64,000 nucleotides of DNA from Planctomycetota bacterium (lineage in GTDB: Bacteria > Planctomycetota > UBA1135 > UBA2386), in the NCBI GenBank assembly GCA_016794035.1, contig JAEUHS010000119.1, positions 1 through 64,000 of the forward strand, read 5' to 3'. The position numbers and the translations under genes were made by a program. Each line of letters begins with the position of its first letter. Positions within the stretch are counted from its first letter, which is position 1. Under the pieces are notes generated by a model. That model was not told the origin of the DNA, ran no database searches, and was given only the letters and a program-made list of their open reading frames with translations. This document shows, in pieces, positions 1 through 64,000 of the stretch.

Positions 1-193
1 GCTGGTCACCCCAGCGATCCTCGAACAGCGCATCACGGGTGCTGCGGGCATGGACCGCGGCTACGCGGCGGTCGACTTCCCGGCGGCGATGGCCGCGACC
101 GGCGGCGTCAAGTTCGCCGCGCAGTGGGTCGTGTTCGATCCCGCGACGTTGCACTACGCGGCGACGTCCCGCTACGAGTTCCGGGTGCAGTAG
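1..193 (+). CDS. C-terminal end of a secreted planctomycete-type protein (partial)
   Basis: The open frame enters from the left edge and ends with TAG at 191-193, giving the last 63 residues of a protein whose start lies outside the window. The visible part ends in alternating hydrophobic and polar residues (for example FAAQWVVFDPATLHYAATS) typical of a beta-sandwich C-terminal domain. The secreted protein at 1065 and the beta-helix protein at 38521 end in a similar style. That it is a secreted protein is an inference from this resemblance; the function is unknown. Confidence 0.6.
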   Translation, partial: LVTPAILEQRITGAAGMDRGYAAVDFPAAMAATGGVKFAAQWVVFDPATLHYAATSRYEFRVQ

Positions 194-292
194 GGCTGGT
201 GCGGGTCGCGTCTTCCGGCGCGAACGCCGCGGTGGTGGGTCGGCGCAACGTGCGCCCTTGACGTTGCCGTGCCCACTCCGACAGTGCGGGGC

Positions 293-952
293 ATGACCGA
301 ACCCGTGTTCGTGCCGTACCCCGACCGCTTCCAGCCGCCGCTGCCCCCCGAGCCGGCCGCCGCCGCGTTCCACGACGTGGTGCGGCGGCGCCGCAGCGTG
401 CGCATGTTCAGCGATCGGCCGGTGGAGCGGGCGACGATCGAGTGGCTGGTGCGCGCCGCGCACAGCGCGCCGAGCGGCGCCAACAAGCAGCCGTGGCGCT
501 TCGTCTGCGTGCAGGATCCGACCGTGAAGGCGAAGATCCGCGCTGGCGCCGAGGCCGAGGAGCGCGAGTTCTACGCGCGCCGCGCCAACGCCGAGTGGCT
601 GCGCGACCTGGCGCCGCTCGGCACCGACGAGCACAAGGACTTCCTGACCACGGCGCCGTGGCTGGTGGTCGTGTTCCAGCTGTCGCACCTCGACGACGGC
701 AGCCAGGTCTACTACCTGAAGGAGTCGGTCGGGCTCGCCTGCGGGCTGTTCCTGGCCGCGGCGCAGTTCGCCGGGCTGGCGACGCTGACGCACACGCCGA
801 GCCCGATGGCGTTCCTCGGCGAGATCCTCGGCCGGCCGAAGCACGAGCGCCCGTTCCTGCTGATCCCGGTCGGCTTTCCCGCCGACGACTGCCGGGTGCC
901 GGCGAAGGCGCTCGAACGGCGGCCGCTGGACGAGGTCATGGTCGTGGTCTGA
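293..952 (+). CDS. Nitroreductase-family flavoprotein (iodotyrosine deiodinase-like)
   Basis: A 219-residue protein of the nitroreductase fold, which binds FMN and reduces substrates with NAD(P)H. The N-terminal FMN-binding signature is clear: RRRRSVRMFSDRPV followed by HSAPSGANKQPWRF, the Arg/Ser and SGxNxQPW pattern seen in the IYD/BluB branch. A middle helix (ESVGLACGLFLAAAQFAGLATL) and the C-terminal PFLLIPVGFPADD also fit the family. ATG 293 is chosen because homology begins shortly after it; a GTG at 269 in the same frame would add eight residues. The exact substrate (nitro compounds, quinones or halogenated phenols) cannot be read from sequence. It appears to be a single-gene unit. Confidence 0.85.
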   Translation: MTEPVFVPYPDRFQPPLPPEPAAAAFHDVVRRRRSVRMFSDRPVERATIEWLVRAAHSAPSGANKQPWRFVCVQDPTVKAKIRAGAEAEEREFYARRANAEWLRDLAPLGTDEHKDFLTTAPWLVVVFQLSHLDDGSQVYYLKESVGLACGLFLAAAQFAGLATLTHTPSPMAFLGEILGRPKHERPFLLIPVGFPADDCRVPAKALERRPLDEVMVVV

Positions 953-1064
953 CCGCCGGTGCCGCGGGCCCGACGCCCGGCTGCGGAGGATTTTCGCGGC
1001 GCGGCGTGCGCCGGACCGCCAACCGGTCTTCCCGGGTGTCCACCAACCACCCGAGGAACCGAAC

Positions 1065-2522
1065 ATGACCCGCTCCACCCTGTCGCTGCTCTCCCCGCTC
1101 TGCCTCGCCGCCGCCGCCGCCGCGCAAGGCCCCGACTTCCTGCTGACCTACTCGCAGCCCGAGCTGACGCTGTCCGGCAGCGCCGGCACCGTGCTGCGCT
1201 TCCTGTATCCCAACGAGGTCTGCAACCTCGAATGGTCGAACGGCCCATGCTCGAGCCTGTCGGCCGAGAAGTGGGCGCCGCGCACCTGCTACCACACCAT
1301 GGCCGGTGACGAGGACGGCGACGGGCAGTGGTGGGAGCCGGGTATCTTCGGCACGATCGACGCGCTGATGGAGGGTGTCGCCACCACGCCGGCAGCCGGC
1401 CTCGCCAACGCGCGCACGGTGTTCTTCTCGCCGTCGGTGGCGATGGGAACAAGCGTCAGCGGCGCGCCCGGCCTGCGCCCCGGCGACGTCGGCCGCATCA
1501 TCCGCGACGTGAACTTCAACGACGGCCAGGTCGAGCACTTCATGCGCCAGGAGCAGTTCAACCAGGCGCTCGGCCTGCCGCTGAACACGCCGATCGACAT
1601 CGACGCGATCGCGTTCGCGCCCGGCTTCGGCGTGTTCTTCTCGCTCGACCAGGACACGCCCGCGCTGCTGACCTGCGGCCCGACGTTCGTCCAGGACGGC
1701 GCGATCCTGTGCGTGCCCGACTTCGCGATCACCTACACGTGGGACTTCCGCGTCGCGTCGGTGTGGCCGAACAGCGCCCAGGTCGTCTACACCGAGGCAC
1801 AGGTGGACGCGATGGTGGTCGGCGCCGGCATCACCAACCGCTTCGGCAACTGCATCCCGAACGCGATCGACACCGAGGCGCTCGAGATCGACTGGAACGG
1901 CGCGATCCAGGTCATCACCCCGTGCTCCGGCGCGGTGCTGCAGGTGCCTGACCTGATCTTCACCACCGAGACCATGACCGGCGCCGGCGTCTGCACGACC
2001 GCGGGCGGCGGCACGATCTACAACGGCCTCTGCGGCCCGGCGGCGACCAACTGCGGTTCGGGCCCGACGCTCGGCTGGCAGATGGGCATCCAGCCGACCA
2101 ACGCCACGCTCGGTGCGCCGAGCTACGTCAACGCGCTCGCCTCGACGCGCACGCTGCGCTACTCGATGGAGCCGCAGCAGCACGTCGTCAACGTGCCGCC
2201 GGGCGGCCTGCCGATGGGGTCGCAGATGGTCGACGTCAGCTCGCCGTTCGCGACCAACTTCGTGTTCTGGACCCCGTCGGCCTTCCTGCCGAGCACCGTG
2301 ACGCCGTCGGCGACGCTGCCGTGGGCGGTTCCGCTGTGCTTCCCCGACTTCTTCCTGTGGCCGAACTTCTGGACCAGCTGCAACACGGTCGGCGGCTTCT
2401 CGCAGTGGCCGATGGTGCCGATCCCGAACGGCTTCACCGGCAAGGTGGTGTTCCAGTGCCTGGCCTTCCCGAGCAGCGGCAGCTGGGAGCTGAGCACGCC
2501 GATCACGGTCGAGTTCCAGTAG
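1065..2522 (+). CDS. Secreted protein of unknown function
   Basis: A 485-residue protein with an N-terminal signal peptide (hydrophobic and Ala-rich, probable cleavage after AAAAAAQ). A purine-rich GAGGAA lies upstream of ATG 1065. The mature part is rich in Asn, Thr, Pro and Trp and contains many Cys residues, suggesting an extracytoplasmic beta-rich protein with disulfides. The C-terminus ends in a beta-strand run, STPITVEFQ. No catalytic motif or known domain is recognised. It is followed by a hairpin and a convergent MATE gene, so it is probably monocistronic. Confidence 0.75.
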   Translation: MTRSTLSLLSPLCLAAAAAAQGPDFLLTYSQPELTLSGSAGTVLRFLYPNEVCNLEWSNGPCSSLSAEKWAPRTCYHTMAGDEDGDGQWWEPGIFGTIDALMEGVATTPAAGLANARTVFFSPSVAMGTSVSGAPGLRPGDVGRIIRDVNFNDGQVEHFMRQEQFNQALGLPLNTPIDIDAIAFAPGFGVFFSLDQDTPALLTCGPTFVQDGAILCVPDFAITYTWDFRVASVWPNSAQVVYTEAQVDAMVVGAGITNRFGNCIPNAIDTEALEIDWNGAIQVITPCSGAVLQVPDLIFTTETMTGAGVCTTAGGGTIYNGLCGPAATNCGSGPTLGWQMGIQPTNATLGAPSYVNALASTRTLRYSMEPQQHVVNVPPGGLPMGSQMVDVSSPFATNFVFWTPSAFLPSTVTPSATLPWAVPLCFPDFFLWPNFWTSCNTVGGFSQWPMVPIPNGFTGKVVFQCLAFPSSGSWELSTPITVEFQ

Positions 2523-2546
2523 TCGCGCGCCGGGGACGCGCCGCAC

Positions 2547-2580
2547 GAGAGCCTGTCGGCCGCGAGGCCGGCGGGCTCTC
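2547..2580. terminator. Hairpin between convergent genes
   Basis: GAGAGCC pairs with GGCTCTC and the inner CGGCC with GGCCG around a GCGA loop. It is followed only by a short TTT at 2585-2587. It lies between the end of the secreted protein (2522) and the end of the MATE gene (2611), so it may stop transcription from either side. Confidence 0.5.
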
Positions 2581-2610
2581 GGCGTTTCGCCGGTTCCTTC
2601 GCCGGGACGA

Positions 2611-4047
2611 TCAGACCTTCACGGTCTTCCATCGCCCGCGGCGGAACATCACGAACGCGGCGAGTGCGAAGCTGGTCTCCGCGATCGGGATCGCCCAGAA
2701 CACGCCGATCGGGCCGAGTTCGAGCCAGAACGCCAGCGAGTAGGCGAGCGGCAGTTCGAGCGTCCAGAAGAACCAGAAGTGCAGCCACGTCGACGTGCGG
2801 GTGTCGCCGGCGCCGTTGAAGGCCTGTAGCGCCACCATGCCCCAGGCGTAGAAGACGTAGCCCGAGGCGATGATGCGCAGCGCGTCGACCGCGTGGGCCT
2901 GCACCGCGGGTTCGGTCACGAAGATCTGCACGATCTCGCGCGGCCACAGCTCCATCACCAGCGTGACGAAGGCGAGGAACACCATGTCGTAGGCCGCGGT
3001 CAGCCAGACCGCGCGTTCGGCGCGTTCGGGTTTGCCGGCGCCGAGATTCTGGCCGACCAGAGTCGCCGCCGCGTTGCTGAGACCCCACGCCGGCAGCAGC
3101 GCGAAGATCAGGATGCGGATGCCGGTCGTGTAGCCGGCGCCCGCCGCCTCGCCGAAGCTGTTGACGAAGCGCATCAGGAACAGCCAGCTGGTGGTCGCGA
3201 TCAGGAACTGGCCGACGGTCGCCGCGGACAGCTTGACCAGCGTCCACATCGGCCCGGCGTCGAAGCGCAGCAGCGGCTGCAGCCGCACGCGGCCGCGGCC
3301 GTGTCGCAGCACCCAGAACTGGTACAGCACCGCGATCGTGCGGCCGGTGCAGGTGGCGACGCCGGCGCCGGTGACGCCGAGCGCCGGGAACGGGCCGAGG
3401 CCGAAGATCAGCAGCGGGTCGAGCACCAGGTTGATGCCGTTCGCCAGCGCCAGCGTCTTCAGCGCCAGCATCGGATCGCCGGCGCCGCGGAAGATCGCGT
3501 TCTGCAGGAAGAGCAGCGTCACGATGACGTTGCCGCCGAGCATCCACTGCGCGTAGCCGGTGCCGGCCGCGACGACCTTGGCGTTGCCGTCGGTCATCAG
3601 CCCGAGCAGTTCGGGTGCGAACACCAGCGCCGGCACGCCGAGCGCGATGCCGACGACGAGCCCGAGCCCGATCGCCTGCGAGCCCGCGATCGCGGCGCCG
3701 CGCAGGTCCTGTTCGCCGACGCGCCGCGCGACCATCGCGGTCACGGCCATGCCGAGGCCGAACGCGATCGCGTAGACCATCGACAGCAGGCCCTCGGTGG
3801 CGCCGACCGCCGCGACCGCCGCGCCGTGGGTCGGCGCGACGCCGAACCAGCCGTCGTCGATGCGATTGACCCACCAGATGTCGACCAGCGCGAACGTCGA
3901 CTCGAGCGCCATCTCGAGCACCATCGGGATCGCCAACAACAGGATCGCCGCCGGCAGCGACCCGCGCGTGTAGTCGTGCTGTTCGCCGCGCAGGCTGCCG
4001 GTGATGTGCTGCCAGAGGCTGCGGGGAATGGCGGTGGGCTCGGTCAT
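2611..4047 (-). CDS. MATE-family efflux transporter
   Basis: A 478-residue multidrug and toxic compound extrusion protein, an inner-membrane exporter driven by Na+ or H+. It has twelve predicted hydrophobic segments in two similar halves. The first half starts with LPAAILLLAIPMVLEMALES and the second begins near ATVGQFLIATTSWLFLMRF. The NAIFRGAGDP motif of the first half and FNGAGDTRT of the second are typical MATE repeat signatures. Length is normal for the family. The start ATG at 4047 is preceded by a TATGCT hexamer at 4068-4063 and no clear Shine-Dalgarno. The substrate is unknown. Confidence 0.9.
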   Translation of the reverse strand: MTEPTAIPRSLWQHITGSLRGEQHDYTRGSLPAAILLLAIPMVLEMALESTFALVDIWWVNRIDDGWFGVAPTHGAAVAAVGATEGLLSMVYAIAFGLGMAVTAMVARRVGEQDLRGAAIAGSQAIGLGLVVGIALGVPALVFAPELLGLMTDGNAKVVAAGTGYAQWMLGGNVIVTLLFLQNAIFRGAGDPMLALKTLALANGINLVLDPLLIFGLGPFPALGVTGAGVATCTGRTIAVLYQFWVLRHGRGRVRLQPLLRFDAGPMWTLVKLSAATVGQFLIATTSWLFLMRFVNSFGEAAGAGYTTGIRILIFALLPAWGLSNAAATLVGQNLGAGKPERAERAVWLTAAYDMVFLAFVTLVMELWPREIVQIFVTEPAVQAHAVDALRIIASGYVFYAWGMVALQAFNGAGDTRTSTWLHFWFFWTLELPLAYSLAFWLELGPIGVFWAIPIAETSFALAAFVMFRRGRWKTVKV

Positions 4048-4062
4048 GCGGCGGGGGCGCGG

Positions 4063-4068
4063 AGCATA
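4063..4068 (-). promoter_or_regulatory. Candidate -10 hexamer (TATGCT) for the MATE gene
   Basis: TATGCT on the minus strand ends 15 nt before the ATG at 4047, predicting a very short 5' leader. No convincing -35 is visible. It fits the TANNNT pattern seen before other genes in this window. Confidence 0.35.
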
Positions 4069-4164
4069 GCGAGGGGCATCGCCGGGTCGGCCCGTCGCGC
4101 GGGCAGGGAAACCGCCCAGATCTCACCTGCGCGGGCCAAGCCGGCGTCAATCGGTTGTGCCACC

Positions 4165-4193
4165 TTGTGCACAGGTGCTGTTGCACGTACACT
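4165..4193 (+). promoter_or_regulatory. Candidate sigma-70-type promoter for the RRM gene
   Basis: TTGTGC at 4165-4170 and TACACT at 4188-4193 are separated by 17 bp, the ideal spacer, in a patch of lower GC than its surroundings. The -35 match is weak beyond TTG. Transcription would start near 4200, leaving a leader of about 200 nt before ATG 4400. Confidence 0.4.
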
Positions 4194-4399
4194 GTGCGCC
4201 GCTTGGGAAGACGTGAACCGTCCCCCAGGCCAGACAATCTCCAGACCGGCGCCTTTGCGCCCTGCGCGTTTGCCCGAATGCCCGCCGCCCTCTTGTCGAG
4301 GGCTCCAGGACCGGTGCGATGAACACTTGCGGCACTTCGGCCGCTCGTGTGGCTCGTGACGTAGACGGTTCTCGGCTCTGGCGGAGTGACAGTGACTCG

Positions 4400-4753
4400 A
4401 TGGGTAAGCGACTGTACGTAGGCAATCTCTCGTTCGACACCACGGAAGGCTCCCTCTCGGATGCCTTCAGCCAAGGCAACCGTCAGGTTTCCAGCGTGAG
4501 CGTCATGATGGACCGGGACACCGGTCGTTCGCGCGGCTTCGCGTTCGTCGAAATGGCGAACGACGGTGACGCGCAGGCCGCCATCCAGGCCATGAATGGC
4601 GCGATGCTCGATGGCCGCTCGTTGCGCGTCAACGAGGCCGAAGAGCGCGCCCCGCGCTCGGGCGGCGGCGGTGGTGGTGGCCATCGCGGCGGCGGTGGTG
4701 GCCGTGGCGGCGGCGGTGGCGGTGGCGGTGGCGGCGGTCGCGACCGCTGGTAG
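4400..4753 (+). CDS. RNA-binding protein with one RRM and a glycine-rich tail
   Basis: A 117-residue protein. Residues 3-80 form a single RNA recognition motif with the RNP2 sequence LYVGNLSF near the start and the RNP1 sequence RGFAFVEM in the middle, the aromatic residues that stack on RNA. Residues from about 87 are a Gly/Arg/His tail ending GGGRDRW. This is the architecture of the small bacterial RNA-binding proteins (cyanobacterial Rbp type, resembling plant glycine-rich RNA-binding proteins), which act as RNA chaperones in the cold. The ATG at 4400 places RNP2 at the usual distance; an ATG at 4319 would add 27 residues with no family resemblance. A hairpin follows the stop codon. Confidence 0.92.
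   Translation: MGKRLYVGNLSFDTTEGSLSDAFSQGNRQVSSVSVMMDRDTGRSRGFAFVEMANDGDAQAAIQAMNGAMLDGRSLRVNEAEERAPRSGGGGGGGHRGGGGGRGGGGGGGGGGGRDRW
4661..4740 (+). repeat. GGC/GGT low-complexity tract encoding the Gly-rich tail
   Basis: Near-perfect GGN codon repetition, interrupted by a few His and Arg codons, encodes the tail of the RRM protein. Such tracts can change length by slippage. The opposite strand reads as poly-Pro and is not a gene. Confidence 0.8.
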
Positions 4754-4778
4754 TGCCAACGGGCCAGTGCCATGGCCC

Positions 4779-4799
4779 GGCCGGCGATCTCCGCCGGCC
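4779..4799 (+). terminator. GC hairpin after the RRM gene
   Basis: GGCCGGCG pairs perfectly with CGCCGGCC around an ATCTC loop, 25 nt after the RRM stop codon. No T-tract follows, so termination strength is uncertain. Confidence 0.4.
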
Positions 4800-4845
4800 G
4801 GCCCCATCCAGCCGACGGCACTTCGGCGCTTTGGAGAACCCGATC

Positions 4846-5133
4846 GTGATCCAGGCAGTCAAGACCAAGAAGGGCACGCAGGCGATCACGTCGGATCGCT
4901 GGCACGTCGTGCATTCCCGCTTCCAGGGCACGGGTGGCAAGTTGCTGTTCGTGCGCACGGTCCACAGCGAGCACGACGATCGCGGCGGCTGCCTCGAGGC
5001 GGCCCGTCTGCTGTGGGGCCGACTGAGCGGCGACGGCACCGTGCCGGTCGCGGAGCGGGACGAGGTGTTCGTCTGCCGCCCCAACTACAAGTCGCTCGAA
5101 CGATCGCGACACCGCCGGCCCAGGAAGGGCTGA
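4846..5133 (+). CDS. Small protein of unknown function
   Basis: A 95-residue basic protein. The GTG at 4846 is chosen because GGAG at 4833-4836 lies 9 nt upstream; the frame is open further upstream but without a ribosome binding site. The protein begins with a Lys/Thr-rich segment and contains a central HVVHSRFQGTGGKLLFVRTV stretch and a basic tail. No domain is recognised. It sits between the RRM gene and another small unknown, 24 bp away. Confidence 0.6.
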   Translation: MIQAVKTKKGTQAITSDRWHVVHSRFQGTGGKLLFVRTVHSEHDDRGGCLEAARLLWGRLSGDGTVPVAERDEVFVCRPNYKSLERSRHRRPRKG

Positions 5134-5157
5134 TGCGGGGGCGTTGACGGGAACTCC

Positions 5158-5484
5158 ATGGGCTACGACCTGCACATCACGCGCGCCATGGACTGGACCG
5201 ACAACGCGGGCCAGCAGATCGACGAGACCGAGTGGCTGCAGCTGGCCGCCGAGGACGTCGACCTGACCGCCGATCCGGCCCACGGACCGTTCGCGGTGCG
5301 GTTCAAGGCCACGGCCTGGTTCGACTGGTTCGAGGGCAACGTGTTCACCACCGACCCGGACCGCTCGACCGTGACCAAGATGCTGGTGCTCGCCAGCCGG
5401 CTGGCGGCGATCGTGCAGGGCGACGAGGGCGAGATCTACGACACGGCCCAGCAGTGGCCGCCGAAGGTCCTGAAGGACCGCTGA
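5158..5484 (+). CDS. Small conserved-looking protein beginning GYDLHITR
   Basis: A 108-residue acidic soluble protein. The opening MGYDLHITRAMDW is distinctive and I recall similar openings in uncharacterised bacterial proteins, but no function is known to me. It contains a WFDWFEGNVFTTDPD stretch and a C-terminal helix. GGGAA just upstream of ATG 5158 is a plausible ribosome binding site. It may be co-transcribed with the small gene 24 bp upstream. Confidence 0.7.
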   Translation: MGYDLHITRAMDWTDNAGQQIDETEWLQLAAEDVDLTADPAHGPFAVRFKATAWFDWFEGNVFTTDPDRSTVTKMLVLASRLAAIVQGDEGEIYDTAQQWPPKVLKDR

Positions 5485-5494
5485 GCGCCGGCGC

Positions 5495-6694
5495 CTAGGT
5501 GAGGTCCGCGCGCAGCCGCGCGCGTTCGCGCGACCACAGGCCGTAGAGGCCGATCGCCAGCAGCGCGAGCACGACGATCGTGCGCACGCGCGCGGCGGCC
5601 GCGTCGGCGGCCCGTTCGGCCGGCCGCGGCGACACGTTGCCCGGCACCAGCGCGTCGAGATCGACGCTGCGCACCGGCACGCTGTCGCTGCGCGCGACCG
5701 CGGCGCGCGTCGCCTGCCGCGTCGCCGTCGGCGCCGAGGCCCACAGCGCGCGCAGCGTGTCGGCGGCCGCCAGCGAGGTCCACGGAGCCTCGGGCCGCGC
5801 CGCGGCGACGATCTGCGGCAGCGCCTCGGTGGCGCCCAGCCGCCGCAGCGCGTCGACGGCCGCGAACGCGACCTGGTCCTCGGCCTGCAGCAGCGCCGAC
5901 AGCGCCCGCACCGTCTTCGGCCCCGGCGCACGCACGCACTGCCGCGCGGCCTCGGCGCGATCGCCGTCGCGCGCCGCGAACGCACGCAGCGCCAGCGGCG
6001 AGGTCTTGCCGACCGGGTCGGCGAGCGCCACCAGCAACAGCGCGGCCGGCAGCAACAGCCCGCCGTCGCTGCGGCCGCGCACGCGCAGGTGCGTCGGCGT
6101 CGACCACGCGGTCCAGGTCACCTCGCCGCACGACGACGCGCCCAGCTGCAGCAGCTCGGCGCGCGGGTCGCCTTCGACCAGCGTGCCGGCCAGATGGCCG
6201 ATCACCACCGCGGCGTCGAGCGAGCGCGGCTCGTCGAGCACGTCGGCCTGCAGTTCGCGCAGCACGGCCCGCCACGGCGCCGGCAGCGTGGCGTCCGGCG
6301 GCACGAACCAGTCCTCGGTACCGTCGCTGCGGCAGCTCCACAGCCACTGCTTGCCGGCGACGTCGCACGCGCCGGCGGCGACGACGCCTGGCGGCAGCGC
6401 GACACCGTCGCCGAGCACCGTGATGCCGTCCGGGCCGAGCCGCACCGCGAACGGCAGCGACGGATCGCGCCCGCGCGGCCATTCGCCGCGGCGCGCCAGG
6501 TGGCGCGCGCAGAACCAGTCGATGCCCGGCACCGCGGCGCGCTGGGCGCCGCTGGCGAACGTCGCCTGCACGGTCGGCAGCGCCTGCGCCGGCAGCGCGG
6601 CGACGGTCAGTGCGCCACCCAGGCCCGCGGCGGCGAGCCACGACCCGCGGTTCGATCGGCGGCCGGCTCGTCGCTCAGCGACGGCCAAAGCCAT
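5495..6694 (-). CDS. HEAT-repeat membrane-anchored protein A
   Basis: A 399-residue protein. Residues 1-45 contain an Arg-rich start and a hydrophobic segment (LAAAGLGGALTVAALPAQA) that looks like a signal peptide or anchor. The centre is an Ala/Leu-rich region, and residues about 250-330 show HEAT-like helices (AVDALRRLGATEALPQIVAAA). A C-terminal transmembrane helix (TIVVLALLAIGLYGLW) precedes a short basic tail, so most of the protein should lie outside the cytoplasm. Its start overlaps the end of the neighbouring HEAT gene by 20 bp, indicating one operon. Function is unknown. Confidence 0.7.
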   Translation of the reverse strand: MALAVAERRAGRRSNRGSWLAAAGLGGALTVAALPAQALPTVQATFASGAQRAAVPGIDWFCARHLARRGEWPRGRDPSLPFAVRLGPDGITVLGDGVALPPGVVAAGACDVAGKQWLWSCRSDGTEDWFVPPDATLPAPWRAVLRELQADVLDEPRSLDAAVVIGHLAGTLVEGDPRAELLQLGASSCGEVTWTAWSTPTHLRVRGRSDGGLLLPAALLLVALADPVGKTSPLALRAFAARDGDRAEAARQCVRAPGPKTVRALSALLQAEDQVAFAAVDALRRLGATEALPQIVAAARPEAPWTSLAAADTLRALWASAPTATRQATRAAVARSDSVPVRSVDLDALVPGNVSPRPAERAADAAAARVRTIVVLALLAIGLYGLWSRERARLRADLT

Positions 6695-7964
6695 CTTCTC
6701 CGACGTACTCGCCCGCCTCGGCGTCGGCCTCCGCGTCGACCGGCTCGCCCCAGCCGTCGGTCTCGCCGGCCTCCTGTTCGAAGACCTCGTCGTCGGTCGC
6801 CAGCTCGGCGTCGGCGGCGGCCGCCATCGCCTCGGCTTCCGCCTCGGCCTCGGCCGCCATCTGTTCGAGGTGCTCCTCCGACGGCGCCACCAGCGCCACC
6901 GTCGCCGCGGCGGTCACGGCCTGGGCGCGCCGGCGCCGCAGGCGGCCCGCCAGCATCAGCACCAGCAGCAGCGACACCGGGATCGTCGTGGCGATCACGC
7001 GGTCCTGCAGCGGCATGCGATCCCAGCGCGCGCGCGCGCCGGCCATCAGGCTCTTCGCGTTCGCCAGCGCGCGTTCCATCTCGTCGCTCGGCGGCGGCTT
7101 GTCGTCGCCGCGCACCTGCGCCAGCGCGACCTCGACCAACGGCCGCAGCTCCGCGGTCTCCTTGGCCAGCCGGCCCTCGAGCGCGTTGGCGGTGCTCGGC
7201 ACCGCCAGTTCGCCGAGTCGGCCGATCGCGTAGCGCCGCAGCAGCGGCTCGCGGTGGTCCAGCGCGGCGACCAGCAGCGTCGTCTGGGTCTTCGGGTCGA
7301 GCTTGGGCGACAGTTCCTGGAAGCACCAGGTCAACGCCGGGCCGACGCCGATCGCGGGCCGGTCGTCGAGCGCGGTGGCGATGCGCAGCAGCTGGTCGCC
7401 GGCGCCGAGGTCGTGCAGCGCCAGCAGCGCCGCCTGCAGATCCGTCGCCGGTCCATCGCCGGTGCGTTCGCCGCGTTCGATCCGGGCCATCAGCGGCGCG
7501 ACCGCGGCCGGTCGGCGCAACTTGCCGAGCAGCTGGGCGGCGAGCGTGCGAACGCCGACGTCCGCGTCCGCCAGCGCCTCGACGGCGGTGGCGAACGAGG
7601 CCGCCTGGGCCTTCTGCGTCAGCGGCTGCATCGCCTGCAGCCTGGCCGCGGCGTGCGGGCTGCCGGTCGCGACCTCGCGCAGCAGCGTCTCCGCCTCGGG
7701 CTGGTTCAGCTTGCCGAGCAGCCACGCCGCGCGGGCGGCGACGGCCACGTCGGTCGAGTCGGCGAGCTGGCGCAGCACCTTCGCATCGGCGTTGGCACCG
7801 GCCTGTTCGGCGGCGAGCAGCTGTTCGCGGTCGCCGCCCTGGGCGGTCTCGGTCGCGGCGGCCGCCACGACCTCGGGTGGGGTCGGAGTCGCGGCCGGCG
7901 CCGGGCTCTGCGGCGACAGCAGCGGCAGGAGACAGAACTCGAGCAGGCGCATGCTGATCATCAC
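6675..7964 (-). CDS. HEAT-repeat membrane protein B with acidic C-terminal tail
   Basis: A 429-residue protein with an N-terminal hydrophobic segment (signal peptide), then several HEAT repeats between about residues 60 and 270 (for example LADADVGVRTLAAQLLGKL and LLRRYAIGRLGELAVPS). A transmembrane helix (VIATTIPVSLLLVLMLAGRL) follows near residue 325, and then a tail of about 85 residues very rich in Glu, Ala and Asp. HEAT solenoids usually bind other proteins. It is the first gene of a two-gene operon with protein A. I infer the two act together at the membrane; no enzymatic motif is present. Confidence 0.75.
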   Translation of the reverse strand: MMISMRLLEFCLLPLLSPQSPAPAATPTPPEVVAAAATETAQGGDREQLLAAEQAGANADAKVLRQLADSTDVAVAARAAWLLGKLNQPEAETLLREVATGSPHAAARLQAMQPLTQKAQAASFATAVEALADADVGVRTLAAQLLGKLRRPAAVAPLMARIERGERTGDGPATDLQAALLALHDLGAGDQLLRIATALDDRPAIGVGPALTWCFQELSPKLDPKTQTTLLVAALDHREPLLRRYAIGRLGELAVPSTANALEGRLAKETAELRPLVEVALAQVRGDDKPPPSDEMERALANAKSLMAGARARWDRMPLQDRVIATTIPVSLLLVLMLAGRLRRRRAQAVTAAATVALVAPSEEHLEQMAAEAEAEAEAMAAAADAELATDDEVFEQEAGETDGWGEPVDAEADAEAGEYVGEDGFGRR

Positions 7965-8050
7965 TTGCTCCCGTCATCGGCCGGCGGCCACCGCCGGCTA
8001 GAGGGCGTTCGTGTCTCGCCGCCGTGGAAATCCCGCTGCGGGCCCGCCAG

Positions 8051-8431
8051 CTAGCCGACGAGCCAGCGGCCGGCGAACCAGCCGGCGGCGGTCGCCAGCA
8101 GGCAGCCGCAGACGGTGGCGGCGACGTTGCCGACGGCCCGGCCGTAGTCGCCGGCCTGCAGGCTGACGAAGGTCTCGTAGCTGAAGGTCGAGTAGGTCGT
8201 GAAGCCGCCCAGCACGCCGGCGCCGAGCGCGACCCGCAGCGTCGATGGCACCGCGGCCGTGCCCATCGACAGCGCCATCAGCAGGGCCAGCAGGAACGAG
8301 CCGCCGCAGTTCACCAGCAGCGTGCCGATCGGGAACGCCTGCGGCGGCGTGCGCGCGATCCAGTTGCACAGCAGGTAGCGGGCGCCCGAGCCGAACGCAC
8401 CGCCGACACAGACCCAGAGGACCGGTGGCAT
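8051..8431 (-). CDS. crcB: Fluoride-specific ion channel CrcB (Fluc)
   Basis: A 126-residue inner-membrane protein with four hydrophobic segments, the standard length for CrcB. It carries [12 protein letters not shown] at the N-terminus, [13 protein letters not shown] in helix 2 and [12 protein letters not shown], the family signature with the pore phenylalanines and the Thr/Ser track. CrcB forms a dual-topology dimer that exports fluoride. One gene is enough for a homodimer. No fluoride riboswitch is visible upstream. The gene stands alone between the HEAT operon and the divergent yjbQ-like gene. Confidence 0.95.
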
Positions 8432-8500
8432 CGTGCCATCTTCTACTGCCCCGGCGTTTCACCGCGTAGCGTCACCCTGCCGTGAGCCGCTGTCGGCCCG

Positions 8501-8506
8501 TAACGT
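8501..8506 (+). promoter_or_regulatory. TANNNT hexamer (TAACGT) 7 nt before the yjbQ start
   Basis: TAACGT ends exactly 7 nt before ATG 8514, so a transcript initiated from it would begin at or next to the start codon. There is no Shine-Dalgarno. It is one of several such cases in this window. Confidence 0.45.
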
Positions 8507-8513
8507 GGGCGGC

Positions 8514-8936
8514 ATGAAGGTCCATACCGAGTACCTGACGGTGCACACGCAGCGCCGCTACGACTGGGTCCATCTGACGCCGCAGATCGAGGACATCGTC
8601 GCGCGCAGCGGCGTGCAGGACGGCATGGTGCTGGTGAACCCGATGCACATCACGGCGTCGGTGTTCGTCAACGACCACGAACACGGCCTGCTCGAGGACT
8701 TCGGCCGCTGGCTCGAGCGGCTGGCGCCGCACGATCCGGACCCGAAGGCCTACGCGCACCACCGCACCGGCGAGGACAACGCCGACGCGCACCTGAAGCG
8801 TCAGCTGATGGGGCGCGAAGCCTGCCTCGCGATCACCGCTGGCAAGCTCGACCTCGGCACCTGGGAGGCCGTCTACTACGGCGAGTTCGACGGCCGGCGC
8901 GACAAGCGCGTGCTGGTCAAGGTGCTGGGCATCTGA
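8514..8936 (+). CDS. YjbQ/UPF0047 family protein (secondary thiamine-phosphate synthase type)
   Basis: A 140-residue protein of the YjbQ fold. It carries the family motif [18 protein letters not shown], the conserved [21 protein letters not shown] with its His/Asp cluster, and the closing [23 protein letters not shown]. Members can substitute for ThiE in thiamine-phosphate synthesis in vitro or in complementation, but the natural role is unsettled. ATG 8514 gives the usual family length. A TAACGT hexamer sits directly upstream, suggesting a leaderless transcript. Confidence 0.9.
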
Positions 8937-8975
8937 CGCGGCGTGCGGCCGCACCGTCGGCCCACGCGAGACCGG

Positions 8976-9263
8976 TCAGGCCTTGATGTGGGCCGACACC
9001 AGCTTCGTCATCTCGAACATCGTCACCACGGCCTTGCCGCCGAACACGGCCTTGAGGTTGTCGTCGGCGCGGATGTTGGTCTTGACCTTGGGGTCCTGCA
9101 GGTCGCGGGCCTTGATGTAGTCCCACAGCTTCTTGGTGATCTCGCTGCGCGGGATCGGCGTCGAGCCGACGATCTTCGCCAGCACTTCGTCCGGCTGCAC
9201 GGGCTTCATCAGGGCCGGGTTCGGCTTGCGCTTCTTCTTCTCGGGGGCATCTTCGCTGGCCAT
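8976..9263 (-). CDS. SWIB/MDM2-domain protein
   Basis: A 95-residue basic protein whose residues 18-92 form a SWIB domain: PVQPDEVLAKIVGSTPIPRS, then EITKKLWDYIKARDLQDP, then ADDNLKAVFGGKAVVTMFEM. The domain is best known from eukaryotic SWI/SNF subunits and from Chlamydiae and other PVC bacteria, where stand-alone SWIB proteins may bind DNA or chromatin-like proteins. The N-terminus (ASEDAPEKKKRKPNP) is Lys-rich. AGGAAGAG immediately upstream of the ATG at 9263 is a good Shine-Dalgarno sequence and fixes the start, although the frame is open further upstream. The role in this organism is unknown. Confidence 0.9.
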   Translation of the reverse strand: MASEDAPEKKKRKPNPALMKPVQPDEVLAKIVGSTPIPRSEITKKLWDYIKARDLQDPKVKTNIRADDNLKAVFGGKAVVTMFEMTKLVSAHIKA

Positions 9264-9432
9264 GTCTCTTCCTCGCTGGGCGATCTCGGCCGGTGGATTC
9301 CGGCAGGCGGACGCCGAAGGTCGTAGCACGATGCTGGGGGAATGGGCGGTAGCGCAAGCACTAAGGCAGATCTGTTGTCTTCGGCCCCCGGTCGCGCATC
9401 GCCCGGACCGCGCGCGGCGAACGGCGTCGCGC

Positions 9433-9885
9433 ATGCGAGCGGATGCCCGGTCCCCCGTTGGCGGCCTGCTGGCCGACGTGCGCCGCAGCGCGCTGGCATG
9501 GGGCACCGCGATGCTCGCGGCGGGGGCCGCGGTCTGGTGGTTGGCGTCGGCCGCGCGCGTGCAGCCGTTCGTCGCGGGCACGGTCTGGCTGCTCGTCGGC
9601 TTGGTCGTGATGCCGCTGCTGTTCACCGTCGGCCTCGGCGCGATCACCCTCGTGCTCACCGTGCTGCTGACGGCGCTCTCGCTGCCGTGGCTGCTGCGCG
9701 GCCGCCCGACCGGCCTCGGCCCGGTGCTCGCCGAGGCCTGGCAGCTCGCGGGCGCCGTGCTGCCGGGCTACTGGCGGGCCCTGCGGCGGGTGCGGCGGCC
9801 GGCGCTGTGGGGTGGCGTGCTCGGCTTCTGCGCCGGCACGGCCACGTTCGTGCTGGTGCACGGTCTGCGGCCGCCCGGGGCCTGA
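9433..9885 (+). CDS. Small integral membrane protein of unknown function
   Basis: A 150-residue protein with two or three strongly hydrophobic segments (ALAWGTAMLAAGAAVWWL, VWLLVGLVVMPLLFTVGLG, ITLVLTVLLTALSLPWLL) and a weaker one near the C-terminus. ATG 9433 starts just before the first segment; ATG 9331 in the same frame would add an Arg-rich extension of 34 residues, and the choice is uncertain. It is followed directly by the DCC-family gene, so the two may be co-transcribed. No family recognised. Confidence 0.6.
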   Translation: MRADARSPVGGLLADVRRSALAWGTAMLAAGAAVWWLASAARVQPFVAGTVWLLVGLVVMPLLFTVGLGAITLVLTVLLTALSLPWLLRGRPTGLGPVLAEAWQLAGAVLPGYWRALRRVRRPALWGGVLGFCAGTATFVLVHGLRPPGA

Positions 9886-9926
9886 GCCGCATGCATCCGC
9901 CGCGCGGGAACGGCGAACCCCGACGC

Positions 9927-10313
9927 ATGACCGCGGCGCCGTTCACCCTGCTCTACGACAGCGAGTGCCCGTTCTGCCGGCTCGAGGTCGAATGGCTGCA
10001 GCGGCGCGATCGCCGCGGCCTGCTGCGCGCCGTGGACATCGCGCAGCCCGACTTCGACGCCGCCCGCTACGGCCTGACCCGCGAACGGGTGCACGCGCGA
10101 CTGCACGGGGTGCTGGCCGACGGCACCGTCGTCGAGGGCATGCCCGCGATCCGCGCCGCCTGGCGCGCGGCCGGGCTCGGCTGGGTCATGGCTCCGACCG
10201 GCTGGCCGGTGCTGCGCTGGCTGTGCGATCTCGGCTACGTGATCTTCGCGCGCTACCGCGTGCCGCTGGGCCGGTGGTTCGGCCGCCGCTGCGGCGACCG
10301 CTGCTCGGTGTGA
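9927..10313 (+). CDS. DCC-family thiol-disulfide oxidoreductase-like protein
   Basis: A 128-residue protein. The family-defining N-terminus is present: FTLLYDSECPFCRLEVEWL, with the DxxCxxC motif at residues 11-17. Other DCC features follow: a central AIRAAWRAAGLGWVMAPTGWP and a C-terminal aromatic and basic segment with Cys residues. DCC proteins have a thioredoxin-like fold and are predicted redox proteins; the substrate is unknown. ATG 9927 places the motif at the usual position. ATG 9891 in the same frame would add 12 residues. It lies just after the small membrane protein gene. Confidence 0.85.
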   Translation: MTAAPFTLLYDSECPFCRLEVEWLQRRDRRGLLRAVDIAQPDFDAARYGLTRERVHARLHGVLADGTVVEGMPAIRAAWRAAGLGWVMAPTGWPVLRWLCDLGYVIFARYRVPLGRWFGRRCGDRCSV

Positions 10314-10386
10314 CGGCGCCGTCCGGCGCCGGGGTTGTGGGCCGCCCGCCCGCGCGGCAACCTTCCCCCGGCCGGACCGACCCCGC

Positions 10387-11766
10387 ATGAACGCGCATCC
10401 CAAGCTGCCGGTGTCGGTGCAGGTCGGCTACTCGATCGCCGACGTCGGCATCAACCTCGCGGAGACCGTGATGCGCATCTACGCGTTGGTGTTCTACACC
10501 GACCGCGTGGCGCTCGATCCGAGCCTCGCCGCGCTCGCGATCGGCATCGCGATCGTCTGGGACGCGATCACCGATCCGATCATGGGGGCGATCAGCGACC
10601 GCACGCGCCATCGCTTCGGCGGCCGGCGCGGCTACCTGCCGGCCGGCGGCCTGTGGCTGGCCGCGGGCGTGCTGCTGGTGTTCTGGCCGCCGGAGCTGAC
10701 CAGCCAGGCGGCGAAGTTCGGCTGGCTGCTCGGCGCCGGCTGCTTCCTGAACACCGGCATGACCGTGCTGAGCGTGCCCTACATGGCGATGGCCGGTGAG
10801 ATGACCGAGGAGCCGCACCAGCGCGCGGTGCTGTTCGGCTGGCGCTTCGGCTTCGCGAACGTCGGCGCGCTGACGGCGGCGGTGGTGCCGGCGCTGCTGC
10901 TGACCGGGGCCGGCGGCAGCGCGGCCGCGATGCCGGCCACCAGCCTCGCCGCCGCCGCGATCGTCGTCGCCACGGCGATGGTGAGCTGGCGCGCGACGCG
11001 CGACGTGCGGTTCGTCCCGGTGCCGCCAGCGCCGGCCGGCGGCCGCGACACGTTGGCGGCGATGCTGCGCAACGCGACGTTCCGCCCGCTGCTGCTCGCC
11101 TACGTGGTCGCGACCGCCGGCATCGGCGTCAACGCGGCGACGTTCCTCTACTACTACGAACACCACCTGCAGCTGTCGGGCGAGCGCACGCAGCTGGTGC
11201 TGGTGGTGTTCCTGCTGGTGTTCACCGCGTCGATCGTCGGTTGGGTGCGTCTGGCGCGGCACCATGGCAAACGCCGGCCGCTGGTCGTCGGCGCGACCGT
11301 GCTCGGCATCGGCACCACGCTGCTCTACCTGCTGGTGCCGCCCGGCGCCTTCGCCGTCGTGCTGGGGCTCGGCGCGATCGGCCTCGGCAGCTTCGTCGGC
11401 TGCATCGTGCTGATCGACGCGATGCTGACCGACGTGCTCGACCACGACCTCGTGCGCACCGGCCGGTCGCGGGCCGGCCTGTTCTTCGGCGTCTGGCGCT
11501 TCGCCAGCAAGGTCGCGCGCGCGGTCGCCGTCGCCTCGACCGGGTTCGTGCTCGGGCTCGCCGGCTACCGCGAAGGGCAGGCGACGCAGCCGGAGTCGGT
11601 CGACACCGCGCTGGTGCTGCTGTTCGGCCCGGGCGTCGGCGTGCTGTTCCTGCTGGCCGCCGCGGTGCTGCTGCGCTACCGCTTCGACGAACGCAAGCAG
11701 GCGCAGGTGCGGCGGATCCTCGACCGGCGCCGCGCCCGCGCTGCGGCGTCGGGCGGCAGGGCCTGA
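10387..11766 (+). CDS. GPH-family (glycoside-pentoside-hexuronide) MFS transporter
   Basis: A 459-residue inner-membrane transporter with about twelve hydrophobic helices. It opens with VQVGYSIADVGINLAETVM and has the GPH signature WDAITDPIMGAISDRTRHRF followed by GGRRGYLPAGG. This is the loop 2-3 motif of cation:sugar symporters such as MelB. A TEEPHQRAVLFGWR stretch lies near the next loop. The C-terminus is basic. Members import oligosaccharides or hexuronides with Na+ or H+. No glycoside hydrolase adjoins it, so the substrate cannot be predicted. Confidence 0.88.
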   Translation: MNAHPKLPVSVQVGYSIADVGINLAETVMRIYALVFYTDRVALDPSLAALAIGIAIVWDAITDPIMGAISDRTRHRFGGRRGYLPAGGLWLAAGVLLVFWPPELTSQAAKFGWLLGAGCFLNTGMTVLSVPYMAMAGEMTEEPHQRAVLFGWRFGFANVGALTAAVVPALLLTGAGGSAAAMPATSLAAAAIVVATAMVSWRATRDVRFVPVPPAPAGGRDTLAAMLRNATFRPLLLAYVVATAGIGVNAATFLYYYEHHLQLSGERTQLVLVVFLLVFTASIVGWVRLARHHGKRRPLVVGATVLGIGTTLLYLLVPPGAFAVVLGLGAIGLGSFVGCIVLIDAMLTDVLDHDLVRTGRSRAGLFFGVWRFASKVARAVAVASTGFVLGLAGYREGQATQPESVDTALVLLFGPGVGVLFLLAAAVLLRYRFDERKQAQVRRILDRRRARAAASGGRA

Positions 11767-11855
11767 ACGCGGCGGTTTCGGCCGTCCCCGGCTCCCGGCG
11801 CGGGACAAGGTGCGGCTGCCGACCCGTCTGCCCGCCCTCGCCCCCGGTTACCGTG

Positions 11856-13235
11856 ATGTCCATGTCGATGCGTTCCACCCTCGTTGCCGTGCTCGCCGGA
11901 TGCGCGCTCGGCCCGCTCGCGGCCCAGTCGGGCATCCGTTGGACACCGTCGTTCGACGAGGCCCTGGCCGCGGCGAAGGCGCAGAACAAGGTCGTGATGC
12001 TGGCCTTCAACATGGCCGGCGAGCGCGCCAACGACGAACTGGTCGAGGACCACTACCAGGATCCGACGCTGGCGCGGCTGTCGGCGAACACGTTGAACGT
12101 GTTCTGCTCGACCGCGACCGAGGCGCGCGTGCGCGGCGTCACCGTGGCGCAGCAGCAGGCCGCCGAGCAGCAGGCGCGCCTGCAGGTGCTGAAGATCGGC
12201 CCCGGCGAGGACGTGATCGCGCCGCAGCACGTGTTCCTCGGTCCCGACGGCACCGTGCTCAGTTCGGTCGCCTACCGCATCACCAAGGGCGAACTCGAGT
12301 GGGTGCTGCTCGACGCGATCAGGAAGGTCGACCCGACGTTCACCTGGCAGCTGAGCCCGGGCGCGCGCGCGCCGGCGCGGCTCGACTTCGGCAAGGTCGA
12401 ACGCGGGCAGAACACGGCGCCGCCGAGCAAGGCCCAGGTCGCCGAGGCGCTGAAGGAGCTGAAGAAGTCGCGCGGCGGCATGCTGCGCAACCTCGAATCG
12501 GTGCAGCTGGTGATGCGCAGCGACGAGCCCGAGGCGATCGCCTTCATCGACACGACGCTGAAGGGCCTGCAGGGGCCGATGCTGAAGCCGGGTCTCGACA
12601 CGATCGGCCTGATCTCGCCGCCGGCCTACCACGCGGTGGTCGCCGGCCACCTCGACGACCGCGACGAGGACGTGCGCTACGCCGCCGCCGGCGCGCTCGA
12701 ACATCTCGCCGCGCCGAAGGCGCTGCCGGCGCTGACCAAGCAGTGGAAGGCGGAGAAGGTCGACCGCGTGCGCGGCCGGCTGCTGCGCGCGATGGCGAGT
12801 TCGGCGCCGACCAGCAAGGAGGTGCTCGCGCAGATCGACAAGGTGCTCGACAAGGAGCCTTCGGCCGACGTGCGCGCGCACGCCGTGCTGGCGCTGGCGT
12901 TGATCGAGGACAAGGCGAAGGTGCACGACGGGCTGACCAGGGCGATGCGCGACAAGTCGGCGAAGGTGCGCGCGACGGTGGCGTTCGCGCTGGCCCAGCG
13001 CCGCGACGTCGAGTTCGCGCACGCGCTCGACGAGGCGGCGGTGCACGAGGAGGACGCCGAGACCAAGGCCTGGCTCGAAGCCGCGGCCGCGGTCGTGCGC
13101 GGCGGCGACGGCAAGGCGTTCGCGACGTTCCTCGAGCGCGTGCTCGGCGAGAAGCCGGTGCAGGCGGGCCTGCAGGGACTCGGCGGCGCCGGCGCCGGCG
13201 GCGGGGGCGGCGGCGGGCGTCGCGGCGGCGGCTGA
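11856..13235 (+). CDS. Secreted thioredoxin-fold protein with HEAT repeats and Gly-rich tail
   Basis: A 459-residue protein with a signal peptide (MRSTLVAVLAGCALGPLAAQ). Residues about 25-150 resemble the thioredoxin-like domain of DUF255-type proteins: SFDEALAAAKAQNKVVMLAF and later PQHVFLGPDGTVLS. The CxxC redox motif is absent (AFNMAGERAND at that position), so redox activity is unlikely. Residues about 260-440 carry HEAT repeats (VRYAAAGALEHLAAPKALPA and similar). The tail is Gly/Arg-rich. ATGs at 11856, 11862 and 11868 are all in frame; a TACCGT hexamer at 11849-11854 would favour a start at 11862 or 11868 on a leaderless message. Function unknown. Confidence 0.8.
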   Translation: MSMSMRSTLVAVLAGCALGPLAAQSGIRWTPSFDEALAAAKAQNKVVMLAFNMAGERANDELVEDHYQDPTLARLSANTLNVFCSTATEARVRGVTVAQQQAAEQQARLQVLKIGPGEDVIAPQHVFLGPDGTVLSSVAYRITKGELEWVLLDAIRKVDPTFTWQLSPGARAPARLDFGKVERGQNTAPPSKAQVAEALKELKKSRGGMLRNLESVQLVMRSDEPEAIAFIDTTLKGLQGPMLKPGLDTIGLISPPAYHAVVAGHLDDRDEDVRYAAAGALEHLAAPKALPALTKQWKAEKVDRVRGRLLRAMASSAPTSKEVLAQIDKVLDKEPSADVRAHAVLALALIEDKAKVHDGLTRAMRDKSAKVRATVAFALAQRRDVEFAHALDEAAVHEEDAETKAWLEAAAAVVRGGDGKAFATFLERVLGEKPVQAGLQGLGGAGAGGGGGGGRRGGG

Positions 13236-13291
13236 CGTCCGCGGCGCGGGGGGTGGCAGTCGGCGCACGGACCGGATTCGATGGGCCGACG

Positions 13292-14518
13292 ATGGCCAGC
13301 CGAGACACCGAGACCCCGTCGCGCACCGCCGCGTTCCTCGAGCGTGAAGAGCGCCTCGGCGCCCACAACTACCATCCGCTGCCGATCGTCGTCTCGCGCG
13401 CGCAGGGGGTGTACGTCTGGGACGTCGACGGCCGGCGCTACCTCGACTGCCTCGCCGCCTACTCGGCGGTCAACCAGGGCCACTGCCACCCGCGCATCAC
13501 GGCCGCGCTGCGCGAGCAGGCGGAGCGGGTGACGCTGGTCAGCCGCGCGTTCCACAACGACCAGCTCGGGCATCTCTACGAGGTGCTGACCGACATGACG
13601 GGCTTCTCGCGCGTGCTGCCGATGAACACCGGCGCCGAGGCGGTCGAGACCGCGATCAAGGCCGCGCGCAAGTGGGGCTACACGCGGAAGGGCATCGACA
13701 GGGACCGCGCCGAGATCGTCGTCTTCGACGGCAACTTCCACGGCCGCACCACGGCGATCGTCGGCTTCAGCTCCGAGCCGCAGTACCGCGACGGCTTCGG
13801 CCCGTTCCCGGCCGGCTTCCGCCGGGTGCCGTTCGGCGATGCGACCGCGGTCGCCGCCGCGATCACGAAGTCGACCTGCGCCCTGCTGGTCGAGCCGATC
13901 CAGGGCGAGGCCGGCATCGTCGTGCCGCCGGCCGGCTTCCTGCGCGAACTGCGCACGATCTGCGACCGCGAACGCGTGCTGCTGATGGTCGACGAGATCC
14001 AGTCGGGGCTCGGTCGCACCGGTCGCATGTTCTGCTACGAGCACGACGGCGTGCGACCCGACGTGCTGATCCTCGGCAAGGCGCTGTCGGGCGGCGTCTA
14101 TCCGGTGTCGGCGATGCTCGCCGACGCGGCGGTGATGGACGTGTTCCGGCCCGGTGACCACGGCTCGACCTACGGCGGCAACCCGCTCGGCGCCGCGGTC
14201 GCGGTGGCGGCGCTGCAGGTGCTGGTCGAGGAGCACATGGTCGAGAACGCCGCCGCACTGGGCGCGCATGCGTTCGAACGGCTGGCGCGGCTGCGTTCGC
14301 CGCACGTCAAGGAGGTGCGCGGCAAGGGCCTGTGGATCGGCATCGAGCTGCACGCCCGCGCCGGCGGCGCGCGCCGCTTCTGCGAGCAGCTGATGCTGCG
14401 CGGCGTCCTGTGCAAGGAGACGCACGAACACGTGATCCGCCTGGCGCCGCCGCTGGTCATCACGCGCGAGCAGCTCGACGAGGTGCTGACGGCGATCGAG
14501 ACGGTGCTGCGCGCCTGA
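13292..14518 (+). CDS. rocD: Ornithine aminotransferase (class III aminotransferase)
   Basis: A 408-residue PLP enzyme that converts ornithine and 2-oxoglutarate to glutamate-5-semialdehyde and glutamate. The ornithine-transaminase signatures are strong: LGAHNYHPLPIV near the N-terminus, LDCLAAYSAVNQGHCHP, NTGAEAVETAIKAARKWGY, LVEPIQGEAGI, VDEIQSGLGRTG and LGKALSGGVYPVSA with the PLP-binding Lys at residue 263. Length matches the family. No proline or arginine catabolic gene adjoins it. Acetylornithine aminotransferase is the main alternative, but the N-terminal and active-site strings are closer to RocD. Confidence 0.9.
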   Translation: MASRDTETPSRTAAFLEREERLGAHNYHPLPIVVSRAQGVYVWDVDGRRYLDCLAAYSAVNQGHCHPRITAALREQAERVTLVSRAFHNDQLGHLYEVLTDMTGFSRVLPMNTGAEAVETAIKAARKWGYTRKGIDRDRAEIVVFDGNFHGRTTAIVGFSSEPQYRDGFGPFPAGFRRVPFGDATAVAAAITKSTCALLVEPIQGEAGIVVPPAGFLRELRTICDRERVLLMVDEIQSGLGRTGRMFCYEHDGVRPDVLILGKALSGGVYPVSAMLADAAVMDVFRPGDHGSTYGGNPLGAAVAVAALQVLVEEHMVENAAALGAHAFERLARLRSPHVKEVRGKGLWIGIELHARAGGARRFCEQLMLRGVLCKETHEHVIRLAPPLVITREQLDEVLTAIETVLRA

Positions 14519-14729
14519 GCGACGCCGGGGCGGCGCTTGCCACCCAGACGCCGCGGCGGCGGCTCCGCTGCGAGTCGCGGCCGGCCAGCGCCGTCGCCTC
14601 GGCACACAGCGCGACCCGGACGGAACCACGTGCGCAGCATGGGCCTCCTCGCGGTCGGAGGCGGCACCGGCCCCGCTGCGGCACGGCTGAGCGCGGGTCG
14701 ATCGGGAGTCTGCGAGCGGAACCGGCTCC

Positions 14730-15449
14730 TCAGCGCCACGGTGCGTTCGGCAGCGGCACGATCGCCAGGTGCATCACGTCGGTGCCGTCGTCGACAGTCG
14801 CGATGCAGGCCAGACTGCCCCAGTCGCCGAGTTCGGCATAGACGAACAGGTCGTGGGCCACCGGCACCGGCGGCAGCGTGGCCACGCCGGCGTCGCGCTT
14901 CAGCCGGTCGATCACGAACGCCCACTCGGGCTTGTCGTAGCCGGAGAACGTCTGGGGGTCGTACGGCACGTAGCCGCCCTGCGCGGTGCAGATGCGCCCG
15001 GTGACGCGCGCGTTGCGGCCGTTCGTCGCGGCGATGCGCGCCGCCAGCCGTCGGGTGGCGCTGCCCGGCAGGCCGTGCTGCAGGATCGCGCGGCGAACGG
15101 CGGCCGGCGCCCGGAAGCGCACCGACGCGGTGGCGAAGGACGTCGCCGGCGCCGGCCCGTCGACCGCCAGATCCTGCACCGCGGCCGGGATCGGGTCGGC
15201 GACGTGGCTGCGGAACAGCTCGAACGGCAGCTCGTCGAACCGCCGCACCACGTCGCGCGTGCCGACGCCCAGCCACACCAGCGCGACCGCGAGCAGCGCC
15301 GCGAAGCCGCGCCAGCGCAGGCGCGGCCGGCCGCGCCACACGGTCGCGCCGAGCCCGAGCCAGACGAGGCCGCACGCGCCGCCGACCAGCGCGGTCGGCA
15401 GCAGCACGTCGCGCAGCCACCAGGACGAGAGTTCCACCAGACCGATCAT
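14730..15449 (-). CDS. Membrane protein of unknown function
   Basis: A 239-residue protein with two N-terminal transmembrane segments (VLLPTALVGGACGLVWLGLG and GFAALLAVALVWLGVG). A soluble domain of about 175 residues follows, with a GYVPYDPQTFSGYDKPEW stretch and a C-terminal part (AELGDWGSLACIATVDDG) that looks beta-rich. The soluble part probably faces the periplasm. No family recognised. It stands alone, with about 210 bp to the aminotransferase stop codon and no convincing gene between. Confidence 0.6.
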   Translation of the reverse strand: MIGLVELSSWWLRDVLLPTALVGGACGLVWLGLGATVWRGRPRLRWRGFAALLAVALVWLGVGTRDVVRRFDELPFELFRSHVADPIPAAVQDLAVDGPAPATSFATASVRFRAPAAVRRAILQHGLPGSATRRLAARIAATNGRNARVTGRICTAQGGYVPYDPQTFSGYDKPEWAFVIDRLKRDAGVATLPPVPVAHDLFVYAELGDWGSLACIATVDDGTDVMHLAIVPLPNAPWR

Positions 15450-15590
15450 CGGCGATCCGGCTCCCTATCGGCAGCCACGTCCGACCGGGCACAGACGCGC
15501 GGCAATCCGGCCGGGACTCAGGTCCGCCTCAGCGCGGCCCCCACCAGGGAACGCGACCCCCCGGGGTCTTCCCGCCCGCCCGCCACGTCG

Positions 15591-15848
15591 TTGCCACGCG
15601 TGCGCGGGCGGGTGCTGCGTTCGGGCCGCCTCGTGCCCGGCTGCGACCTCTCGTTCCACGCCGCGCGCGATGCCTGGCGCGGCCGCGCGGTCGACTGGTG
15701 CCTCACGGATCGTGCGGGCTGCAACGAAGTCGACCTGCCCGCCGACGTCTACGTCGTCGAGTGCCAGGACGTCGAGGCCTGGACCGCGACCCTGCGCGTG
15801 CTGCCCGGCGAACGTGAACTCGTCGTCGACTTCGAGCTGCCGTTGTGA
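15591..15848 (+). CDS. Small carboxypeptidase-regulatory-like domain protein
   Basis: An 85-residue protein with an immunoglobulin-like beta pattern: VRGRVLRSGRLVPGCDLSFH, then DLPADVYVVECQD and a closing ELVVDFELP. This resembles the carboxypeptidase regulatory-like domain seen in many secreted proteins, including the TonB-dependent receptor at 42158. The start is uncertain: TTG 15591 or GTG 15600 fit best and no Shine-Dalgarno is visible. There is no signal peptide. It ends 7 bp before the convergent MmcQ-like gene. Confidence 0.5.
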   Translation: MPRVRGRVLRSGRLVPGCDLSFHAARDAWRGRAVDWCLTDRAGCNEVDLPADVYVVECQDVEAWTATLRVLPGERELVVDFELPL

Positions 15849-15854
15849 GGCCGG

Positions 15855-16319
15855 TCAGCTGCGGCGCCGCGCCGCGGCCTTGGCCTTCGCCTTGCGCGCG
15901 CGCGGCGCGGCCTTCGCCTTCGCCGGTGCCCCGGCGCCGTCGAGCTGCGCCACCAGCTTCTTCGGCGCCTGCGCCCGGTAGCTCTCGTCGAGCCAGCTCT
16001 CGAGCTGTGCGACCGGTGGCGCGCCGTGCTCGAACGACAGCGACACCCAGCCGCTCCTGCCGAGGCCGTACGCGGTCGGCTCGCTGCCGGGCAGCGACAG
16101 CGCGAGCGAACACGACAGCGGCAGCTTCAGCGAGACGCCGCCGGCGTCGTCGTCGGACTCCGGCGCGCTGAGGTAGGCGAACGTCTTGTCGTTCACCGCC
16201 AGATCGAGGTGGCCCGGCCACGGGCTCTTCAGGTGCGCGCCGGGGTACTTGCGCAGGCCGAGCTGGCGCAGGTGTTCGATCAGGGCCGCGGTGGGGGAGG
16301 GCTTGCGACGGGTCGCCAT
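15855..16319 (-). CDS. MmcQ/YjbR-family protein with basic tail
   Basis: A 154-residue protein. Residues about 15-115 follow the MmcQ/YjbR pattern: PGAHLKSPWPGHLDLAVNDK, then FAYLSAPESDD, then a Leu-rich strand and GLGRSGWVSLSFEH, then a helix WLDESYRAQAPKKLV. The last 25 residues are almost entirely Ala, Lys and Arg, a histone-H1-like tail. The family has a DNA-binding-protein-like fold but no settled function; the tail hints at nucleic-acid binding. The ATG at 16319 is preceded by a TACACT hexamer at 7 nt, suggesting a leaderless message. Confidence 0.8.
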   Translation of the reverse strand: MATRRKPSPTAALIEHLRQLGLRKYPGAHLKSPWPGHLDLAVNDKTFAYLSAPESDDDAGGVSLKLPLSCSLALSLPGSEPTAYGLGRSGWVSLSFEHGAPPVAQLESWLDESYRAQAPKKLVAQLDGAGAPAKAKAAPRARKAKAKAAARRRS

Positions 16320-16326
16320 GGCGCGC

Positions 16327-16332
16327 AGTGTA
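16327..16332 (-). promoter_or_regulatory. TANNNT hexamer (TACACT) 7 nt before the MmcQ-like gene
   Basis: On the minus strand TACACT ends 7 nt before the ATG at 16319, with no Shine-Dalgarno between. This spacing predicts transcription starting at or beside the start codon. Confidence 0.45.
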
Positions 16333-16412
16333 GCGCCGCCGGCCGTGCGACTCGGGGGAGCGCACGCCGCGTCCCGGCGGGGTAGCATGGGCGCTGCTCG
16401 ACCGGAGGCCCC

Positions 16413-17357
16413 ATGTTCCACACTCGTCGCTTCGTGCCCGTCCTGGCCGCCGTGCTCTCGGGTGCGGTCGTGGCCCAGGATCGCGTGGCCGTTCCACCGG
16501 CTGCAGGTGCTGCCGAACTCGCCAGGGCAGCGGCCCGTGCGCAGGTGCACAACAAGCGCGTGCTCGCCGTGCTCTGCGCTGCAGGCGCGGACTTCGCCGA
16601 GGTGCTGAAGAAGGACCCCACGTTGTCGCGCAAGCTGCTGTACGAGTTCGAGACCGTGCAGTTCGTCGGTGAGCAGGCCGACGCGCAGGCGCTGACGTGG
16701 CAGTTCGCCGAGGCGGTACGGGAGAAGCCGGCCCTCGTCGTGCTCGGCGCCGATGGCAAGGTGCTCGCGCGGCTGCCGCGAGCGGCGTGCACGACCGGCA
16801 CCGGTCCGGATGCGGCGCGGCTGCTGCCGCTGCTCGAGCCGCACTTCTGCCCGCCGGTCGACGCCGACGAGAAGCTGGCCGCGGCCCTGGCGACGGCCAA
16901 GAAGACCGGGCGCAACGTCTTCATCCGTTTCGACGCGCCCTGGTGAGGCTGGTGCAAGGTGCTCGAGGAGTTCCTCGGGCGAGACGTGACCGCGCCGATC
17001 TACCACAAGGGCTGGGTGGACGTCATGGTCGACGTCGACCGTGACTCCCACGGCAAGGCGCTGAACGAACGGCTCAAGGGCACGCGTCCGGGGGGTCTGC
17101 CGTGGATGGTGATCCTCGACGCCGACGGCAAGGAGATCGTCAGTTCGAACGAGAACGGCAGCGGCGGCAACATCGGCGGCCCACGGTCCGAGGCGGAGTG
17201 TGCCTGGTTCGTCGAGATGCTGCGAAGGAGCAGCGGCGAGCGCGTCAGCGAAGCCGAACTCGCCACGCTCGCCGCCGACCTCGAGGCCTACGCGGGCCCC
17301 GAGCGCAGGCCGCGACCGGTCGCGCCGCCGGCCAGGAAGCCTCGTCGCGGCGGCTAG
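16413..17357 (+). CDS. Probable selenoprotein: secreted double thioredoxin-fold protein with UxxC motif
   Basis: Read through one in-frame UGA (16944-16946), this frame gives 314 residues. Residues 1-22 are a signal peptide ending VVAQ. Residues about 30-145 are a degenerate thioredoxin-like domain without CxxC. Residues about 150-275 are a second one: NVFIRFDAPW, then UGA at codon 178, then GWCKVLEEFLG, and later GGLPWMVILDADGKE with the cis-Pro loop. Thioredoxin folds normally read APWCGWCK here, so the UGA sits exactly where the nucleophilic Cys belongs, and Cys181 is the resolving residue. Reading frame, codon use and homology continue unbroken past the UGA to TAG 17355-17357. A strong hairpin follows the UGA at the distance expected for a bacterial SECIS. 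GGAGG lies 4 nt before the ATG. The alternative is a TGC-to-TGA nonsense mutation; the location at the catalytic Cys argues against it. Confidence 0.8.
16944..16980 (+). promoter_or_regulatory. UGA codon plus bSECIS-like hairpin
   Basis: After the UGA (16944-16946), bases 16961-16968 (GCTCGAGG) pair with 16973-16980 (CCTCGGGC): eight pairs including one G-U, with apical loop AGTT. The loop begins 22 nt after the UGA and has G at its second position followed by U. Both features match the general rules for bacterial SECIS elements, which SelB binds to insert selenocysteine. The hairpin lies inside the coding sequence, as bacterial SECIS elements do. Confidence 0.65.
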
Positions 17358-17458
17358 CCGGGTCCGCCGCCGAACGCGCCGACTGCGTCACGTCGCAGGT
17401 CGTCGGCCAGCAGGAACAGGACGTTCGGCCGCCGCAGCGCGGCGGAACGCAGCTCCAC
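17354..17458 (-). pseudogene. Truncated N-terminus of a sulfatase
   Basis: On the minus strand, a GTG at 17458 opens a 34-residue frame reading LRRPNVLFLLADDLRRDAVG then AFGG before a TAG stop at 17354. This is the classic first strand and metal-binding Asp-Asp of arylsulfatases (RPNVLFxxADDLR...GxxGG). A real sulfatase continues for 400 or more residues; here the frame stops at the 3' end of the convergent selenoprotein gene, the two stop codons sharing CTAG. I infer a leftover fragment after deletion or recombination. It is too short to be functional. Confidence 0.55.
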
Positions 17459-17514
17459 GCTGCCGTGGTGATCGCGGGCGGCTGGCTGCACGGCTCGCGA
17501 CGTCGCGCTCGAAA

Positions 17515-17590
17515 TGGTGGGCCGTGCTGGATTCGAACCAGCGACTTCGACCTTGTGACGATCGCACTCTACCAACTGAGTTAACGGCCC
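17515..17590 (-). tRNA. tRNA-Val (anticodon CAC)
   Basis: Read on the minus strand, the full cloverleaf is present. The acceptor stem GGGCCGT pairs with ACGGCCC. The D-stem is ACTC/GAGT with an AGTTGGTA loop. The anticodon stem CGATC/GGTCG has loop GTCACAA, giving anticodon CAC for GUG valine codons. The T-arm GCTGG/CCAGC has loop TTCGAAT, and the 3' ACCA is encoded. No other tRNA is adjacent. Confidence 0.95.
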
Positions 17591-17699
17591 GACTTGTCAG
17601 CGCACGCAGCGCCCGGAGGGCCCTGCGGGGCGGCGACGCTAGCGAGCGTTCCGGCATCTTGCAAGCAGTTGTCGGGGCCGCGGGACCCGGGCGCCTGGC

Positions 17700-18656
17700 T
17701 CAGCCGCGGTGCTTCGGCGCGGCGGGCAGGGCGCCGTAGAACGCGGTCTGCAGGGTCAGCGTCGTCGCCTGGCAGCTGAGGCGGGCCCACGCGGAGACCA
17801 TGGCGCGCGCGATCTCGGGCGTGCGGCCGGAGACCATCGTGAAGGCGATCACGCCGGGGCCGTGCCCGCAGATGGTGGCGCCGGCAGCGCCGGCGTCGAC
17901 GGCGGCCTCGAGCACCTCGGGCAGGCCCGGCACCAGGCGGCGGCGGTACGGCAGGTGCACCTCGTCGAGGATGCACTCGCGCAACAGCGGCTCGTCACCG
18001 TGGTGCAGCGCCTGCAGCACGCCGAGCGTCCGGCCGGTGCTGCGGGCGGTCACGGAGTGCGGCAGCGTCGGCGGCAGCACGCGCTTCATGTCGGCGGTGC
18101 CCATCTGCACGTCGGGCAGCGCGATCACGTAGTGCCAGTCGTGATGGATCGGCAGCTGCAGCACGCGCTGGCGCAACTGCATCTCCTGCTGCGACGAGAC
18201 CTGCACGGTCGCGCACAGGCCGCCGAGCAGCGCCGCCGCGCCGTGCGCCGGGTCGCCGCCGAGCGGCACCAGCGCGTCGAGCAGTTCGTCCGACGTCTTC
18301 TTCTTCCTGCCGAGGCGGACGGCGATGCCGATGCCCGCCGCATAGCCGGCCGAGATCGTGCCCATGCCGGTGCCGCGCGGAATCGTGCCCTCGACCACCA
18401 CCGACAGGCCCTTGCCGAGCGAGACGTCGAGCAGCTCGGCGCCGCGGCGCAGCCCGCGCAGCACGGGATCGTGGCGCGGGTCCTCGGAACGCGCGCCCGG
18501 ATCGTCGCGGCGCTCGACGACGATCTCGCCGTCGGTGCGCGGCTCGACGGTGATGCCGAGCGGCAGGTCGAGTGCGAGCGCGATCGTGCCGTAGCCCGGC
18601 CCCAGGTTGGCCGCGCTGGCCGGCACGTGGAAGGTGATCGGGCTGGGCTTGGCCAC
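17700..18656 (-). CDS. GHMP kinase, homoserine kinase-like (ThrB family)
   Basis: A 318-residue GHMP-family kinase with GTG start at 18656. Motif 1 is VPASAANLGPGYGTIALALDL-like, motif 2 is IPRGTGMGTISAGYAAG (the ATP phosphate-binding loop) and motif 3 is TICGHGPGVIAFT. Overall order and length fit homoserine kinase, which phosphorylates homoserine for threonine synthesis. Three positions depart from the ThrB consensus: GFD is GYG (the Asp contacts homoserine in known enzymes), the usual GLGSSA is GMGTISA, and the motif 3 SGxGP is CGHGP. Homoserine kinase is the best family guess, but the substrate may differ. The ALDH7 gene ends 26 bp upstream on the same strand, so an operon is likely. Confidence 0.75.
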   Translation of the reverse strand: MAKPSPITFHVPASAANLGPGYGTIALALDLPLGITVEPRTDGEIVVERRDDPGARSEDPRHDPVLRGLRRGAELLDVSLGKGLSVVVEGTIPRGTGMGTISAGYAAGIGIAVRLGRKKKTSDELLDALVPLGGDPAHGAAALLGGLCATVQVSSQQEMQLRQRVLQLPIHHDWHYVIALPDVQMGTADMKRVLPPTLPHSVTARSTGRTLGVLQALHHGDEPLLRECILDEVHLPYRRRLVPGLPEVLEAAVDAGAAGATICGHGPGVIAFTMVSGRTPEIARAMVSAWARLSCQATTLTLQTAFYGALPAAPKHRG

Positions 18657-18682
18657 GCTGCCTTATCGGTCGGGGAAGGCGC

Positions 18683-20212
18683 TCAATTGCCGCCGAACTT
18701 GATGCCCTGCGCCAGCGGCAGGCTGTGGCCCCAGTTGACCGTGCTGGTCTGGCGCCGCATGTAGACCTTCCAGGCATCGGAGCCGGATTCGCGGCCGCCG
18801 CCGGTCTCCTTCTCGCCGCCGAACGCGCCGCCGATCTCGGCGCCGCTGGTGCCGATGTTGACGTTGGCGATGCCGCAGTCGCTGCCGGTCGCCGACAGGA
18901 AGCGCTCGGCCGCCCGCACGTCGCGGGTGAAGATCGCCGAGCTGAGGCCCTGCGGCACGTCGTTGTTGCAGGCGATCGCCTGCTCCAGCGACTTCACCGG
19001 CACGATGTAGAGGATCGGCGCGAACGTCTCCTCCTTGACGATCGGCAGCATGCCCGGGCAGCGCACGATGGTCGGCTCGACGTAGGCGCCGCCCTTCAGC
19101 GTGCGGGTGACCTTGGCGCGTCGGCCGCCGCAGACGACCTTGCCGCCCTGCTGCAGCGCCTGCGCGACCGCGTGTTCGAACGCCTTCGCCGCCGCCTCGT
19201 CGATCAGCGGTCCGACCAGCGTGCCCTGCTCCATCGGGTTGCCGATCTTGCACTGCGCGTAGGCCTTGGCCAGCCGCCTCTGCAGCGTGTCGACGACCTG
19301 CTCGTGCACCAGCAGGCGACGCGTCGAGGTGCAGCGCTGGCCCGCGGTGCCGACGGCACCGAACACGGTGGCGCGCACGGCCAGGTCGAGGTCGGCGTCG
19401 TCCATGACCGCGATCGCGTTGTTGCCGCCGAGTTCGAGCAGCGTGCGGCCGAAGCGCTGCGCGACGCGCGGGCCGACGATCCTGCCCATGCGCGTGCTGC
19501 CGGTCGCCGACACCAGCGGCACCTTCGGGTCGTCGAGCAGCGCGCTGCCGACGGTCAGGTCCGGGCCGATGCAGAGCCCGACCAGCGGCGCCCACTCCTT
19601 GCCGAGCACCTTGGCGGCGATCTTCGTCATCGCGATCGCGCACAGCGGCGTCTTCAGCGACGGCTTCCACAGGTTGGCGTCGCCGCAGACCAGCGACAGC
19701 ATCGCGTTCCACGCCCAGACCGCGACCGGGAAGTTGAACGCGGTGACGATGCCGACCGTGCCGAGCGGCTGCCACGTCTCGCGCATGTGGTGGTTGGGCC
19801 GTTCGCTGGCGATCGTCAGACCGTAAAGCTGGCGCGACAGGCCGACCGCGAAGTCGGCGATGTCGATGCACTCCTGCACCTCGCCGAGTCCCTCCTGCAC
19901 GATCTTGCCGGCCTCGAGCGTCACCAGCTGCCCGAGCGCCGTCTTGTGGTCGCGGAACGCGTTGCCGATGCGCCGCACGTATTCGCCGCGCTGCGGCGCC
20001 GGCAGTTCGCGCCAGCGCAGGAACGCCGCGTGAGCGGCCTTGCTGACCGCGGCGTAGTCCTTGGCATCCGCCATCTGCACGGTGCCGACGGTGTGGCCGT
20101 CGATCGGCGAACGTACGGTGAGCGTGCCGCCCTTGGTCTTGCGCCAGGTGCCGTCGAAGGCGCCGCTGTTCTGTTTGCCGAGTCCGAGTTCCGCCAGGAA
20201 GGTGAGGTTCAT
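18683..20212 (-). CDS. Aldehyde dehydrogenase of the ALDH7 (antiquitin / alpha-aminoadipate semialdehyde) type
   Basis: A 509-residue NAD(P)-dependent dehydrogenase. The ALDH7 hallmarks are clear: FAVGLSRQLYGLTIASERP, then ETWQPLGTVGIVTAFNFPVA, then LELGGNNAIAV with the catalytic Glu and GTAGQRCTSTRRL with the nucleophilic Cys. ALDH7 enzymes oxidise alpha-aminoadipate semialdehyde (lysine breakdown) and some betaine or lipid aldehydes. The ATG at 20212 gives the family length; an upstream ATG at 20299 would run into the terminator hairpin of the preceding gene and is rejected. The GHMP kinase follows on the same strand. The physiological substrate is uncertain. Confidence 0.9.
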   Translation of the reverse strand: MNLTFLAELGLGKQNSGAFDGTWRKTKGGTLTVRSPIDGHTVGTVQMADAKDYAAVSKAAHAAFLRWRELPAPQRGEYVRRIGNAFRDHKTALGQLVTLEAGKIVQEGLGEVQECIDIADFAVGLSRQLYGLTIASERPNHHMRETWQPLGTVGIVTAFNFPVAVWAWNAMLSLVCGDANLWKPSLKTPLCAIAMTKIAAKVLGKEWAPLVGLCIGPDLTVGSALLDDPKVPLVSATGSTRMGRIVGPRVAQRFGRTLLELGGNNAIAVMDDADLDLAVRATVFGAVGTAGQRCTSTRRLLVHEQVVDTLQRRLAKAYAQCKIGNPMEQGTLVGPLIDEAAAKAFEHAVAQALQQGGKVVCGGRRAKVTRTLKGGAYVEPTIVRCPGMLPIVKEETFAPILYIVPVKSLEQAIACNNDVPQGLSSAIFTRDVRAAERFLSATGSDCGIANVNIGTSGAEIGGAFGGEKETGGGRESGSDAWKVYMRRQTSTVNWGHSLPLAQGIKFGGN

Positions 20213-20274
20213 TCGCGCCGCACTGTCCACGATCGGCCCGCCGGTCGCAACGGAACGGGTGGCGCGGAAACGAA

Positions 20275-20308
20275 ACCGGCCCGGGGTGCCGAAGCACACC
20301 GGGCCGGT
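20275..20308 (-). terminator. Intrinsic terminator after the SdrD-like gene
   Basis: On the minus strand a 15-bp stem with one mismatch (ACCGGCCCGGTGTGC / GCACCCCGGGCCGGT) is capped by a TTCG tetraloop and followed by TTCGTTTCC. It lies 27 nt past the stop of the secreted protein gene and before the ALDH7 start. This is one of the clearest intrinsic terminators in the window. Confidence 0.8.
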
Positions 20309-20334
20309 CGCGAGTCGTGCGACTCGGGATCAGG

Positions 20335-21639
20335 TCACTGCCAGATCCAGTTGTGGTTGGCGCGCAGCAGCGCGTTCTTCAGCTTCGACTGCTGGCTGCG
20401 GTGCGAGCTCCACGGCGACGTGTAGGGGTGCGCCGCGAGACTCGCGACCGCCTGCTCCATCAGCTGCGCGACGGTCATCGTGCCGAGGCACGGGTCGCGC
20501 AACACGCAGGCGGGGTGCACCTTGCCGGTCATCAGGTTGGCGTGCATGGCGGTGACCTGCGCCGACAGCGCGTAGCCCATGTTCCAGCTGTTGGCGAACA
20601 GCAGGTACCACTTCAGGTGCAGCAGGTTGCCCGGCGCGACGCGCTGGCCGCAGGTGTTGACCAGCTGCAGCGCCGGCAGGGTCGGCAGCACGCCGAACTG
20701 CTGGATCTTGCACAGGCCGTGGTAGGAGTACCAGTAGCACAGCGGCTTGGCGTCGCACGGCAGCATTGCGACCGCGCCGCCGAAGTCCTGGACCACGAGG
20801 TCGGCGCAGGCGCAGACCTGGGCGGCGTAGGAGCCGGCCGTGGTCGCGATGTAGCCCGAGGGCAGCACCAGCTCGACCGAGTAGCTGCCGGCGGCGACGT
20901 GCTGGAAGCGGTAGCGCCCGTCGGCGTCGGTGACGGCCGACACCGAAGTCGAGTCGGTCACGAGCTGGACCTCCCAGCCGGCGAGCGGGCCTTCGCCCGG
21001 ATCGCGCACGCCGTCGCGGTCGGCGTCGGCGAACACGATGCCGGTGACGTCGCTGCCGTCACCGTCGTCGACGGCGAACGCCTCGTAGGAGCGCACGATG
21101 CACTCGCCGGTGGTCGGGTTGACGCCGCCGGCGAGCAGGTAGGGGTTGTCGGGACCGTTCGTCAGGTCCCAGGCGTTGCCGAAGTTCGCGTAGAACTTGC
21201 ACGGCGAGAACTCCGACGAGCGGAACGTCAGCAGGATGCTCTGGCCCTGGCCGCCGAGGCCGAGGCCGAACGTGGTCGGCACCTGGTTGTTCGTGAACGG
21301 CAGCGACAGCGTGATCACGCCGCCGGTGTTGGTCACGTTGACGAACCGGTCCATCGGATCGTTGGTCGACACGACCTCGTCGAAGCCGTCGATCGGCCGG
21401 TCGGTGACGTGCAGGTAGTAGGTGCCGCTGGCGAGGCTCGGGTCGAAGGCGACGTAGACCGCCTCGGTCGAGAACTGGTAGACGGTCTCGCCGGTCGCCG
21501 GATCGACGCTCGAAGCGACGACGTTGCCGGCCGCATCGACGAGGTGCAGCGGATAGAGGTTGTCGGAACAGAACTGCGCCGACGTCGCGGTCGCGAACAG
21601 GGTGGCGGCGCCGAGGCCGAGGATCGTGTTGCGGAGCAT
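20335..21639 (-). CDS. Secreted protein with an SdrD/Cna-B-like domain
   Basis: A 434-residue protein with signal peptide MLRNTILGLGAATLFATATS followed by AQ. Residues about 195-275 read GIVFADADRDGVRDPGEGPL, LVTDADGRYRFQHVAAGSY and similar, the SdrD B-like pattern of a calcium-binding beta-sandwich (DxDxDG loop). The C-terminal 150 residues are rich in Cys, Trp and His and resemble no domain I know. It should be exported; a structural or adhesive role is inferred from the fold only. It is followed by a strong terminator and faces the divergent antiporter gene, so it is probably monocistronic. TAGCCT at 21685-21680 is a possible -10. Confidence 0.75.
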   Translation of the reverse strand: MLRNTILGLGAATLFATATSAQFCSDNLYPLHLVDAAGNVVASSVDPATGETVYQFSTEAVYVAFDPSLASGTYYLHVTDRPIDGFDEVVSTNDPMDRFVNVTNTGGVITLSLPFTNNQVPTTFGLGLGGQGQSILLTFRSSEFSPCKFYANFGNAWDLTNGPDNPYLLAGGVNPTTGECIVRSYEAFAVDDGDGSDVTGIVFADADRDGVRDPGEGPLAGWEVQLVTDSTSVSAVTDADGRYRFQHVAAGSYSVELVLPSGYIATTAGSYAAQVCACADLVVQDFGGAVAMLPCDAKPLCYWYSYHGLCKIQQFGVLPTLPALQLVNTCGQRVAPGNLLHLKWYLLFANSWNMGYALSAQVTAMHANLMTGKVHPACVLRDPCLGTMTVAQLMEQAVASLAAHPYTSPWSSHRSQQSKLKNALLRANHNWIWQ

Positions 21640-21898
21640 TGGCTTGCTTGGGAGCTTTGGGCGGAAACGAGGTCGAAGGAGGCTACTCCCACCGTTTGCG
21701 GCGCCCGGGAAGCCGGTCGGGGTCCGGCGCACCCGGACGCGGCCGCCTGCCGCGTGGCCTCGATGCCATCGGCGGTGCTCGGCGCGATCCCGGTGTTGGA
21801 CAGCTGCCGGCTTTTCTTCGCCGCGACCGTAGCCGCGCGCAGAGCACTTCACCGCCGTTCTGCTTGCGTTGCCGCGCGGCGGTGATACCAACGCATCC

Positions 21899-23884
21899 GT
21901 GCTGGAGCAGGTCCTGCTCGAACTCGCGTTGTTGTTCGCGCTGTGCGTCGGCGTGGCGGTGACGTTCCATCGCCTGCGGCTGCCGCCGATCGTCGGCTTC
22001 CTGGTCGCCGGTGTGATCGTCGGGCCCCATGCGGTGGGCCTCGTGCAGCACGAGGAGATGGTGCGCGAACTGGCGGAGGTCGGCATCGTCGTGCTGCTGT
22101 TCGCGGTCGGACTCGAGGTGCCGCTCGGGCAGCTGGCGCGGCTGCGGCGCACGATCCTGGTCGGCGGCGGCATCCAGGTGGTCGGCACCGTGCTGGTCAG
22201 CGCGCTGGTCTGCTGGGGCATCGGCATGACCTGGGAGCAGGCGGTGTTCCTCGGCTTCCTGCTGAGCCTGTCGAGCACCGCGGCGTCGACCAAGGTGCTG
22301 GTCGACCACGGCGAACTCAGCGCGCCGCACGGTCGCATCGTGCTCGGCATCGCGATCGCCCAGGACCTGGCCGTGGTGCCCATGATCCTGCTGATCCCGC
22401 TGCTGGCGATCGGCACCGACAGCGGCTCGTCGTCGATCGGGCACTCGCTGCAGAACTTCGGCCTGCTGGCGGTCGTGATCGTGGTGGCGCGCCTCCTGTC
22501 CGGGCCGCTGGTCGCGCTGGTCTGTCGTACCCGCAGCCGCGAGCTGTTCGTGCTGTTCCTGGCCACGTGGTGCCTCGGCCTCGCGGTCGTCACCGCGCAC
22601 CTCGGCCTGTCGCTGGCGCTCGGCGCATTCCTGGCCGGCATGCTGCTGGCGGACAGCGACCACCACAGCCAGGCGGCGGCCGAGATCGAACCGTTCCGCG
22701 ACGCCTTCGCGAGCCTGTTCTTCGTCTCGATCGGCATGCTGTTCGACTGGCGCGTGATCGCCGAGGCGCCGACGACCGTCACCGTCTGCGTCGCCGCGGT
22801 CGTCGTCGGCAAGACGGTCGCCGTCATGGTGGCGGCGAGGCAGCTCGGGCAGCCGGGCTGGGTGCGCCTGCGCGCCGGCCTGACGCTGGCACAGGTCGGC
22901 GAGTTCTCGTTCGTGCTGATCCAGCTCGGCCGGCGTTCGGGCCTGATGCCGGCGCTCGCCGAGCGCATCTTCGTCGTCGTCGCCGTGCTGTCGATCGCCG
23001 CGACGCCGCTGCTGTACGTGCTGGGTCGGCGGCTGGTGCAGCGTGCGCGCGGCGACTCCGCACCGGCCCGCGGTGGCGGCGACGACCAGCTGCGCGACCA
23101 CGCGATCGTGATCGGCTACGGGCCGACCGGTCGAACGGTCACTGCCGGCCTGCAGGCGCTCGGCATCCCGGTCGTGGTCTCGGAGATGAACGCCGCGACG
23201 GTGAAGGCGGAGAAGCAGAAGGGCGTGCCGATCCGGCTCGGCGACGCCACGCGCGTCGCGGTGCTGAAGTCGCTCGGCATCGAACGCGCCCGCCTGCTGG
23301 TGCTGGCGGTCAACGACGGCGGCGCCACGTCGCGCATCGCGCAGTTGGCGCGGCAGTTCGGCCCGCAGGTGCACGTGCTGGCGCGCGCCGTCTACACCAG
23401 CGAGGCCGAGAGCCTGCGCCGGGCCGGCGCGCACGAGGTGGTGCCGCAGGAGCTGGAGGCCTCGGTCGAGATCCTGGTGCGCGTGCTGCGGCGCTTCCTG
23501 GTCACCGACGACGAGATCGGCCGCCAGGTGCACGAGGTGCGCCGCGAGGCCGGCGGCGGCGAGCGGGCCTCGCCCGTCGGCAACGTCGAGGCCGCGCGCA
23601 TCGCCGAGTTCGTGCCCGGCATCGGCTTCCAGGTGTTCCGGGTCGAACCGGGCGCCGTCTGCGCCGGCCAGACGCTGGCCGCCGTCGGCATCCGCCGTCA
23701 CACCGGCTGCAGCGTGGTGGCGCTGCGGCGCGACGGCAAGAACCTGCCCGTGATCACGCCCGAGACCCTGCTGCAGGCCGGCGACACGGTCGTCGTGATC
23801 GGGCCGCAGGCGCGGCTCGCCGACGCCGCGGCGTTGTTCGTGCCGCCGGTGCACGCGGCCGCCGCCCGGGAGGAAGGAGCATGA
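21899..23884 (+). CDS. CPA2-family K+/H+ (or Na+/H+) antiporter with RCK_N and TrkA_C domains
   Basis: A 661-residue protein. The first 400 residues form about twelve membrane helices of the KefB/KefC type, with LPPIVGFLVAGVIVGPHAVG and LLSLSSTAASTKVLVDHGEL. A cytoplasmic RCK_N domain follows (HAIVIGYGPTGRTVTAGLQA, a Rossmann nucleotide-binding Gly motif) and then a TrkA_C domain near residues 570-650. Such proteins export K+ in exchange for H+ under nucleotide control. GTG 21899 is chosen as the start just before the first helix; the frame is open upstream. Its stop overlaps the next start as ATGA, so translation is coupled. Confidence 0.9.
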   Translation: MLEQVLLELALLFALCVGVAVTFHRLRLPPIVGFLVAGVIVGPHAVGLVQHEEMVRELAEVGIVVLLFAVGLEVPLGQLARLRRTILVGGGIQVVGTVLVSALVCWGIGMTWEQAVFLGFLLSLSSTAASTKVLVDHGELSAPHGRIVLGIAIAQDLAVVPMILLIPLLAIGTDSGSSSIGHSLQNFGLLAVVIVVARLLSGPLVALVCRTRSRELFVLFLATWCLGLAVVTAHLGLSLALGAFLAGMLLADSDHHSQAAAEIEPFRDAFASLFFVSIGMLFDWRVIAEAPTTVTVCVAAVVVGKTVAVMVAARQLGQPGWVRLRAGLTLAQVGEFSFVLIQLGRRSGLMPALAERIFVVVAVLSIAATPLLYVLGRRLVQRARGDSAPARGGGDDQLRDHAIVIGYGPTGRTVTAGLQALGIPVVVSEMNAATVKAEKQKGVPIRLGDATRVAVLKSLGIERARLLVLAVNDGGATSRIAQLARQFGPQVHVLARAVYTSEAESLRRAGAHEVVPQELEASVEILVRVLRRFLVTDDEIGRQVHEVRREAGGGERASPVGNVEAARIAEFVPGIGFQVFRVEPGAVCAGQTLAAVGIRRHTGCSVVALRRDGKNLPVITPETLLQAGDTVVVIGPQARLADAAALFVPPVHAAAAREEGA

Positions 23885-25074
23885 AACCGAACTACACCGT
23901 GCTGACCGTGTTGTGCCTGCTGCTCTGCGTGCCGCTGATCGTCGTGCTGATGCACCGGCGCTCGGCCACCGCGGCGGTGCCGGTGGTGCGCTTCGCGACC
24001 TTCAACGTGGCGCTGAACCGACCCGCCGCCGGCGACCTGCTGACCGAGCTTCGCTCGGGCCAGAGCGTGCAGGCCAAGGCGATCGCCGAGGTCGTGCAGC
24101 GCGTGCAGCCGGACGTGCTGCTGCTGTGTGAACTCGATCGCGACGTCGCCGCCGAGGCGGCGCAGGTGTTCGCGCGACAGTACCTGGCGGTGTCGCAGAA
24201 GGGGGAACTCGGCATCGACTTCACGTTCTCGTACGCGGGCCCGGTCAACACCGGCGAGCCGTCGGGGCTCGACCTCGACGGCGACGGCCGCAGCGACGGG
24301 CCGGGCGATGCGTTCGGCTACGGCGCGTTCCCCGGCCAATACGGCATGGTGCTGCTGTCGCGCCACGCGATCGTCGACGACCAGGTGCGCACGTTCCGGC
24401 AGCTGCGGTGGAGCGCGATGCCGGGCGCGCTGCGGCCGCCGGGCTGTCGCGACGAAGCCTGGGCCGCGCTGCGGCTGTCGTCGAAGAGCCACTGGGACGT
24501 GCCGCTCCGCATCGGCCCGCATCACGAAGTCGTGCACGTGCTGTGCAGCCACCCGACGCCGCCGGTGTTCGACGGCCCGGAGGACCGCAACGGCTGCCGC
24601 AACCACGACGAGATCCGGTTCTGGGTCGACTACCTGACGCCCGCGGCGTCGGGCTGGATCGTCGACGACGCCGGCATCGCCGGCGGCCTGGCCGCCGCGG
24701 CGAGCTTCGTGCTGATGGGCGACCTCAACTGCGATCCGGTCGACGGCGACGCGCGGCGCGACGCGCTGCTGGCGCTGCTCGCGCACCCGCGCGTGCAGGA
24801 CCCGCAGCCGCGCAGCGAGGGCGGGGTCGCCGCGCAGCAGGGCCAGTGGGGCGTCAACGCCGACCAGCGCGGCGATCCGGCGCTCGACACCGGCGACTTC
24901 CCGGACGTGCCGGGCCAGGGGCCCGGCAATCTGCGCACCGACTACGTCCTGGTCGATCGGGCCAGGCGCGTCGCGCGCAGCGGCGTGTTCTGGCCGCCGC
25001 AGCACGAACCGGGCGCCGCCGCCGCCGAGGCCTCGGACCACCGTCTGGTGTTCGTCGACGTCGAGGTCCGGTGA
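23881..25074 (+). CDS. Endonuclease/exonuclease/phosphatase-family protein, membrane-anchored or exported
   Basis: A 397-residue protein. Residues 5-25 are hydrophobic (VLTVLCLLLCVPLIVVLM), a signal anchor. The rest is an EEP (DNase I-like) domain: RFATFNVALNRP, DVLLLCELDRD with the metal-binding Glu, GMVLLSRHAIVDD, FVLMGDLNCDP with the catalytic Asp/Asn and SDHRLVFVDV with the catalytic Asp-His pair. The catalytic set is complete, so it should cleave a phosphodiester or phosphomonoester outside the cytoplasm. Its ATG overlaps the antiporter stop codon, and TrkH follows 27 bp later. Why such an enzyme sits in an ion-transport operon is unclear. Confidence 0.85.
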   Translation: MKPNYTVLTVLCLLLCVPLIVVLMHRRSATAAVPVVRFATFNVALNRPAAGDLLTELRSGQSVQAKAIAEVVQRVQPDVLLLCELDRDVAAEAAQVFARQYLAVSQKGELGIDFTFSYAGPVNTGEPSGLDLDGDGRSDGPGDAFGYGAFPGQYGMVLLSRHAIVDDQVRTFRQLRWSAMPGALRPPGCRDEAWAALRLSSKSHWDVPLRIGPHHEVVHVLCSHPTPPVFDGPEDRNGCRNHDEIRFWVDYLTPAASGWIVDDAGIAGGLAAAASFVLMGDLNCDPVDGDARRDALLALLAHPRVQDPQPRSEGGVAAQQGQWGVNADQRGDPALDTGDFPDVPGQGPGNLRTDYVLVDRARRVARSGVFWPPQHEPGAAAAEASDHRLVFVDVEVR

Positions 25075-25101
25075 GCACGTCGCCGGCATGATCACAACGG
25101 C

Positions 25102-26652
25102 ATGAACTTCCCCCGCATCGGTCGTGTGCTGGCCGGCTTCGTCACCTTCTTCACGGTGGCGCAGGTCGCGCCGCTGATCGTCGCCGCGACCGAACAGGCG
25201 CCGCCCGGCGAGTCGGCGGTGGCGGGGTTCGTCGGCAGCATCGTGCTCGGCGCCGCCGTCGTCGCGGTGCTGCTGTTCGCCGGACGCGGCGCCGGCGGTG
25301 AGTTCCACCGCCGCGACACGCTGTGTGTCGCCGGCATCGCCTGGTTCCTGGCCAGCCTGCTCGGCGCGATCCCGTTCCAGTGGAGCGGTCTGCTCGCCGA
25401 TCCGGTCGACGCCGTGTTCGAGAGCGTCAGCGGCCTGACGACCTGCGGCGCCACCGTGCTCGGCACCGCCGGCAACCCGGCACCCGAGGCGACCGCGACG
25501 AGCCTGCTGCTGTGGCGGGCGATGCTGCAGTGGCTCGGCGGCATCGGCATCGTGCTGATTTTCGTCGCGCTGCTGCCGTCGATGGGCAGCGCCAGCCGCA
25601 ACCTGCTGATGGCCGAGTCGGTCGGTGTCAGCCAGGACGGCTCGCAACCGCGCGTGCTGACCCAGGCGCGCGGGGTCGTCGGCGTCTACCTCGGCCTGAC
25701 GCTCGCCTGCATCGTGGCGCTGATCGGCATCGGCGGCCTGGGCCCGTTCGACGCCGTCTGCCACGCGTTCTCGGCGCTGGCCACCGGCGGCTTCTCGACC
25801 CGCAGCACGGTCGCCGCGTTCGACAGCCTCGGCGCCGAGGTCGTGCTGACCGTGTTCATGTTCCTCGGCGGCTGCAGCTTCACGGTGATGGCGGCGTCGG
25901 TGCGCGAGGGCTGGCCCGGCATCCCGAGCATGCTGCGCACGGCGGAGTTCCGCATCTACTCGTTGTTCACCCTGCTGGCCGTCGGCGGCGTCACCATCGA
26001 CCTGATGCGCGGCGGCGTCGCGTTCGGGCCGGCGCTGCGCATGTCGTCGTTCAACGTCGTCAGCATGCTGAGCTGCTGCGGCTTCGCGACCGCCGACTTC
26101 CACGCCTGGCCGCCGCTGTCGCTGCTGGTGATCCTGACCTGCACGCTGGTCGGCGGCTGCAGCGGCTCGGCGGCGGGCGGCATGAAGCAGGTGCGCCTGC
26201 TGGTCTGTCTGAAACTGCTCGCCTACACCGTGCGCCGGTTCGTGCGGCCGAAGAGCGTCGAACGCATCCGCCTCGACGGCGAGGTCATGCAGGCCGCGAC
26301 GATCTCGCAGGTGCTGGCGATGGTGCTGTTCTGGCTGCTGGCGGTGCTGCTCGGCGCGATGGTGATCGCCTGCGACCAACGCCTCGGCCTGCTCGGCGCC
26401 CTGTCGGCCAGCGCGAGCATGCTCGGCAACTGTGGCCCGGCGATGGCGACCGTCGATCCGGCGGCGCTGGCAGCCGGCATCCCGGCGATCGGCCAGTCGG
26501 TCGCGGTGGTGGGGCCGAACATCGGTCCGCTCGCCGGCTTCGGCGATCTCGGGTCCTGGACCAAGATCGCGATGAGCTTCGAGATGGTGCTCGGCCGGCT
26601 CGAGCTCTTGCCGCTGCTGGTGCTGTTCCTGCCCGGCTTCTGGCGCCGGTGA
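25102..26652 (+). CDS. TrkH/KtrB-family potassium uptake protein
   Basis: A 516-residue inner-membrane K+ channel-transporter. Four pore-loop selectivity motifs are visible in order: SGLTTCGATVL, SALATGGFSTRS, SCCGFATADF and SMLGNCGPAMA, each with a filter Gly. The spacing and length fit TrkH. TrkH normally needs a TrkA-type RCK partner; none is adjacent, though the antiporter upstream carries its own RCK domain. It follows the EEP gene by 27 bp and precedes the NhaD-like antiporter, together forming a K+/Na+ homeostasis block. Confidence 0.9.
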   Translation: MNFPRIGRVLAGFVTFFTVAQVAPLIVAATEQAPPGESAVAGFVGSIVLGAAVVAVLLFAGRGAGGEFHRRDTLCVAGIAWFLASLLGAIPFQWSGLLADPVDAVFESVSGLTTCGATVLGTAGNPAPEATATSLLLWRAMLQWLGGIGIVLIFVALLPSMGSASRNLLMAESVGVSQDGSQPRVLTQARGVVGVYLGLTLACIVALIGIGGLGPFDAVCHAFSALATGGFSTRSTVAAFDSLGAEVVLTVFMFLGGCSFTVMAASVREGWPGIPSMLRTAEFRIYSLFTLLAVGGVTIDLMRGGVAFGPALRMSSFNVVSMLSCCGFATADFHAWPPLSLLVILTCTLVGGCSGSAAGGMKQVRLLVCLKLLAYTVRRFVRPKSVERIRLDGEVMQAATISQVLAMVLFWLLAVLLGAMVIACDQRLGLLGALSASASMLGNCGPAMATVDPAALAAGIPAIGQSVAVVGPNIGPLAGFGDLGSWTKIAMSFEMVLGRLELLPLLVLFLPGFWRR

Positions 26653-26728
26653 CCGCCGGCGGGCGCGCGGCACGATGCCGCACCCGCTCGGGCGACGATG
26701 GTGCTTCGTGCCGGCCGCCCGCGGCGCC

Positions 26729-28000
26729 ATGATGGCCGCGCCTTCCAGACCCTCGCGAGACCCCTCCGAAGTGACCCACGCCCTGCTGTTCGGCCTGTTC
26801 GCCGTGACCCTGCTCGGGATCGCCCGGTTCCACAAGTACGCGCTGCAGATCGCGCTCGGCGGCCTGTGCCTGGTGCTGCTGACGCGCGTGTCGCTGACCG
26901 AGTTCGCGCTGGTCACACACCTCGAGCACGAGGCTTCGATCCTGCTGAACCTAGCCGGGCTGCTGCTCGGCTTCTCGGTGCTGGCCGACTACTTCGAACG
27001 CAGCCACCTGCCCCAGCGGCTGACCGTCGTGCTGCCGCCGGGCAGACTCGGCGCGTTCCTGCTGCTGGTGCTGGTGGCCGCGTTGTCGGCGCTGCTCGAC
27101 AACATCGCCGCGGCGCTGATCGGTGGCTCGGCCGCGATCACGCTGTTCAGGCGCAAGGTGCACATCGGCTACCTGGCGGCGATCGTCGCGGCCAGCAACG
27201 CCGGCGGCGCCGGCTCGGTGATCGGCGACACGACCACGACGATGATCTGGATCGAGGGCGCGTCGCCGTGGTGGGTGGCCGAGGCGAGCATCGGCGCCGC
27301 CGTCGCGCTGCTGTTCTTCGGCACCGTCGCCAGCAGCCAGCAGCACCGCCTGCAGCCGCTGGTGCGCGACGCGCACGCACCGCCGCCGGTCGACCTCGGC
27401 AAGGTCGGTGTCGTGCTGCTGATCATCGGCGGCGCCATCGCCGCGAACGTGCTGCTCGATCACAACCCGGCGATCGGCGTCTGGGGCGGGATCCTGGTCG
27501 GCGGTCTGCTGCGGCGGCCGAACTGGAAGGTGCTGCCCGGCGCTGCGATCGGCATGTTCTTCCTGGTCAGCCTCGTCCTGACCGCGTCGATGATGCCGGT
27601 CGAGTCGCTGCCGGATTCGACCGCGTGGACGACGCTCGGCCTCGGTTTCGTGTCGGCGTTCTTCGACAACATCCCGCTGACCAAGCTCGCGATCGAGCAG
27701 AACAGCTACGACTGGGGCATCCTCGCCTACGCGGTCGGCTACGGCGGTTCGATGCTGTGGTTCGGCTCGTCGGCGGGCGTCGCGCTGTCGGGGCTGTTCG
27801 TCGAGGCCAAGTCGGCCAGGCAGTGGGTCGTGCAGGGCTGGCACGTCATCGTCGGCTACGTGCTCGGCTACTTCGCGATGCTGCTGATCGTCGGCTGGCA
27901 CGCGCACCCGTTGCCGAAGAAGCACGCCGCGCCGGGCCACCACGTCGAAGCGCCGGCGAACGGCGCCCCGTCGGACGCCGCGCCGCCCGAGCACCGCTGA
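26729..28000 (+). CDS. NhaD-like Na+/H+ antiporter (ion transporter superfamily)
   Basis: A protein of about 423 residues with ten or more hydrophobic helices. Two DNI motifs in membrane hairpins are characteristic of NhaD/ArsB-type transporters: SALLDNIAAALIGG in the first half and VSAFFDNIPLTKLAI in the second. A GAGSVIGDTTTTMIWI stretch forms the re-entrant region of the first half. The C-terminal 40 residues are His/Pro/Ala-rich and cytoplasmic. The start is uncertain: ATG 26729, ATG 26732 or GTG 26771 are in frame and none has a good Shine-Dalgarno. It completes the ion-transport block. Confidence 0.8.
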   Translation: MMAAPSRPSRDPSEVTHALLFGLFAVTLLGIARFHKYALQIALGGLCLVLLTRVSLTEFALVTHLEHEASILLNLAGLLLGFSVLADYFERSHLPQRLTVVLPPGRLGAFLLLVLVAALSALLDNIAAALIGGSAAITLFRRKVHIGYLAAIVAASNAGGAGSVIGDTTTTMIWIEGASPWWVAEASIGAAVALLFFGTVASSQQHRLQPLVRDAHAPPPVDLGKVGVVLLIIGGAIAANVLLDHNPAIGVWGGILVGGLLRRPNWKVLPGAAIGMFFLVSLVLTASMMPVESLPDSTAWTTLGLGFVSAFFDNIPLTKLAIEQNSYDWGILAYAVGYGGSMLWFGSSAGVALSGLFVEAKSARQWVVQGWHVIVGYVLGYFAMLLIVGWHAHPLPKKHAAPGHHVEAPANGAPSDAAPPEHR

Positions 28001-28017
28001 GCCGGCCCCGGCGGCCG

Positions 28018-29526
28018 CTACCTGGCAGGCGCGGCGAGCAGCGCGCGCGCGTTGCGCACCGCGTCTTCCTGCGGGAAGCCGTAGGTGTTGGTGGTGCCGG
28101 CCCAGAAGTGCAGCAGCGGCTGCTGCGGCACCGCGGCGACGGCGCGCTGCAGCAGCCGGCTGCCCTGCTGGCGCCGCTGCGCATCGTCGCTGGCCTGCAG
28201 GGTCGCGCCGAGACGGGCGAACACGTCGGTGAGTTCGGCCGCGAGTTGCGGGTGGAACGGCTCGGCGGCCTCGGCGGCCTGCAGCGCGTCGGCGAGTTCG
28301 ACCTTCGCCGTGGCGCCGAGCGCGTCGTTGCGCAGTTCCTCGATGCGCGGCAGCAGCGGCTCGATCGCCGCGGTCGAGCGTGCGAGTCGGGTGCCGCTCG
28401 CGCGCCAGACGAGTTCGGGATCGGCGACGGCCGCGGCGACGTCGGCGGCCCCGACCGCGAGCGGCGCCGAGGGCAGCTTCATGCGCACGCGGCCGCGGCC
28501 GTGTTCGAGCCAGGCGCGCGCGAAGCGCGGCGAACCGTCGGCGAGCACCGCACAGGCCTCGACCGCCGTGCGGGCGTCGGCGGGCGCGCCGGTCATCTGC
28601 ACGTCGTACCACGACTGGCCGTCGCCGGCGTCGCTCGCCTTGTTGCAGGTCGCGAGCACGCCGACCGACGCGCCGCCGAGCGCCGCGTGCAGGAACGCGC
28701 CGATGCGTCGCTGGTACTCGCCGTCGTTCTTCAGCAGCGTGTGCGGCGCCCGGTGCGTCGCCGGCAGCATCCACAGCTGCTTCTGGCCGCCGTAGGCGCG
28801 GAACGTCTGCGCCAGCGCCACGCGGTCGCGCGCGGGCTCGAACTCGGCTCCGAGGAACAGCGCCGGCAGCTGCAGCCGCGGCGCACCTTCCTCGGGCTCG
28901 ATGTCGTCGGGCATGCCGGCGTACTCGACCAGGCCGGCGGTGAACGCGCTCATCGCCGAACCGTCGTCGGCGACACCTTCCTTGACGATCGCGCGCGGGC
29001 TCGGCACGTGCTCCAGCACCAGCGCGCCGCACTGGTGCTGGGTGCGCGCTGCCCACAGTGCCGCGACGCTGCCGAGGCCGGTACCGAAGTACGCGGTGCG
29101 GGCCGGGTCGAAGTCGGGGCGCGCGCGCAGCCAGGCCAGCAGTTCGGGCAGGTCGTGGATCCAGGCCTGCAGGGTCGGCGTGCCCTTGCTGCGGCCGAAG
29201 CCGCGCGGGTCGAACACCAGCACCTGGAAGCCGGCCTCGTGCAGGAACGTGTAGTACGGGTGCAGCACGCTGCAGTTGCTCTGCTCGTCGTGGAACACCA
29301 CCACGGTGCGCTTGTCGGCGCGTTCGTTCGGGATCCAGAAGCCGGTCAGCGATGCGGCGCTGTGCAGCACGATCTCGAACGGCTCGGCGGCGAGGCCCGC
29401 GTCGGCCGGCTCGGCGAGCCAGCCCGGCGGCGGTCGCAGCAGCTGACGGCTGAGGTCGTCCTGCACGGTGCTGCAGGCGGCGAACGCGAACAGGAACGAC
29501 AGCGCGGACAGGGAGCTTCGAGGCAT
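28018..29526 (-). CDS. Lipoprotein with an alpha/beta-hydrolase domain lacking the nucleophile serine
   Basis: A 502-residue protein with a lipoprotein signal (LSFLFAFAACST, lipobox Cys near residue 18). Residues about 50-290 follow the alpha/beta-hydrolase fold: TVVVFHDEQSN, VLVFDPRGFGRSKG and YFGTGLGSVAALWAA. At the nucleophile elbow the usual GxSxG reads GTGLG, so Ser is replaced by Gly. The C-terminal 190 residues are helical and Ala-rich. The catalytic serine appears lost, so it may bind rather than hydrolyse a ligand. It is the last gene of a zwf-opcA operon, 14 bp after opcA. Confidence 0.78.
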   Translation of the reverse strand: MPRSSLSALSFLFAFAACSTVQDDLSRQLLRPPPGWLAEPADAGLAAEPFEIVLHSAASLTGFWIPNERADKRTVVVFHDEQSNCSVLHPYYTFLHEAGFQVLVFDPRGFGRSKGTPTLQAWIHDLPELLAWLRARPDFDPARTAYFGTGLGSVAALWAARTQHQCGALVLEHVPSPRAIVKEGVADDGSAMSAFTAGLVEYAGMPDDIEPEEGAPRLQLPALFLGAEFEPARDRVALAQTFRAYGGQKQLWMLPATHRAPHTLLKNDGEYQRRIGAFLHAALGGASVGVLATCNKASDAGDGQSWYDVQMTGAPADARTAVEACAVLADGSPRFARAWLEHGRGRVRMKLPSAPLAVGAADVAAAVADPELVWRASGTRLARSTAAIEPLLPRIEELRNDALGATAKVELADALQAAEAAEPFHPQLAAELTDVFARLGATLQASDDAQRRQQGSRLLQRAVAAVPQQPLLHFWAGTTNTYGFPQEDAVRNARALLAAPAR

Positions 29527-29539
29527 GGTGTGGGGTTCT

Positions 29540-30487
29540 TCAGGCGATGTCGATCGCGGCGGCGAGCAGGTCGCCGTCGGTGCCGCGCGAGGTCGGCACC
29601 TTGAACGGCAGGAAGCAGTGGGCCGCGGTCGTCACGTGCACGGCGATCTGGTTCTCCGGGGCCTGCAGGTCGATCTCGTTGTCGCCGCAGCGCAGCAGCA
29701 CGCGGTTCGGGCAGGCGCGATCGACGGCGCCGGCGCCGTCGAGCGCGACCTTGGCGCCGAGCCGGGTCTCGAGCCACTCGCCGAGCCGCATCGCCGCGGC
29801 CAGCGCGCCGGTGCCGTGGCGGATCTGCACGTCGGTCGCCGTGCCCGGCGCGAACTCGATGCGCTCGAACGCCTCGGCCAGCGCCCGACGCCACGGCCGC
29901 AGCCGCAGCCAGCTCAGGTCGGTGATCGCGAGTCCGTCCTGCCGGCGCGCGTCGAGGTGACGGATCTCGACCGCCGGCGAACGGAAGCGCCGCGTGTCGA
30001 CGACGACGTGTTCGCACAGCGCCGCGAGGTCGTCGAAGAGGCGTTCGTTGCGCGGCCAGCCGGTGGCCCAGAACAGGTGGTCGGGCAGGTCGTTGACCAG
30101 CATCGGCCGCACCAGGCCCGGCATCCGTTCGAGGCCGGCGGTCGGGATGCGGATCGTGATCTCCTCGAGCACGATGTCGTGCGTGCCGCCCGACAGTCGC
30201 GTCGTCGCCGAGACCTCGGCCGTGACGGCTCTGGTCGTGTCGTCGAGCAGCAGCAGGAACGCGCGGCACGGCGTGCGGCGCTGCAGCCGGTCGACGGCCT
30301 GGCGCAGGTCGGCCTCTTCGGCGGCGCTCGCGACGCCGACGAAGTTGATCGCCAGCGAGCGCGCGACGTCGGCGTCGCCGATCTCGCTGGTGCAGGAGCG
30401 CCAGATCGCCCGCAACGCGTCGGGGATCTGCGGCAGCGACGTCGCGCGCGGCGGCGTGCGGCACAGGGTCGGGGCGCCGTTGCTCAC
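29540..30487 (-). CDS. opcA: Glucose-6-phosphate dehydrogenase assembly protein OpcA
   Basis: A 315-residue protein of the OpcA family, which activates or assembles glucose-6-phosphate dehydrogenase in cyanobacteria and actinobacteria. The pattern includes DLRQAVDRLQRRTPCRAFLL, EEITIRIPTAGLERMPGLVRP and LVNDLPDHLFWATGWPRNER, with typical length. The start is GTG 30487, overlapping the zwf stop codon as GTGA, so the two are translationally coupled. The upstream neighbour zwf confirms the assignment. Confidence 0.88.
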   Translation of the reverse strand: MSNGAPTLCRTPPRATSLPQIPDALRAIWRSCTSEIGDADVARSLAINFVGVASAAEEADLRQAVDRLQRRTPCRAFLLLLDDTTRAVTAEVSATTRLSGGTHDIVLEEITIRIPTAGLERMPGLVRPMLVNDLPDHLFWATGWPRNERLFDDLAALCEHVVVDTRRFRSPAVEIRHLDARRQDGLAITDLSWLRLRPWRRALAEAFERIEFAPGTATDVQIRHGTGALAAAMRLGEWLETRLGAKVALDGAGAVDRACPNRVLLRCGDNEIDLQAPENQIAVHVTTAAHCFLPFKVPTSRGTDGDLLAAAIDIA

Positions 30488-32019
30488 GGTTTCCTCCACT
30501 GGCGGCCGGCGGTCAGCAGCGCGTCGGCGCGCTCGGGGCCCCAGGTGCCGGCGACGTATTCCTCGGGCCGATGTCTGCTCTGCTTCCAGCCGCCGACGAT
30601 CGAGTCGACGATGCGCCACGCCTCCTCGACCTCGTCGCGGCGCGCGAACAGGGTGCCGTCGCCGAGCATCGCGTCGAGCAGCAGGCGTTCGTAGGCGTCG
30701 GCGGTCTCGCCGCCGAACGCGGTGCCGTAGCGGAAGTCCATGCGCACGTCGCGGATCCGCACGTCGGGACCGGGCACCTTGGCGCCGAAGCGCAGCGCCA
30801 CGCCCTCGTCGGGCTGGATGCGCAGCAGCAGCACGTTGCTCTGCAGCGGCCGGCCGCCCTGGAACAGCAGGTGCGGCGGCTGCTTGAACTGGATCGCGAC
30901 CTCGGTGACGCGGCGCGGCAGACGCTTGCCGGCGCGCAGGTAGAACGGCGTGCCCGACCAGCGCCAGTTCTCGACCTGCAGGCGCACCGCGGCGTAGGTC
31001 TCGGTGGTGGAGTTCGCCGGCACGCCCTGTTCCTCGCGGTAGCCCTTGACGTCCTCGCCGCCGAACGAGCCGCCGGTGTACTGCGCGCGCACCGTCTCGC
31101 GGTCGACGTCGGCGGGCTGGAACGAGCGGATCGCCTTCAGCACCTTGACCTTCTCGTCGCGCACGCCGTCGGCCGACAGCGTCGCCGGCGGTTCCATCGC
31201 GACCAGCGTCAGCACCTGCATCAGGTGGTTCTGGATCATGTCGCGGATGATGCCCGACTCCTCGAAGTAGCCGCCGCGCGAGCCGACGCCGATCGACTCG
31301 GCGACGGTGATCTGCACGTGGTCGACGAACTTCTCGTTCCACAGCGGCTCGAAGATCCCGTTCGCGAACCGCAGCGCGAGGATGTTCTGCACCGTCTCCT
31401 TGCCGAGGTAGTGGTCGATGCGGAACACCTGCCGCTCGTGGAAGCCGGCGCGCAGCTGCTCGTTGAGCGCGACCGCGGTGTCGAGGTCGCGGCCGAACGG
31501 CTTCTCGACGATGATGCGCGCGAACTTGCCGTCGTTGTCCTTGGACAGTCCGGCGGCGGCGAGGTGGCCGAGGATGCTCGAGTACGCGCTCGGCGGCGTC
31601 GCCAGGTAGAACAGGCGGTTGCCGGCGGTGCCGTGCTGGCGGTCGATCTGGTCGAGCTTCTGCTTCAGGCTCGCATAGCCATCCGCGTCGCCGAAGTCCG
31701 ACTGGTGGAACGAGAACGAATCCGCCAGCGCCTCGAACGCAGCCACGGTGTCCGAGCGGCCGAACTGCTCGACGCCCTCGGCCAGTTCCTTGCGGAACAT
31801 CTGGTCGCTCCAGTCGCGGCGCGCGAAGCCGACCACGGCGAAGCCCGACGGCAACAGCCCGTCCTTGGCGAGGCCCATCAGCGACGGCACCAGCTTGCGC
31901 TTGGTCAGGTCGCCGGTGGCGCCGAAGATCACCAGCGCGCACGGCTTCGCGGTCCGCCCGCCGCGAAGTTCGTCACCGAGGGGATTTCTGTGAACGGCCG
32001 CGTCTTTGGTCTTCGACAT
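30484..32019 (-). CDS. zwf: Glucose-6-phosphate 1-dehydrogenase
   Basis: A 511-residue enzyme that oxidises glucose-6-phosphate to 6-phosphogluconolactone with NADP+, the first step of the oxidative pentose phosphate pathway. The dinucleotide-binding loop is VIFGATGDLTKRKLVPSL and the substrate site is FRIDHYLGKETVQNILALRF with its catalytic His. Length is standard. It leads the operon zwf-opcA-hydrolase and is transcribed divergently from the pseudouridine synthase gene. No redox-sensing regulator is visible nearby. Confidence 0.96.
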   Translation of the reverse strand: MSKTKDAAVHRNPLGDELRGGRTAKPCALVIFGATGDLTKRKLVPSLMGLAKDGLLPSGFAVVGFARRDWSDQMFRKELAEGVEQFGRSDTVAAFEALADSFSFHQSDFGDADGYASLKQKLDQIDRQHGTAGNRLFYLATPPSAYSSILGHLAAAGLSKDNDGKFARIIVEKPFGRDLDTAVALNEQLRAGFHERQVFRIDHYLGKETVQNILALRFANGIFEPLWNEKFVDHVQITVAESIGVGSRGGYFEESGIIRDMIQNHLMQVLTLVAMEPPATLSADGVRDEKVKVLKAIRSFQPADVDRETVRAQYTGGSFGGEDVKGYREEQGVPANSTTETYAAVRLQVENWRWSGTPFYLRAGKRLPRRVTEVAIQFKQPPHLLFQGGRPLQSNVLLLRIQPDEGVALRFGAKVPGPDVRIRDVRMDFRYGTAFGGETADAYERLLLDAMLGDGTLFARRDEVEEAWRIVDSIVGGWKQSRHRPEEYVAGTWGPERADALLTAGRQWRKP

Positions 32020-32124
32020 GCGCGGGCGTCATGTTGCCATCTGCGGGCTCCGGTTGCACGGGCCGGCACGTCGCGGTTGACAGCGGACGCCGCGAGGCCT
32101 CGCCTTGCCGCCGTTCTCACGGCC

Positions 32125-33028
32125 ATGCACGACGCCGCGTCCTTTCCGGTGACCGAGGCCTACCGCGGCATGCGGCTCGACCGCTTCCTGCAGCGCATGG
32201 TGCCGCGCATGTCGCGCGCGTCGGTGCAGGCGGCGATCGCGACGCGCGTCACGCTCGCGTCGGGGGCGGCGGCCAAGGCGTCGCGCCGGCTGGTCGTGGG
32301 GGACGTCGTCGCGATCGGCCCGAGTGCCGCGGCTGCCGCCTGCGACGTGCTCGTGCCGACGCTCTGCGACGGCGGCGGCTGGCTGGTGGTCGACAAGCCG
32401 CCGGGCCTCGCCTGCACGCCGAGTTCGCGCCGGCCCGGCGCCGACGTGGCGACCGTGCTCGGCCATGCGCCGGCACATCGTCTCGATCGGTTCACCAGCG
32501 GCTGCCTGCTGCTCGCGCGCGATCCCGCGACGGCGCGCGCGCTGGCGCGGGCCTTCCGCGACCACGCGGTCGAGAAGGACTACCTCGCCGTGGTCGAGGG
32601 CGTGCCGGATGCGCCGTGGTTCGAGGTCGACGCGCCGCTCGGCGTCGATGCCGCGAGCCGCGTGACCGGCAAGGTCGCCGTGACCGCGCGCGGTGCGCCG
32701 GCCGCGACGTTCTTCGAGGTGCTGGCCCGCCGCGGCGACCGCACGCTGCTGCGCGCGCAGCCGCGCACCGGCCGCCGCCACCAGATCCGCGCGCACCTGG
32801 CGCACGTCGGCCACGCGATCGTCGGCGACGTGCTCTACGGCGGCGACGAGCGGCGCTTCATCCGCCTGCAGCGCGGCCAGCCGATCGACGTGCCGCCGGG
32901 CCTGCAGCCGGGCCGCCATCTGCTGCACGCCGCGCGCCTCGCGTTTCCCGATCCGGGTACCGGGCGCCGCGTCGAGGTGCACGCGCCGTTGCCGGCCGAC
33001 TTCGGCCTCTGGCCCGCGCCTGGCGCGG

Positions 33029-33036
<8 letters not shown>
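32125..33036 (+). CDS. RluA-family pseudouridine synthase
   Basis: A 303-residue RNA-modifying enzyme. The first 60 residues resemble a short S4-like domain (RLDRFLQRMVPRMSRASVQA). The catalytic motif HRLDRFTSG is present with Asp at about residue 121, then the GRRHQIRAHLAHVGHAI motif near the C-terminus. RluA-type enzymes isomerise uridines in 23S rRNA or tRNA; the precise target cannot be assigned. ATG 32125 is chosen because the S4-like segment begins shortly after. A TTGACA lies at 32077-32082 but lacks a good -10. The last 8 bp overlap the convergent nadA gene. Confidence 0.9.
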
Positions 33037-34006
<970 letters not shown>

Positions 34007-34113
34007 CGGACGTGCGCGCGGTGACGCAAGGGTCGCGGGCTCGACGGTGCGCCGAAGGCCGATGCGTCGCTGCACTTCCTGGTCCGTCGGTCCGGCGGCC
34101 GCAACGGCTTTGG

Positions 34114-34119
34114 TAGCAT
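34114..34119 (+). promoter_or_regulatory. TANNNT hexamer (TAGCAT) 7 nt before the SGNH hydrolase gene
   Basis: TAGCAT ends 7 nt before ATG 34127, with no Shine-Dalgarno between. The spacing predicts a transcript that starts at the start codon. Confidence 0.5.
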
Positions 34120-34126
34120 CCTGCGG

Positions 34127-35203
34127 ATGCCACCGTCCCGCCGCCGCCGTCGCATGCTGCTCGCGGCCATCGCCCTCGGCCTCGGCACCACGGTCGCGCT
34201 GCTGCTGCTCGAAGGCTTCCTGCGGCTCGCCGATCCGATCGGGCTCAACTACGACCGCGAGTTCGCGACCTACCGCACACAGGCGCTGAAGTACGCGTGG
34301 GAGGGCGTGGCGCCGGATGCGTTCGACCTCGACGGCCGGCTCTACCAGCACAAGCCGAACCTCGACCTCGACTGCGGCAGCTTCCGGCTGCGCACCAATT
34401 CGCTGGGCTGCCGCGGGCCCGAGGTCGCGCGCGAGAAGCCGGCGGACGTGTTCCGCATCGTCGTGCTCGGCGACTCGGTCGCGTTCGGCTGGGGCGTCGA
34501 CGACGAGGTCACGTTCGTGCGGCGGCTGGAATCCGAATGGCGACCGGGCCCGTCCGGCAAGCGGCTCGAGGTCGTCAACACGGCGCTGCCGATGTACGAC
34601 ACCAACCAGGAACTGGCGGCGCTGCGCGAAGTCGGCCTCGGGCTCCAGCCCGATCTCGTGCTGCTGGTCTACGTCGTCAACGACGTCGAGCCGACGCGCG
34701 ACGTGGTCGAGACCCTGCTGACCGGCAGGCCGCCGCCCGACGGGTTCTCGATGGCCCTGCCCGACGACGCGTGGAGCTGGCTCGGCGACAAGATCGGCGT
34801 CGTGCTGCCGGCGACCGGCAAGCTGCTGACCTCGCAGAGCGACCTCGACGCGCGCATCCAGCGCGCGTTGCCGCCGGGCGAGACCTACTCGGCCGAACGC
34901 CACGGCCGCGGCCCGCGCGGCTGGCCGCGCAGCCAGGCGGCGCTGCGTACGATCCGCGACGAGTGCCGGCGGGCCAACGTGCCGCTGCTGCTGCTCGACC
35001 ACACGCTGCCGGCGATCCAGCCGTTGCCCGCGTTCTGCGAGGCGGAAGGCATCGCCTACGCGCCGCTGCGCTTCACGCGCGAGGACCTCGAGCTCGGCCT
35101 CGGCAACTCGCGGCTCGACACGCACGCGAACGCGCGCGGCCACGACCTGCTGCTGCAGCGGCTGCGCCAGGTGCTCGACGAACGCGGCCTGCTGCCGCAC
35201 TGA
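34127..35203 (+). CDS. SGNH/GDSL-family hydrolase, membrane-anchored
   Basis: A 358-residue protein. Residues 10-30 are a hydrophobic signal anchor (LLAAIALGLGTTVALLLLEG). Block I is RIVVLGDSVAFGWGVDDE with the nucleophile Ser at about residue 117. Block III is LVYVVNDVEP with the conserved Asn. The C-terminal block is LDTHANARGHDLL with Asp and His of the catalytic triad. It is likely an extracytoplasmic esterase, perhaps a deacetylase of cell-surface sugars; the substrate is not identifiable. Its ATG follows a TAGCAT hexamer by 7 nt. It is divergent from nadA and probably monocistronic. Confidence 0.85.
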   Translation: MPPSRRRRRMLLAAIALGLGTTVALLLLEGFLRLADPIGLNYDREFATYRTQALKYAWEGVAPDAFDLDGRLYQHKPNLDLDCGSFRLRTNSLGCRGPEVAREKPADVFRIVVLGDSVAFGWGVDDEVTFVRRLESEWRPGPSGKRLEVVNTALPMYDTNQELAALREVGLGLQPDLVLLVYVVNDVEPTRDVVETLLTGRPPPDGFSMALPDDAWSWLGDKIGVVLPATGKLLTSQSDLDARIQRALPPGETYSAERHGRGPRGWPRSQAALRTIRDECRRANVPLLLLDHTLPAIQPLPAFCEAEGIAYAPLRFTREDLELGLGNSRLDTHANARGHDLLLQRLRQVLDERGLLPH

Positions 35204-35414
35204 CGCGGGACGGATGGCTCGAGTGTGCGTCCGGCGGCACGCCCGCCTGGACGGCGTCGTCTGTCCGCGGCTACGACGCGGGCGCCGTTGCCAACCGATC
35301 AGCTGCCGCCACGAAACCTGATGGCCCGGCCGGAAAATCCGCCAGAAATCCGACCCCTCCGATCCACGTCAGGGCACGCCCCCTGAGCGCGCACACGCAA
35401 GACATCAGTTCGGT

Positions 35415-38123
35415 CTACCCGCCCTTCTTCGCGGCCTTCTTCGCCGCCTTCTTGCGCCGCGCGGGCTTCTTCGCCGGGCCCTTGCCTTCGCGCGCCTTCA
35501 GCAGTTCGACGGCGCGCGCCAGCGTCAGTTCGTCGGGGTTCTCGTCCTTGTTCAGCGACGCGTTCGTCGTGCCGTCGGTGACGTAGGGGCCGTAGCGGCC
35601 GTCGAGCAGCTTGATCGGCGCCTTGGTCTCGGGGTGTTCGCCCATCTCGCGGCGCGCCTTCGCCGGGGCGCCGCGGCCGCGGCCACCGGTCTTCGGCTGC
35701 GCGAACAGTTCCAGTGCCTGCTGCATGGTCACCGTCAGCGGCGTGCTGCCGGCCGGGATGCTGCGCGTCTCCTTGCCCCACTTCAGGTAGGGGCCGTAGC
35801 GGCCGTTGGCGGCGAGGATCGGCTGCTCCTCGTCTTCGTCCTTCGGCTTCCCGGTGCCGACGGTGCGCGGCAACGCCAGCGTCGCCAGGGCGTCCGCGAG
35901 CGTCGCGGTCTCCGGCTCCATGCCGGCGAGCAGCGACGCCATCTTCGGCTTGTCCTCGGGCTTGAGCTTCTTGCCCTTCTTGCTCTCGGGCGCCTCGCCG
36001 AGCTGGAAGTAGGGGCCGAAGCGGCCGACCTTCAGGAACACCGGCAGGCCGGTCGCAGGATCGGTGCCGAGTACCTTCGGGCCGTCGCCGCCCTTGGCCA
36101 GCAGCTCGATCGCCTTGGCCAGCGTCATCTCGTCGGGCGGCATCTCGTCGGGCACGCTGGTGCGCTTCTCGCCGCACGACAGGAACGGGCCGTAGCGGCC
36201 GACGCGCACCTCGACCAGTTCGCCGTCCTCGTTGGTGCCCAGCGGGATCGAGCAGATCTTGCGCGGGTCGATGTGCTCCTCGACGCCGGCGACGCGCTCG
36301 CGCAGGCCGGGTGAGCCGCCCTTCTTCTCGGTGCCGAGGAAGAACTGCGTCAGGTAGTCGAGGCGCTTCGCGCGGCCGTTGCTGATCTCGTCGAGGTCGT
36401 CCTCCATCTTGGCCGTGAACTGGTAGTCCACGAGCCAGCCGAGGTACGACGCCAGCAGGTCGACGACGGCGAACGCCGTGAACGTCGGGATCAGCGCGGT
36501 GCCGCGTTTGAACACGTACTCGCGCCGCACGATGGTCTCGATGATCGCGGCGTAGGTCGACGGGCGGCCGATGCCGCGCGATTCGAGTTCCTTGATCAGG
36601 CCGGCTTCGGAGATGCGCGGCGGCGGCTGCGTGGTGTGGCCGCTCGGCGTCAGTTCCTTCGCGGTCGCGTGCTGGCCCTGCTTGAGGTCGGGCAGCACAC
36701 GCTCGGCGTCGGCCAGTTCGCTGTCGGCCTCCTCGAGGTCCTCGATGTAGGCGAGCCGGTAGCCCGCGAACTCGATCGTCTTGCCGGTGGCGGTGAACTT
36801 CGCGGCGCCGCGGCTCGCGGTCGGCATCCTCAGCGTCATCGTCGTGCGCTGGCCCTTGGCGTCCTTCATCTGGCTGGCGACCGTGCGGCGCCAGATCAGC
36901 TCGTAGACCTTGCGCTCGTCCTCGCCGACCTGCTGCTGGATCTCCTGCGGGTGCACGAACTCGGTGCCCGCGGGGCGGATCGCCTCGTGTGCCTCCTGGG
37001 CGTTCTTGACCTTGGTCTGGTACTGGCGCGGCGTGTCGGGCAGGTACTGCGGCCCGAACTCCTTGCCGATCAACGAGCGCGCGGCGTCGATCGCCTGCGC
37101 GCTCAGCGTCGTCGAGTCGGTGCGCATGTAGGTGATGAAGCCGTTCTCGTACAGGCGCTGCGCGGCACGCATCGTGCGCTGCGCGGCGAAGCGCAGCTTG
37201 CGTGCGGCCTCCTGCTGCAGCGTCGACGTCGTGAACGGCGGGTACGGCCGCTCGGTGTAGGGCTTCTGTTCGACGTTGGTGACCTCGGCCTTCTGGCCCG
37301 TCAGCTCGGTCGCGAGCGCGGTCGCGTCCTGCTCGCCGAGGATCGCCAGCGACTTGCCGTCGGCCTTGGCCTTGCCGGTGTCGGGGTCGAAGTCGCGGCC
37401 CGTGGCGACGCGGGCGTCGGCGAGCGCGACGAGGTTGGCGGTGAACGGCGTGTGGTCGCCCTCGGCGCCGGTGAACGTCGCCTCGACGCTCCAGTAGTCG
37501 GCCGGCGTGAAGCGCATGCGCTCGCGTTCGCGTTCGACGATCAGCCGCACGGCGACGCTCTGCACGCGGCCGGCGGACAGGCGCGGCCGGACCTTCTTCC
37601 ACAGCAGCGGCGACACGGTGTAGCCGTAGAGGCGGTCGACGATGCGGCGCGTCTCCTGCGCCTCGACCAGGTCCATGTCGATCTCACGCGGCGTCTCGAG
37701 CGCCTCGAGGATCGCCGTCTTGGTGATCTCGTGGAACACCAGCCGCTTGGTCTCGCACTTGGGCTGCAGCTCCTGCACCAGGTGCCAGCTGATCGACTCC
37801 CCTTCGCGGTCTTCGTCGGTCGCGAGGTAGAGCATCGACGCGTCCTTCACCATGCCTTTCAGCTTCTTCAGGTGGGCCTGCTTGTCGGCCGGCACCACGT
37901 AGAGCGTCTTGAAGTCGTGCTCGACGTCGATGCCGAGCTTGGCCCACTTCTCCTTCTTCAGCGCGGCCGGCACTTCGCTGGCGTCGCTGGGCAGGTCGCG
38001 GATGTGGCCGATGCTCGCCTCGATCCGGTAGTCGGAGCCCAGGAACTTGCCGATCGTGCGCGCCTTCGCCGGCGACTCCACGATCACGAGAGGGGTTCCG
38101 TCCTGCTTCTTCTTGCTGGCCAT
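35415..38123 (-). CDS. topA: DNA topoisomerase I
   Basis: A 902-residue type IA topoisomerase that relaxes negative supercoils. The Toprim domain starts VIVESPAKARTIGKFLG and contains ATDEDREGESISWHL with the acidic metal-binding residues. The active-site Tyr lies in GFITYMRTDSTTLS. The C-terminal third holds at least four short topoisomerase C-terminal repeats (GRYGPFLSCGE, GRFGPYFQLGE, GRYGPYLKWGK, GRYGPYVTDG). The protein ends in a Lys/Ala-rich tail (KKPARRKKAAKKAAKKGG) that should bind DNA. A TTGACA promoter precedes the ATG at 38123. Confidence 0.97.
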   Translation of the reverse strand: MASKKKQDGTPLVIVESPAKARTIGKFLGSDYRIEASIGHIRDLPSDASEVPAALKKEKWAKLGIDVEHDFKTLYVVPADKQAHLKKLKGMVKDASMLYLATDEDREGESISWHLVQELQPKCETKRLVFHEITKTAILEALETPREIDMDLVEAQETRRIVDRLYGYTVSPLLWKKVRPRLSAGRVQSVAVRLIVERERERMRFTPADYWSVEATFTGAEGDHTPFTANLVALADARVATGRDFDPDTGKAKADGKSLAILGEQDATALATELTGQKAEVTNVEQKPYTERPYPPFTTSTLQQEAARKLRFAAQRTMRAAQRLYENGFITYMRTDSTTLSAQAIDAARSLIGKEFGPQYLPDTPRQYQTKVKNAQEAHEAIRPAGTEFVHPQEIQQQVGEDERKVYELIWRRTVASQMKDAKGQRTTMTLRMPTASRGAAKFTATGKTIEFAGYRLAYIEDLEEADSELADAERVLPDLKQGQHATAKELTPSGHTTQPPPRISEAGLIKELESRGIGRPSTYAAIIETIVRREYVFKRGTALIPTFTAFAVVDLLASYLGWLVDYQFTAKMEDDLDEISNGRAKRLDYLTQFFLGTEKKGGSPGLRERVAGVEEHIDPRKICSIPLGTNEDGELVEVRVGRYGPFLSCGEKRTSVPDEMPPDEMTLAKAIELLAKGGDGPKVLGTDPATGLPVFLKVGRFGPYFQLGEAPESKKGKKLKPEDKPKMASLLAGMEPETATLADALATLALPRTVGTGKPKDEDEEQPILAANGRYGPYLKWGKETRSIPAGSTPLTVTMQQALELFAQPKTGGRGRGAPAKARREMGEHPETKAPIKLLDGRYGPYVTDGTTNASLNKDENPDELTLARAVELLKAREGKGPAKKPARRKKAAKKAAKKGG

Positions 38124-38520
38124 GCGGTTCGGGGGCCCTTGTTAGGGGCGGTGGGAACGGGCTGTCAAGGATCGGGTCGTCCGGCGGCCGGGCCGTAGCG
38201 GTTCCCGGCGTGCGGCTGCCGGCCGCCGAACCGCCGGTGCGCGCGCCCCGGCCGCGGCGCCTGCAACCGGTGACCGGACGCCGTTTTCGCGCGGCGGCCG
38301 CGGCCGGATCTGCGGGCCTGCGGCGCGGGCGGCGCGGGTGGTTCGGATCGCGGCGGCGCGGCGCGTGGATCTTCCGCCGCCCGTGCTGCCGGTGTGGCGA
38401 AGGATCATCCGCTCTTAACCCCGTCTGCACACGCGTGCCTAGCTTCCGTCCGCGTCGAGGCGCGGCGTCTCGGCCTTCTTTCCTTCTTCGACCCCGCAAC
38501 ACCAAGACACCCACCACACC
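38124..38520. other. Divergent intergenic region between topA and the beta-helix protein gene
   Basis: About 400 bp with no convincing gene. The topA promoter occupies the left end. On the right, bases 38400-38520 are less GC-rich than the rest; TAGCTT at 38440-38445 is a possible -10, giving a leader of about 70 nt that is rich in C and A (ACACCAAGACACCCACC) before ATG 38521. There is no Shine-Dalgarno before that ATG. Confidence 0.45.
38139..38168 (-). promoter_or_regulatory. Promoter of topA
   Basis: On the minus strand a perfect TTGACA (38168-38163) is followed after 18 bp by TAACAA (38144-38139). The predicted start of transcription is near 38132, leaving a leader of under 15 nt before the ATG at 38123. 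Confidence 0.55.
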
Positions 38521-40710
38521 ATGCAGCTTCCCAACTACCTCCAGGGCACCCTGATCGCGCTCGGTCTCACCGGCGCGGTTTCGGCTCAGATCGTTCCCAC
38601 GGTCGTCGTCGCGGCGGACATCGCGACCTCGACCGTCTGGGGTCCCCCGAACATCTACGAACTCGACGGCGAGATCCACGTGCTCGACGGCGCGACGCTG
38701 ACCATCCTGCCCGGCACCGTCATCGCCAGCGACACGACGGTCAGCTTCCCGACGCCGGGCTCCGGCCCGGCCTCGCTGACGATCGATCGCGGCGCGATGA
38801 TCGTGGCGAAGGGAACCCAGACCAACCCGATCGTCTTCACCTCGAAGTCGGACGGCACCACCCCGGCGACGACCATCGAGCCGATCTCGGGCGCGCAGAC
38901 GACGTCCCGCAACCTGAACGGCGCCTACCGTCCGGCCGCCACGGCCGAGTGGGGCGGTGTCTCGATCCACGGCGAGGGCTACGTCAGCTACTGCAACGCC
39001 GGTGTGACCAACACGCCGGTGCCGAGCAGCTCGAACGAGGCGCCGATGGAGGGCCTGCTGCGTCCGAACATCCGCAACTACGGTGGCGGCAAGGTCGTCA
39101 CGGCGTTCGGCGGCGGCTTCACCAGCGACGGCCAGGGTGACAACGACGACAGCGGCGCGTTCGAGTTCGTCTCGATCCGCTACAATGGCTTCGTCGCCGC
39201 GTCGACCGTCGAGCTGAACGGCCTGGGCCTCGGCGGCGTCGGTCGCGAGACCGACCTCAGCCACATCGAGAGCCTGAACAGCCTCGACGACGGCATCGAG
39301 ATCTGGGGCGGCGCTGCGCGGCTCAAGTACGTCGAGATCTGGGCCTGCGGCGACGACAGCATCGACTTCGACCAGGGCTGGCGCGGCGCGCTGCAGCACG
39401 GCCTGGTCGTGCAGGGTTACACGACGCCGTCGTCGCAGGGTTCGGGTCTGTCCGACAACTGCTTCGAGATGGACGGCGCCGAGCAGTGCTTCTGGCAGCC
39501 GGTCTCGTCGGCGGTGATCGCCAACGTGACCGTCGTCGGCATGCCGGACGCGATCGGCACCGGCGACCCGGTCAACGGCAACAACGGCGGCGACCACGCG
39601 ATGGCGTTCCGCGACAACGCGCGCGTGCAGTTCCACCGCATGGTCTACCTGGACATCGGCGACCGCCTGGTCAGCAACGACAACACCGACGGCGAGCGCT
39701 GCAACAACGCCTCGAGCGGCATCCCCGGCGCCGGTGGTGGCTACGGCTGCAGCGGCACGCTGTCCTGGGCCGCGACCTGGACCACGGCCACCGGCACGCT
39801 GTCGACCGTCAGCCCGTTCCCGGGTTTCCCGGAGAGCACGCCGACCGAGGCCTACATCACGGCGTCGAACATGGACTTCGGCGCCAACGGCAAGCTGAAC
39901 GAGGTCAAGGACAGCCTGATCTACACCGGCAACAGCAGCGTCGCCTACCTGGTCGAAGCCACGGCGCGCGGCGTGCTCGCGCTGCCCGCCGACGACGGCG
40001 TCAACAACAACAACGGCGCCAACGTCGTCACCGGCACGCTGCCGATCGCCGCGATCTCGCGCGATCCGGCCGTCACCATCGGCGGTCTGACGGGCAGTCC
40101 GTCGAGCGTCGACGTCGCTCGCGTCAACTTCCTCGACCCGCGCCCGGCCACGGCCGACGCCAGGCGCAGCTACGAGTGGGAGGCGGGCAACACCTTCCTC
40201 GACGGCTCGCGGTATCGCGGTGGCTTCGGTCAGGACCGGCTGTGGACGACCGGCTGGACCGCCACGGCGCAGTACGGCCTGATCGCGACCGACACCGCCA
40301 ACTACGACCTCGGTGGTTGCAACAACCCCGGCAGCCGCGGCTGCACCGAGCTGAGCATCACGGGCAGCTGGGCAGCCAGCACCCTGGTGACGTTGACGGC
40401 CCGCAACCTCGCTCCGGTCCCGAGTGTCGGTCTGCCCGGCGGCGCCTGCGTGTTCGTGATCGGCTTCGCGCCGGCCTCGCCGACCGCTCTGCCGCTGTTC
40501 GGCGGTGTGCTCAACGTGCTCCCCGACATCCAGGAAGGCGCGTTCGGCATCGCCGGTGAAGCGACCGTGTCGTTCGTCTACGGGCGTGGTCTGCCGCCGG
40601 CCACGATCTTCACGCAGGTCGTCGCGTTCGACGACGCCGCGTTCGGTTCGCCGCTGCCGTTCCCGACCGGCGCGTCGTTCTCGAACGTCGTGATGAGCCG
40701 CATCCCCTGA
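38521..40710 (+). CDS. Large secreted right-handed beta-helix protein
   Basis: A 729-residue protein with signal peptide (GTLIALGLTGAVSAQ). The mature part has repeated short strand-turn units such as LTILPGTVIASDT, MIVAKGTQTNPIVFTS, FEFVSIRYNGF and LKYVEIWACGDDSIDFDQGW, typical of parallel beta-helix surface proteins. Cys residues occur in the middle and near the C-terminus (GCNNPGSRGCTEL), and the last 120 residues look like a separate beta-sandwich. No catalytic motif is recognised. It lies directly upstream of the TonB system and TonB-dependent receptor but has its own terminator. A role as a surface partner or cargo of that system is only an inference from position. Confidence 0.8.
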   Translation: MQLPNYLQGTLIALGLTGAVSAQIVPTVVVAADIATSTVWGPPNIYELDGEIHVLDGATLTILPGTVIASDTTVSFPTPGSGPASLTIDRGAMIVAKGTQTNPIVFTSKSDGTTPATTIEPISGAQTTSRNLNGAYRPAATAEWGGVSIHGEGYVSYCNAGVTNTPVPSSSNEAPMEGLLRPNIRNYGGGKVVTAFGGGFTSDGQGDNDDSGAFEFVSIRYNGFVAASTVELNGLGLGGVGRETDLSHIESLNSLDDGIEIWGGAARLKYVEIWACGDDSIDFDQGWRGALQHGLVVQGYTTPSSQGSGLSDNCFEMDGAEQCFWQPVSSAVIANVTVVGMPDAIGTGDPVNGNNGGDHAMAFRDNARVQFHRMVYLDIGDRLVSNDNTDGERCNNASSGIPGAGGGYGCSGTLSWAATWTTATGTLSTVSPFPGFPESTPTEAYITASNMDFGANGKLNEVKDSLIYTGNSSVAYLVEATARGVLALPADDGVNNNNGANVVTGTLPIAAISRDPAVTIGGLTGSPSSVDVARVNFLDPRPATADARRSYEWEAGNTFLDGSRYRGGFGQDRLWTTGWTATAQYGLIATDTANYDLGGCNNPGSRGCTELSITGSWAASTLVTLTARNLAPVPSVGLPGGACVFVIGFAPASPTALPLFGGVLNVLPDIQEGAFGIAGEATVSFVYGRGLPPATIFTQVVAFDDAAFGSPLPFPTGASFSNVVMSRIP

Positions 40711-40755
40711 TGTCGGCGCCCGAGCTGCATCGGTGACCCGCCGATGCGCACCACG

Positions 40756-40788
40756 GCAGGTCGGTGGCTCGCTGAGCCGCCGACCTGC
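40756..40788 (+). terminator. Intrinsic terminator after the beta-helix gene
   Basis: GCAGGTCGG pairs with CCGACCTGC and the inner GGCTC with GAGCC around a GCT loop, followed by GTTCTGAATTTG. It lies 45 nt after the stop codon and separates this gene from the TonB operon. Confidence 0.75.
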
Positions 40789-40823
40789 GTTCTGAATTTG
40801 TCACCACTGTGTCTGCCACGCTC

Positions 40824-42164
40824 ATGAAGATGTTCCCCTCATCGTCTTGTTGGATCCTCACGTCGATGGTGCTGGTCGGCGCCGGCTGCTCGTCGGACGT
40901 CGTCGCGGCAGCGACGCAGCAGCAGCCGAAGCCCGTCGCGACCGGCGAGCCGGCGCCCGCCGTCCCGGCGCCACATGCCGAGGACTCACGCCGCGAGCTG
41001 GGACCGGTCGTCGACGCGCCGATCGATCCGTACCGGCGCGACCTGCTGCACCTGGCCTATCAGGCGGCGGCAGCGCTGCCCGTGGACCCGCACGCGAAGA
41101 GTCGCGCCAGCGCGCAGGAACTCGTGGTGCTCGCCTGTCTCGACCTCGAGCAGCCGACCCTGGCGCTGAAGTTCGCCGAGGAGATCGGCAACTGGCGCCG
41201 TGGCACGGCCCTGGCCGATTGCGCGCACTACTGCGCGCTGCACGGCGATCTGGACGGCGCCGCCCGGCATCTCGCCGCGGCGGAGAAGATCGCTGGCGAG
41301 ATCCGTCTCGACGCCGACCAGCAGGCGTGGCGCTACGACAGCATCGTCATGAAGCTGGCCCGCACCCATGCGTGGCTCGGCGATCGGCAGAAGGCCGAGC
41401 AGCTCGCGGCGGTCGTCGACCAGACTTCGGGCCAGGCGTTCGACGGCGGCTGGGCCGCCAGCGTCGCGTCGCGGGCCGACCTGGTCACGGCCGACACCCT
41501 CGACGCCGAGCTGTCGCAGCTCGACGGCATCATCGCCAGCGCCACGTCGGGCGAGGCCTACAACGCCGTCTCGGTCTGCACGCGCCTGTTCGACCGGTTC
41601 TACGCCGATGCCGAGCAGCGGGAGAAGATCGCCCGGCGCGTCCGCACGCGCGACAGCAAGCTGCCACCGGACCTCTTCACGAGCGGTCTGATGGAGCTGG
41701 CGCGGATCGCGATCAAGCACGACGACAAGGCCGCCGCCAAGGACCTGCTCGCCGAGGCGCGCCACTTCCTGTCGGTGTCCGAACTGACCAAGGAGTTCCG
41801 GCTCGGGTTCACGCCGCTGATGGCCATCGTGCGCTTCCAGGCCGGCGACGTCGGCGCGGCGCAGGGCGAGCTCGAGGCCGGACTCGAGGTCTACCAGAAC
41901 GAACGTGAGACCTACCGGGGCACCAAACGTGCCAAGATCCTGCGGCCGTTCGCGGAGGCGTACCAGGTGATGGGCGACACGCAGCGGGCCGGCGATCTCT
42001 ACGAACTGGTCGTCGAGGAGGGCATGGAGAATCCCAACTCGCGGCCGCGCGCGCACGACATCAGCGAGACGTGTCTGTCGATGGCGCGCCATCGCTTCGC
42101 GCCCGACCAGAAGCTGCTGGCCCGCATCCGGGAGATCGTCGGCGGTCTCGGTGATCCTTGGTAG
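40824..42164 (+). CDS. TPR-like lipoprotein heading the TonB block
   Basis: A 446-residue protein with a lipoprotein signal (ILTSMVLVGAGCSSD, lipobox Cys at about residue 22). A Pro/Ala/Gln-rich linker of about 35 residues follows, then an all-helical domain with TPR-like helix pairs (for example AAKDLLAEARHFLSV and LEAGLEVYQNERETY). It is probably a periplasmic scaffold tethered to a membrane. ATG 40824 gives a proper signal; GTG 40809 in frame would add five residues. Its stop overlaps the TTG start of the TonB-dependent receptor by 7 bp, so the two are coupled and it probably assists the receptor. Confidence 0.8.
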   Translation: MKMFPSSSCWILTSMVLVGAGCSSDVVAAATQQQPKPVATGEPAPAVPAPHAEDSRRELGPVVDAPIDPYRRDLLHLAYQAAAALPVDPHAKSRASAQELVVLACLDLEQPTLALKFAEEIGNWRRGTALADCAHYCALHGDLDGAARHLAAAEKIAGEIRLDADQQAWRYDSIVMKLARTHAWLGDRQKAEQLAAVVDQTSGQAFDGGWAASVASRADLVTADTLDAELSQLDGIIASATSGEAYNAVSVCTRLFDRFYADAEQREKIARRVRTRDSKLPPDLFTSGLMELARIAIKHDDKAAAKDLLAEARHFLSVSELTKEFRLGFTPLMAIVRFQAGDVGAAQGELEAGLEVYQNERETYRGTKRAKILRPFAEAYQVMGDTQRAGDLYELVVEEGMENPNSRPRAHDISETCLSMARHRFAPDQKLLARIREIVGGLGDPW

Positions 42165-45094
42165 CAGGCCGCAGCTCGCTGGCGGTGGCCGCGGCGCTCA
42201 CGCTGACGGTGAGCGCCGTCGCGCAGCAGGCGGGGTCGCTGCGCGGCACCGTCTACGACCGCGAATTCAACGCGCCGATCGCGGACGCCCAGGTGTCGGT
42301 CGTCGAGACCGGCCAGCGCGCCGTCACCGATGCGCAGGGCGTGTTCGTGTTCGCGCAGCTGCGACCGGGAACCTACACGCTGGTGGTCGCCAAGGAGGGC
42401 TACGTGCGCCAGGTGCGCGCCGACCTGCTGATCACGGCCGGCCAGCTGACCGACCTGTCGATCCAGCTCGCCGGCGACTTCACCGACCTCGAGCCCTTCG
42501 TCGTCTCCGACGTGCTGCGCATCGGCGCCGAGGGTGACGCGGCGTTGCTCGAGCTGCGGCTCGAGAGTCCGGCCCTGGTCAACACGATCAGCTCCGACCT
42601 GATGAGCCGCGCCGGCGCCGGCGACGCCGCCAGCGCGCTGCGCCTCGTCAGCGGCGCGTCGCTGCAGGACGGCAAGACCGCGGTCATCCGCGGCCTGCCC
42701 GACCGCTACGTCAGCTCGCAGATGAACGGCGTGCGGCTGCCGTCGGCCGACGAGGACAAGCGCGCGATCGAGCTGGACCAGTTCTCGTCGGAGGTGATCT
42801 CCAGCATCCAGGTGACGAAGACCTTCACCCCCGATCAGCTCGGCGATGCATCCGGCGGCGCGGTCGACGTGCGCCTGCGCGGCGTGCCCGAGGAGCCGTT
42901 CCTGTTCAAATGGAGGCTGCAGACCAGCCACAACACCCAGGTGACGGGGCGCAGTCGCTTCCTGTCCTACCGCGGCGGCGGTCTGCACTACTTCGGCGAC
43001 CCCACCGGTTCGCGAGAACCCCAGGCGATCGGCGACAGCTGGGACGGTGCGGTCGGCGTGACGGAGACGGAGGCACCGCTCGACTACAAGTGGTCGCTGT
43101 CGACCGGTGGCAAGGTCGAACTCGCCAAGGGGCTGCGCCTCGGCGGCACGGCCAGCCTGTTCTACGAGCGCGACAGTTCGTTCGAGGACCGCGGCATCGA
43201 CGACTCGTATCAGGGCAGCACCCTGCGTGGGGCGCCGCTGGTGCCGGCCGTCAGCGGCTCGGTGCAGACGGGTGACTTCAGCACGTCGCTGCTGGACATC
43301 ACCCAGGGCAAGCAGTCCGTGCAGTGGGGCGGCCTGGGTACGCTGGGCCTCGAGACGGACGAACACGCGGTGACGTTCGTCTATCTGTCCACGCTCAGCG
43401 CCGACGACGTGGCCACCAGGGCCGACGACACGCGCGGCAAGCAGTACTTCTTCCCCGGCTACGACCCGGACGAGCCGTCGTCGCCGGGCCAGGACGGAGC
43501 CCCGTACCTGCGCCTGCAGACGCTCGAGTACACCGAGCGCCGCACGGAGACGATGCAGCTGCACGGTCTGCACCGCCTCGCCCCGCTGTCGTTGGCGAAG
43601 AAGGCGCCGGCCGAAGTCGACTGGACCATCGCCCGCAGCAGCGCGGTGCGCGACCAGCCCGACAAGCGGTTCTTCGCCACCCAATGGGCGAACGGCGCCT
43701 ACTCGCCGTTCAAGCCGGCCGCGTCGTTCCTGCTCGGCAACCTGCAGCGCACCTACAAGAAGCTGACCGAGGACAGCGACCAGCTCACGGTCGGGCTCAA
43801 GCTGCCGTTCGAGCAGTGGAGCGGCCTGAAGGGCTATCTGAAGTTCGGGTTCTTCAGCGACCACGTGGATCGCAAGTACGACCAGAACACCTTCAGCAAC
43901 TTCAACGACAACGGCATCAGCTTCCCGGGGCAGTTCGACGAACTGGACTGGAGCGCGAACTGGCCGTTCGAGAACCACCCGATCTTCACCGATGGGCTCG
44001 ACAACGGCATCGACGAGGGCACCGACGTCGACTACGTGGGCACGCAGAAGGTGCGCGCCACCTACGCGATGATCGACCTGCCGCTGGCGCGGTCGCTGAA
44101 CCTGATCGGCGGCGTGCGCTGGGAGTCGACCAGGGTCGGCGTGACGCTGACGCCGGAACCGGGCGCCACGTGGCTGCCGGAGGGGCAGAGCCAGGAGACG
44201 GCCCTGAATCCGGGCGATGCCGACGTCGACTTCCAGTCGCACGACGTGCTGCCGTCGGCCGCGCTGGTGTTCCGCCCGCTGGACGCGGTCACGCTGCGCG
44301 CGGCCTACAACGAGACCATCGCGCGGCAGACGTTCAAGGAGCTGACGCCGATCCTGAACCAGGAGTACCTCGGCGGCCCGGTGTTCGTCGGCAACCCGAA
44401 CCTGAAGATCAGCAACGTCCGCAACTACGACCTGCGGCTCGACGTCACGCCGCTCGAGGGCAGCCTGTTGTCGGCATCGTGGTTCCGCAAGGACATCGAG
44501 AACCCGATCGAATACGTCGAGCGCTCGGTGACGTTCAGCTTCACGTTCCCCGTCAACTACCCGCGCGGGCGCCTGTCGGGGCTCGAGTTCGAGGCCCGGC
44601 AGGAGCTGGCCCCGCTGTGGGAGCCGCTCGCGGGACTGGAGGTCGGCGGCAACCTGACGTTGATCGACAGCACGGTCAACCTGCCGGACAGCGAGATCCT
44701 GACCTTCGAGTCGCTGTACGGCGAACGACCGCGCGGCTCGCGCGACATGACCAGCGCGCCGGACTACCTCTACAACCTGTTCCTCACCTACGACGTCGCG
44801 GCCACCGGCACCCAGCTCGGCATCTTCTACACCGCGCAGGGCGACACCCTGTTGATCGGCTCCTCGGCGGAGAGCATTCCCGCCACCTACCTGACCCGCT
44901 TCGGCACCCTGAACCTGAGCCTGTCGCAGCAGCTGGGCAGCGGGATCCGGCTCGCGTTCGCCGCCAAGAACCTCACCGACGCCGAACGACGCGAGGTCTA
45001 CCGCTCGGACTACGTCAACGGCGACGTGCTGCGTCGCTTCGGCACCGACGGCATCGAGTACTCCCTGTCGCTCGGCGGCGAATACCACTTCTGA
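42158..45094 (+). CDS. TonB-dependent receptor with N-terminal carboxypeptidase-regulatory domain
   Basis: A 978-residue outer-membrane protein. Residues 1-23 are a signal peptide ending SAVAQQ. Residues about 26-110 are a carboxypeptidase-regulatory-like domain (GSLRGTVYDREFNAPIADAQ). A TonB-box-like EPFVVSDV follows near residue 114. The plug runs from about 128 to 250 with VIRGLPDRYVSSQMNGVRLP and GDASGGAVDVRLRG. The remainder is a 22-strand barrel with the strong terminal strand YSLSLGGEYHF. The start is TTG 42158, inside the stop of the preceding gene. Substrate import (or export) is energised by the TonB system encoded just downstream. The cargo is unknown. Confidence 0.9.
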   Translation: MVAGRSSLAVAAALTLTVSAVAQQAGSLRGTVYDREFNAPIADAQVSVVETGQRAVTDAQGVFVFAQLRPGTYTLVVAKEGYVRQVRADLLITAGQLTDLSIQLAGDFTDLEPFVVSDVLRIGAEGDAALLELRLESPALVNTISSDLMSRAGAGDAASALRLVSGASLQDGKTAVIRGLPDRYVSSQMNGVRLPSADEDKRAIELDQFSSEVISSIQVTKTFTPDQLGDASGGAVDVRLRGVPEEPFLFKWRLQTSHNTQVTGRSRFLSYRGGGLHYFGDPTGSREPQAIGDSWDGAVGVTETEAPLDYKWSLSTGGKVELAKGLRLGGTASLFYERDSSFEDRGIDDSYQGSTLRGAPLVPAVSGSVQTGDFSTSLLDITQGKQSVQWGGLGTLGLETDEHAVTFVYLSTLSADDVATRADDTRGKQYFFPGYDPDEPSSPGQDGAPYLRLQTLEYTERRTETMQLHGLHRLAPLSLAKKAPAEVDWTIARSSAVRDQPDKRFFATQWANGAYSPFKPAASFLLGNLQRTYKKLTEDSDQLTVGLKLPFEQWSGLKGYLKFGFFSDHVDRKYDQNTFSNFNDNGISFPGQFDELDWSANWPFENHPIFTDGLDNGIDEGTDVDYVGTQKVRATYAMIDLPLARSLNLIGGVRWESTRVGVTLTPEPGATWLPEGQSQETALNPGDADVDFQSHDVLPSAALVFRPLDAVTLRAAYNETIARQTFKELTPILNQEYLGGPVFVGNPNLKISNVRNYDLRLDVTPLEGSLLSASWFRKDIENPIEYVERSVTFSFTFPVNYPRGRLSGLEFEARQELAPLWEPLAGLEVGGNLTLIDSTVNLPDSEILTFESLYGERPRGSRDMTSAPDYLYNLFLTYDVAATGTQLGIFYTAQGDTLLIGSSAESIPATYLTRFGTLNLSLSQQLGSGIRLAFAAKNLTDAERREVYRSDYVNGDVLRRFGTDGIEYSLSLGGEYHF

Positions 45095-45096
45095 CC

Positions 45097-45936
45097 ATGC
45101 ACACCCTTCGTCGCACCCATTCACAATCCGCCATGAACAGCATCCCAGGAATCCGGCGCGGCTCGGTCGGCCGGTTCGTCTCGTCGTGCCTGATGGCCGC
45201 CTTGCTGCTGTCCGCACTCGCGCCGGCACAGCAGGTGGTCGGTCCCGATCTCGACGCCACGCGCGCGGCGTTGGAGCAGTGGACCGAAGCCAGCCGGCTC
45301 GTGTCGCAGGAGAAGAAGGACTGGCAGCTCGGCAGGGAGACGCTACGCGACCGCATCGACCTGCTGCGGCGCGAGATCGCGGCGATGGAGACGCGCATCG
45401 CCGACGCCAGCGCCAGCATCGCCGAGGCCGACCGGAAGCGCGGCGAGCTGGTGGCCGAGGACGAGCAGCGCAAGACGACCGAGGCGATGCTGGTCCAGCG
45501 CGTGAGCCAGCTCGAGCACAGCGTGCTGACGCTGCTGCCGCGTCTGCCCGAGCCACTGCGCGAGCAGATCAAGCCCGTGAGCCAGCTGCTGCCGACGCAG
45601 CCGGAGGAGGCCAGGCAGCGCATCGACGAGCGCTATCGCAACGTGCTCTACGTCTGCAAGCAGATCCACAAGTGGAACCGTGAGGTCACCCTGAAGAGCG
45701 AGGTCCACACGCAGCCCAACGGCACCAGCGTCGAGGTCGCGGTGATGTACGTCGGCATCGGCCAGGGCTACTACGTCAGCGGTGACAGCAGGGTCGCGGG
45801 CAGCGGCACCGCGACGCCGGCAGGGTGGGTCTGGACGCCCAACAACGAGCTGGCTGCCGACATCCAGCTGGCGATCGCGATCCTGAAGAACGAGAAGGTG
45901 GCCGCCTTCGTGCGACTGCCGGTGCAGATCCTGTGA
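45097..45936 (+). CDS. DUF3450-type periplasmic coiled-coil protein
   Basis: A 279-residue protein with a signal peptide (SSCLMAALLLSALAPAQQ) and a long coiled coil from about residue 50 to 140 (LRDRIDLLRREIAAMETRI and similar). The C-terminal beta-rich domain reads VEVAVMYVGIGQGYYVSGD and AGWVWTPNNELAADIQLAI, the DUF3450 pattern. In Vibrio-type TonB2 systems a DUF3450 gene sits beside ttpC/exbB, as here, and is thought to aid the complex. ATG 45097 and ATG 45133 are both possible starts. It is the first gene of the energising cassette after the receptor. Confidence 0.82.
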   Translation: MHTLRRTHSQSAMNSIPGIRRGSVGRFVSSCLMAALLLSALAPAQQVVGPDLDATRAALEQWTEASRLVSQEKKDWQLGRETLRDRIDLLRREIAAMETRIADASASIAEADRKRGELVAEDEQRKTTEAMLVQRVSQLEHSVLTLLPRLPEPLREQIKPVSQLLPTQPEEARQRIDERYRNVLYVCKQIHKWNREVTLKSEVHTQPNGTSVEVAVMYVGIGQGYYVSGDSRVAGSGTATPAGWVWTPNNELAADIQLAIAILKNEKVAAFVRLPVQIL

Positions 45937-45962
45937 CCGACCGCGAATCGAGGAACACTCCC

Positions 45963-47420
45963 ATGCTCATCAAGCCCTGCTCGCTCCTGTTGCCGTTCGC
46001 GATCGGCCTGCTGATCGGTGCCGCCGACGCCCAGGCTCCCCTGCCGCAGGACCGGCCGTCGTTCGACACCGTGGCCGCCGACGTGCAGCGTCAGCTCGCG
46101 CAAAGCCTCGCCGAGCTCGCCACGCTGCGCGAACGGATCGCCGCCGAGAAGCTGCCGATGGACCGCGAACTGCGTGAGGCCGAGGCCGACCTGCAGGCGG
46201 TGCGGACCCGCTTCCAGGAAGTGTCCCGCACGCTCGAGCTCCGGTCACTGGACCTGAACAACCTGCGTGTCGACATCGACAAGCGACGCGACCAGGCGAC
46301 CTATCTCGGCAACGTGCTCGGCGAGTACATCCGCGAGATCGCATCGGGCATGCACATCACCGAACTGCAGCGCTACGACGGCGAACTGAACGCGGTCAAG
46401 CTCGCGCAGGAAAACACGTCGATGCCCGAGAGCGACGTGCTGGCCGCCCAGATCGGTTTCGTCGCGACGTCGATCGTGCGGTTGCACGACGTGCTCGGCG
46501 GCACGCGCTTCGAGGGCTCCGCAGTGGACGGCACCGGCCTGGTCAAGCCGGGCACGTTCGTGCTGGTCGGCCCGGCGGCGTTGTTCCGCGCCGCCGACGG
46601 GTCCGTGATCGGCGCCGCCGAGCAGCGCATCGGTTCGCTGGAGCCGACCGTCGAATCGTTCAGCGAGCAGGCGGACCGGGAGTCGGCGGCGCAAATGGTG
46701 CTCGGCACCGGCGGACGCTTCCCGTTCGACCCGACGTTGGGCAGCGCGCAGAAGATCGCCGACACCAAGGAGACGCTGCTGCAGCACTTCCAGAAGGGCG
46801 GACCGGTCATGTACCCGATCGCGGCCCTCGCGACCGCGGCGTTGATCGTCGTGCTGCTGAAGTGGCTGTCGATGCTGCGGGTGCGCCGGCCATCGCGCAA
46901 GCTCGTCGACGAACTGCTGGAGCACGTCGAGGCCGGTGACCAGGCGGCGGCGATCGAGCAGGCCGAGGTCGTCGGCGGCCCCGTCGGCGCGATGCTGCTC
47001 GCCGGCGCCGAACGCGTCGGCGAGCCGCGTGAACTGGTCGAGGAGGTCATGTTCGAGCAGGTGCTGTCGACGCGGCTGCGTCTGCAGGGCTGGCTGCCGT
47101 TCGTCGCCATCGCCGCCACGTCGGCCCCGCTGCTCGGTCTGCTCGGCACCGTCACCGGCATCATGCGAACGTTCACGCTGATGACCGTGTCCGCCAGCGG
47201 CGACGCGAAGGCGCTGTCCAGCGGCATCTCGGAGGCGCTGATCACGACCGAGTTCGGCCTGGTGGTCGCGATCCCGTCACTGCTGCTGCACGCGTTCCTG
47301 TCACGGCGCGCGCGCAGCATCGTCGACGAGATGGAGAAGGCGGCGATCGCGTTCCTGAACCGCATGCGATCCCGGGCCTCGAGCCACGAGCCCGATCCCG
47401 CGCAGATCGAGGTCGCCTGA
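45963..47420 (+). CDS. Large ExbB/TolQ-family protein with periplasmic coiled coil (TtpC-like)
   Basis: A 485-residue protein. Residues 1-24 form a signal peptide and residues 30-130 a coiled coil (LAELATLRERIAAEKLP). A transmembrane helix lies near residue 285 (YPIAALATAALIVVLL). The MotA/TolQ/ExbB channel domain then occupies residues 300-470 with PLLGLLGTVTGIMRTF and ALITTEFGLVVAIPSLLL. The signature Thr and Gly residues are conserved. This long form matches TtpC of TonB2 systems, which works with a second, ordinary ExbB and ExbD. The short ExbB gene begins 3 bp after its stop codon. Confidence 0.9.
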   Translation: MLIKPCSLLLPFAIGLLIGAADAQAPLPQDRPSFDTVAADVQRQLAQSLAELATLRERIAAEKLPMDRELREAEADLQAVRTRFQEVSRTLELRSLDLNNLRVDIDKRRDQATYLGNVLGEYIREIASGMHITELQRYDGELNAVKLAQENTSMPESDVLAAQIGFVATSIVRLHDVLGGTRFEGSAVDGTGLVKPGTFVLVGPAALFRAADGSVIGAAEQRIGSLEPTVESFSEQADRESAAQMVLGTGGRFPFDPTLGSAQKIADTKETLLQHFQKGGPVMYPIAALATAALIVVLLKWLSMLRVRRPSRKLVDELLEHVEAGDQAAAIEQAEVVGGPVGAMLLAGAERVGEPRELVEEVMFEQVLSTRLRLQGWLPFVAIAATSAPLLGLLGTVTGIMRTFTLMTVSASGDAKALSSGISEALITTEFGLVVAIPSLLLHAFLSRRARSIVDEMEKAAIAFLNRMRSRASSHEPDPAQIEVA

Positions 47421-47423
47421 GCC

Positions 47424-48080
47424 ATGGTCTCGCTCGTGGAACCGACTTCCGTCGTCGACGCGTTCGCCAGCTTGTGGCAGGAGGCCATGCGCGTCTGGTA
47501 CGACGGCGGCTGGGCGATGATCGCGATCGCCGGCAACGCGCTGCTGATGTTCGGCCTCGGCGTCGACATGTGGCTGCGCCTGCAGGCCAAGGGCTTCCGG
47601 TCGGTGCCGGAGAAGATCTGGCGCCTGTGGATCGAGCATGCGAAGCACCGGGAGGGCAAGATCGGCCGCCTGCTGGACAGCGTCACCGGCGTCGAGTCCA
47701 TCGCGCAGTCGGCCGCCGTGTTCCAGGGCATCCGCGCGGCCGAGATCGCGCCGTTCGCGCGTGACCTGAAGGTGATGAAGGTCTGTGTCGCCGCCGGGCC
47801 GCTGCTGGGCCTGTTCGGCACCGTCACCGGCATGCTGGCGACGTTCGGCGCGCTGGCGAGCGGATCGGGCGGCGAGAAGACCATGAGCGCGGTCGCGAAG
47901 GGCATCTCGGAGGCGCTGATCACCACCGAGACCGGCCTCGTGGTCGCGCTGCCGGGCCTGTTCTTCCAGTACCAGCTGACCCGGCACAAGGAGCGCTACT
48001 CGGCGTTCCTCGCCCACCTCGAGACCGTCTGCACGCAACACCTCTACCGCCGTCTGCGCCGCGACACGACGGCGGCCTGA
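47424..48080 (+). CDS. exbB: ExbB/TolQ/MotA-family proton channel subunit
   Basis: A 218-residue inner-membrane protein of standard ExbB length with three transmembrane helices. The first is WAMIAIAGNALLMFGLGVDM; the core motif is AAGPLLGLFGTVTGMLATF and the second channel helix carries ISEALITTETGLVVALPGLF. ExbB and ExbD form the proton-driven motor that energises TonB. It follows the long ExbB at 3 bp and precedes exbD at 20 bp. Confidence 0.94.
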   Translation: MVSLVEPTSVVDAFASLWQEAMRVWYDGGWAMIAIAGNALLMFGLGVDMWLRLQAKGFRSVPEKIWRLWIEHAKHREGKIGRLLDSVTGVESIAQSAAVFQGIRAAEIAPFARDLKVMKVCVAAGPLLGLFGTVTGMLATFGALASGSGGEKTMSAVAKGISEALITTETGLVVALPGLFFQYQLTRHKERYSAFLAHLETVCTQHLYRRLRRDTTAA

Positions 48081-48100
48081 ACCCCGAACCGAGAGACATC

Positions 48101-48529
48101 ATGGGACGCTTCCGCGAAACTCCGGCCGACGACACCTCGGAAGGCGGCATCGACATGTCGCCGATGATCGACTGTGTCTTCATCCTGCTGATCTTCTTCA
48201 TCGTCACCACGACCTTCGTCGAGGAGACCGGTGTCGAGGTCGACAAGCCGCAGGCGGCATCCTCGGTCAACCTGCAGAAGAACAGCATCCTGCTGGCGTT
48301 GACGGCCAACGGCGACGTCGTCTACGGCGGCAAGAACATCGGCATCCAGGGCGTGCAGCAGCTGGTGCGGCGCATGGTGCAGAAGGAGAAGGGCGACGAG
48401 CTGCCGGTCATCGTCCAGGCCGACTCGGCGGCGCCGTCGGGTCTGCTGGTGCGCATCGTCGACGAGTGCAAGCTCGGCGGCGCCAAGCGCGTCAACGTCG
48501 CCACCAGCCGCACCGCCACGCGAGGGTGA
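48101..48529 (+). CDS. exbD: ExbD/TolR-family motor subunit
   Basis: A 142-residue protein with one transmembrane helix. The essential proton-accepting Asp is in IDMSPMIDCVFILLIFFIV, followed by a small periplasmic domain (NSILLALTANGDVVYGG and QADSAAPSGLLVRIVDECK). Length is normal. Its stop overlaps the tonB start as GTGA. Confidence 0.95.
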   Translation: MGRFRETPADDTSEGGIDMSPMIDCVFILLIFFIVTTTFVEETGVEVDKPQAASSVNLQKNSILLALTANGDVVYGGKNIGIQGVQQLVRRMVQKEKGDELPVIVQADSAAPSGLLVRIVDECKLGGAKRVNVATSRTATRG

Positions 48530-49194
48530 CCGCCGTGGACACGCAGCGACCACCTTCTTCGTTCCTGCGCTTCGGTCGCACCCTGCTGGTCGTCACCGGC
48601 GCGCTGCTGCTGTCGTTGGCGTGCTTCCTGGTGCTGCCGCTGCTGCAGGCGATCGGCAGCAAGCCGGTGATGGACCTTGACGTCAGGCCGTTCCAGACCG
48701 CCGAGCTGCCGCCGCCGCCGGTCGCCGAGGAGGAGCAGAAGAAGGAAGAGCCCAAGCCGGAGGAGAAGCCGCAGCTCGACGAGGAGGCGCCACCGCTCGA
48801 CCTCGCGCAGCTCGAGATGGCGCTGAACGCCGGCATGGGCGACGGCGCGCTCGGCGGCGACTTCGTGGTCAAGATCCAGGGGCTCGGTGGCGTCGGCGAA
48901 GGCGTCGACGCGTTGTTCTCGCTGAACGACCTCGACCAGAAGCCGCGCGCCGTGCACCAGCCGCAGCCGGTGCTGACCGCGGCGCTGCGCAAGAAGATGC
49001 CGGCCAAGGTGACCGTGCTGTTCATCGTCGACCAGAGCGGTCGCGTCGAGAGCCCGATCGTGCAGAGCTCGTCGGACCCGGCGTTCGAGGCGGCGGTGCT
49101 GTCGGCGATCAAGCAGTGGAAGTTCGAACCAGGCAAGCGCGACGGGCAACCGGTCCGGTCGCGCATGCGCCAGCCGTTCCAATTCGAAGGATGA
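48526..49194 (+). CDS. tonB: TonB energy-transducing protein
   Basis: A 222-residue protein. One N-terminal transmembrane helix (LLVVTGALLLSLACFLVLPL) is followed by a Pro/Glu/Lys-rich stalk (AELPPPPVAEEEQKKEEP). The C-terminal TonB domain is VTVLFIVDQSGRVESPIVQS and AVLSAIKQWKFEPGKRDG, which contacts the receptor TonB box. The start is GTG 48526, overlapping the exbD stop; GTG 48535 is an alternative. The stalk is short, as in TonB2-type proteins. Confidence 0.92.
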   Translation: MTAVDTQRPPSSFLRFGRTLLVVTGALLLSLACFLVLPLLQAIGSKPVMDLDVRPFQTAELPPPPVAEEEQKKEEPKPEEKPQLDEEAPPLDLAQLEMALNAGMGDGALGGDFVVKIQGLGGVGEGVDALFSLNDLDQKPRAVHQPQPVLTAALRKKMPAKVTVLFIVDQSGRVESPIVQSSSDPAFEAAVLSAIKQWKFEPGKRDGQPVRSRMRQPFQFEG

Positions 49195-49199
49195 CAACG

Positions 49200-50654
49200 A
49201 TGCGCCTCTCTTCCGTCTGTGTGCTGCTGCTGCCGCTCTGGTGCAGTTGTGTCTCGCCGAGTGCGGCGAAGGTCACGGATTCCGCGGTCGGCGTCGCCGA
49301 GCCGGAGCCCGTCGCCGCGGCACCGCAAGGTCCCGTGGCCATGCCGGCGTCGGCGACCGACGCTCCGCAGCTGGCGATCTGGCGCGATCCGGTCTTCCAG
49401 CAGCGTTTCGCCGAGAGCTACCTGGCCGAGACCGACATCGAGCCGCCGCCGCTGACCGACGACGAGCGCGAGGTCATGCAGGAGGTCGTGGGTCTGCGCG
49501 CCGACAACCAGCTCGACCAGGCGATCGCCCTGATGCGGGAACGCGCCGGGCCGAAGGCGAACGCGGTGTTCGACCTGACGCTGGCCAAGCTGCTGCTGGA
49601 GCGCGAGCGCAACGAAGAGGCCGCGGCCGCCTATCGCGTGGCGGTCGAGAAGTGTCCGAAGTTCCGCCGCGCCTGGAACGACCTCGGCCTGATCCACTAC
49701 CGCCAGGGCGACCACAAGGCCGCCGCGCAGGCGTTCGGCAGGGTCGTCGAACTGGGCGGTGCGAGCCCGATGATCTACGGTCTGCTCGGCTTCGCGCACG
49801 CGAACAACGACGACGCGCTCGCCGCCGAGTCCGCGTTCCGCATGGCGTCGATGCTGGATCCGGCGACCGTCGACTGGCGCATGGGGCTGGCGCACAGCCT
49901 GTTCAAGCAGCGCCGTTTCGCCGAGGCTGCGAGCCTGTTCGGTGCGCTGATCGCGCAGCAGCCCGATCGCGGCGACCTGTGGCTGCGCCAGGCGCAGGCG
50001 TACCTCGGCATGAACGAGACCGGCAAGGCGGCCGAGAACCTCGAACTGGTCGATCGCCTCGGCCAGTCGACCGCCGAGACGCTGGACACGCTCGGCAACA
50101 TCTACGTCAACGACGAGCTGTACGATCTCGCCGCAGGCGCCTACGAGCGCGCGATCCACAAGGACGGCAAGGGCGGCCTCGCGATCGCGTTGCGGGCGGC
50201 GAAGGCGTTCGGGGCCCGCAGCGCGACCGCCGAGACGCAGCGCATGCTCGACAGCATCGCGGCGATGCCGGCGGACCAGATCGACGCGGCGACCAGGAAG
50301 GACTTGCTGCGGCTGCGCGCCCGCATCGCCCTTGCCAGTGGCGGCGGCGAAGAGGAGGCGAAGGTGCTCGAACAGATCGTCGCGATGGATCCGCTCGATG
50401 GCGACGCGCTGATCAAGCTGGGCCAGTACTACCAGCGCAAGGGCCAGATCGAGGACGCCGTGTTCCGCTTCGAGCGCGCCGCGGGCATCGCCGAGTTCGA
50501 GGCCGACGCCAAGGTGCGCCACGCGCAGTTGCTGGTCGGGCAGGGCAAGTACGGCGAAGCGCTGCCGCTGCTGCGGCGCGCGCAGGCGCTGCAGCCGCGT
50601 GACAACATCCGGCAGTATCTCGAGCAGGTGGAACGCGCCGCACAGGGTCGGTGA
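49200..50654 (+). CDS. TPR-repeat protein closing the TonB operon
   Basis: A 484-residue protein with a hydrophobic N-terminal signal (LSSVCVLLLPLWCSCV), possibly a lipoprotein although the lipobox is atypical. From about residue 95 on it consists of tandem tetratricopeptide repeats such as AWNDLGLIHYRQGDHKAAAQ and LGNIYVNDELYDLAAGAYER. TPR proteins also close TonB2 operons of Vibrio and relatives and are assumed to be periplasmic helpers. GAAGG at 49186-49190 is well placed for ATG 49200; an ATG at 49191 overlaps the tonB stop. Confidence 0.85.
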   Translation: MRLSSVCVLLLPLWCSCVSPSAAKVTDSAVGVAEPEPVAAAPQGPVAMPASATDAPQLAIWRDPVFQQRFAESYLAETDIEPPPLTDDEREVMQEVVGLRADNQLDQAIALMRERAGPKANAVFDLTLAKLLLERERNEEAAAAYRVAVEKCPKFRRAWNDLGLIHYRQGDHKAAAQAFGRVVELGGASPMIYGLLGFAHANNDDALAAESAFRMASMLDPATVDWRMGLAHSLFKQRRFAEAASLFGALIAQQPDRGDLWLRQAQAYLGMNETGKAAENLELVDRLGQSTAETLDTLGNIYVNDELYDLAAGAYERAIHKDGKGGLAIALRAAKAFGARSATAETQRMLDSIAAMPADQIDAATRKDLLRLRARIALASGGGEEEAKVLEQIVAMDPLDGDALIKLGQYYQRKGQIEDAVFRFERAAGIAEFEADAKVRHAQLLVGQGKYGEALPLLRRAQALQPRDNIRQYLEQVERAAQGR

Positions 50655-50660
50655 GACATC

Positions 50661-50680
50661 GCGGCGCGGATTCGCGCCGC
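50661..50680. terminator. Perfect hairpin between convergent genes
   Basis: GCGGCGCG pairs with CGCGCCGC around a GATT loop, 6 nt after the TPR gene stop. There is no T-tract. The acyl-CoA dehydrogenase gene ends on the other side, so it may serve both. Confidence 0.45.
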
Positions 50681-50721
50681 GCTCGCTCGCGCAGCGCCAC
50701 GGCGCGTCCCGACTGTCCCGG

Positions 50722-51897
50722 TCAGTTCTTGCGCAGCGGCCGCACGATCAGGTCCTTCAGCGCGAAGTTGCTGCCTTCGCCGACGCGCGTGACGAACAGG
50801 TCGTTGAAGTGTCGGATCAGACCGAACTCGTCGAAGCACGCCACGCCGCCGCATACTTCCATCGCCAGCGTCAGCAGATCGCTGGCGCTGCGGCTGCAGT
50901 CGACCTTGACCTTCGCCGCCTGCTCGCGCGACAGCTTGTCCTGTTCGTAGAGGCGGCAGCAGTGCATCAGCCAGGTCAGCCCGCGCTCGAGCGCGATGTC
51001 CATGTCGACGATCACGTCCTGCACGCGCTGGAAGCGGCCGATCGGCTGGTCGTCGAACTGGATACGTTCCTCGGCGTAGACGCGCGTCTTGTCGAGCGCG
51101 AACGCCAGCGACGCCAGCGCCAGCGAGGCGATGAACAGCCGCCCGCCGTTCAGCGTCGTCACCATCACCTTGAAGCCGTCGTTCTCGGTGCCGAGGATCG
51201 CGTCGTCGCCGACCTCGACGTTCTCGAACATGATCGAGCCGGTCGAGGACTGCTCCCATACCTTCTTGCCCTGCATCTCCTGGTAGAAGACGCCCTTCTG
51301 GTCCATCGGCACGATCAGACAGGTCGAACGCTTGCCGTTGGCGCCGCTCGGGTTGGTCAGCGCGTGTACGACGACGTGGCTCGCCCAGCGCGCGTTGGTC
51401 GACCAGCACTTCTCGCCATTGACGACCCACTTCGAGCCCTTGCGCACGGCGGTCACCTGCGGGTTGGCGGCGTCGCTGCCGCGGCCGGGCTCCGACAGGC
51501 CGAACACGAACATGCGTTCGCCGCGCGCCAGCGCCGGCAGGTGCGCCTTCTTCTGCGCCGGCGTGCCGAACAGCTGCAGCGGCTTGGCGCCGAGCGAGAT
51601 CGCGGCGCCGGGCGTGATCGCGACGGCCTGGCTGTGGTAGCCGATCGCCAGACCCATCAGCACGAGGTCGGTGTGGTCGCCGCCCTGGCCGCCGTGTTCC
51701 TCGGCGATCGGCAGGCCGAACAGGCCCAGTTCGCCCATCGCCTGGATGCACGAGTCGGGAACCAACTGGTGTTCCCGTTCCCAGTGCAGCAGATGCGGCG
51801 CGATCTCCGCATCCCCGAAGTCGCGCACCGCGTCGTAGAAGGCGAGCTTCTCGTCGCCGATCAGATCCTTGAGATACGTGTCGATTCGCCGGGCCAT
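50722..51897 (-). CDS. Acyl-CoA dehydrogenase
   Basis: A 391-residue FAD enzyme that introduces the first double bond in acyl-CoA oxidation. It carries GLFGLPIAEEHGGQGGDHTD, VFGLSEPGRGSDAANP (FAD contact) and GSKWVVNGEKCWSTNARWA. The C-terminal GGVACFDEFGLIRHFNDLF aligns with the catalytic GGYGYxxExxxxR segment, with Glu at about residue 357 in place. The ATG at 51897 follows a TACGCT hexamer at 9 nt. No other beta-oxidation gene is adjacent, so chain length or a branched-chain amino-acid role is unknown. Confidence 0.92.
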   Translation of the reverse strand: MARRIDTYLKDLIGDEKLAFYDAVRDFGDAEIAPHLLHWEREHQLVPDSCIQAMGELGLFGLPIAEEHGGQGGDHTDLVLMGLAIGYHSQAVAITPGAAISLGAKPLQLFGTPAQKKAHLPALARGERMFVFGLSEPGRGSDAANPQVTAVRKGSKWVVNGEKCWSTNARWASHVVVHALTNPSGANGKRSTCLIVPMDQKGVFYQEMQGKKVWEQSSTGSIMFENVEVGDDAILGTENDGFKVMVTTLNGGRLFIASLALASLAFALDKTRVYAEERIQFDDQPIGRFQRVQDVIVDMDIALERGLTWLMHCCRLYEQDKLSREQAAKVKVDCSRSASDLLTLAMEVCGGVACFDEFGLIRHFNDLFVTRVGEGSNFALKDLIVRPLRKN

Positions 51898-51906
51898 CGT
51901 CGGCGC

Positions 51907-51912
51907 AGCGTA
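51907..51912 (-). promoter_or_regulatory. TANNNT hexamer (TACGCT) 9 nt before the acyl-CoA dehydrogenase
   Basis: TACGCT on the minus strand ends 9 nt before the ATG at 51897 and lacks a Shine-Dalgarno downstream, suggesting a leaderless or nearly leaderless message. It lies between this gene and the upstream gene ending at 51956. Confidence 0.4.
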
Positions 51913-51955
51913 GCGCGGCGCCGCCCCGATGGCGACGCTGCGCATCCGGAGGACT

Positions 51956-53851
51956 TCAGCGGACCTTCGGCTCGGTCGGCGCCGGCTCGAGCGCGGCCAG
52001 GAAGGTCTGCGCGGCGCGGTTCTCGGGCGTGATCTCGAGCACCCGACGGAACGCCTTCGCGGCGGCCTCGCGCTGCTCGGAGAAGCGCAGGTTGTAGCCG
52101 TGCACGAGGTGGGCCTGCGCGTCGTAGGGCTTGCTGGTCAGGTAACGTTCCAGCGCCGCCATGTGCTCGTCGAACTGCTTCGGGTCGCCGTAGTAGTCGC
52201 GCTTGTCGGCGTCGGCCGTCGCCAGCGCCGGGTCCAGCCGCACGGCCTCGGCGATCAGGAACGCCGCGTAGTGGTAGTCGCCGTTGGCGAACGCCGCGTC
52301 GGCCAGTTCGAAGTGCAGTGCGCCGTCGTCGGGGGCGTAGGCGCGGGCCCGGCCGTAGGCGTCCGTGGACTCGGCGAATCGCCCCGCGGAGAAGTAGAAG
52401 CGACCCAGCTCGACGTACTTGGCGGCCAGATCGTCGGCCGGCAGGCCGCGCGCGCCGACGTCCGTGGGCAGCGCCGGTGCGCGGCCGACGGCTACGCCGG
52501 CGGCCGGTGCTTCCGCGGGCGCCGGGTCGGAGACGACCACGACGCTGCTCGGCACCTGCAAGTAGATCGGGCAGTAGGTCGTGCTCGGATACCACCAATA
52601 GTTCGTCGAGGCGCAGTACGGGCGCGACCAGCTCTGGTACCACGAGTACGAGTAGCAGTCGTCCCACCAGCCGGTGCGGTAGAAGAGCCACGGATTCCAC
52701 AACGAGGCCGACCACGAGAATGCCCCGTAGCCGCCGTACCACGACCAGCAGTTGTTCCAGTAGCTGCCGTGGCGGCACCAGGGATCCCACCACGAACTCC
52801 AGAGCACGCGGTTGCAATACGAGTACGAACGGTGCGACGAGCGGTAGGGGTAGCCGTAGGTCGACGACCGCGCGACGCCGGTGGCACCGGCGACCAACGA
52901 CGTGTTGCCGCGCGGGGCGCCCAGGCGGGGTGCGTCGCTGCGCGGAACCAGCCGCGCCGACGGGGTGCTGATCGCGGCGCTGGAGTCGCGCGTGCGCCGG
53001 GTGGGCGCGGTGGCGCCGGCGCGCACGCTGGTCCGGTCACCGGCCGCCGACGGTGTGCGCTCGGTCACGCGCGCGGTGCTGCGAACCCGGTCGATCGAAC
53101 CATCGGCCGAGGGCCTGGTGCTGACCGGCCGGCGCGCGGCTTCGGGCCGCGTCGGCGCGTAGCGCGTGTCGGTCACGTTCGGGCGGCGGGTGCCGCCGGC
53201 GTCGTTGCCGCGGCGGATCGAACCGGTGGTGGTCGTGGGCAGCACGCGGCGCGTTGGCGTGGCTGCGTCGATGCGCGTCGTCGGTCGCGTGATCGTGCCG
53301 TCGACCGGTCGTGAACTGCCGCCGTAGCGGCCGCTGTCCGAGCGATCCGAATCGCGCCGCGTCGGCGCCGGGCGGGTCGTCGGTCGGGAGAGGGTCGGCG
53401 GGGTATCGGAACCGATGCTCGGACGGGTCGTCGGGCGCGTGTAACCCGGTGCCGTCGGCTGCGGTGTCGGCCGGGTGTAGGTGGGCGGTGTCGGCGGCGT
53501 TCGCGGCGTGATCACCCGAGGCGTCGGCGCCTGCGGTTGCCGCACCACGTTGTCTCGTGCGTTGCTGCGCGGCTGGGTGATGCTGGGCCGCGGTGCCGTG
53601 ACGCGTGGCGCCGGGGTCGGCGCGGGCCGCGGTGCCGGCATCGACTGCTGCGGTGGCCGCGGAGCCGGCGCGACCGGGCGCGGTGCGGGTCGCGGTGCCG
53701 GGGCCACCGGGCGGGGGGCCGGCCGCGGCGACTGTGAGCTGGGCGAAGGCCGCGGCGATGGCCGGGGTTGCGACCCGCGCTGGGCGGCCAGCGGGATGGC
53801 GAGACCGAACAGGAGCAGGACAGTCAGGGCCGTGCAGCGACGTGTGTTCAT
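51956..53851 (-). CDS. Secreted Pro/Arg/Thr-rich protein with Trp/Tyr/Cys-rich centre and TPR end
   Basis: A 631-residue protein with a signal peptide (LTVLLLFGLAIPLAAQ). Residues about 25-320 are low-complexity Pro, Arg, Thr and Ser, including near-repeats of PAPRPVAPAPRP. Residues about 330-430 are extraordinarily rich in Trp, Tyr, Ser and Cys (WSSWWDPWCRHGSYWNNCW, TGWWDDCYSYSWYQSW). Residues about 470-620 hold TPR repeats (YVELGRFYFSAGRFAESTDA). It should lie outside the cytoplasm, perhaps at the cell surface. The mix of repeat region, aromatic patch and TPR resembles no characterised protein I can name. Confidence 0.75.
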   Translation of the reverse strand: MNTRRCTALTVLLLFGLAIPLAAQRGSQPRPSPRPSPSSQSPRPAPRPVAPAPRPAPRPVAPAPRPPQQSMPAPRPAPTPAPRVTAPRPSITQPRSNARDNVVRQPQAPTPRVITPRTPPTPPTYTRPTPQPTAPGYTRPTTRPSIGSDTPPTLSRPTTRPAPTRRDSDRSDSGRYGGSSRPVDGTITRPTTRIDAATPTRRVLPTTTTGSIRRGNDAGGTRRPNVTDTRYAPTRPEAARRPVSTRPSADGSIDRVRSTARVTERTPSAAGDRTSVRAGATAPTRRTRDSSAAISTPSARLVPRSDAPRLGAPRGNTSLVAGATGVARSSTYGYPYRSSHRSYSYCNRVLWSSWWDPWCRHGSYWNNCWSWYGGYGAFSWSASLWNPWLFYRTGWWDDCYSYSWYQSWSRPYCASTNYWWYPSTTYCPIYLQVPSSVVVVSDPAPAEAPAAGVAVGRAPALPTDVGARGLPADDLAAKYVELGRFYFSAGRFAESTDAYGRARAYAPDDGALHFELADAAFANGDYHYAAFLIAEAVRLDPALATADADKRDYYGDPKQFDEHMAALERYLTSKPYDAQAHLVHGYNLRFSEQREAAAKAFRRVLEITPENRAAQTFLAALEPAPTEPKVR

Positions 53852-54155
53852 GTGACCTCAGCGCGGAACGCGGGCCCGCGCGCCAGCAACAAGGATACCG
53901 CAACCGGAGGGTCGCGCCCGGAGCCCGTTGCGGGGCCCACCGCCAAGGCTGATGACTTGCGTGCAGGTGCCTGCGCGAGAGGTTGGGGGCTCTTGATCCG
54001 GGCGTGTCCGGCGCGGCGGCAGCGGTGGTCTGACGCGCGCAGCGTCATGCGTTCTGTCCGCGTCCGCCGCTGCGCCCGTCCCGCCGCCGCGTTTGTGTCC
54101 CGTCACGAATACAGCCGGTGGCGGATTTCGCCCGACCGCGTGGCACGATGCAGCG
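53852..54155. other. Divergent intergenic region
   Basis: About 300 bp between the TPR protein gene (leftward) and the DUF502 gene (rightward). TATCCT at 53897-53892 on the minus strand is a possible -10 for the leftward gene, giving a leader of about 35 nt. A GC palindrome (CGCGGGCCCGCG) lies near 53876. No RNA gene or further coding sequence is recognised. Confidence 0.4.
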
Positions 54156-54749
54156 ATGAAGTTCCTGGCCAAGCTGTTCTTCCGCGGCCTTGCTGCGATC
54201 CTGCCGCTGGCGCTGACGGGCTACTTCGTCTGGTGGGCCGTGTCGACCGGCGAGACGCTGCTGCACGGCCTGGTCGTCCGCTTCATCCCCGAGGAGCGCT
54301 ACTGGCCCGGGATGGGGTTCGCGCTGTCGATCGTGCTGGTCATGGTGATCGGCCTGCTGATGTACTCGTTCGTCGTCCGGGCGATCTACTCGCGCCTGAC
54401 GGCGCTGCTCGAGCACATCCCGGTCGTCAAGTCGATCTACGGCATGATCGTCGACGTCGTGCGCCTGTTCGGCAGTGCCGAGCAGCGGCCGTTCCGCAAG
54501 GTCGTGCTGGTGACGTTGCGCGACGGCATCGAGCAGGTCGGCTTCCTGACGCGCGAGAACTTCGCCGACCTCGAAGGCATCCCCAACGAGCGGGTCGCGG
54601 TCTACCTGCCGATGAGCTACCAGCTCGGCGGCTTCACGATCATCGTCGCCCGGGAACACGTGCGGGAGATCGCGATGAGCGCCGAGGAGGCACTGCGCTT
54701 CTGCGTGACCGCCGGTGTGGCCCGGCACGAGGAACGGCCCACCCGCTGA
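54156..54749 (+). CDS. DUF502-family membrane protein
   Basis: A 197-residue inner-membrane protein. Two hydrophobic segments are present: LFFRGLAAILPLALTGYFVWW and GFALSIVLVMVIGLLMYSFV. The DUF502 signature follows: LEHIPVVKSIYGMIVDVVRLF and later FRKVVLVTLRDGIEQVGFLT with VAVYLPMSYQLGGFTIIVAR. The family is widespread and of unknown function; some plant and bacterial members localise to membranes. ATG 54156 starts just before the first helix. It precedes the dehydrogenase-like gene by about 50 bp, on the same strand. Confidence 0.9.
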   Translation: MKFLAKLFFRGLAAILPLALTGYFVWWAVSTGETLLHGLVVRFIPEERYWPGMGFALSIVLVMVIGLLMYSFVVRAIYSRLTALLEHIPVVKSIYGMIVDVVRLFGSAEQRPFRKVVLVTLRDGIEQVGFLTRENFADLEGIPNERVAVYLPMSYQLGGFTIIVAREHVREIAMSAEEALRFCVTAGVARHEERPTR

Positions 54750-54783
54750 CCCAGAAGGGGCGTGGCTGCAGGCGCAGAGGCCG

Positions 54784-54789
54784 TAGGAT
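54784..54789 (+). promoter_or_regulatory. TANNNT hexamer (TAGGAT) 11 nt before the dehydrogenase-like gene
   Basis: TAGGAT ends 11 nt before ATG 54801, so a transcript starting about 7 nt downstream would have a leader of only a few bases. Confidence 0.35.
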
Positions 54790-54800
54790 CCGCGGTTCGC

Positions 54801-57677
54801 ATGTGCCACCGACTCGCCGCCGCCGTTCTCCTCTGCCCTGCGATGCTGTCGGCCCAGGCGGACACGGGGCCGTACGCGATGCGATACGGGCCCGCGCTGA
54901 CGACGACGATCGACTGTGGCGGCCGCAGCGGCTTCACGGTGAAGGGACTCGTCGTGCACTGCGGGGACGGCGGCACCGTGGTGTTCGACACCGAACTGCT
55001 GCGGCTGTCGGCGGCGTGGACCGACGGGTGGCTGCGGTTGCGCGGGACCGCCTACGACGGCTCGCACGGCCCGATGCCGGGTCGGCGCGGACGCACCGTC
55101 GTCGAGACGGCGCCCGGTCCGGGTTGGGCGCACGACGGCAGCTTCGCCGATCCGCGGCCGATTCCGCACGGGCCGCTGCCGCGCGAATGGGGCATGTTCC
55201 GCGGCTACTGGCTCACCGGTGACGATGTCGTGGTCGGCTACCGCATCGGCGACATGGACGTACGCGAGGCGTTCGGCGTCGACGGCGAACGGCGCACGGT
55301 CACGCGCACGCTCGAGCTCGGGCCGAGCACGATCGAGCAGCGCATGGTGGTGCTCGACGCTCCCGAGACGGGAGCCGGTTCGGCGGTGATGGCACTGCCG
55401 GAACGGGTCGCCATGCTGCAGTGGCAGCCGGTGGTCCCGGTGCCGGTGGAGATCGCCGCCGCTCAGTCCTGGGACGACCTCGCGATGGGCGGGCCCTCGT
55501 CGGGGGACTACCTCGACGCCGCCAGCGGCACCGGCGCGACGATCGACGTCGTGCCGGGTTTCGCGCCGTTGCGCGGCGCCGCCGGCGCCCTCGTCGACGG
55601 CGCCGCGAACGACGACGGCGCGGTCGACTTCGACCCGCTGCGGCGCGGCGACGACGATGTGCCCGGCCGGCTGCACGTCGATCTGCAGCACGTGGTGCCG
55701 GTATCGCGCATCCAGGCCTTCAGCTGGCGGGCGGGCCGCAGCGGCGCGCAGCGCTTCACGGTCTACGCCGCCGAGGGCGAGGCCGCGCCGGACGCGGCTT
55801 CGGCCGACCCGGCCACAGCCGGCTGGCGTGAACTGGCCCGGGTCGACACCGGCGACCTCGTCGAGGGGCCGCGGCACGCCAGCGCCATCAGCCGACCCGA
55901 AGGGCTCGGCAGCTGCCGGCACCTGTTGTTCGTGTTCGCGGACGGGGCCGTGCCGCTGCAGGAGATCGACGTCTTCGCCGGTCGCTTCCGGGCCGCCGTC
56001 GACGCGAAGCCGCGGCCGCGACAGAACCTGCTGTGCGTGCTGCGCGGTGCGACCGGGCCCGAACTGGAGGTCGAGGCCGATCGCATGCTGTTGCGGGTGC
56101 CGCCGCATGCGGCGCCGCTGCGGCTGCAGCTGGTGATGACCGGCGGCGACGAAGCGGCGATCACCGCCGCGATGCCCGCGATCACGGCGGCGGGTGACGT
56201 GCCGGCGCTGTCGACGCTGCCGGCCCCGCTGCGTTGGGGCGCGCCGCTCGTGACGCTGGGCCACCGCGCGCCCGACGACGGTCCGTTCGCGGTCGACACG
56301 ATCACGATCCCGCTCGACAACCCGTTCCACTCGCGCATGCGCACCGGAGCGTTCGACTTCTTCGCGGACGGTCGCGCCGCGTTGTCGACCTGGAACGGTG
56401 ACGTCTGGATCGTCGATGGCATCGACGACGATCTCGACGAACTGCACTGGCGACGCTTCGCGACCGGCCTGTTCGATCCGCTCGGCCTCCGCATCGTCGA
56501 CGACGTCGTCTACGTGCTCGGTCGCGACGGCATCACGCGGCTGCACGATCGCGACGGCAACGGCGAGGCCGACCAGTTCGAGTGCTTCAACCACGACGTG
56601 TTGATCACCAACGCCTTCCACGAGTTCGCCTTCGACCTGCAGACCGACCGCGACGGCAATTTCTACTTCAGCAAGGGCGCGCCGGTGAAGCCGGGCGGCC
56701 GCGGCTTCATGAAGATCGTGCCGCACCACGGCACGATCCTGAAGGTCAGCAAGGACGGTGCGCGCATCGAGACCATCGCCACCGGCCTGCGCGCGCCGAA
56801 CGGCATCGGCGTGTCACCGACCGGGATCGTCACGTCGGGCGACAACGAGGGGACCTTCATGCCGCGGTGCCGGCTCAACTGGATCACCGAGCCCGGCTTC
56901 TACGGCGGCGTCAAGGACACCGCGCACCGTACGCCGGTGCCCGCCATGCCCGACCTGCCGCTGTGCTGGATGCCGATGGAAGTCGACAACTCGAGCGGCG
57001 GACAGGTGTGGGTGACCGGCGCCGGCTGGCCCGACCTCGCCGGTCGCCTGCTGCATCTGTCCTACGGCACCTGCTCCGTGTTCCTGGTGCTGACCGAAGA
57101 GGCCGAAGGCCACGTGCAGGGCGGCGTCGTGCGGCTGCCGGCGGAGTTCTCGTCGAGTTGCATGCGCGGCCGCTTCTCGCCCCGTGATGGGCAGCTCTAC
57201 GTGATCGGTCTGCAGGGCTGGCAGACCAGTGCCGCGCGCGAGGGCGGCTTCCACCGCGTGCGCCGCACGCAGGCGCCGCTCGGCCTGCCCGTCGCGCTGC
57301 GCACCTGCGCGAAGGGCGTCTATCTGACGTTCGCCGAGCCGCTCGACGTCGCGACCGCGACCGACCCCGACAGCTTCGGCATCGAGATCTGGAACTACCT
57401 CTACTCGCCGAACTACGGCTCGCCCGAGATCTCGGTGCTGCACCCCGAACGCCAGGTCGAACAGGGCAAGCCGAACCGCGATGCGCTGATGGTCGCCGGG
57501 GCGAAGCTGTCGCCGGACGGTCGCACGGTGTTCCTCGCGGTCGACGGCATGCGGCCCGTGCACCAGATGCGCATCACCTGGAACGTCGATGCCGCCGACG
57601 GCCGGCAGATGAAGGGCGAACTGCACCATACGATCCACGCGCTCGTGCCGGACCCCGGCTTCCCGACCGGCAAGTGA
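54801..57677 (+). CDS. Secreted PVC-type dehydrogenase-like protein (DUF6797-like / beta-propeller)
   Basis: A 958-residue protein with a short signal peptide (AAAVLLCPAMLSAQ). The N-terminal half resembles the DUF6797 region found in planctomycete and verrucomicrobial membrane-bound dehydrogenases (YAMRYGPALTTTIDCGG, RGYWLTGDDVVVGYRIGD). From about residue 500 it becomes a sugar-dehydrogenase-like beta-propeller: FDFFADGRAALSTWNGDVWI, ITRLHDRDGNGEADQFECFN and GLRAPNGIGVSPTGIVTSGD. No haem motif (CxxCH) is present; the gene 17 bp downstream supplies five. I infer the two form an extracytoplasmic redox pair. The substrate is unknown. Confidence 0.8.
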   Translation: MCHRLAAAVLLCPAMLSAQADTGPYAMRYGPALTTTIDCGGRSGFTVKGLVVHCGDGGTVVFDTELLRLSAAWTDGWLRLRGTAYDGSHGPMPGRRGRTVVETAPGPGWAHDGSFADPRPIPHGPLPREWGMFRGYWLTGDDVVVGYRIGDMDVREAFGVDGERRTVTRTLELGPSTIEQRMVVLDAPETGAGSAVMALPERVAMLQWQPVVPVPVEIAAAQSWDDLAMGGPSSGDYLDAASGTGATIDVVPGFAPLRGAAGALVDGAANDDGAVDFDPLRRGDDDVPGRLHVDLQHVVPVSRIQAFSWRAGRSGAQRFTVYAAEGEAAPDAASADPATAGWRELARVDTGDLVEGPRHASAISRPEGLGSCRHLLFVFADGAVPLQEIDVFAGRFRAAVDAKPRPRQNLLCVLRGATGPELEVEADRMLLRVPPHAAPLRLQLVMTGGDEAAITAAMPAITAAGDVPALSTLPAPLRWGAPLVTLGHRAPDDGPFAVDTITIPLDNPFHSRMRTGAFDFFADGRAALSTWNGDVWIVDGIDDDLDELHWRRFATGLFDPLGLRIVDDVVYVLGRDGITRLHDRDGNGEADQFECFNHDVLITNAFHEFAFDLQTDRDGNFYFSKGAPVKPGGRGFMKIVPHHGTILKVSKDGARIETIATGLRAPNGIGVSPTGIVTSGDNEGTFMPRCRLNWITEPGFYGGVKDTAHRTPVPAMPDLPLCWMPMEVDNSSGGQVWVTGAGWPDLAGRLLHLSYGTCSVFLVLTEEAEGHVQGGVVRLPAEFSSSCMRGRFSPRDGQLYVIGLQGWQTSAAREGGFHRVRRTQAPLGLPVALRTCAKGVYLTFAEPLDVATATDPDSFGIEIWNYLYSPNYGSPEISVLHPERQVEQGKPNRDALMVAGAKLSPDGRTVFLAVDGMRPVHQMRITWNVDAADGRQMKGELHHTIHALVPDPGFPTGK

Positions 57678-57693
57678 ACGAAGGAGCGCTGTG

Positions 57694-59748
57694 ATGGTGA
57701 GACGTGTGCTCGTGTCGATCGTGTGCCTGGTGTCGGTGGCTGCCGCCGTGCGGGCCCAGCAGCCGGCCGCGAACCACCCCGGCGATCGCGTGCGCGGCGT
57801 CAGGGTCACGCTCGAGCGCGACCATGGGCGCGACGGCAAGCAGGTGACCGACACCCGGCTGCTGCGGTTGTTCTCGCTGGCGGTCGAGCGCGGCGAGACG
57901 CCGTCGCCGCTGCTGGCGCCGGGTTTCTTCCGCGCGACGTTCGCCGCCGACGTGTCGCTGCCGGTGCGCGATCGCCATCGCTTCCGCCTCGAAGGGCGTG
58001 GGCGCGTCACTCTGTCCGTCAACGGCGAGAAGGTGCTCGACGGCACGCTGCGTCCCGACAAGCCGATCGAGACGGCGGCTGCCGTGCGGCTGCAGAAGGG
58101 TGACAATCGGCTGCAGCTGGTGTTCGAGAGTTCGGCGATGGGCGACGGTCAGGTGCGGCTGTCGTGGGCCGGCGCGGACTTCGGTTTCGAACCGATCGCA
58201 CCCGAACGCCTGTCGTGGTCGGCGGACGACGCGGAGCTGCGGCACGGCGCGCAACGGCAGCGCGGGCAGGCTCTGTTCGCGGCGCGCCGTTGCGCCCGCT
58301 GCCACGAGCCGGAACCGCTGCGCGTCGGCGAGTCCGCGTTCGCGGAGCTCGACGCCACCGGCCCGGACCTGCGTACGATCGGCGGCCGGGTGCGGCAGGA
58401 CTGGCTGGCGGCGTTCCTGCGCGATCCGCGCCGCTTCCGCAGCGACACCTCGATGCCGCGGTTGCGGTTCGAACGCGAACAGGACGCGGACGACGTCGCC
58501 GCGTGGCTGGCAGGCACCGGTGTGCCGCTGGCGGCGCCCGAGTTCGACGACGCGGCGGCCGACGCGGGTGCGGCACTGTTCCGCCAGTTCGGCTGCGTCG
58601 CCTGCCATGTGACGCCCGGCGGCGATGCCGGTGGTCCGGAGCTGGAACGAAGCGCGCTCGACTTCGTGGGCCAGAAGTGGCATCCGGCGGCGCTGGTCCG
58701 CTACCTGCAGGAGCCGCGCGGCAACCACGACCACGCGCGCATGCCGGACTTCCGCCTGCAGCGCGAGCAGGCGATGCAGCTGGCCGCGCTGCTGCTGCTC
58801 CGTGCGGCCGCGCCGTCACCGCTGCCGGCGTCGCACGGCGACGCCGAGCACGGCCGGCACGTCGTGCAGCAGCACGGCTGCATCGACTGCCACGCGGTCG
58901 ACGTGCCGCTCGGCGCGCCGCGGGCGCCGCAGCTGGCGAACCTCGACGCCGACCGCGGCTGCCTGGCGACGAAGGCCGATCCACGCGCGCCGGACCACGG
59001 TCTCTCGGCCGAGCAGCTCGCCGATCTGCGCGCGTTCCTGCCGTTCGCGGCGACCGCGCCGTGGCACGCCTCGCCGATCGACTTCGCGACCCGGCAGCTG
59101 ACCGCGCTGCGATGCACCGCCTGCCACGCCTTGGACGGCGAACCGTCGACGTGGGCGCGCTGGGCGCGTGCCGCCTCGGCGACGCAGCCGTTGCCGGCCG
59201 CGCAGGATCCGATCGCGCAGGCGGTGCCCGCGCTGACCTGGGTCGGGGCCAAGCTGCAGCCGTCGTGGCTCGACCGCTTCGTACGCGGGCAGGAGCCCTC
59301 GCCGCGGCCGTGGTTGCACGCACGCATGCCGTCGTTCGACCGGCACGGCGCCGCGATCGCGTCCGGCCTCGTACGCGGGCACGGCTACGGTTCCGCCGAC
59401 GAGCCGCCGGTCGCCGCCGACGCCCAGATGGCGATCCACGGCGAACGGCTGCTCGCGATGGGCAAGGGCTTCGGCTGCGTGCAGTGCCACGCGCTCGGCG
59501 ATCAGCCGGCCGTGCAGGTGTTCGAACGTGAGGGCATCGAGTTGCTGACGGCGCGTCGGCGGCTGCGGCACGAGTACTACACGCGCTGGCTGCTCGACCC
59601 GACACGGCTCGATCCGGACTCGCGCATGCCGAAGTTCGCCGATGCCAGGGGCCGCACCGCGCTGACCGACGTGCTCGGTGGCGACGCGGCGCAGCAGTTC
59701 GAGTCGATCTGGCAGTATCTCGGCAGTCGCCTGCCCAAACGCCACTGA
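57694..59748 (+). CDS. PA14-domain pentahaem cytochrome c
   Basis: A 684-residue secreted protein with signal peptide (VLVSIVCLVSVAAAVRAQ). Residues about 50-170 resemble a PA14-type beta-sandwich (FRLEGRGRVTLSVNGEKVLD). Five CxxCH haem-binding motifs follow: CARCH at residue 200, CVACH at 301, CIDCH at 396, CTACH at 474 and CVQCH at 595. Several SMPRLRFE-like or RMPDF segments after the motifs are typical of distal Met ligands in planctomycete cytochromes. AAGGAG at 57681-57686 places the start at ATG 57694. It lies 17 bp after the dehydrogenase-like gene and probably takes its electrons. Confidence 0.88.
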   Translation: MVRRVLVSIVCLVSVAAAVRAQQPAANHPGDRVRGVRVTLERDHGRDGKQVTDTRLLRLFSLAVERGETPSPLLAPGFFRATFAADVSLPVRDRHRFRLEGRGRVTLSVNGEKVLDGTLRPDKPIETAAAVRLQKGDNRLQLVFESSAMGDGQVRLSWAGADFGFEPIAPERLSWSADDAELRHGAQRQRGQALFAARRCARCHEPEPLRVGESAFAELDATGPDLRTIGGRVRQDWLAAFLRDPRRFRSDTSMPRLRFEREQDADDVAAWLAGTGVPLAAPEFDDAAADAGAALFRQFGCVACHVTPGGDAGGPELERSALDFVGQKWHPAALVRYLQEPRGNHDHARMPDFRLQREQAMQLAALLLLRAAAPSPLPASHGDAEHGRHVVQQHGCIDCHAVDVPLGAPRAPQLANLDADRGCLATKADPRAPDHGLSAEQLADLRAFLPFAATAPWHASPIDFATRQLTALRCTACHALDGEPSTWARWARAASATQPLPAAQDPIAQAVPALTWVGAKLQPSWLDRFVRGQEPSPRPWLHARMPSFDRHGAAIASGLVRGHGYGSADEPPVAADAQMAIHGERLLAMGKGFGCVQCHALGDQPAVQVFEREGIELLTARRRLRHEYYTRWLLDPTRLDPDSRMPKFADARGRTALTDVLGGDAAQQFESIWQYLGSRLPKRH

Positions 59749-59905
59749 GCGCCACGGATCGCCGCGATGACGCAGCCTGGCGAACCGTGCCGGCCCGCGG
59801 AGTTCGCCGACGTCGTCATGTTCCTGGGTGACAGCACGCCGGCGACGCCGTTGCCGGCCGGGAACTCGCCCAGGTAGCGCCATGGCCGCGGCGACGCGGC
59901 GCCGC

Positions 59906-59911
59906 CATAAT
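59906..59911 (+). promoter_or_regulatory. CATAAT hexamer 6 nt before the DMT transporter gene
   Basis: CATAAT (five of six matches to the -10 consensus) ends 6 nt before ATG 59918, with no Shine-Dalgarno. This is the closest hexamer-to-start spacing in the window and fits leaderless transcription. Confidence 0.45.
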
Positions 59912-59917
59912 GCGGCG

Positions 59918-60370
59918 ATGCAGATCGACTTGGTGGTCGCGTTCGTGCTCGGCATCGCGGCCGTACTGCAGGCGACGCTGAACAGGCAGATCGCGTCGCA
60001 CGCCGGTCTCGCGGCGGCGACGGCGCTCAACATGGCGGTCGCGGCGACCTTCGCGCTCGCCTTCGCGATCTACTGCGGGCTCCGCGGCGAGCAGGCCGGG
60101 CTGCTGCGCTGGAACCTGGAAGGAGCGGCGTTCCGGGTCTGGTGGCTGCTGCCGGGCATCGTCGGCTTCCTGATCGTGCTCGGCCTGCCGTGGTCGGTGC
60201 AGCGCATCGGTGCGCTGTCGACGTTCGTCGCGCTGGTCGGCGCGCAGATGCTGACCAGCGCCCTGTGGGACCACTTCGCCACCGGCATCCCGATGACGGT
60301 GTCGCGGGTGCTGGGCGCGCTGTGCACCGTCGCCGGGGTCGTGCTGCTCGCGAGAACCCCGGGGTCGTGA
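59918..60370 (+). CDS. DMT-family (DUF606/YdcZ-like) small transporter
   Basis: A 150-residue membrane protein with about five hydrophobic helices, the length of DUF606 half-transporters. It opens with LVVAFVLGIAAVLQATLNRQ, the family pattern with the conserved NRQ/NxQ, and contains WWLLPGIVGFLIVLGLPW and ALVGAQMLTSALWDHF. Such proteins are predicted drug/metabolite transporters, often acting as pairs. Its stop overlaps the next start as GTGA, so it is coupled to the xanthine-dehydrogenase genes and may move a purine or related substrate; that is inference. Confidence 0.85.
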   Translation: MQIDLVVAFVLGIAAVLQATLNRQIASHAGLAAATALNMAVAATFALAFAIYCGLRGEQAGLLRWNLEGAAFRVWWLLPGIVGFLIVLGLPWSVQRIGALSTFVALVGAQMLTSALWDHFATGIPMTVSRVLGALCTVAGVVLLARTPGS

Positions 60371-61755
60371 GCGCGGCCTTCGAGTTCACGCTGAACGGCC
60401 GCCCGATCGCGGTGGCGGGTGTCGATCCGAACACCACGTTGCTGGCGTTCCTGCGGGCGCGGGGTCTCACGGGCACCAAGGAGTCGTGTGCCGAAGGCGA
60501 ATGCGGTGCGTGCGCGGTCGCGGTGGTGGTCGCGCATGCCCGCGGCAGCCGGTTCCAGGCCGTCAACAGCTGCCTCGTGCTGCTGCCCGAAGTCGCCGGC
60601 GGCGAGGTGTGGACCGTCGAGGGCGTCTGCGGCGGCGCGCCGGAGGACCTGCACCCGGTGCAGCGCTCACTGGCCGAGCACAACGGTTCGCAGTGCGGCT
60701 ACTGCACGCCGGGCTTCGTGATGAGCCTGTTCGCCGGCTACTACGACACGCCGCGCTCCGAGCCGCGCGCCCTGCTGGCCGGCAACCTGTGCCGGTGCAC
60801 GGGCTATCGACCGATCTGCGAGGCCGCGGCCGCGCTGCCGGCACCGACGGCCGGGGACGTGCACGTCGCCCGCCTGCAGCGCGCGGCCCCGGGACCCACG
60901 GCGGTCGAGTACGGCGCCGGCGGCGCGCACTTTCATCGCCCGACCACACTCGAGCAGGCGCTCGCGCTGCGCGCGCGACACCCGGATGCGACGCTGCTCG
61001 CCGGCGGCACCGACCTGGTCGTCGAGCACAATCAGGAGGGTCGCCGGCACGAACGGGTGATCGCGCTCTCGGCGGTCGCAGCGCTGCGCGCCATCGAGGA
61101 TCGTGCGGACGAGTTCGTCGTCGGCGCCACCGCCACCTGGCACGACGTCCTGCAGCGCCTCGGCGACCGCGTGCCGATGCTGGCGCAGATGGTGCCGTTG
61201 TTCGCCTCGCCGCTGATCCGCAACCGCGGCACCCTCGGCGGCAACCTGACGACCGCGTCGCCGGTCGGCGACGCGGCGCCGGTGCTGCTGGCGCTGGACA
61301 CGAACGTCGAGGTCGCGTCGGCGACGGCGCGCCGCACGCTGCCGCTGCGCGAGTGGTTCCTCGGCTACCGGCGTACGGCGCTGCAGCCGGACGAACTGCT
61401 GGTGGCGATCCGCATCCCGAAGGTGCAGCCGACCGCGAGCCGCTTCTACAAGGTCAGCAAGCGCGAGCTGGACGACATCTCGAGCGTCAGCGCCGCCGTC
61501 GCGGTGTGGCAGCACGGCGGTCGTGTCACGCAGGCACGGTTCGCGTTCGGCGGCGTCGCGGCGACGCCGGTGCTGGCGTCGGCGGCAGGCGCCGCGCTGG
61601 TCGGCCGATCGCTCGATGCCGCCGCGCTGCGCGACTGCCAGGCCGCGGTGCGCAGCGCGTTCACGCCGATCGACGACGTGCGTGCCAGCGCCGCGTATCG
61701 CGCGGCGATGCTCGAGAGCCTGCTCGCGAAGTTCTGGAGCGAGGTGGCGCCGTGA
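60367..61755 (+). CDS. xdhA: Xanthine dehydrogenase-type small subunit (2Fe-2S and FAD)
   Basis: A 462-residue protein. Residues 1-80 form the plant-type 2Fe-2S domain (CAEGECGACAVAV). Residues about 85-150 hold the second cluster (GSQCGYCTPGFVMSLFAG and GNLCRCTGYRPI). Residues about 185 to the end are the FAD domain (LLAGGTDLVVEHNQEG and RNRGTLGGNLTTASP) plus its C-terminal part. This fused arrangement is XdhA of bacterial xanthine dehydrogenases, passing electrons from the Mo site to NAD+. The start is GTG 60367, overlapping the transporter stop, and its own stop overlaps the large subunit start as GTGA. Confidence 0.93.
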   Translation: MSAAFEFTLNGRPIAVAGVDPNTTLLAFLRARGLTGTKESCAEGECGACAVAVVVAHARGSRFQAVNSCLVLLPEVAGGEVWTVEGVCGGAPEDLHPVQRSLAEHNGSQCGYCTPGFVMSLFAGYYDTPRSEPRALLAGNLCRCTGYRPICEAAAALPAPTAGDVHVARLQRAAPGPTAVEYGAGGAHFHRPTTLEQALALRARHPDATLLAGGTDLVVEHNQEGRRHERVIALSAVAALRAIEDRADEFVVGATATWHDVLQRLGDRVPMLAQMVPLFASPLIRNRGTLGGNLTTASPVGDAAPVLLALDTNVEVASATARRTLPLREWFLGYRRTALQPDELLVAIRIPKVQPTASRFYKVSKRELDDISSVSAAVAVWQHGGRVTQARFAFGGVAATPVLASAAGAALVGRSLDAAALRDCQAAVRSAFTPIDDVRASAAYRAAMLESLLAKFWSEVAP

Positions 61756-64000
61756 GCGCTTCGGGCCACGAGAGGGCGTCCCGGCACGTGACCGGCGACG
61801 CGCTGTACGTGCACGATCTCGCCGTGCGCGACCCGGCGACGCTGCATGCGTGGCCGGTGCAGTCGGTGCACGCGCACGCGCGGGTGACGGCGATCGACGG
61901 CGGAGACGCGCTGCGCATGCCGGGCGTGCGCGCGCTGCTGACCGCGCGCGACGTGCCCGGCGCCAAGACGATCGGTCCGGTGCGGCACGACGAGCCGCTG
62001 TTCCCCGACGAGGTCTGTTACCACGGCCAGCCGGTCGCCTGGGTGCTCGCCGACGGCGAATCGCAGGCGCGTGCGGCGGCTGCCCGCGTTCGGGTCGCCT
62101 ACGAGGTGCTGCCCGCGGTGCTGTCGATCCAGGCCGCGATCGCCGCGGACAGCTTCCTGACCGAACCGCAGGCGATCGTCGCCGGTGACCCCGACGCCGC
62201 GCTGGGGGCCGCGTCGCACCGGCTGGCCGGCGAACTGCACGTCGGCGGGCAGGAGCACTTCTACCTCGAGATGCAGTGTGCCTGGGTGCACCGCGACGCG
62301 ACCGGCGGCTTCGTCGTGCACTCTTCGACCCAGCACCCGGCCGAGACGCAGGCGACCGTCGCGCACGTGCTCGACGTGCCGGCGCACCGGGTCGTCTGCG
62401 AATCGCTGCGCATGGGCGGCGCCTTCGGCGGCAAGGAGTCGCAGGCGAACCTGTTCGCGGCGATCGCGGCGCTCGGCTGCCACGTCACCGGGCGCCCGGT
62501 CGTCGTGCGGCTCGATCGGCGCCGCGACATGACCATCACGGGCAAGCGTCACCCGTTCTTCGCCCGCTACGAGGTCGGGTTCGACGGCGACGGGCGGCTG
62601 CAGGCGCTCGTCGTCGAGCTGTGCAGCGACGGTGGCTACAGCCTCGACCTCAGCAATGCGATCCTCGGCCGCGCGTTGTTCCACATCGACAACTGCTACC
62701 GCGTGCCGCACCTGCGCGTGCGCGGCCGCGTCGCCCGCACGCACCTGCCGTCCAACACCGCGATGCGCGGCTTCGGCGGGCCGCAGGCGATGGTGGTCGT
62801 CGAGGAGGTCGTCGATCGCGTCGCGCGCACGCTCGGGTTGCCGCCCGAGGTCGTGCGGCAACGCAACTTCTACCGGCCCGGCGACCGCACGCACTACGGC
62901 CAGCAGGTGCGCGACGCGGAGCGCATCGATCGCATCTGGCGGGAACTGCTGGCGACCAGCGACTACGCGTCGCGGCGCGCCGCCATCGACGCGTGGAACA
63001 CGGCGCACCCGCACGCCAAACGCGGGCTCGCGATCACGCCGGTGAAGTTCGGCATCTCGTTCACGACGACGGCCCTGAACCAGGCGGGCGCGCTGGTGCT
63101 CGTCTATCGCGACGGCAGCGTGCAGGTCAACCACGGCGGCACGGAGATGGGGCAGGGCCTGCACAGCAAGGTGCTGGCGATCGCCGTGCGAACGCTCGGC
63201 GTCGCGCCGCAGCAGGTGCGCATGATGCCGACGCGCACCGACAAGGTGCCCAACACGTCGGCGACGGCGGCGTCGAGCGGCAGCGACCTGAACGGCGAGG
63301 CCGTGCGGCGCGCCTGCGACGAGCTCCGCGGCCGCCTGCTGCCGGTCGCCGCGGCGATGCTGGGGTGTGCGGACGACGAGGTCGGGATCACCGATGGCGT
63401 CGTGCGCGGCGGTGGTCGCGAGCTGCCGTTCGCCGAGGTGGTCGAGCGCGCGTACCAGCAGCGATCGCCGCTGTTCGCGACCGGCTACTACGCGACGCCG
63501 GGCATCCACTTCGACGCGGCCGCGGGTCGCGGCGAACCGTTCCGCTACTTCGCGTGGGGGGCGGCCGTCGCCGAGGTCGAGGTCGACGGATTCACCGGTG
63601 CGCATCGGTTGCGCGCGGTCGACATCCTGCACGACGTCGGCGACTCGCTGGCGCCGGCGATCGATCGTGGCCAGATCGAGGGCGGCTTCCTGCAGGGCAT
63701 GGGCTGGCTCACCTGTGAACAGGTCGTGTTCGGCGCCGACGGCGCGCTGCGGTCGCGCGGCGCGTCGACCTACAAGCTGCCCGGCGTCGGGGAATGTCCG
63801 CCGCGCTTCGTCGTGAACATGCTGTCGCGGGCGACCGAGCCGGGCGCGGTGTTCGGCAGCAAGGCGGTCGGCGAGCCGCCGCTGATGCTGGCGATCGCGG
63901 TGCGCGAGGCGCTGCGCGACGCCGTGGCGGCGTTCGGCGGCGGCGGCCCGGTCGCGCTCGCGTGCCCGTCGGTGCCCGAGACCGTGTTCTGGGCGATCCA
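61752..64000 (+). CDS. xdhB: Xanthine dehydrogenase-type molybdopterin subunit (partial)
   Basis: The frame opens at GTG 61752 and runs past the right edge of the window (749 complete codons visible). Moco-enzyme signatures are strong: VGGQEHFYLEMQCAW, LRMGGAFGGKES, NTAMRGFGGPQAMVV, HGGTEMGQGLHSKV and GSKAVGEPPLMLA with the catalytic Glu. GGQEHFYLE is characteristic of xanthine dehydrogenase rather than aldehyde or CO dehydrogenase. It oxidises hypoxanthine/xanthine, or a related heterocycle, with electrons passing to the small subunit. A few dozen residues are missing from the 3' end. Confidence 0.92.
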   Translation, partial: MSASGHERASRHVTGDALYVHDLAVRDPATLHAWPVQSVHAHARVTAIDGGDALRMPGVRALLTARDVPGAKTIGPVRHDEPLFPDEVCYHGQPVAWVLADGESQARAAAARVRVAYEVLPAVLSIQAAIAADSFLTEPQAIVAGDPDAALGAASHRLAGELHVGGQEHFYLEMQCAWVHRDATGGFVVHSSTQHPAETQATVAHVLDVPAHRVVCESLRMGGAFGGKESQANLFAAIAALGCHVTGRPVVVRLDRRRDMTITGKRHPFFARYEVGFDGDGRLQALVVELCSDGGYSLDLSNAILGRALFHIDNCYRVPHLRVRGRVARTHLPSNTAMRGFGGPQAMVVVEEVVDRVARTLGLPPEVVRQRNFYRPGDRTHYGQQVRDAERIDRIWRELLATSDYASRRAAIDAWNTAHPHAKRGLAITPVKFGISFTTTALNQAGALVLVYRDGSVQVNHGGTEMGQGLHSKVLAIAVRTLGVAPQQVRMMPTRTDKVPNTSATAASSGSDLNGEAVRRACDELRGRLLPVAAAMLGCADDEVGITDGVVRGGGRELPFAEVVERAYQQRSPLFATGYYATPGIHFDAAAGRGEPFRYFAWGAAVAEVEVDGFTGAHRLRAVDILHDVGDSLAPAIDRGQIEGGFLQGMGWLTCEQVVFGADGALRSRGASTYKLPGVGECPPRFVVNMLSRATEPGAVFGSKAVGEPPLMLAIAVREALRDAVAAFGGGGPVALACPSVPETVFWAI

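Follow-up and report, generated by a model that had tools for sequence, protein, structure and literature searches.

A candidate family of exported tandem thioredoxin-fold selenoproteins in Planctomycetota, with a UGWC motif and its own SECIS hairpin

Introduction

When a TGA interrupts a thioredoxin-like reading frame exactly at its first active-site cysteine, is the gene broken or does the codon specify selenocysteine (Sec)? The question is raised by a locus in the window, by which we mean the whole 64,000-nucleotide stretch analysed here (contig JAEUHS010000119.1 of assembly GCA_016794035.1, from a member of the Planctomycetota). Selenoproteins with a thioredoxin fold and a UxxC motif are a known kind, and an original prediction, made from the letters of the window, placed the locus among them. 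The selenoproteome of the Planctomycetota is little studied: we found one paper, on Porphyra-associated Planctomycetes (PMC4807772).

The analyses below lead us to conclude, with a probability of roughly 95%, that the product of the gene is an exported tandem thioredoxin-fold selenoprotein in which UGA178 is decoded as Sec, and which probably takes part in thiol:disulfide exchange. Sec decoding is strongly supported computationally: by conservation of the codon, by a SECIS hairpin and by the presence of the machinery.

Results

A reading frame interrupted at the active site

Features of the locus are listed in Table 1. Its single in-frame stop is a TGA, with VFIRFDAPW before it and GWCKVLEEFLGR after it in the translation, and it stands in place of the first Cys of CGWC (FDAPW-U-GWCKVLEEF); coordinates and description were thus correct as first given. 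The N-terminal 21–22 residues (MFHTRRFVPVLAAVLSGAVVA, followed by QD) resemble a secretory signal peptide. When the UGA is read through, the Pfam Thioredoxin_7 domain spans it (residues 154–237, 40.8 bits, cut-off 27), and the claim that frame and homology run on to a normal stop holds: besides the domain match across the codon there are a likely cis-Pro and a terminal TAG.

Table 1. Coordinates of features at the locus, as positions of the window
Feature	Position	Strand	Details	Basis
Predicted selenoprotein ORF	16413..17357	+	314 aa with TGA as Sec; stop TAG	translation, Pfam
TGA, predicted selenocysteine codon 178	16944..16946	+		sequence, translation, homologue alignment
UGWC redox motif, U178-G-W-C181	16944..16955	+		translation, homologue alignment
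Shine-Dalgarno GGAGG	16404..16408	+	4 nt ahead of ATG	read from sequence
Probable secretory signal peptide	16413..16478	+	about residues 1–22	inspection; relatives' N termini similar
Degenerate thioredoxin-like domain 1	16503..16847	+	about residues 31–145	AlphaFold2 secondary structure; relatives' CGWC/UGWC
Thioredoxin_7 domain 2, probably redox-active	16860..17228	+	about residues 150–272	PF13899, AlphaFold2, fold likeness
bSECIS hairpin	16961..16980	+	GCUCGAGG-AGUU-CCUCGGGC; 22 nt from UGA to loop	
Pro230, likely cis-Pro of thioredoxin fold	17100..17102	+	GGLPW	column invariant in two alignments

An AlphaFold2 model (mean pLDDT 78.6) shows two tandem thioredoxin-like domains. The first has lost its CxxC, in line with the inactive first domain originally proposed; relatives often have CGWC at this place and one, L041, has UGWC. 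In this last gene (L041:1582-2337) each of the tandem domains has a UGA at its active site, giving UGWC twice.

Could a UGA in such a motif arise by chance? The loose pattern TGG-TGA-NNN-TGG-TGY occurs four times in the host genome, with a thioredoxin-like frame only at the present locus, and inspection of 59 other loci with this pattern, from the host and other planctomycete genomes, found none that is thioredoxin-like. A phylum-wide scan with the pattern, at up to 25 sites per genome, had seemed rich in UxWC motifs; apart from the locus in the window, the loci inspected proved to be frame noise. On codon usage alone, three other TGA codons lying between coding-like frames of the window outscored codon 178: none of the three has a thioredoxin-type motif, and two of them (47418 and 25072) look like ordinary gene ends. 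The occurrence of the UGA in a thioredoxin motif frame is not chance.

As to gene context, six neighbors in the window were checked and none recurs next to the homologues; nor is the downstream tRNA-Val conserved. Elsewhere in the window (11865-13232, forward strand) lies a predicted exported protein with HEAT repeats identified by Pfam; by eye its N-terminal stretch reads as thioredoxin-like without CxxC, where Pfam gives no match.

Selenocysteine machinery in the host genome

The host assembly (4.83 Mb in 133 contigs, 94% complete, 3.15% contamination) contains selA, selB, selC and selD, the four genes that the original prediction proposed to look for. The tRNA-Sec scores 74 bits (cut-off 47), and ARAGORN likewise calls it, giving the anticodon as UCA; SelB scores 321 bits (cut-off 242), SelA 473 bits (cut-off 268) and SelD 360 bits (cut-off 125). 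selA and selD adjoin on one contig, and the machinery and the window gene sit on different contigs of this fragmented assembly. The SelD gene (L018:1501-2418, reverse strand) holds an in-frame UGA of its own (SGSGUAAK) and is itself a predicted selenoprotein, the known UxxK form of SelD. A search with RF00031 gave no match in the host genome, nor in any control genome, so that its negative outcome carries no information.

Bacterial codes in which UGA is a sense codon exist, and the UGA might accordingly have been reassigned throughout the genome, to Trp or, by a mutant tRNA, to Cys. We attach next to no weight to such a reassignment, given that other genes of this genome end at TGA, the EF-Tu gene in L002 being an example, and that a canonical tRNA-Sec with anticodon UCA is present together with SelA, SelB and SelD. 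The EF-Tu gene had entered the analysis as a SelB-like match with a TGA, a candidate that was dropped on finding that this TGA is its normal stop. The gene (L002:1501-2670; C44:27219-28388) is unusual in other respects: GHVAHGKTT replaces the usual GHVDHGKTT, and the switch-I stretch is altered.

Among the 41 genomes of the host's class that carry the UGA form, tRNA-Sec is detectable in 39, the exceptions (G153 and G112) being fragmented assemblies; outside the class it was found in nine of ten UGA genomes, the exception being 77% complete and having a congener with tRNA-Sec. Within the class this correlation says little, since tRNA-Sec is present in 138 of the 154 genomes. In four complete genomes from outside the class, none of them with tRNA-Sec, the proteins found are all of the Cys (CGPC) form, and these are distant homologues.

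Conservation of the UGA and alternation with cysteine

A match to the protein is found in 93 of the 154 genomes of the class. In an alignment of domain 2 from 70 non-redundant class members the residue at codon 178 is U (TGA) in 41, Cys in 27, and Gln and Ser in one each: the alternation of Cys and Sec for which the original prediction had proposed to look. Searching 294 genomes of the phylum with a profile added ten UGA genomes outside the class, plus further Cys genomes, so that the same UGA is present in 51 genomes from about ten planctomycete families. Random placement of UGA codons among homologues had been named as grounds for refutation; their positions are not random. What does not survive is the opinion that such a protein would be unusual in this lineage, given that the UGA form occurs in no fewer than 41 class genomes and in ten others of the Planctomycetota. 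The gene is nonetheless patchily distributed: the two other genomes of the genus that were examined (G132 and G133) have no close homologue, though both have tRNA-Sec.

Sequence divergence tells of the state of the gene beyond the UGA. Amino-acid identity to the five closest relatives is 68–79% after the UGA versus 49–58% before it; the corresponding dN values are 0.17–0.26 and 0.33–0.49. After the UGA dN/dS is about 0.20–0.32, an approximate range in that some dS values are near saturation. By these measures the region past the UGA evolves as translated, functional protein under purifying selection.

These data bear on three further explanations. Taken by itself the window shows one UGA in one assembly, as might a pseudogene recently broken by a nonsense mutation at the active-site Cys codon; this explanation is refuted because the UGA is kept in divergent relatives (for example L027, at 42% identity), and it is further opposed by the spread of the UGA over 51 genomes and some ten families, by purifying selection downstream and by a co-conserved hairpin (below). 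Its probability is negligible. Much the same can be said of a TGC misread as TGA: the assembly is fragmented, which would favor an error of sequencing or assembly, but TGA stands at the same codon in independent assemblies, including the complete Pla163 chromosome (CP036290), and we see virtually no room for such an error.

The third explanation grants the decoding and makes it a selenium-dependent switch, with truncated domain 1 produced when selenium is low, the full-length selenoprotein when it is high, and both functional. Bacterial read-through is incomplete, and domain 1, conserved ahead of the UGA, forms a domain of its own, as a switch would have it. Against this, domain 1 is here without an active site and evolves faster than domain 2, and the UGA falls inside the domain 2 fold, so that a truncated protein would be left with an unfolded stub at its end. 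We consider a switch very improbable.

A SECIS hairpin directly downstream

Bacterial SECIS elements (bSECIS) have been defined by a loop of 3–9 nt with a G in its first two positions, a stem of 4–16 bp, a distance of 16–37 nt from the UGA and an MFE of at most -7.5 (PMC13188914). With the U of the UGA as base 1, a hairpin that agrees with this definition on all four counts begins at base 18: its loop is the 4-nt AGUU, its stem has 8–9 bp, its spacing is 22 nt and its MFE, folded alone, is -14.8 kcal/mol (z = -2.8). The original prediction had not mentioned a SECIS.

The stem shows covariation. All 47 Sec genes compared share the AGUU loop, and pairing holds in 94.3% of their stem cells; four stem pairs show changes on both sides, a number reached in none of 500 shuffles. 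Compensatory examples are provided by Pla163 (GUUCCAGG-AGUU-CCUGGAAC), L072 (GAAG-AGUU-CUUC) and L077/L078 (GAGA-AGUU-UCUC). The set of 47 omits four Sec genes that are without this stem (L041, L060, L076 and L079), in which two to three of the eight stem pairs form. When all 41 Sec genes of the class are counted, 28 have all eight pairs and 36 have at least seven.

In 33 Cys homologues pairing at the stem cells is 46.1%, no better than in slid controls: the hairpin accompanies the UGA forms and not the Cys forms, a further point against genome-wide reassignment. Synonymous recoding leads to the same distinction. Sec genes have a mean MFE of -13.3 kcal/mol where -7.5 is expected, as against -7.1 observed and -5.9 expected for Cys genes; the fold in Sec genes is more stable than the encoded protein demands, which is barely so in Cys genes. 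The protein at the hairpin reads LEEFLGR in Sec forms and LEDWM in most Cys forms. An Rfam scan of the region returned chance matches only, and Rfam has no matching SECIS family.

Origins of the Sec forms

In a tree of 87 domain 2 sequences, 47 Sec members fall within one group of 50 (support 96/94), which also includes one Cys member and two members with other states. L079 branches just outside this group, and L041, L060 and L076 lie among CGWC proteins: the four Sec outliers on the tree coincide with the four genes in which the common stem is missing. The tree requires eight state changes versus 29 in shuffles. With the reservation that columns are few and the outliers mostly long-branched, this suggests separate acquisitions of Sec, and so more than one origin in a single Cys/Sec family. 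The family is a test case for the conversion of Cys to Sec and, through the difference between LEEFLGR and LEDWM, for the constraint that a hairpin places on protein.

Relatives with two predicted selenocysteines

In 19 non-redundant relatives the frame extends farther upstream and adds a TlpA-like domain, which likewise has a UGA in its active site, the motif being mostly VVLDFWGTW-U-GPC. The domain 2 UGA is kept in 17 of the 19. In Rohdeia mirabilis Pla163 (CP036290; L056:2440-3783) read-through gives 448 aa, with AhpC-TSA/Redoxin and Thioredoxin_7 matches across both UGAs; carriers of the fusion also include L028, L029, L030, L032, L034, L035, L039, L045, L072 and L180–L182. From their translations the fused relatives are predicted to hold, in one protein, two Sec in two different thioredoxin-fold domains. 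L080 and L083 keep the upstream UGPC UGA and have Gln or Ser at the domain 2 active site, possibly through loss of the second redox center. The prediction is testable at the bench, since Pla163, a strain whose genome sequence is complete, has a two-Sec relative.

Discussion

Together the machinery, the alternation of Sec and Cys and the SECIS support the selenoprotein reading with which the analysis began, and add a computationally well-supported selenoprotein family that has its own near-invariant SECIS. In routine gene calling these genes will be cut short at the UGA.

On the computational evidence tRNA-Sec and SelB decode UGA178 under the direction of the hairpin directly downstream in the coding sequence. 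The mature protein, to judge from its signal peptide, probably goes to the cell envelope. There the Sec178 selenolate would attack a substrate disulfide, and Cys181 would resolve the mixed selenenylsulfide to leave a U178–C181 bond; this reading follows from the fold, from the UxxC motif and from homologues with Cys at that position. Degenerate domain 1 probably has a structural or substrate-docking role. The signal peptide, the UxxC motif and the invariant Pro at the cis-Pro position together make exported thiol:disulfide exchange, with a U178–C181 selenenylsulfide, the most likely activity. The protein is thus most likely an exported thiol:disulfide oxidoreductase: its redox role is read from fold and motif, and it may act as a reductase or as an isomerase. 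More tentatively, the class might maintain in its envelope a thiol-disulfide relay based on selenium, made up of exported tandem UGWC proteins that in many species are fused to a TlpA-like UGPC domain, one polypeptide then having two Sec centers that may exchange electrons; we regard this as possible, though on balance doubtful.

How does the protein relate to known families? Best among solved structures by profile is the Xylella disulphide isomerase 3fk8 (E=1.1e-12), which is also alike in fold, and the C-terminal (gamma) domain of DsbD (2fwe/2fwh) has a fold like that of domain 2. Both have Cys rather than Sec, and DsbD-gamma is part of a membrane protein whereas the window protein is predicted to be a free exported tandem. 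No NCBIfam model reaches its cut-off on the window protein. The best resemblance among these models is to TsoB (NF045694, rhodanese/DsbD fusion-like), over its DsbD-like C-terminal domain, at 27.1 bits against a cut-off of 805; TsoB differs in architecture and in its Sec motif, UxxxxU. For the UxxC selenoprotein of the Thioredoxin family (PF00085) the scores also lie below the cut-offs (18.6 versus 23.5 bits in Pfam, 15.4 versus 96.8 in NCBIfam). Prx-like/TlpA-type selenoproteins (PF00578, UxxC) are like the N-terminal UGPC domain of the fused relatives, as in Pla163, a domain absent from the window protein.

In the prokaryotic selenoprotein inventories of 2022 and 2026 Thioredoxin_7 appears only in the Trx7/PDZ protein, with CxxU (PMC9312934, PMC13188914). 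That family (NF041199), the sole listed one to share the Thioredoxin_7 domain, has Sec at the second position and a PDZ domain; the window protein has UxxC and no PDZ match, and reaches 10.2 bits where the cut-off is 300. Among UxxC entries the PF13098 thiol:disulfide interchange protein comes nearest; it corresponds to GOS Trx-like 2 (cd02953, DsbD-gamma; PMC2398784). The two share the thioredoxin fold, a UxxC motif with Sec as the N-terminal nucleophile and a relationship to DsbD-gamma, and the window protein misses PF13098 only marginally (26.9 bits, cut-off 27); what distinguishes it from Trx-like 2 is its tandem arrangement, its degenerate first domain and the AGUU SECIS, a separation drawn from profile scores and description. 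Earlier metagenome surveys may have placed individual reads under Trx-like 2. The Thioredoxin_7 (PF13899) UGWC proteins are best seen as a new family within the known UxxC thioredoxin-fold kind, apparently unlisted in both inventories.
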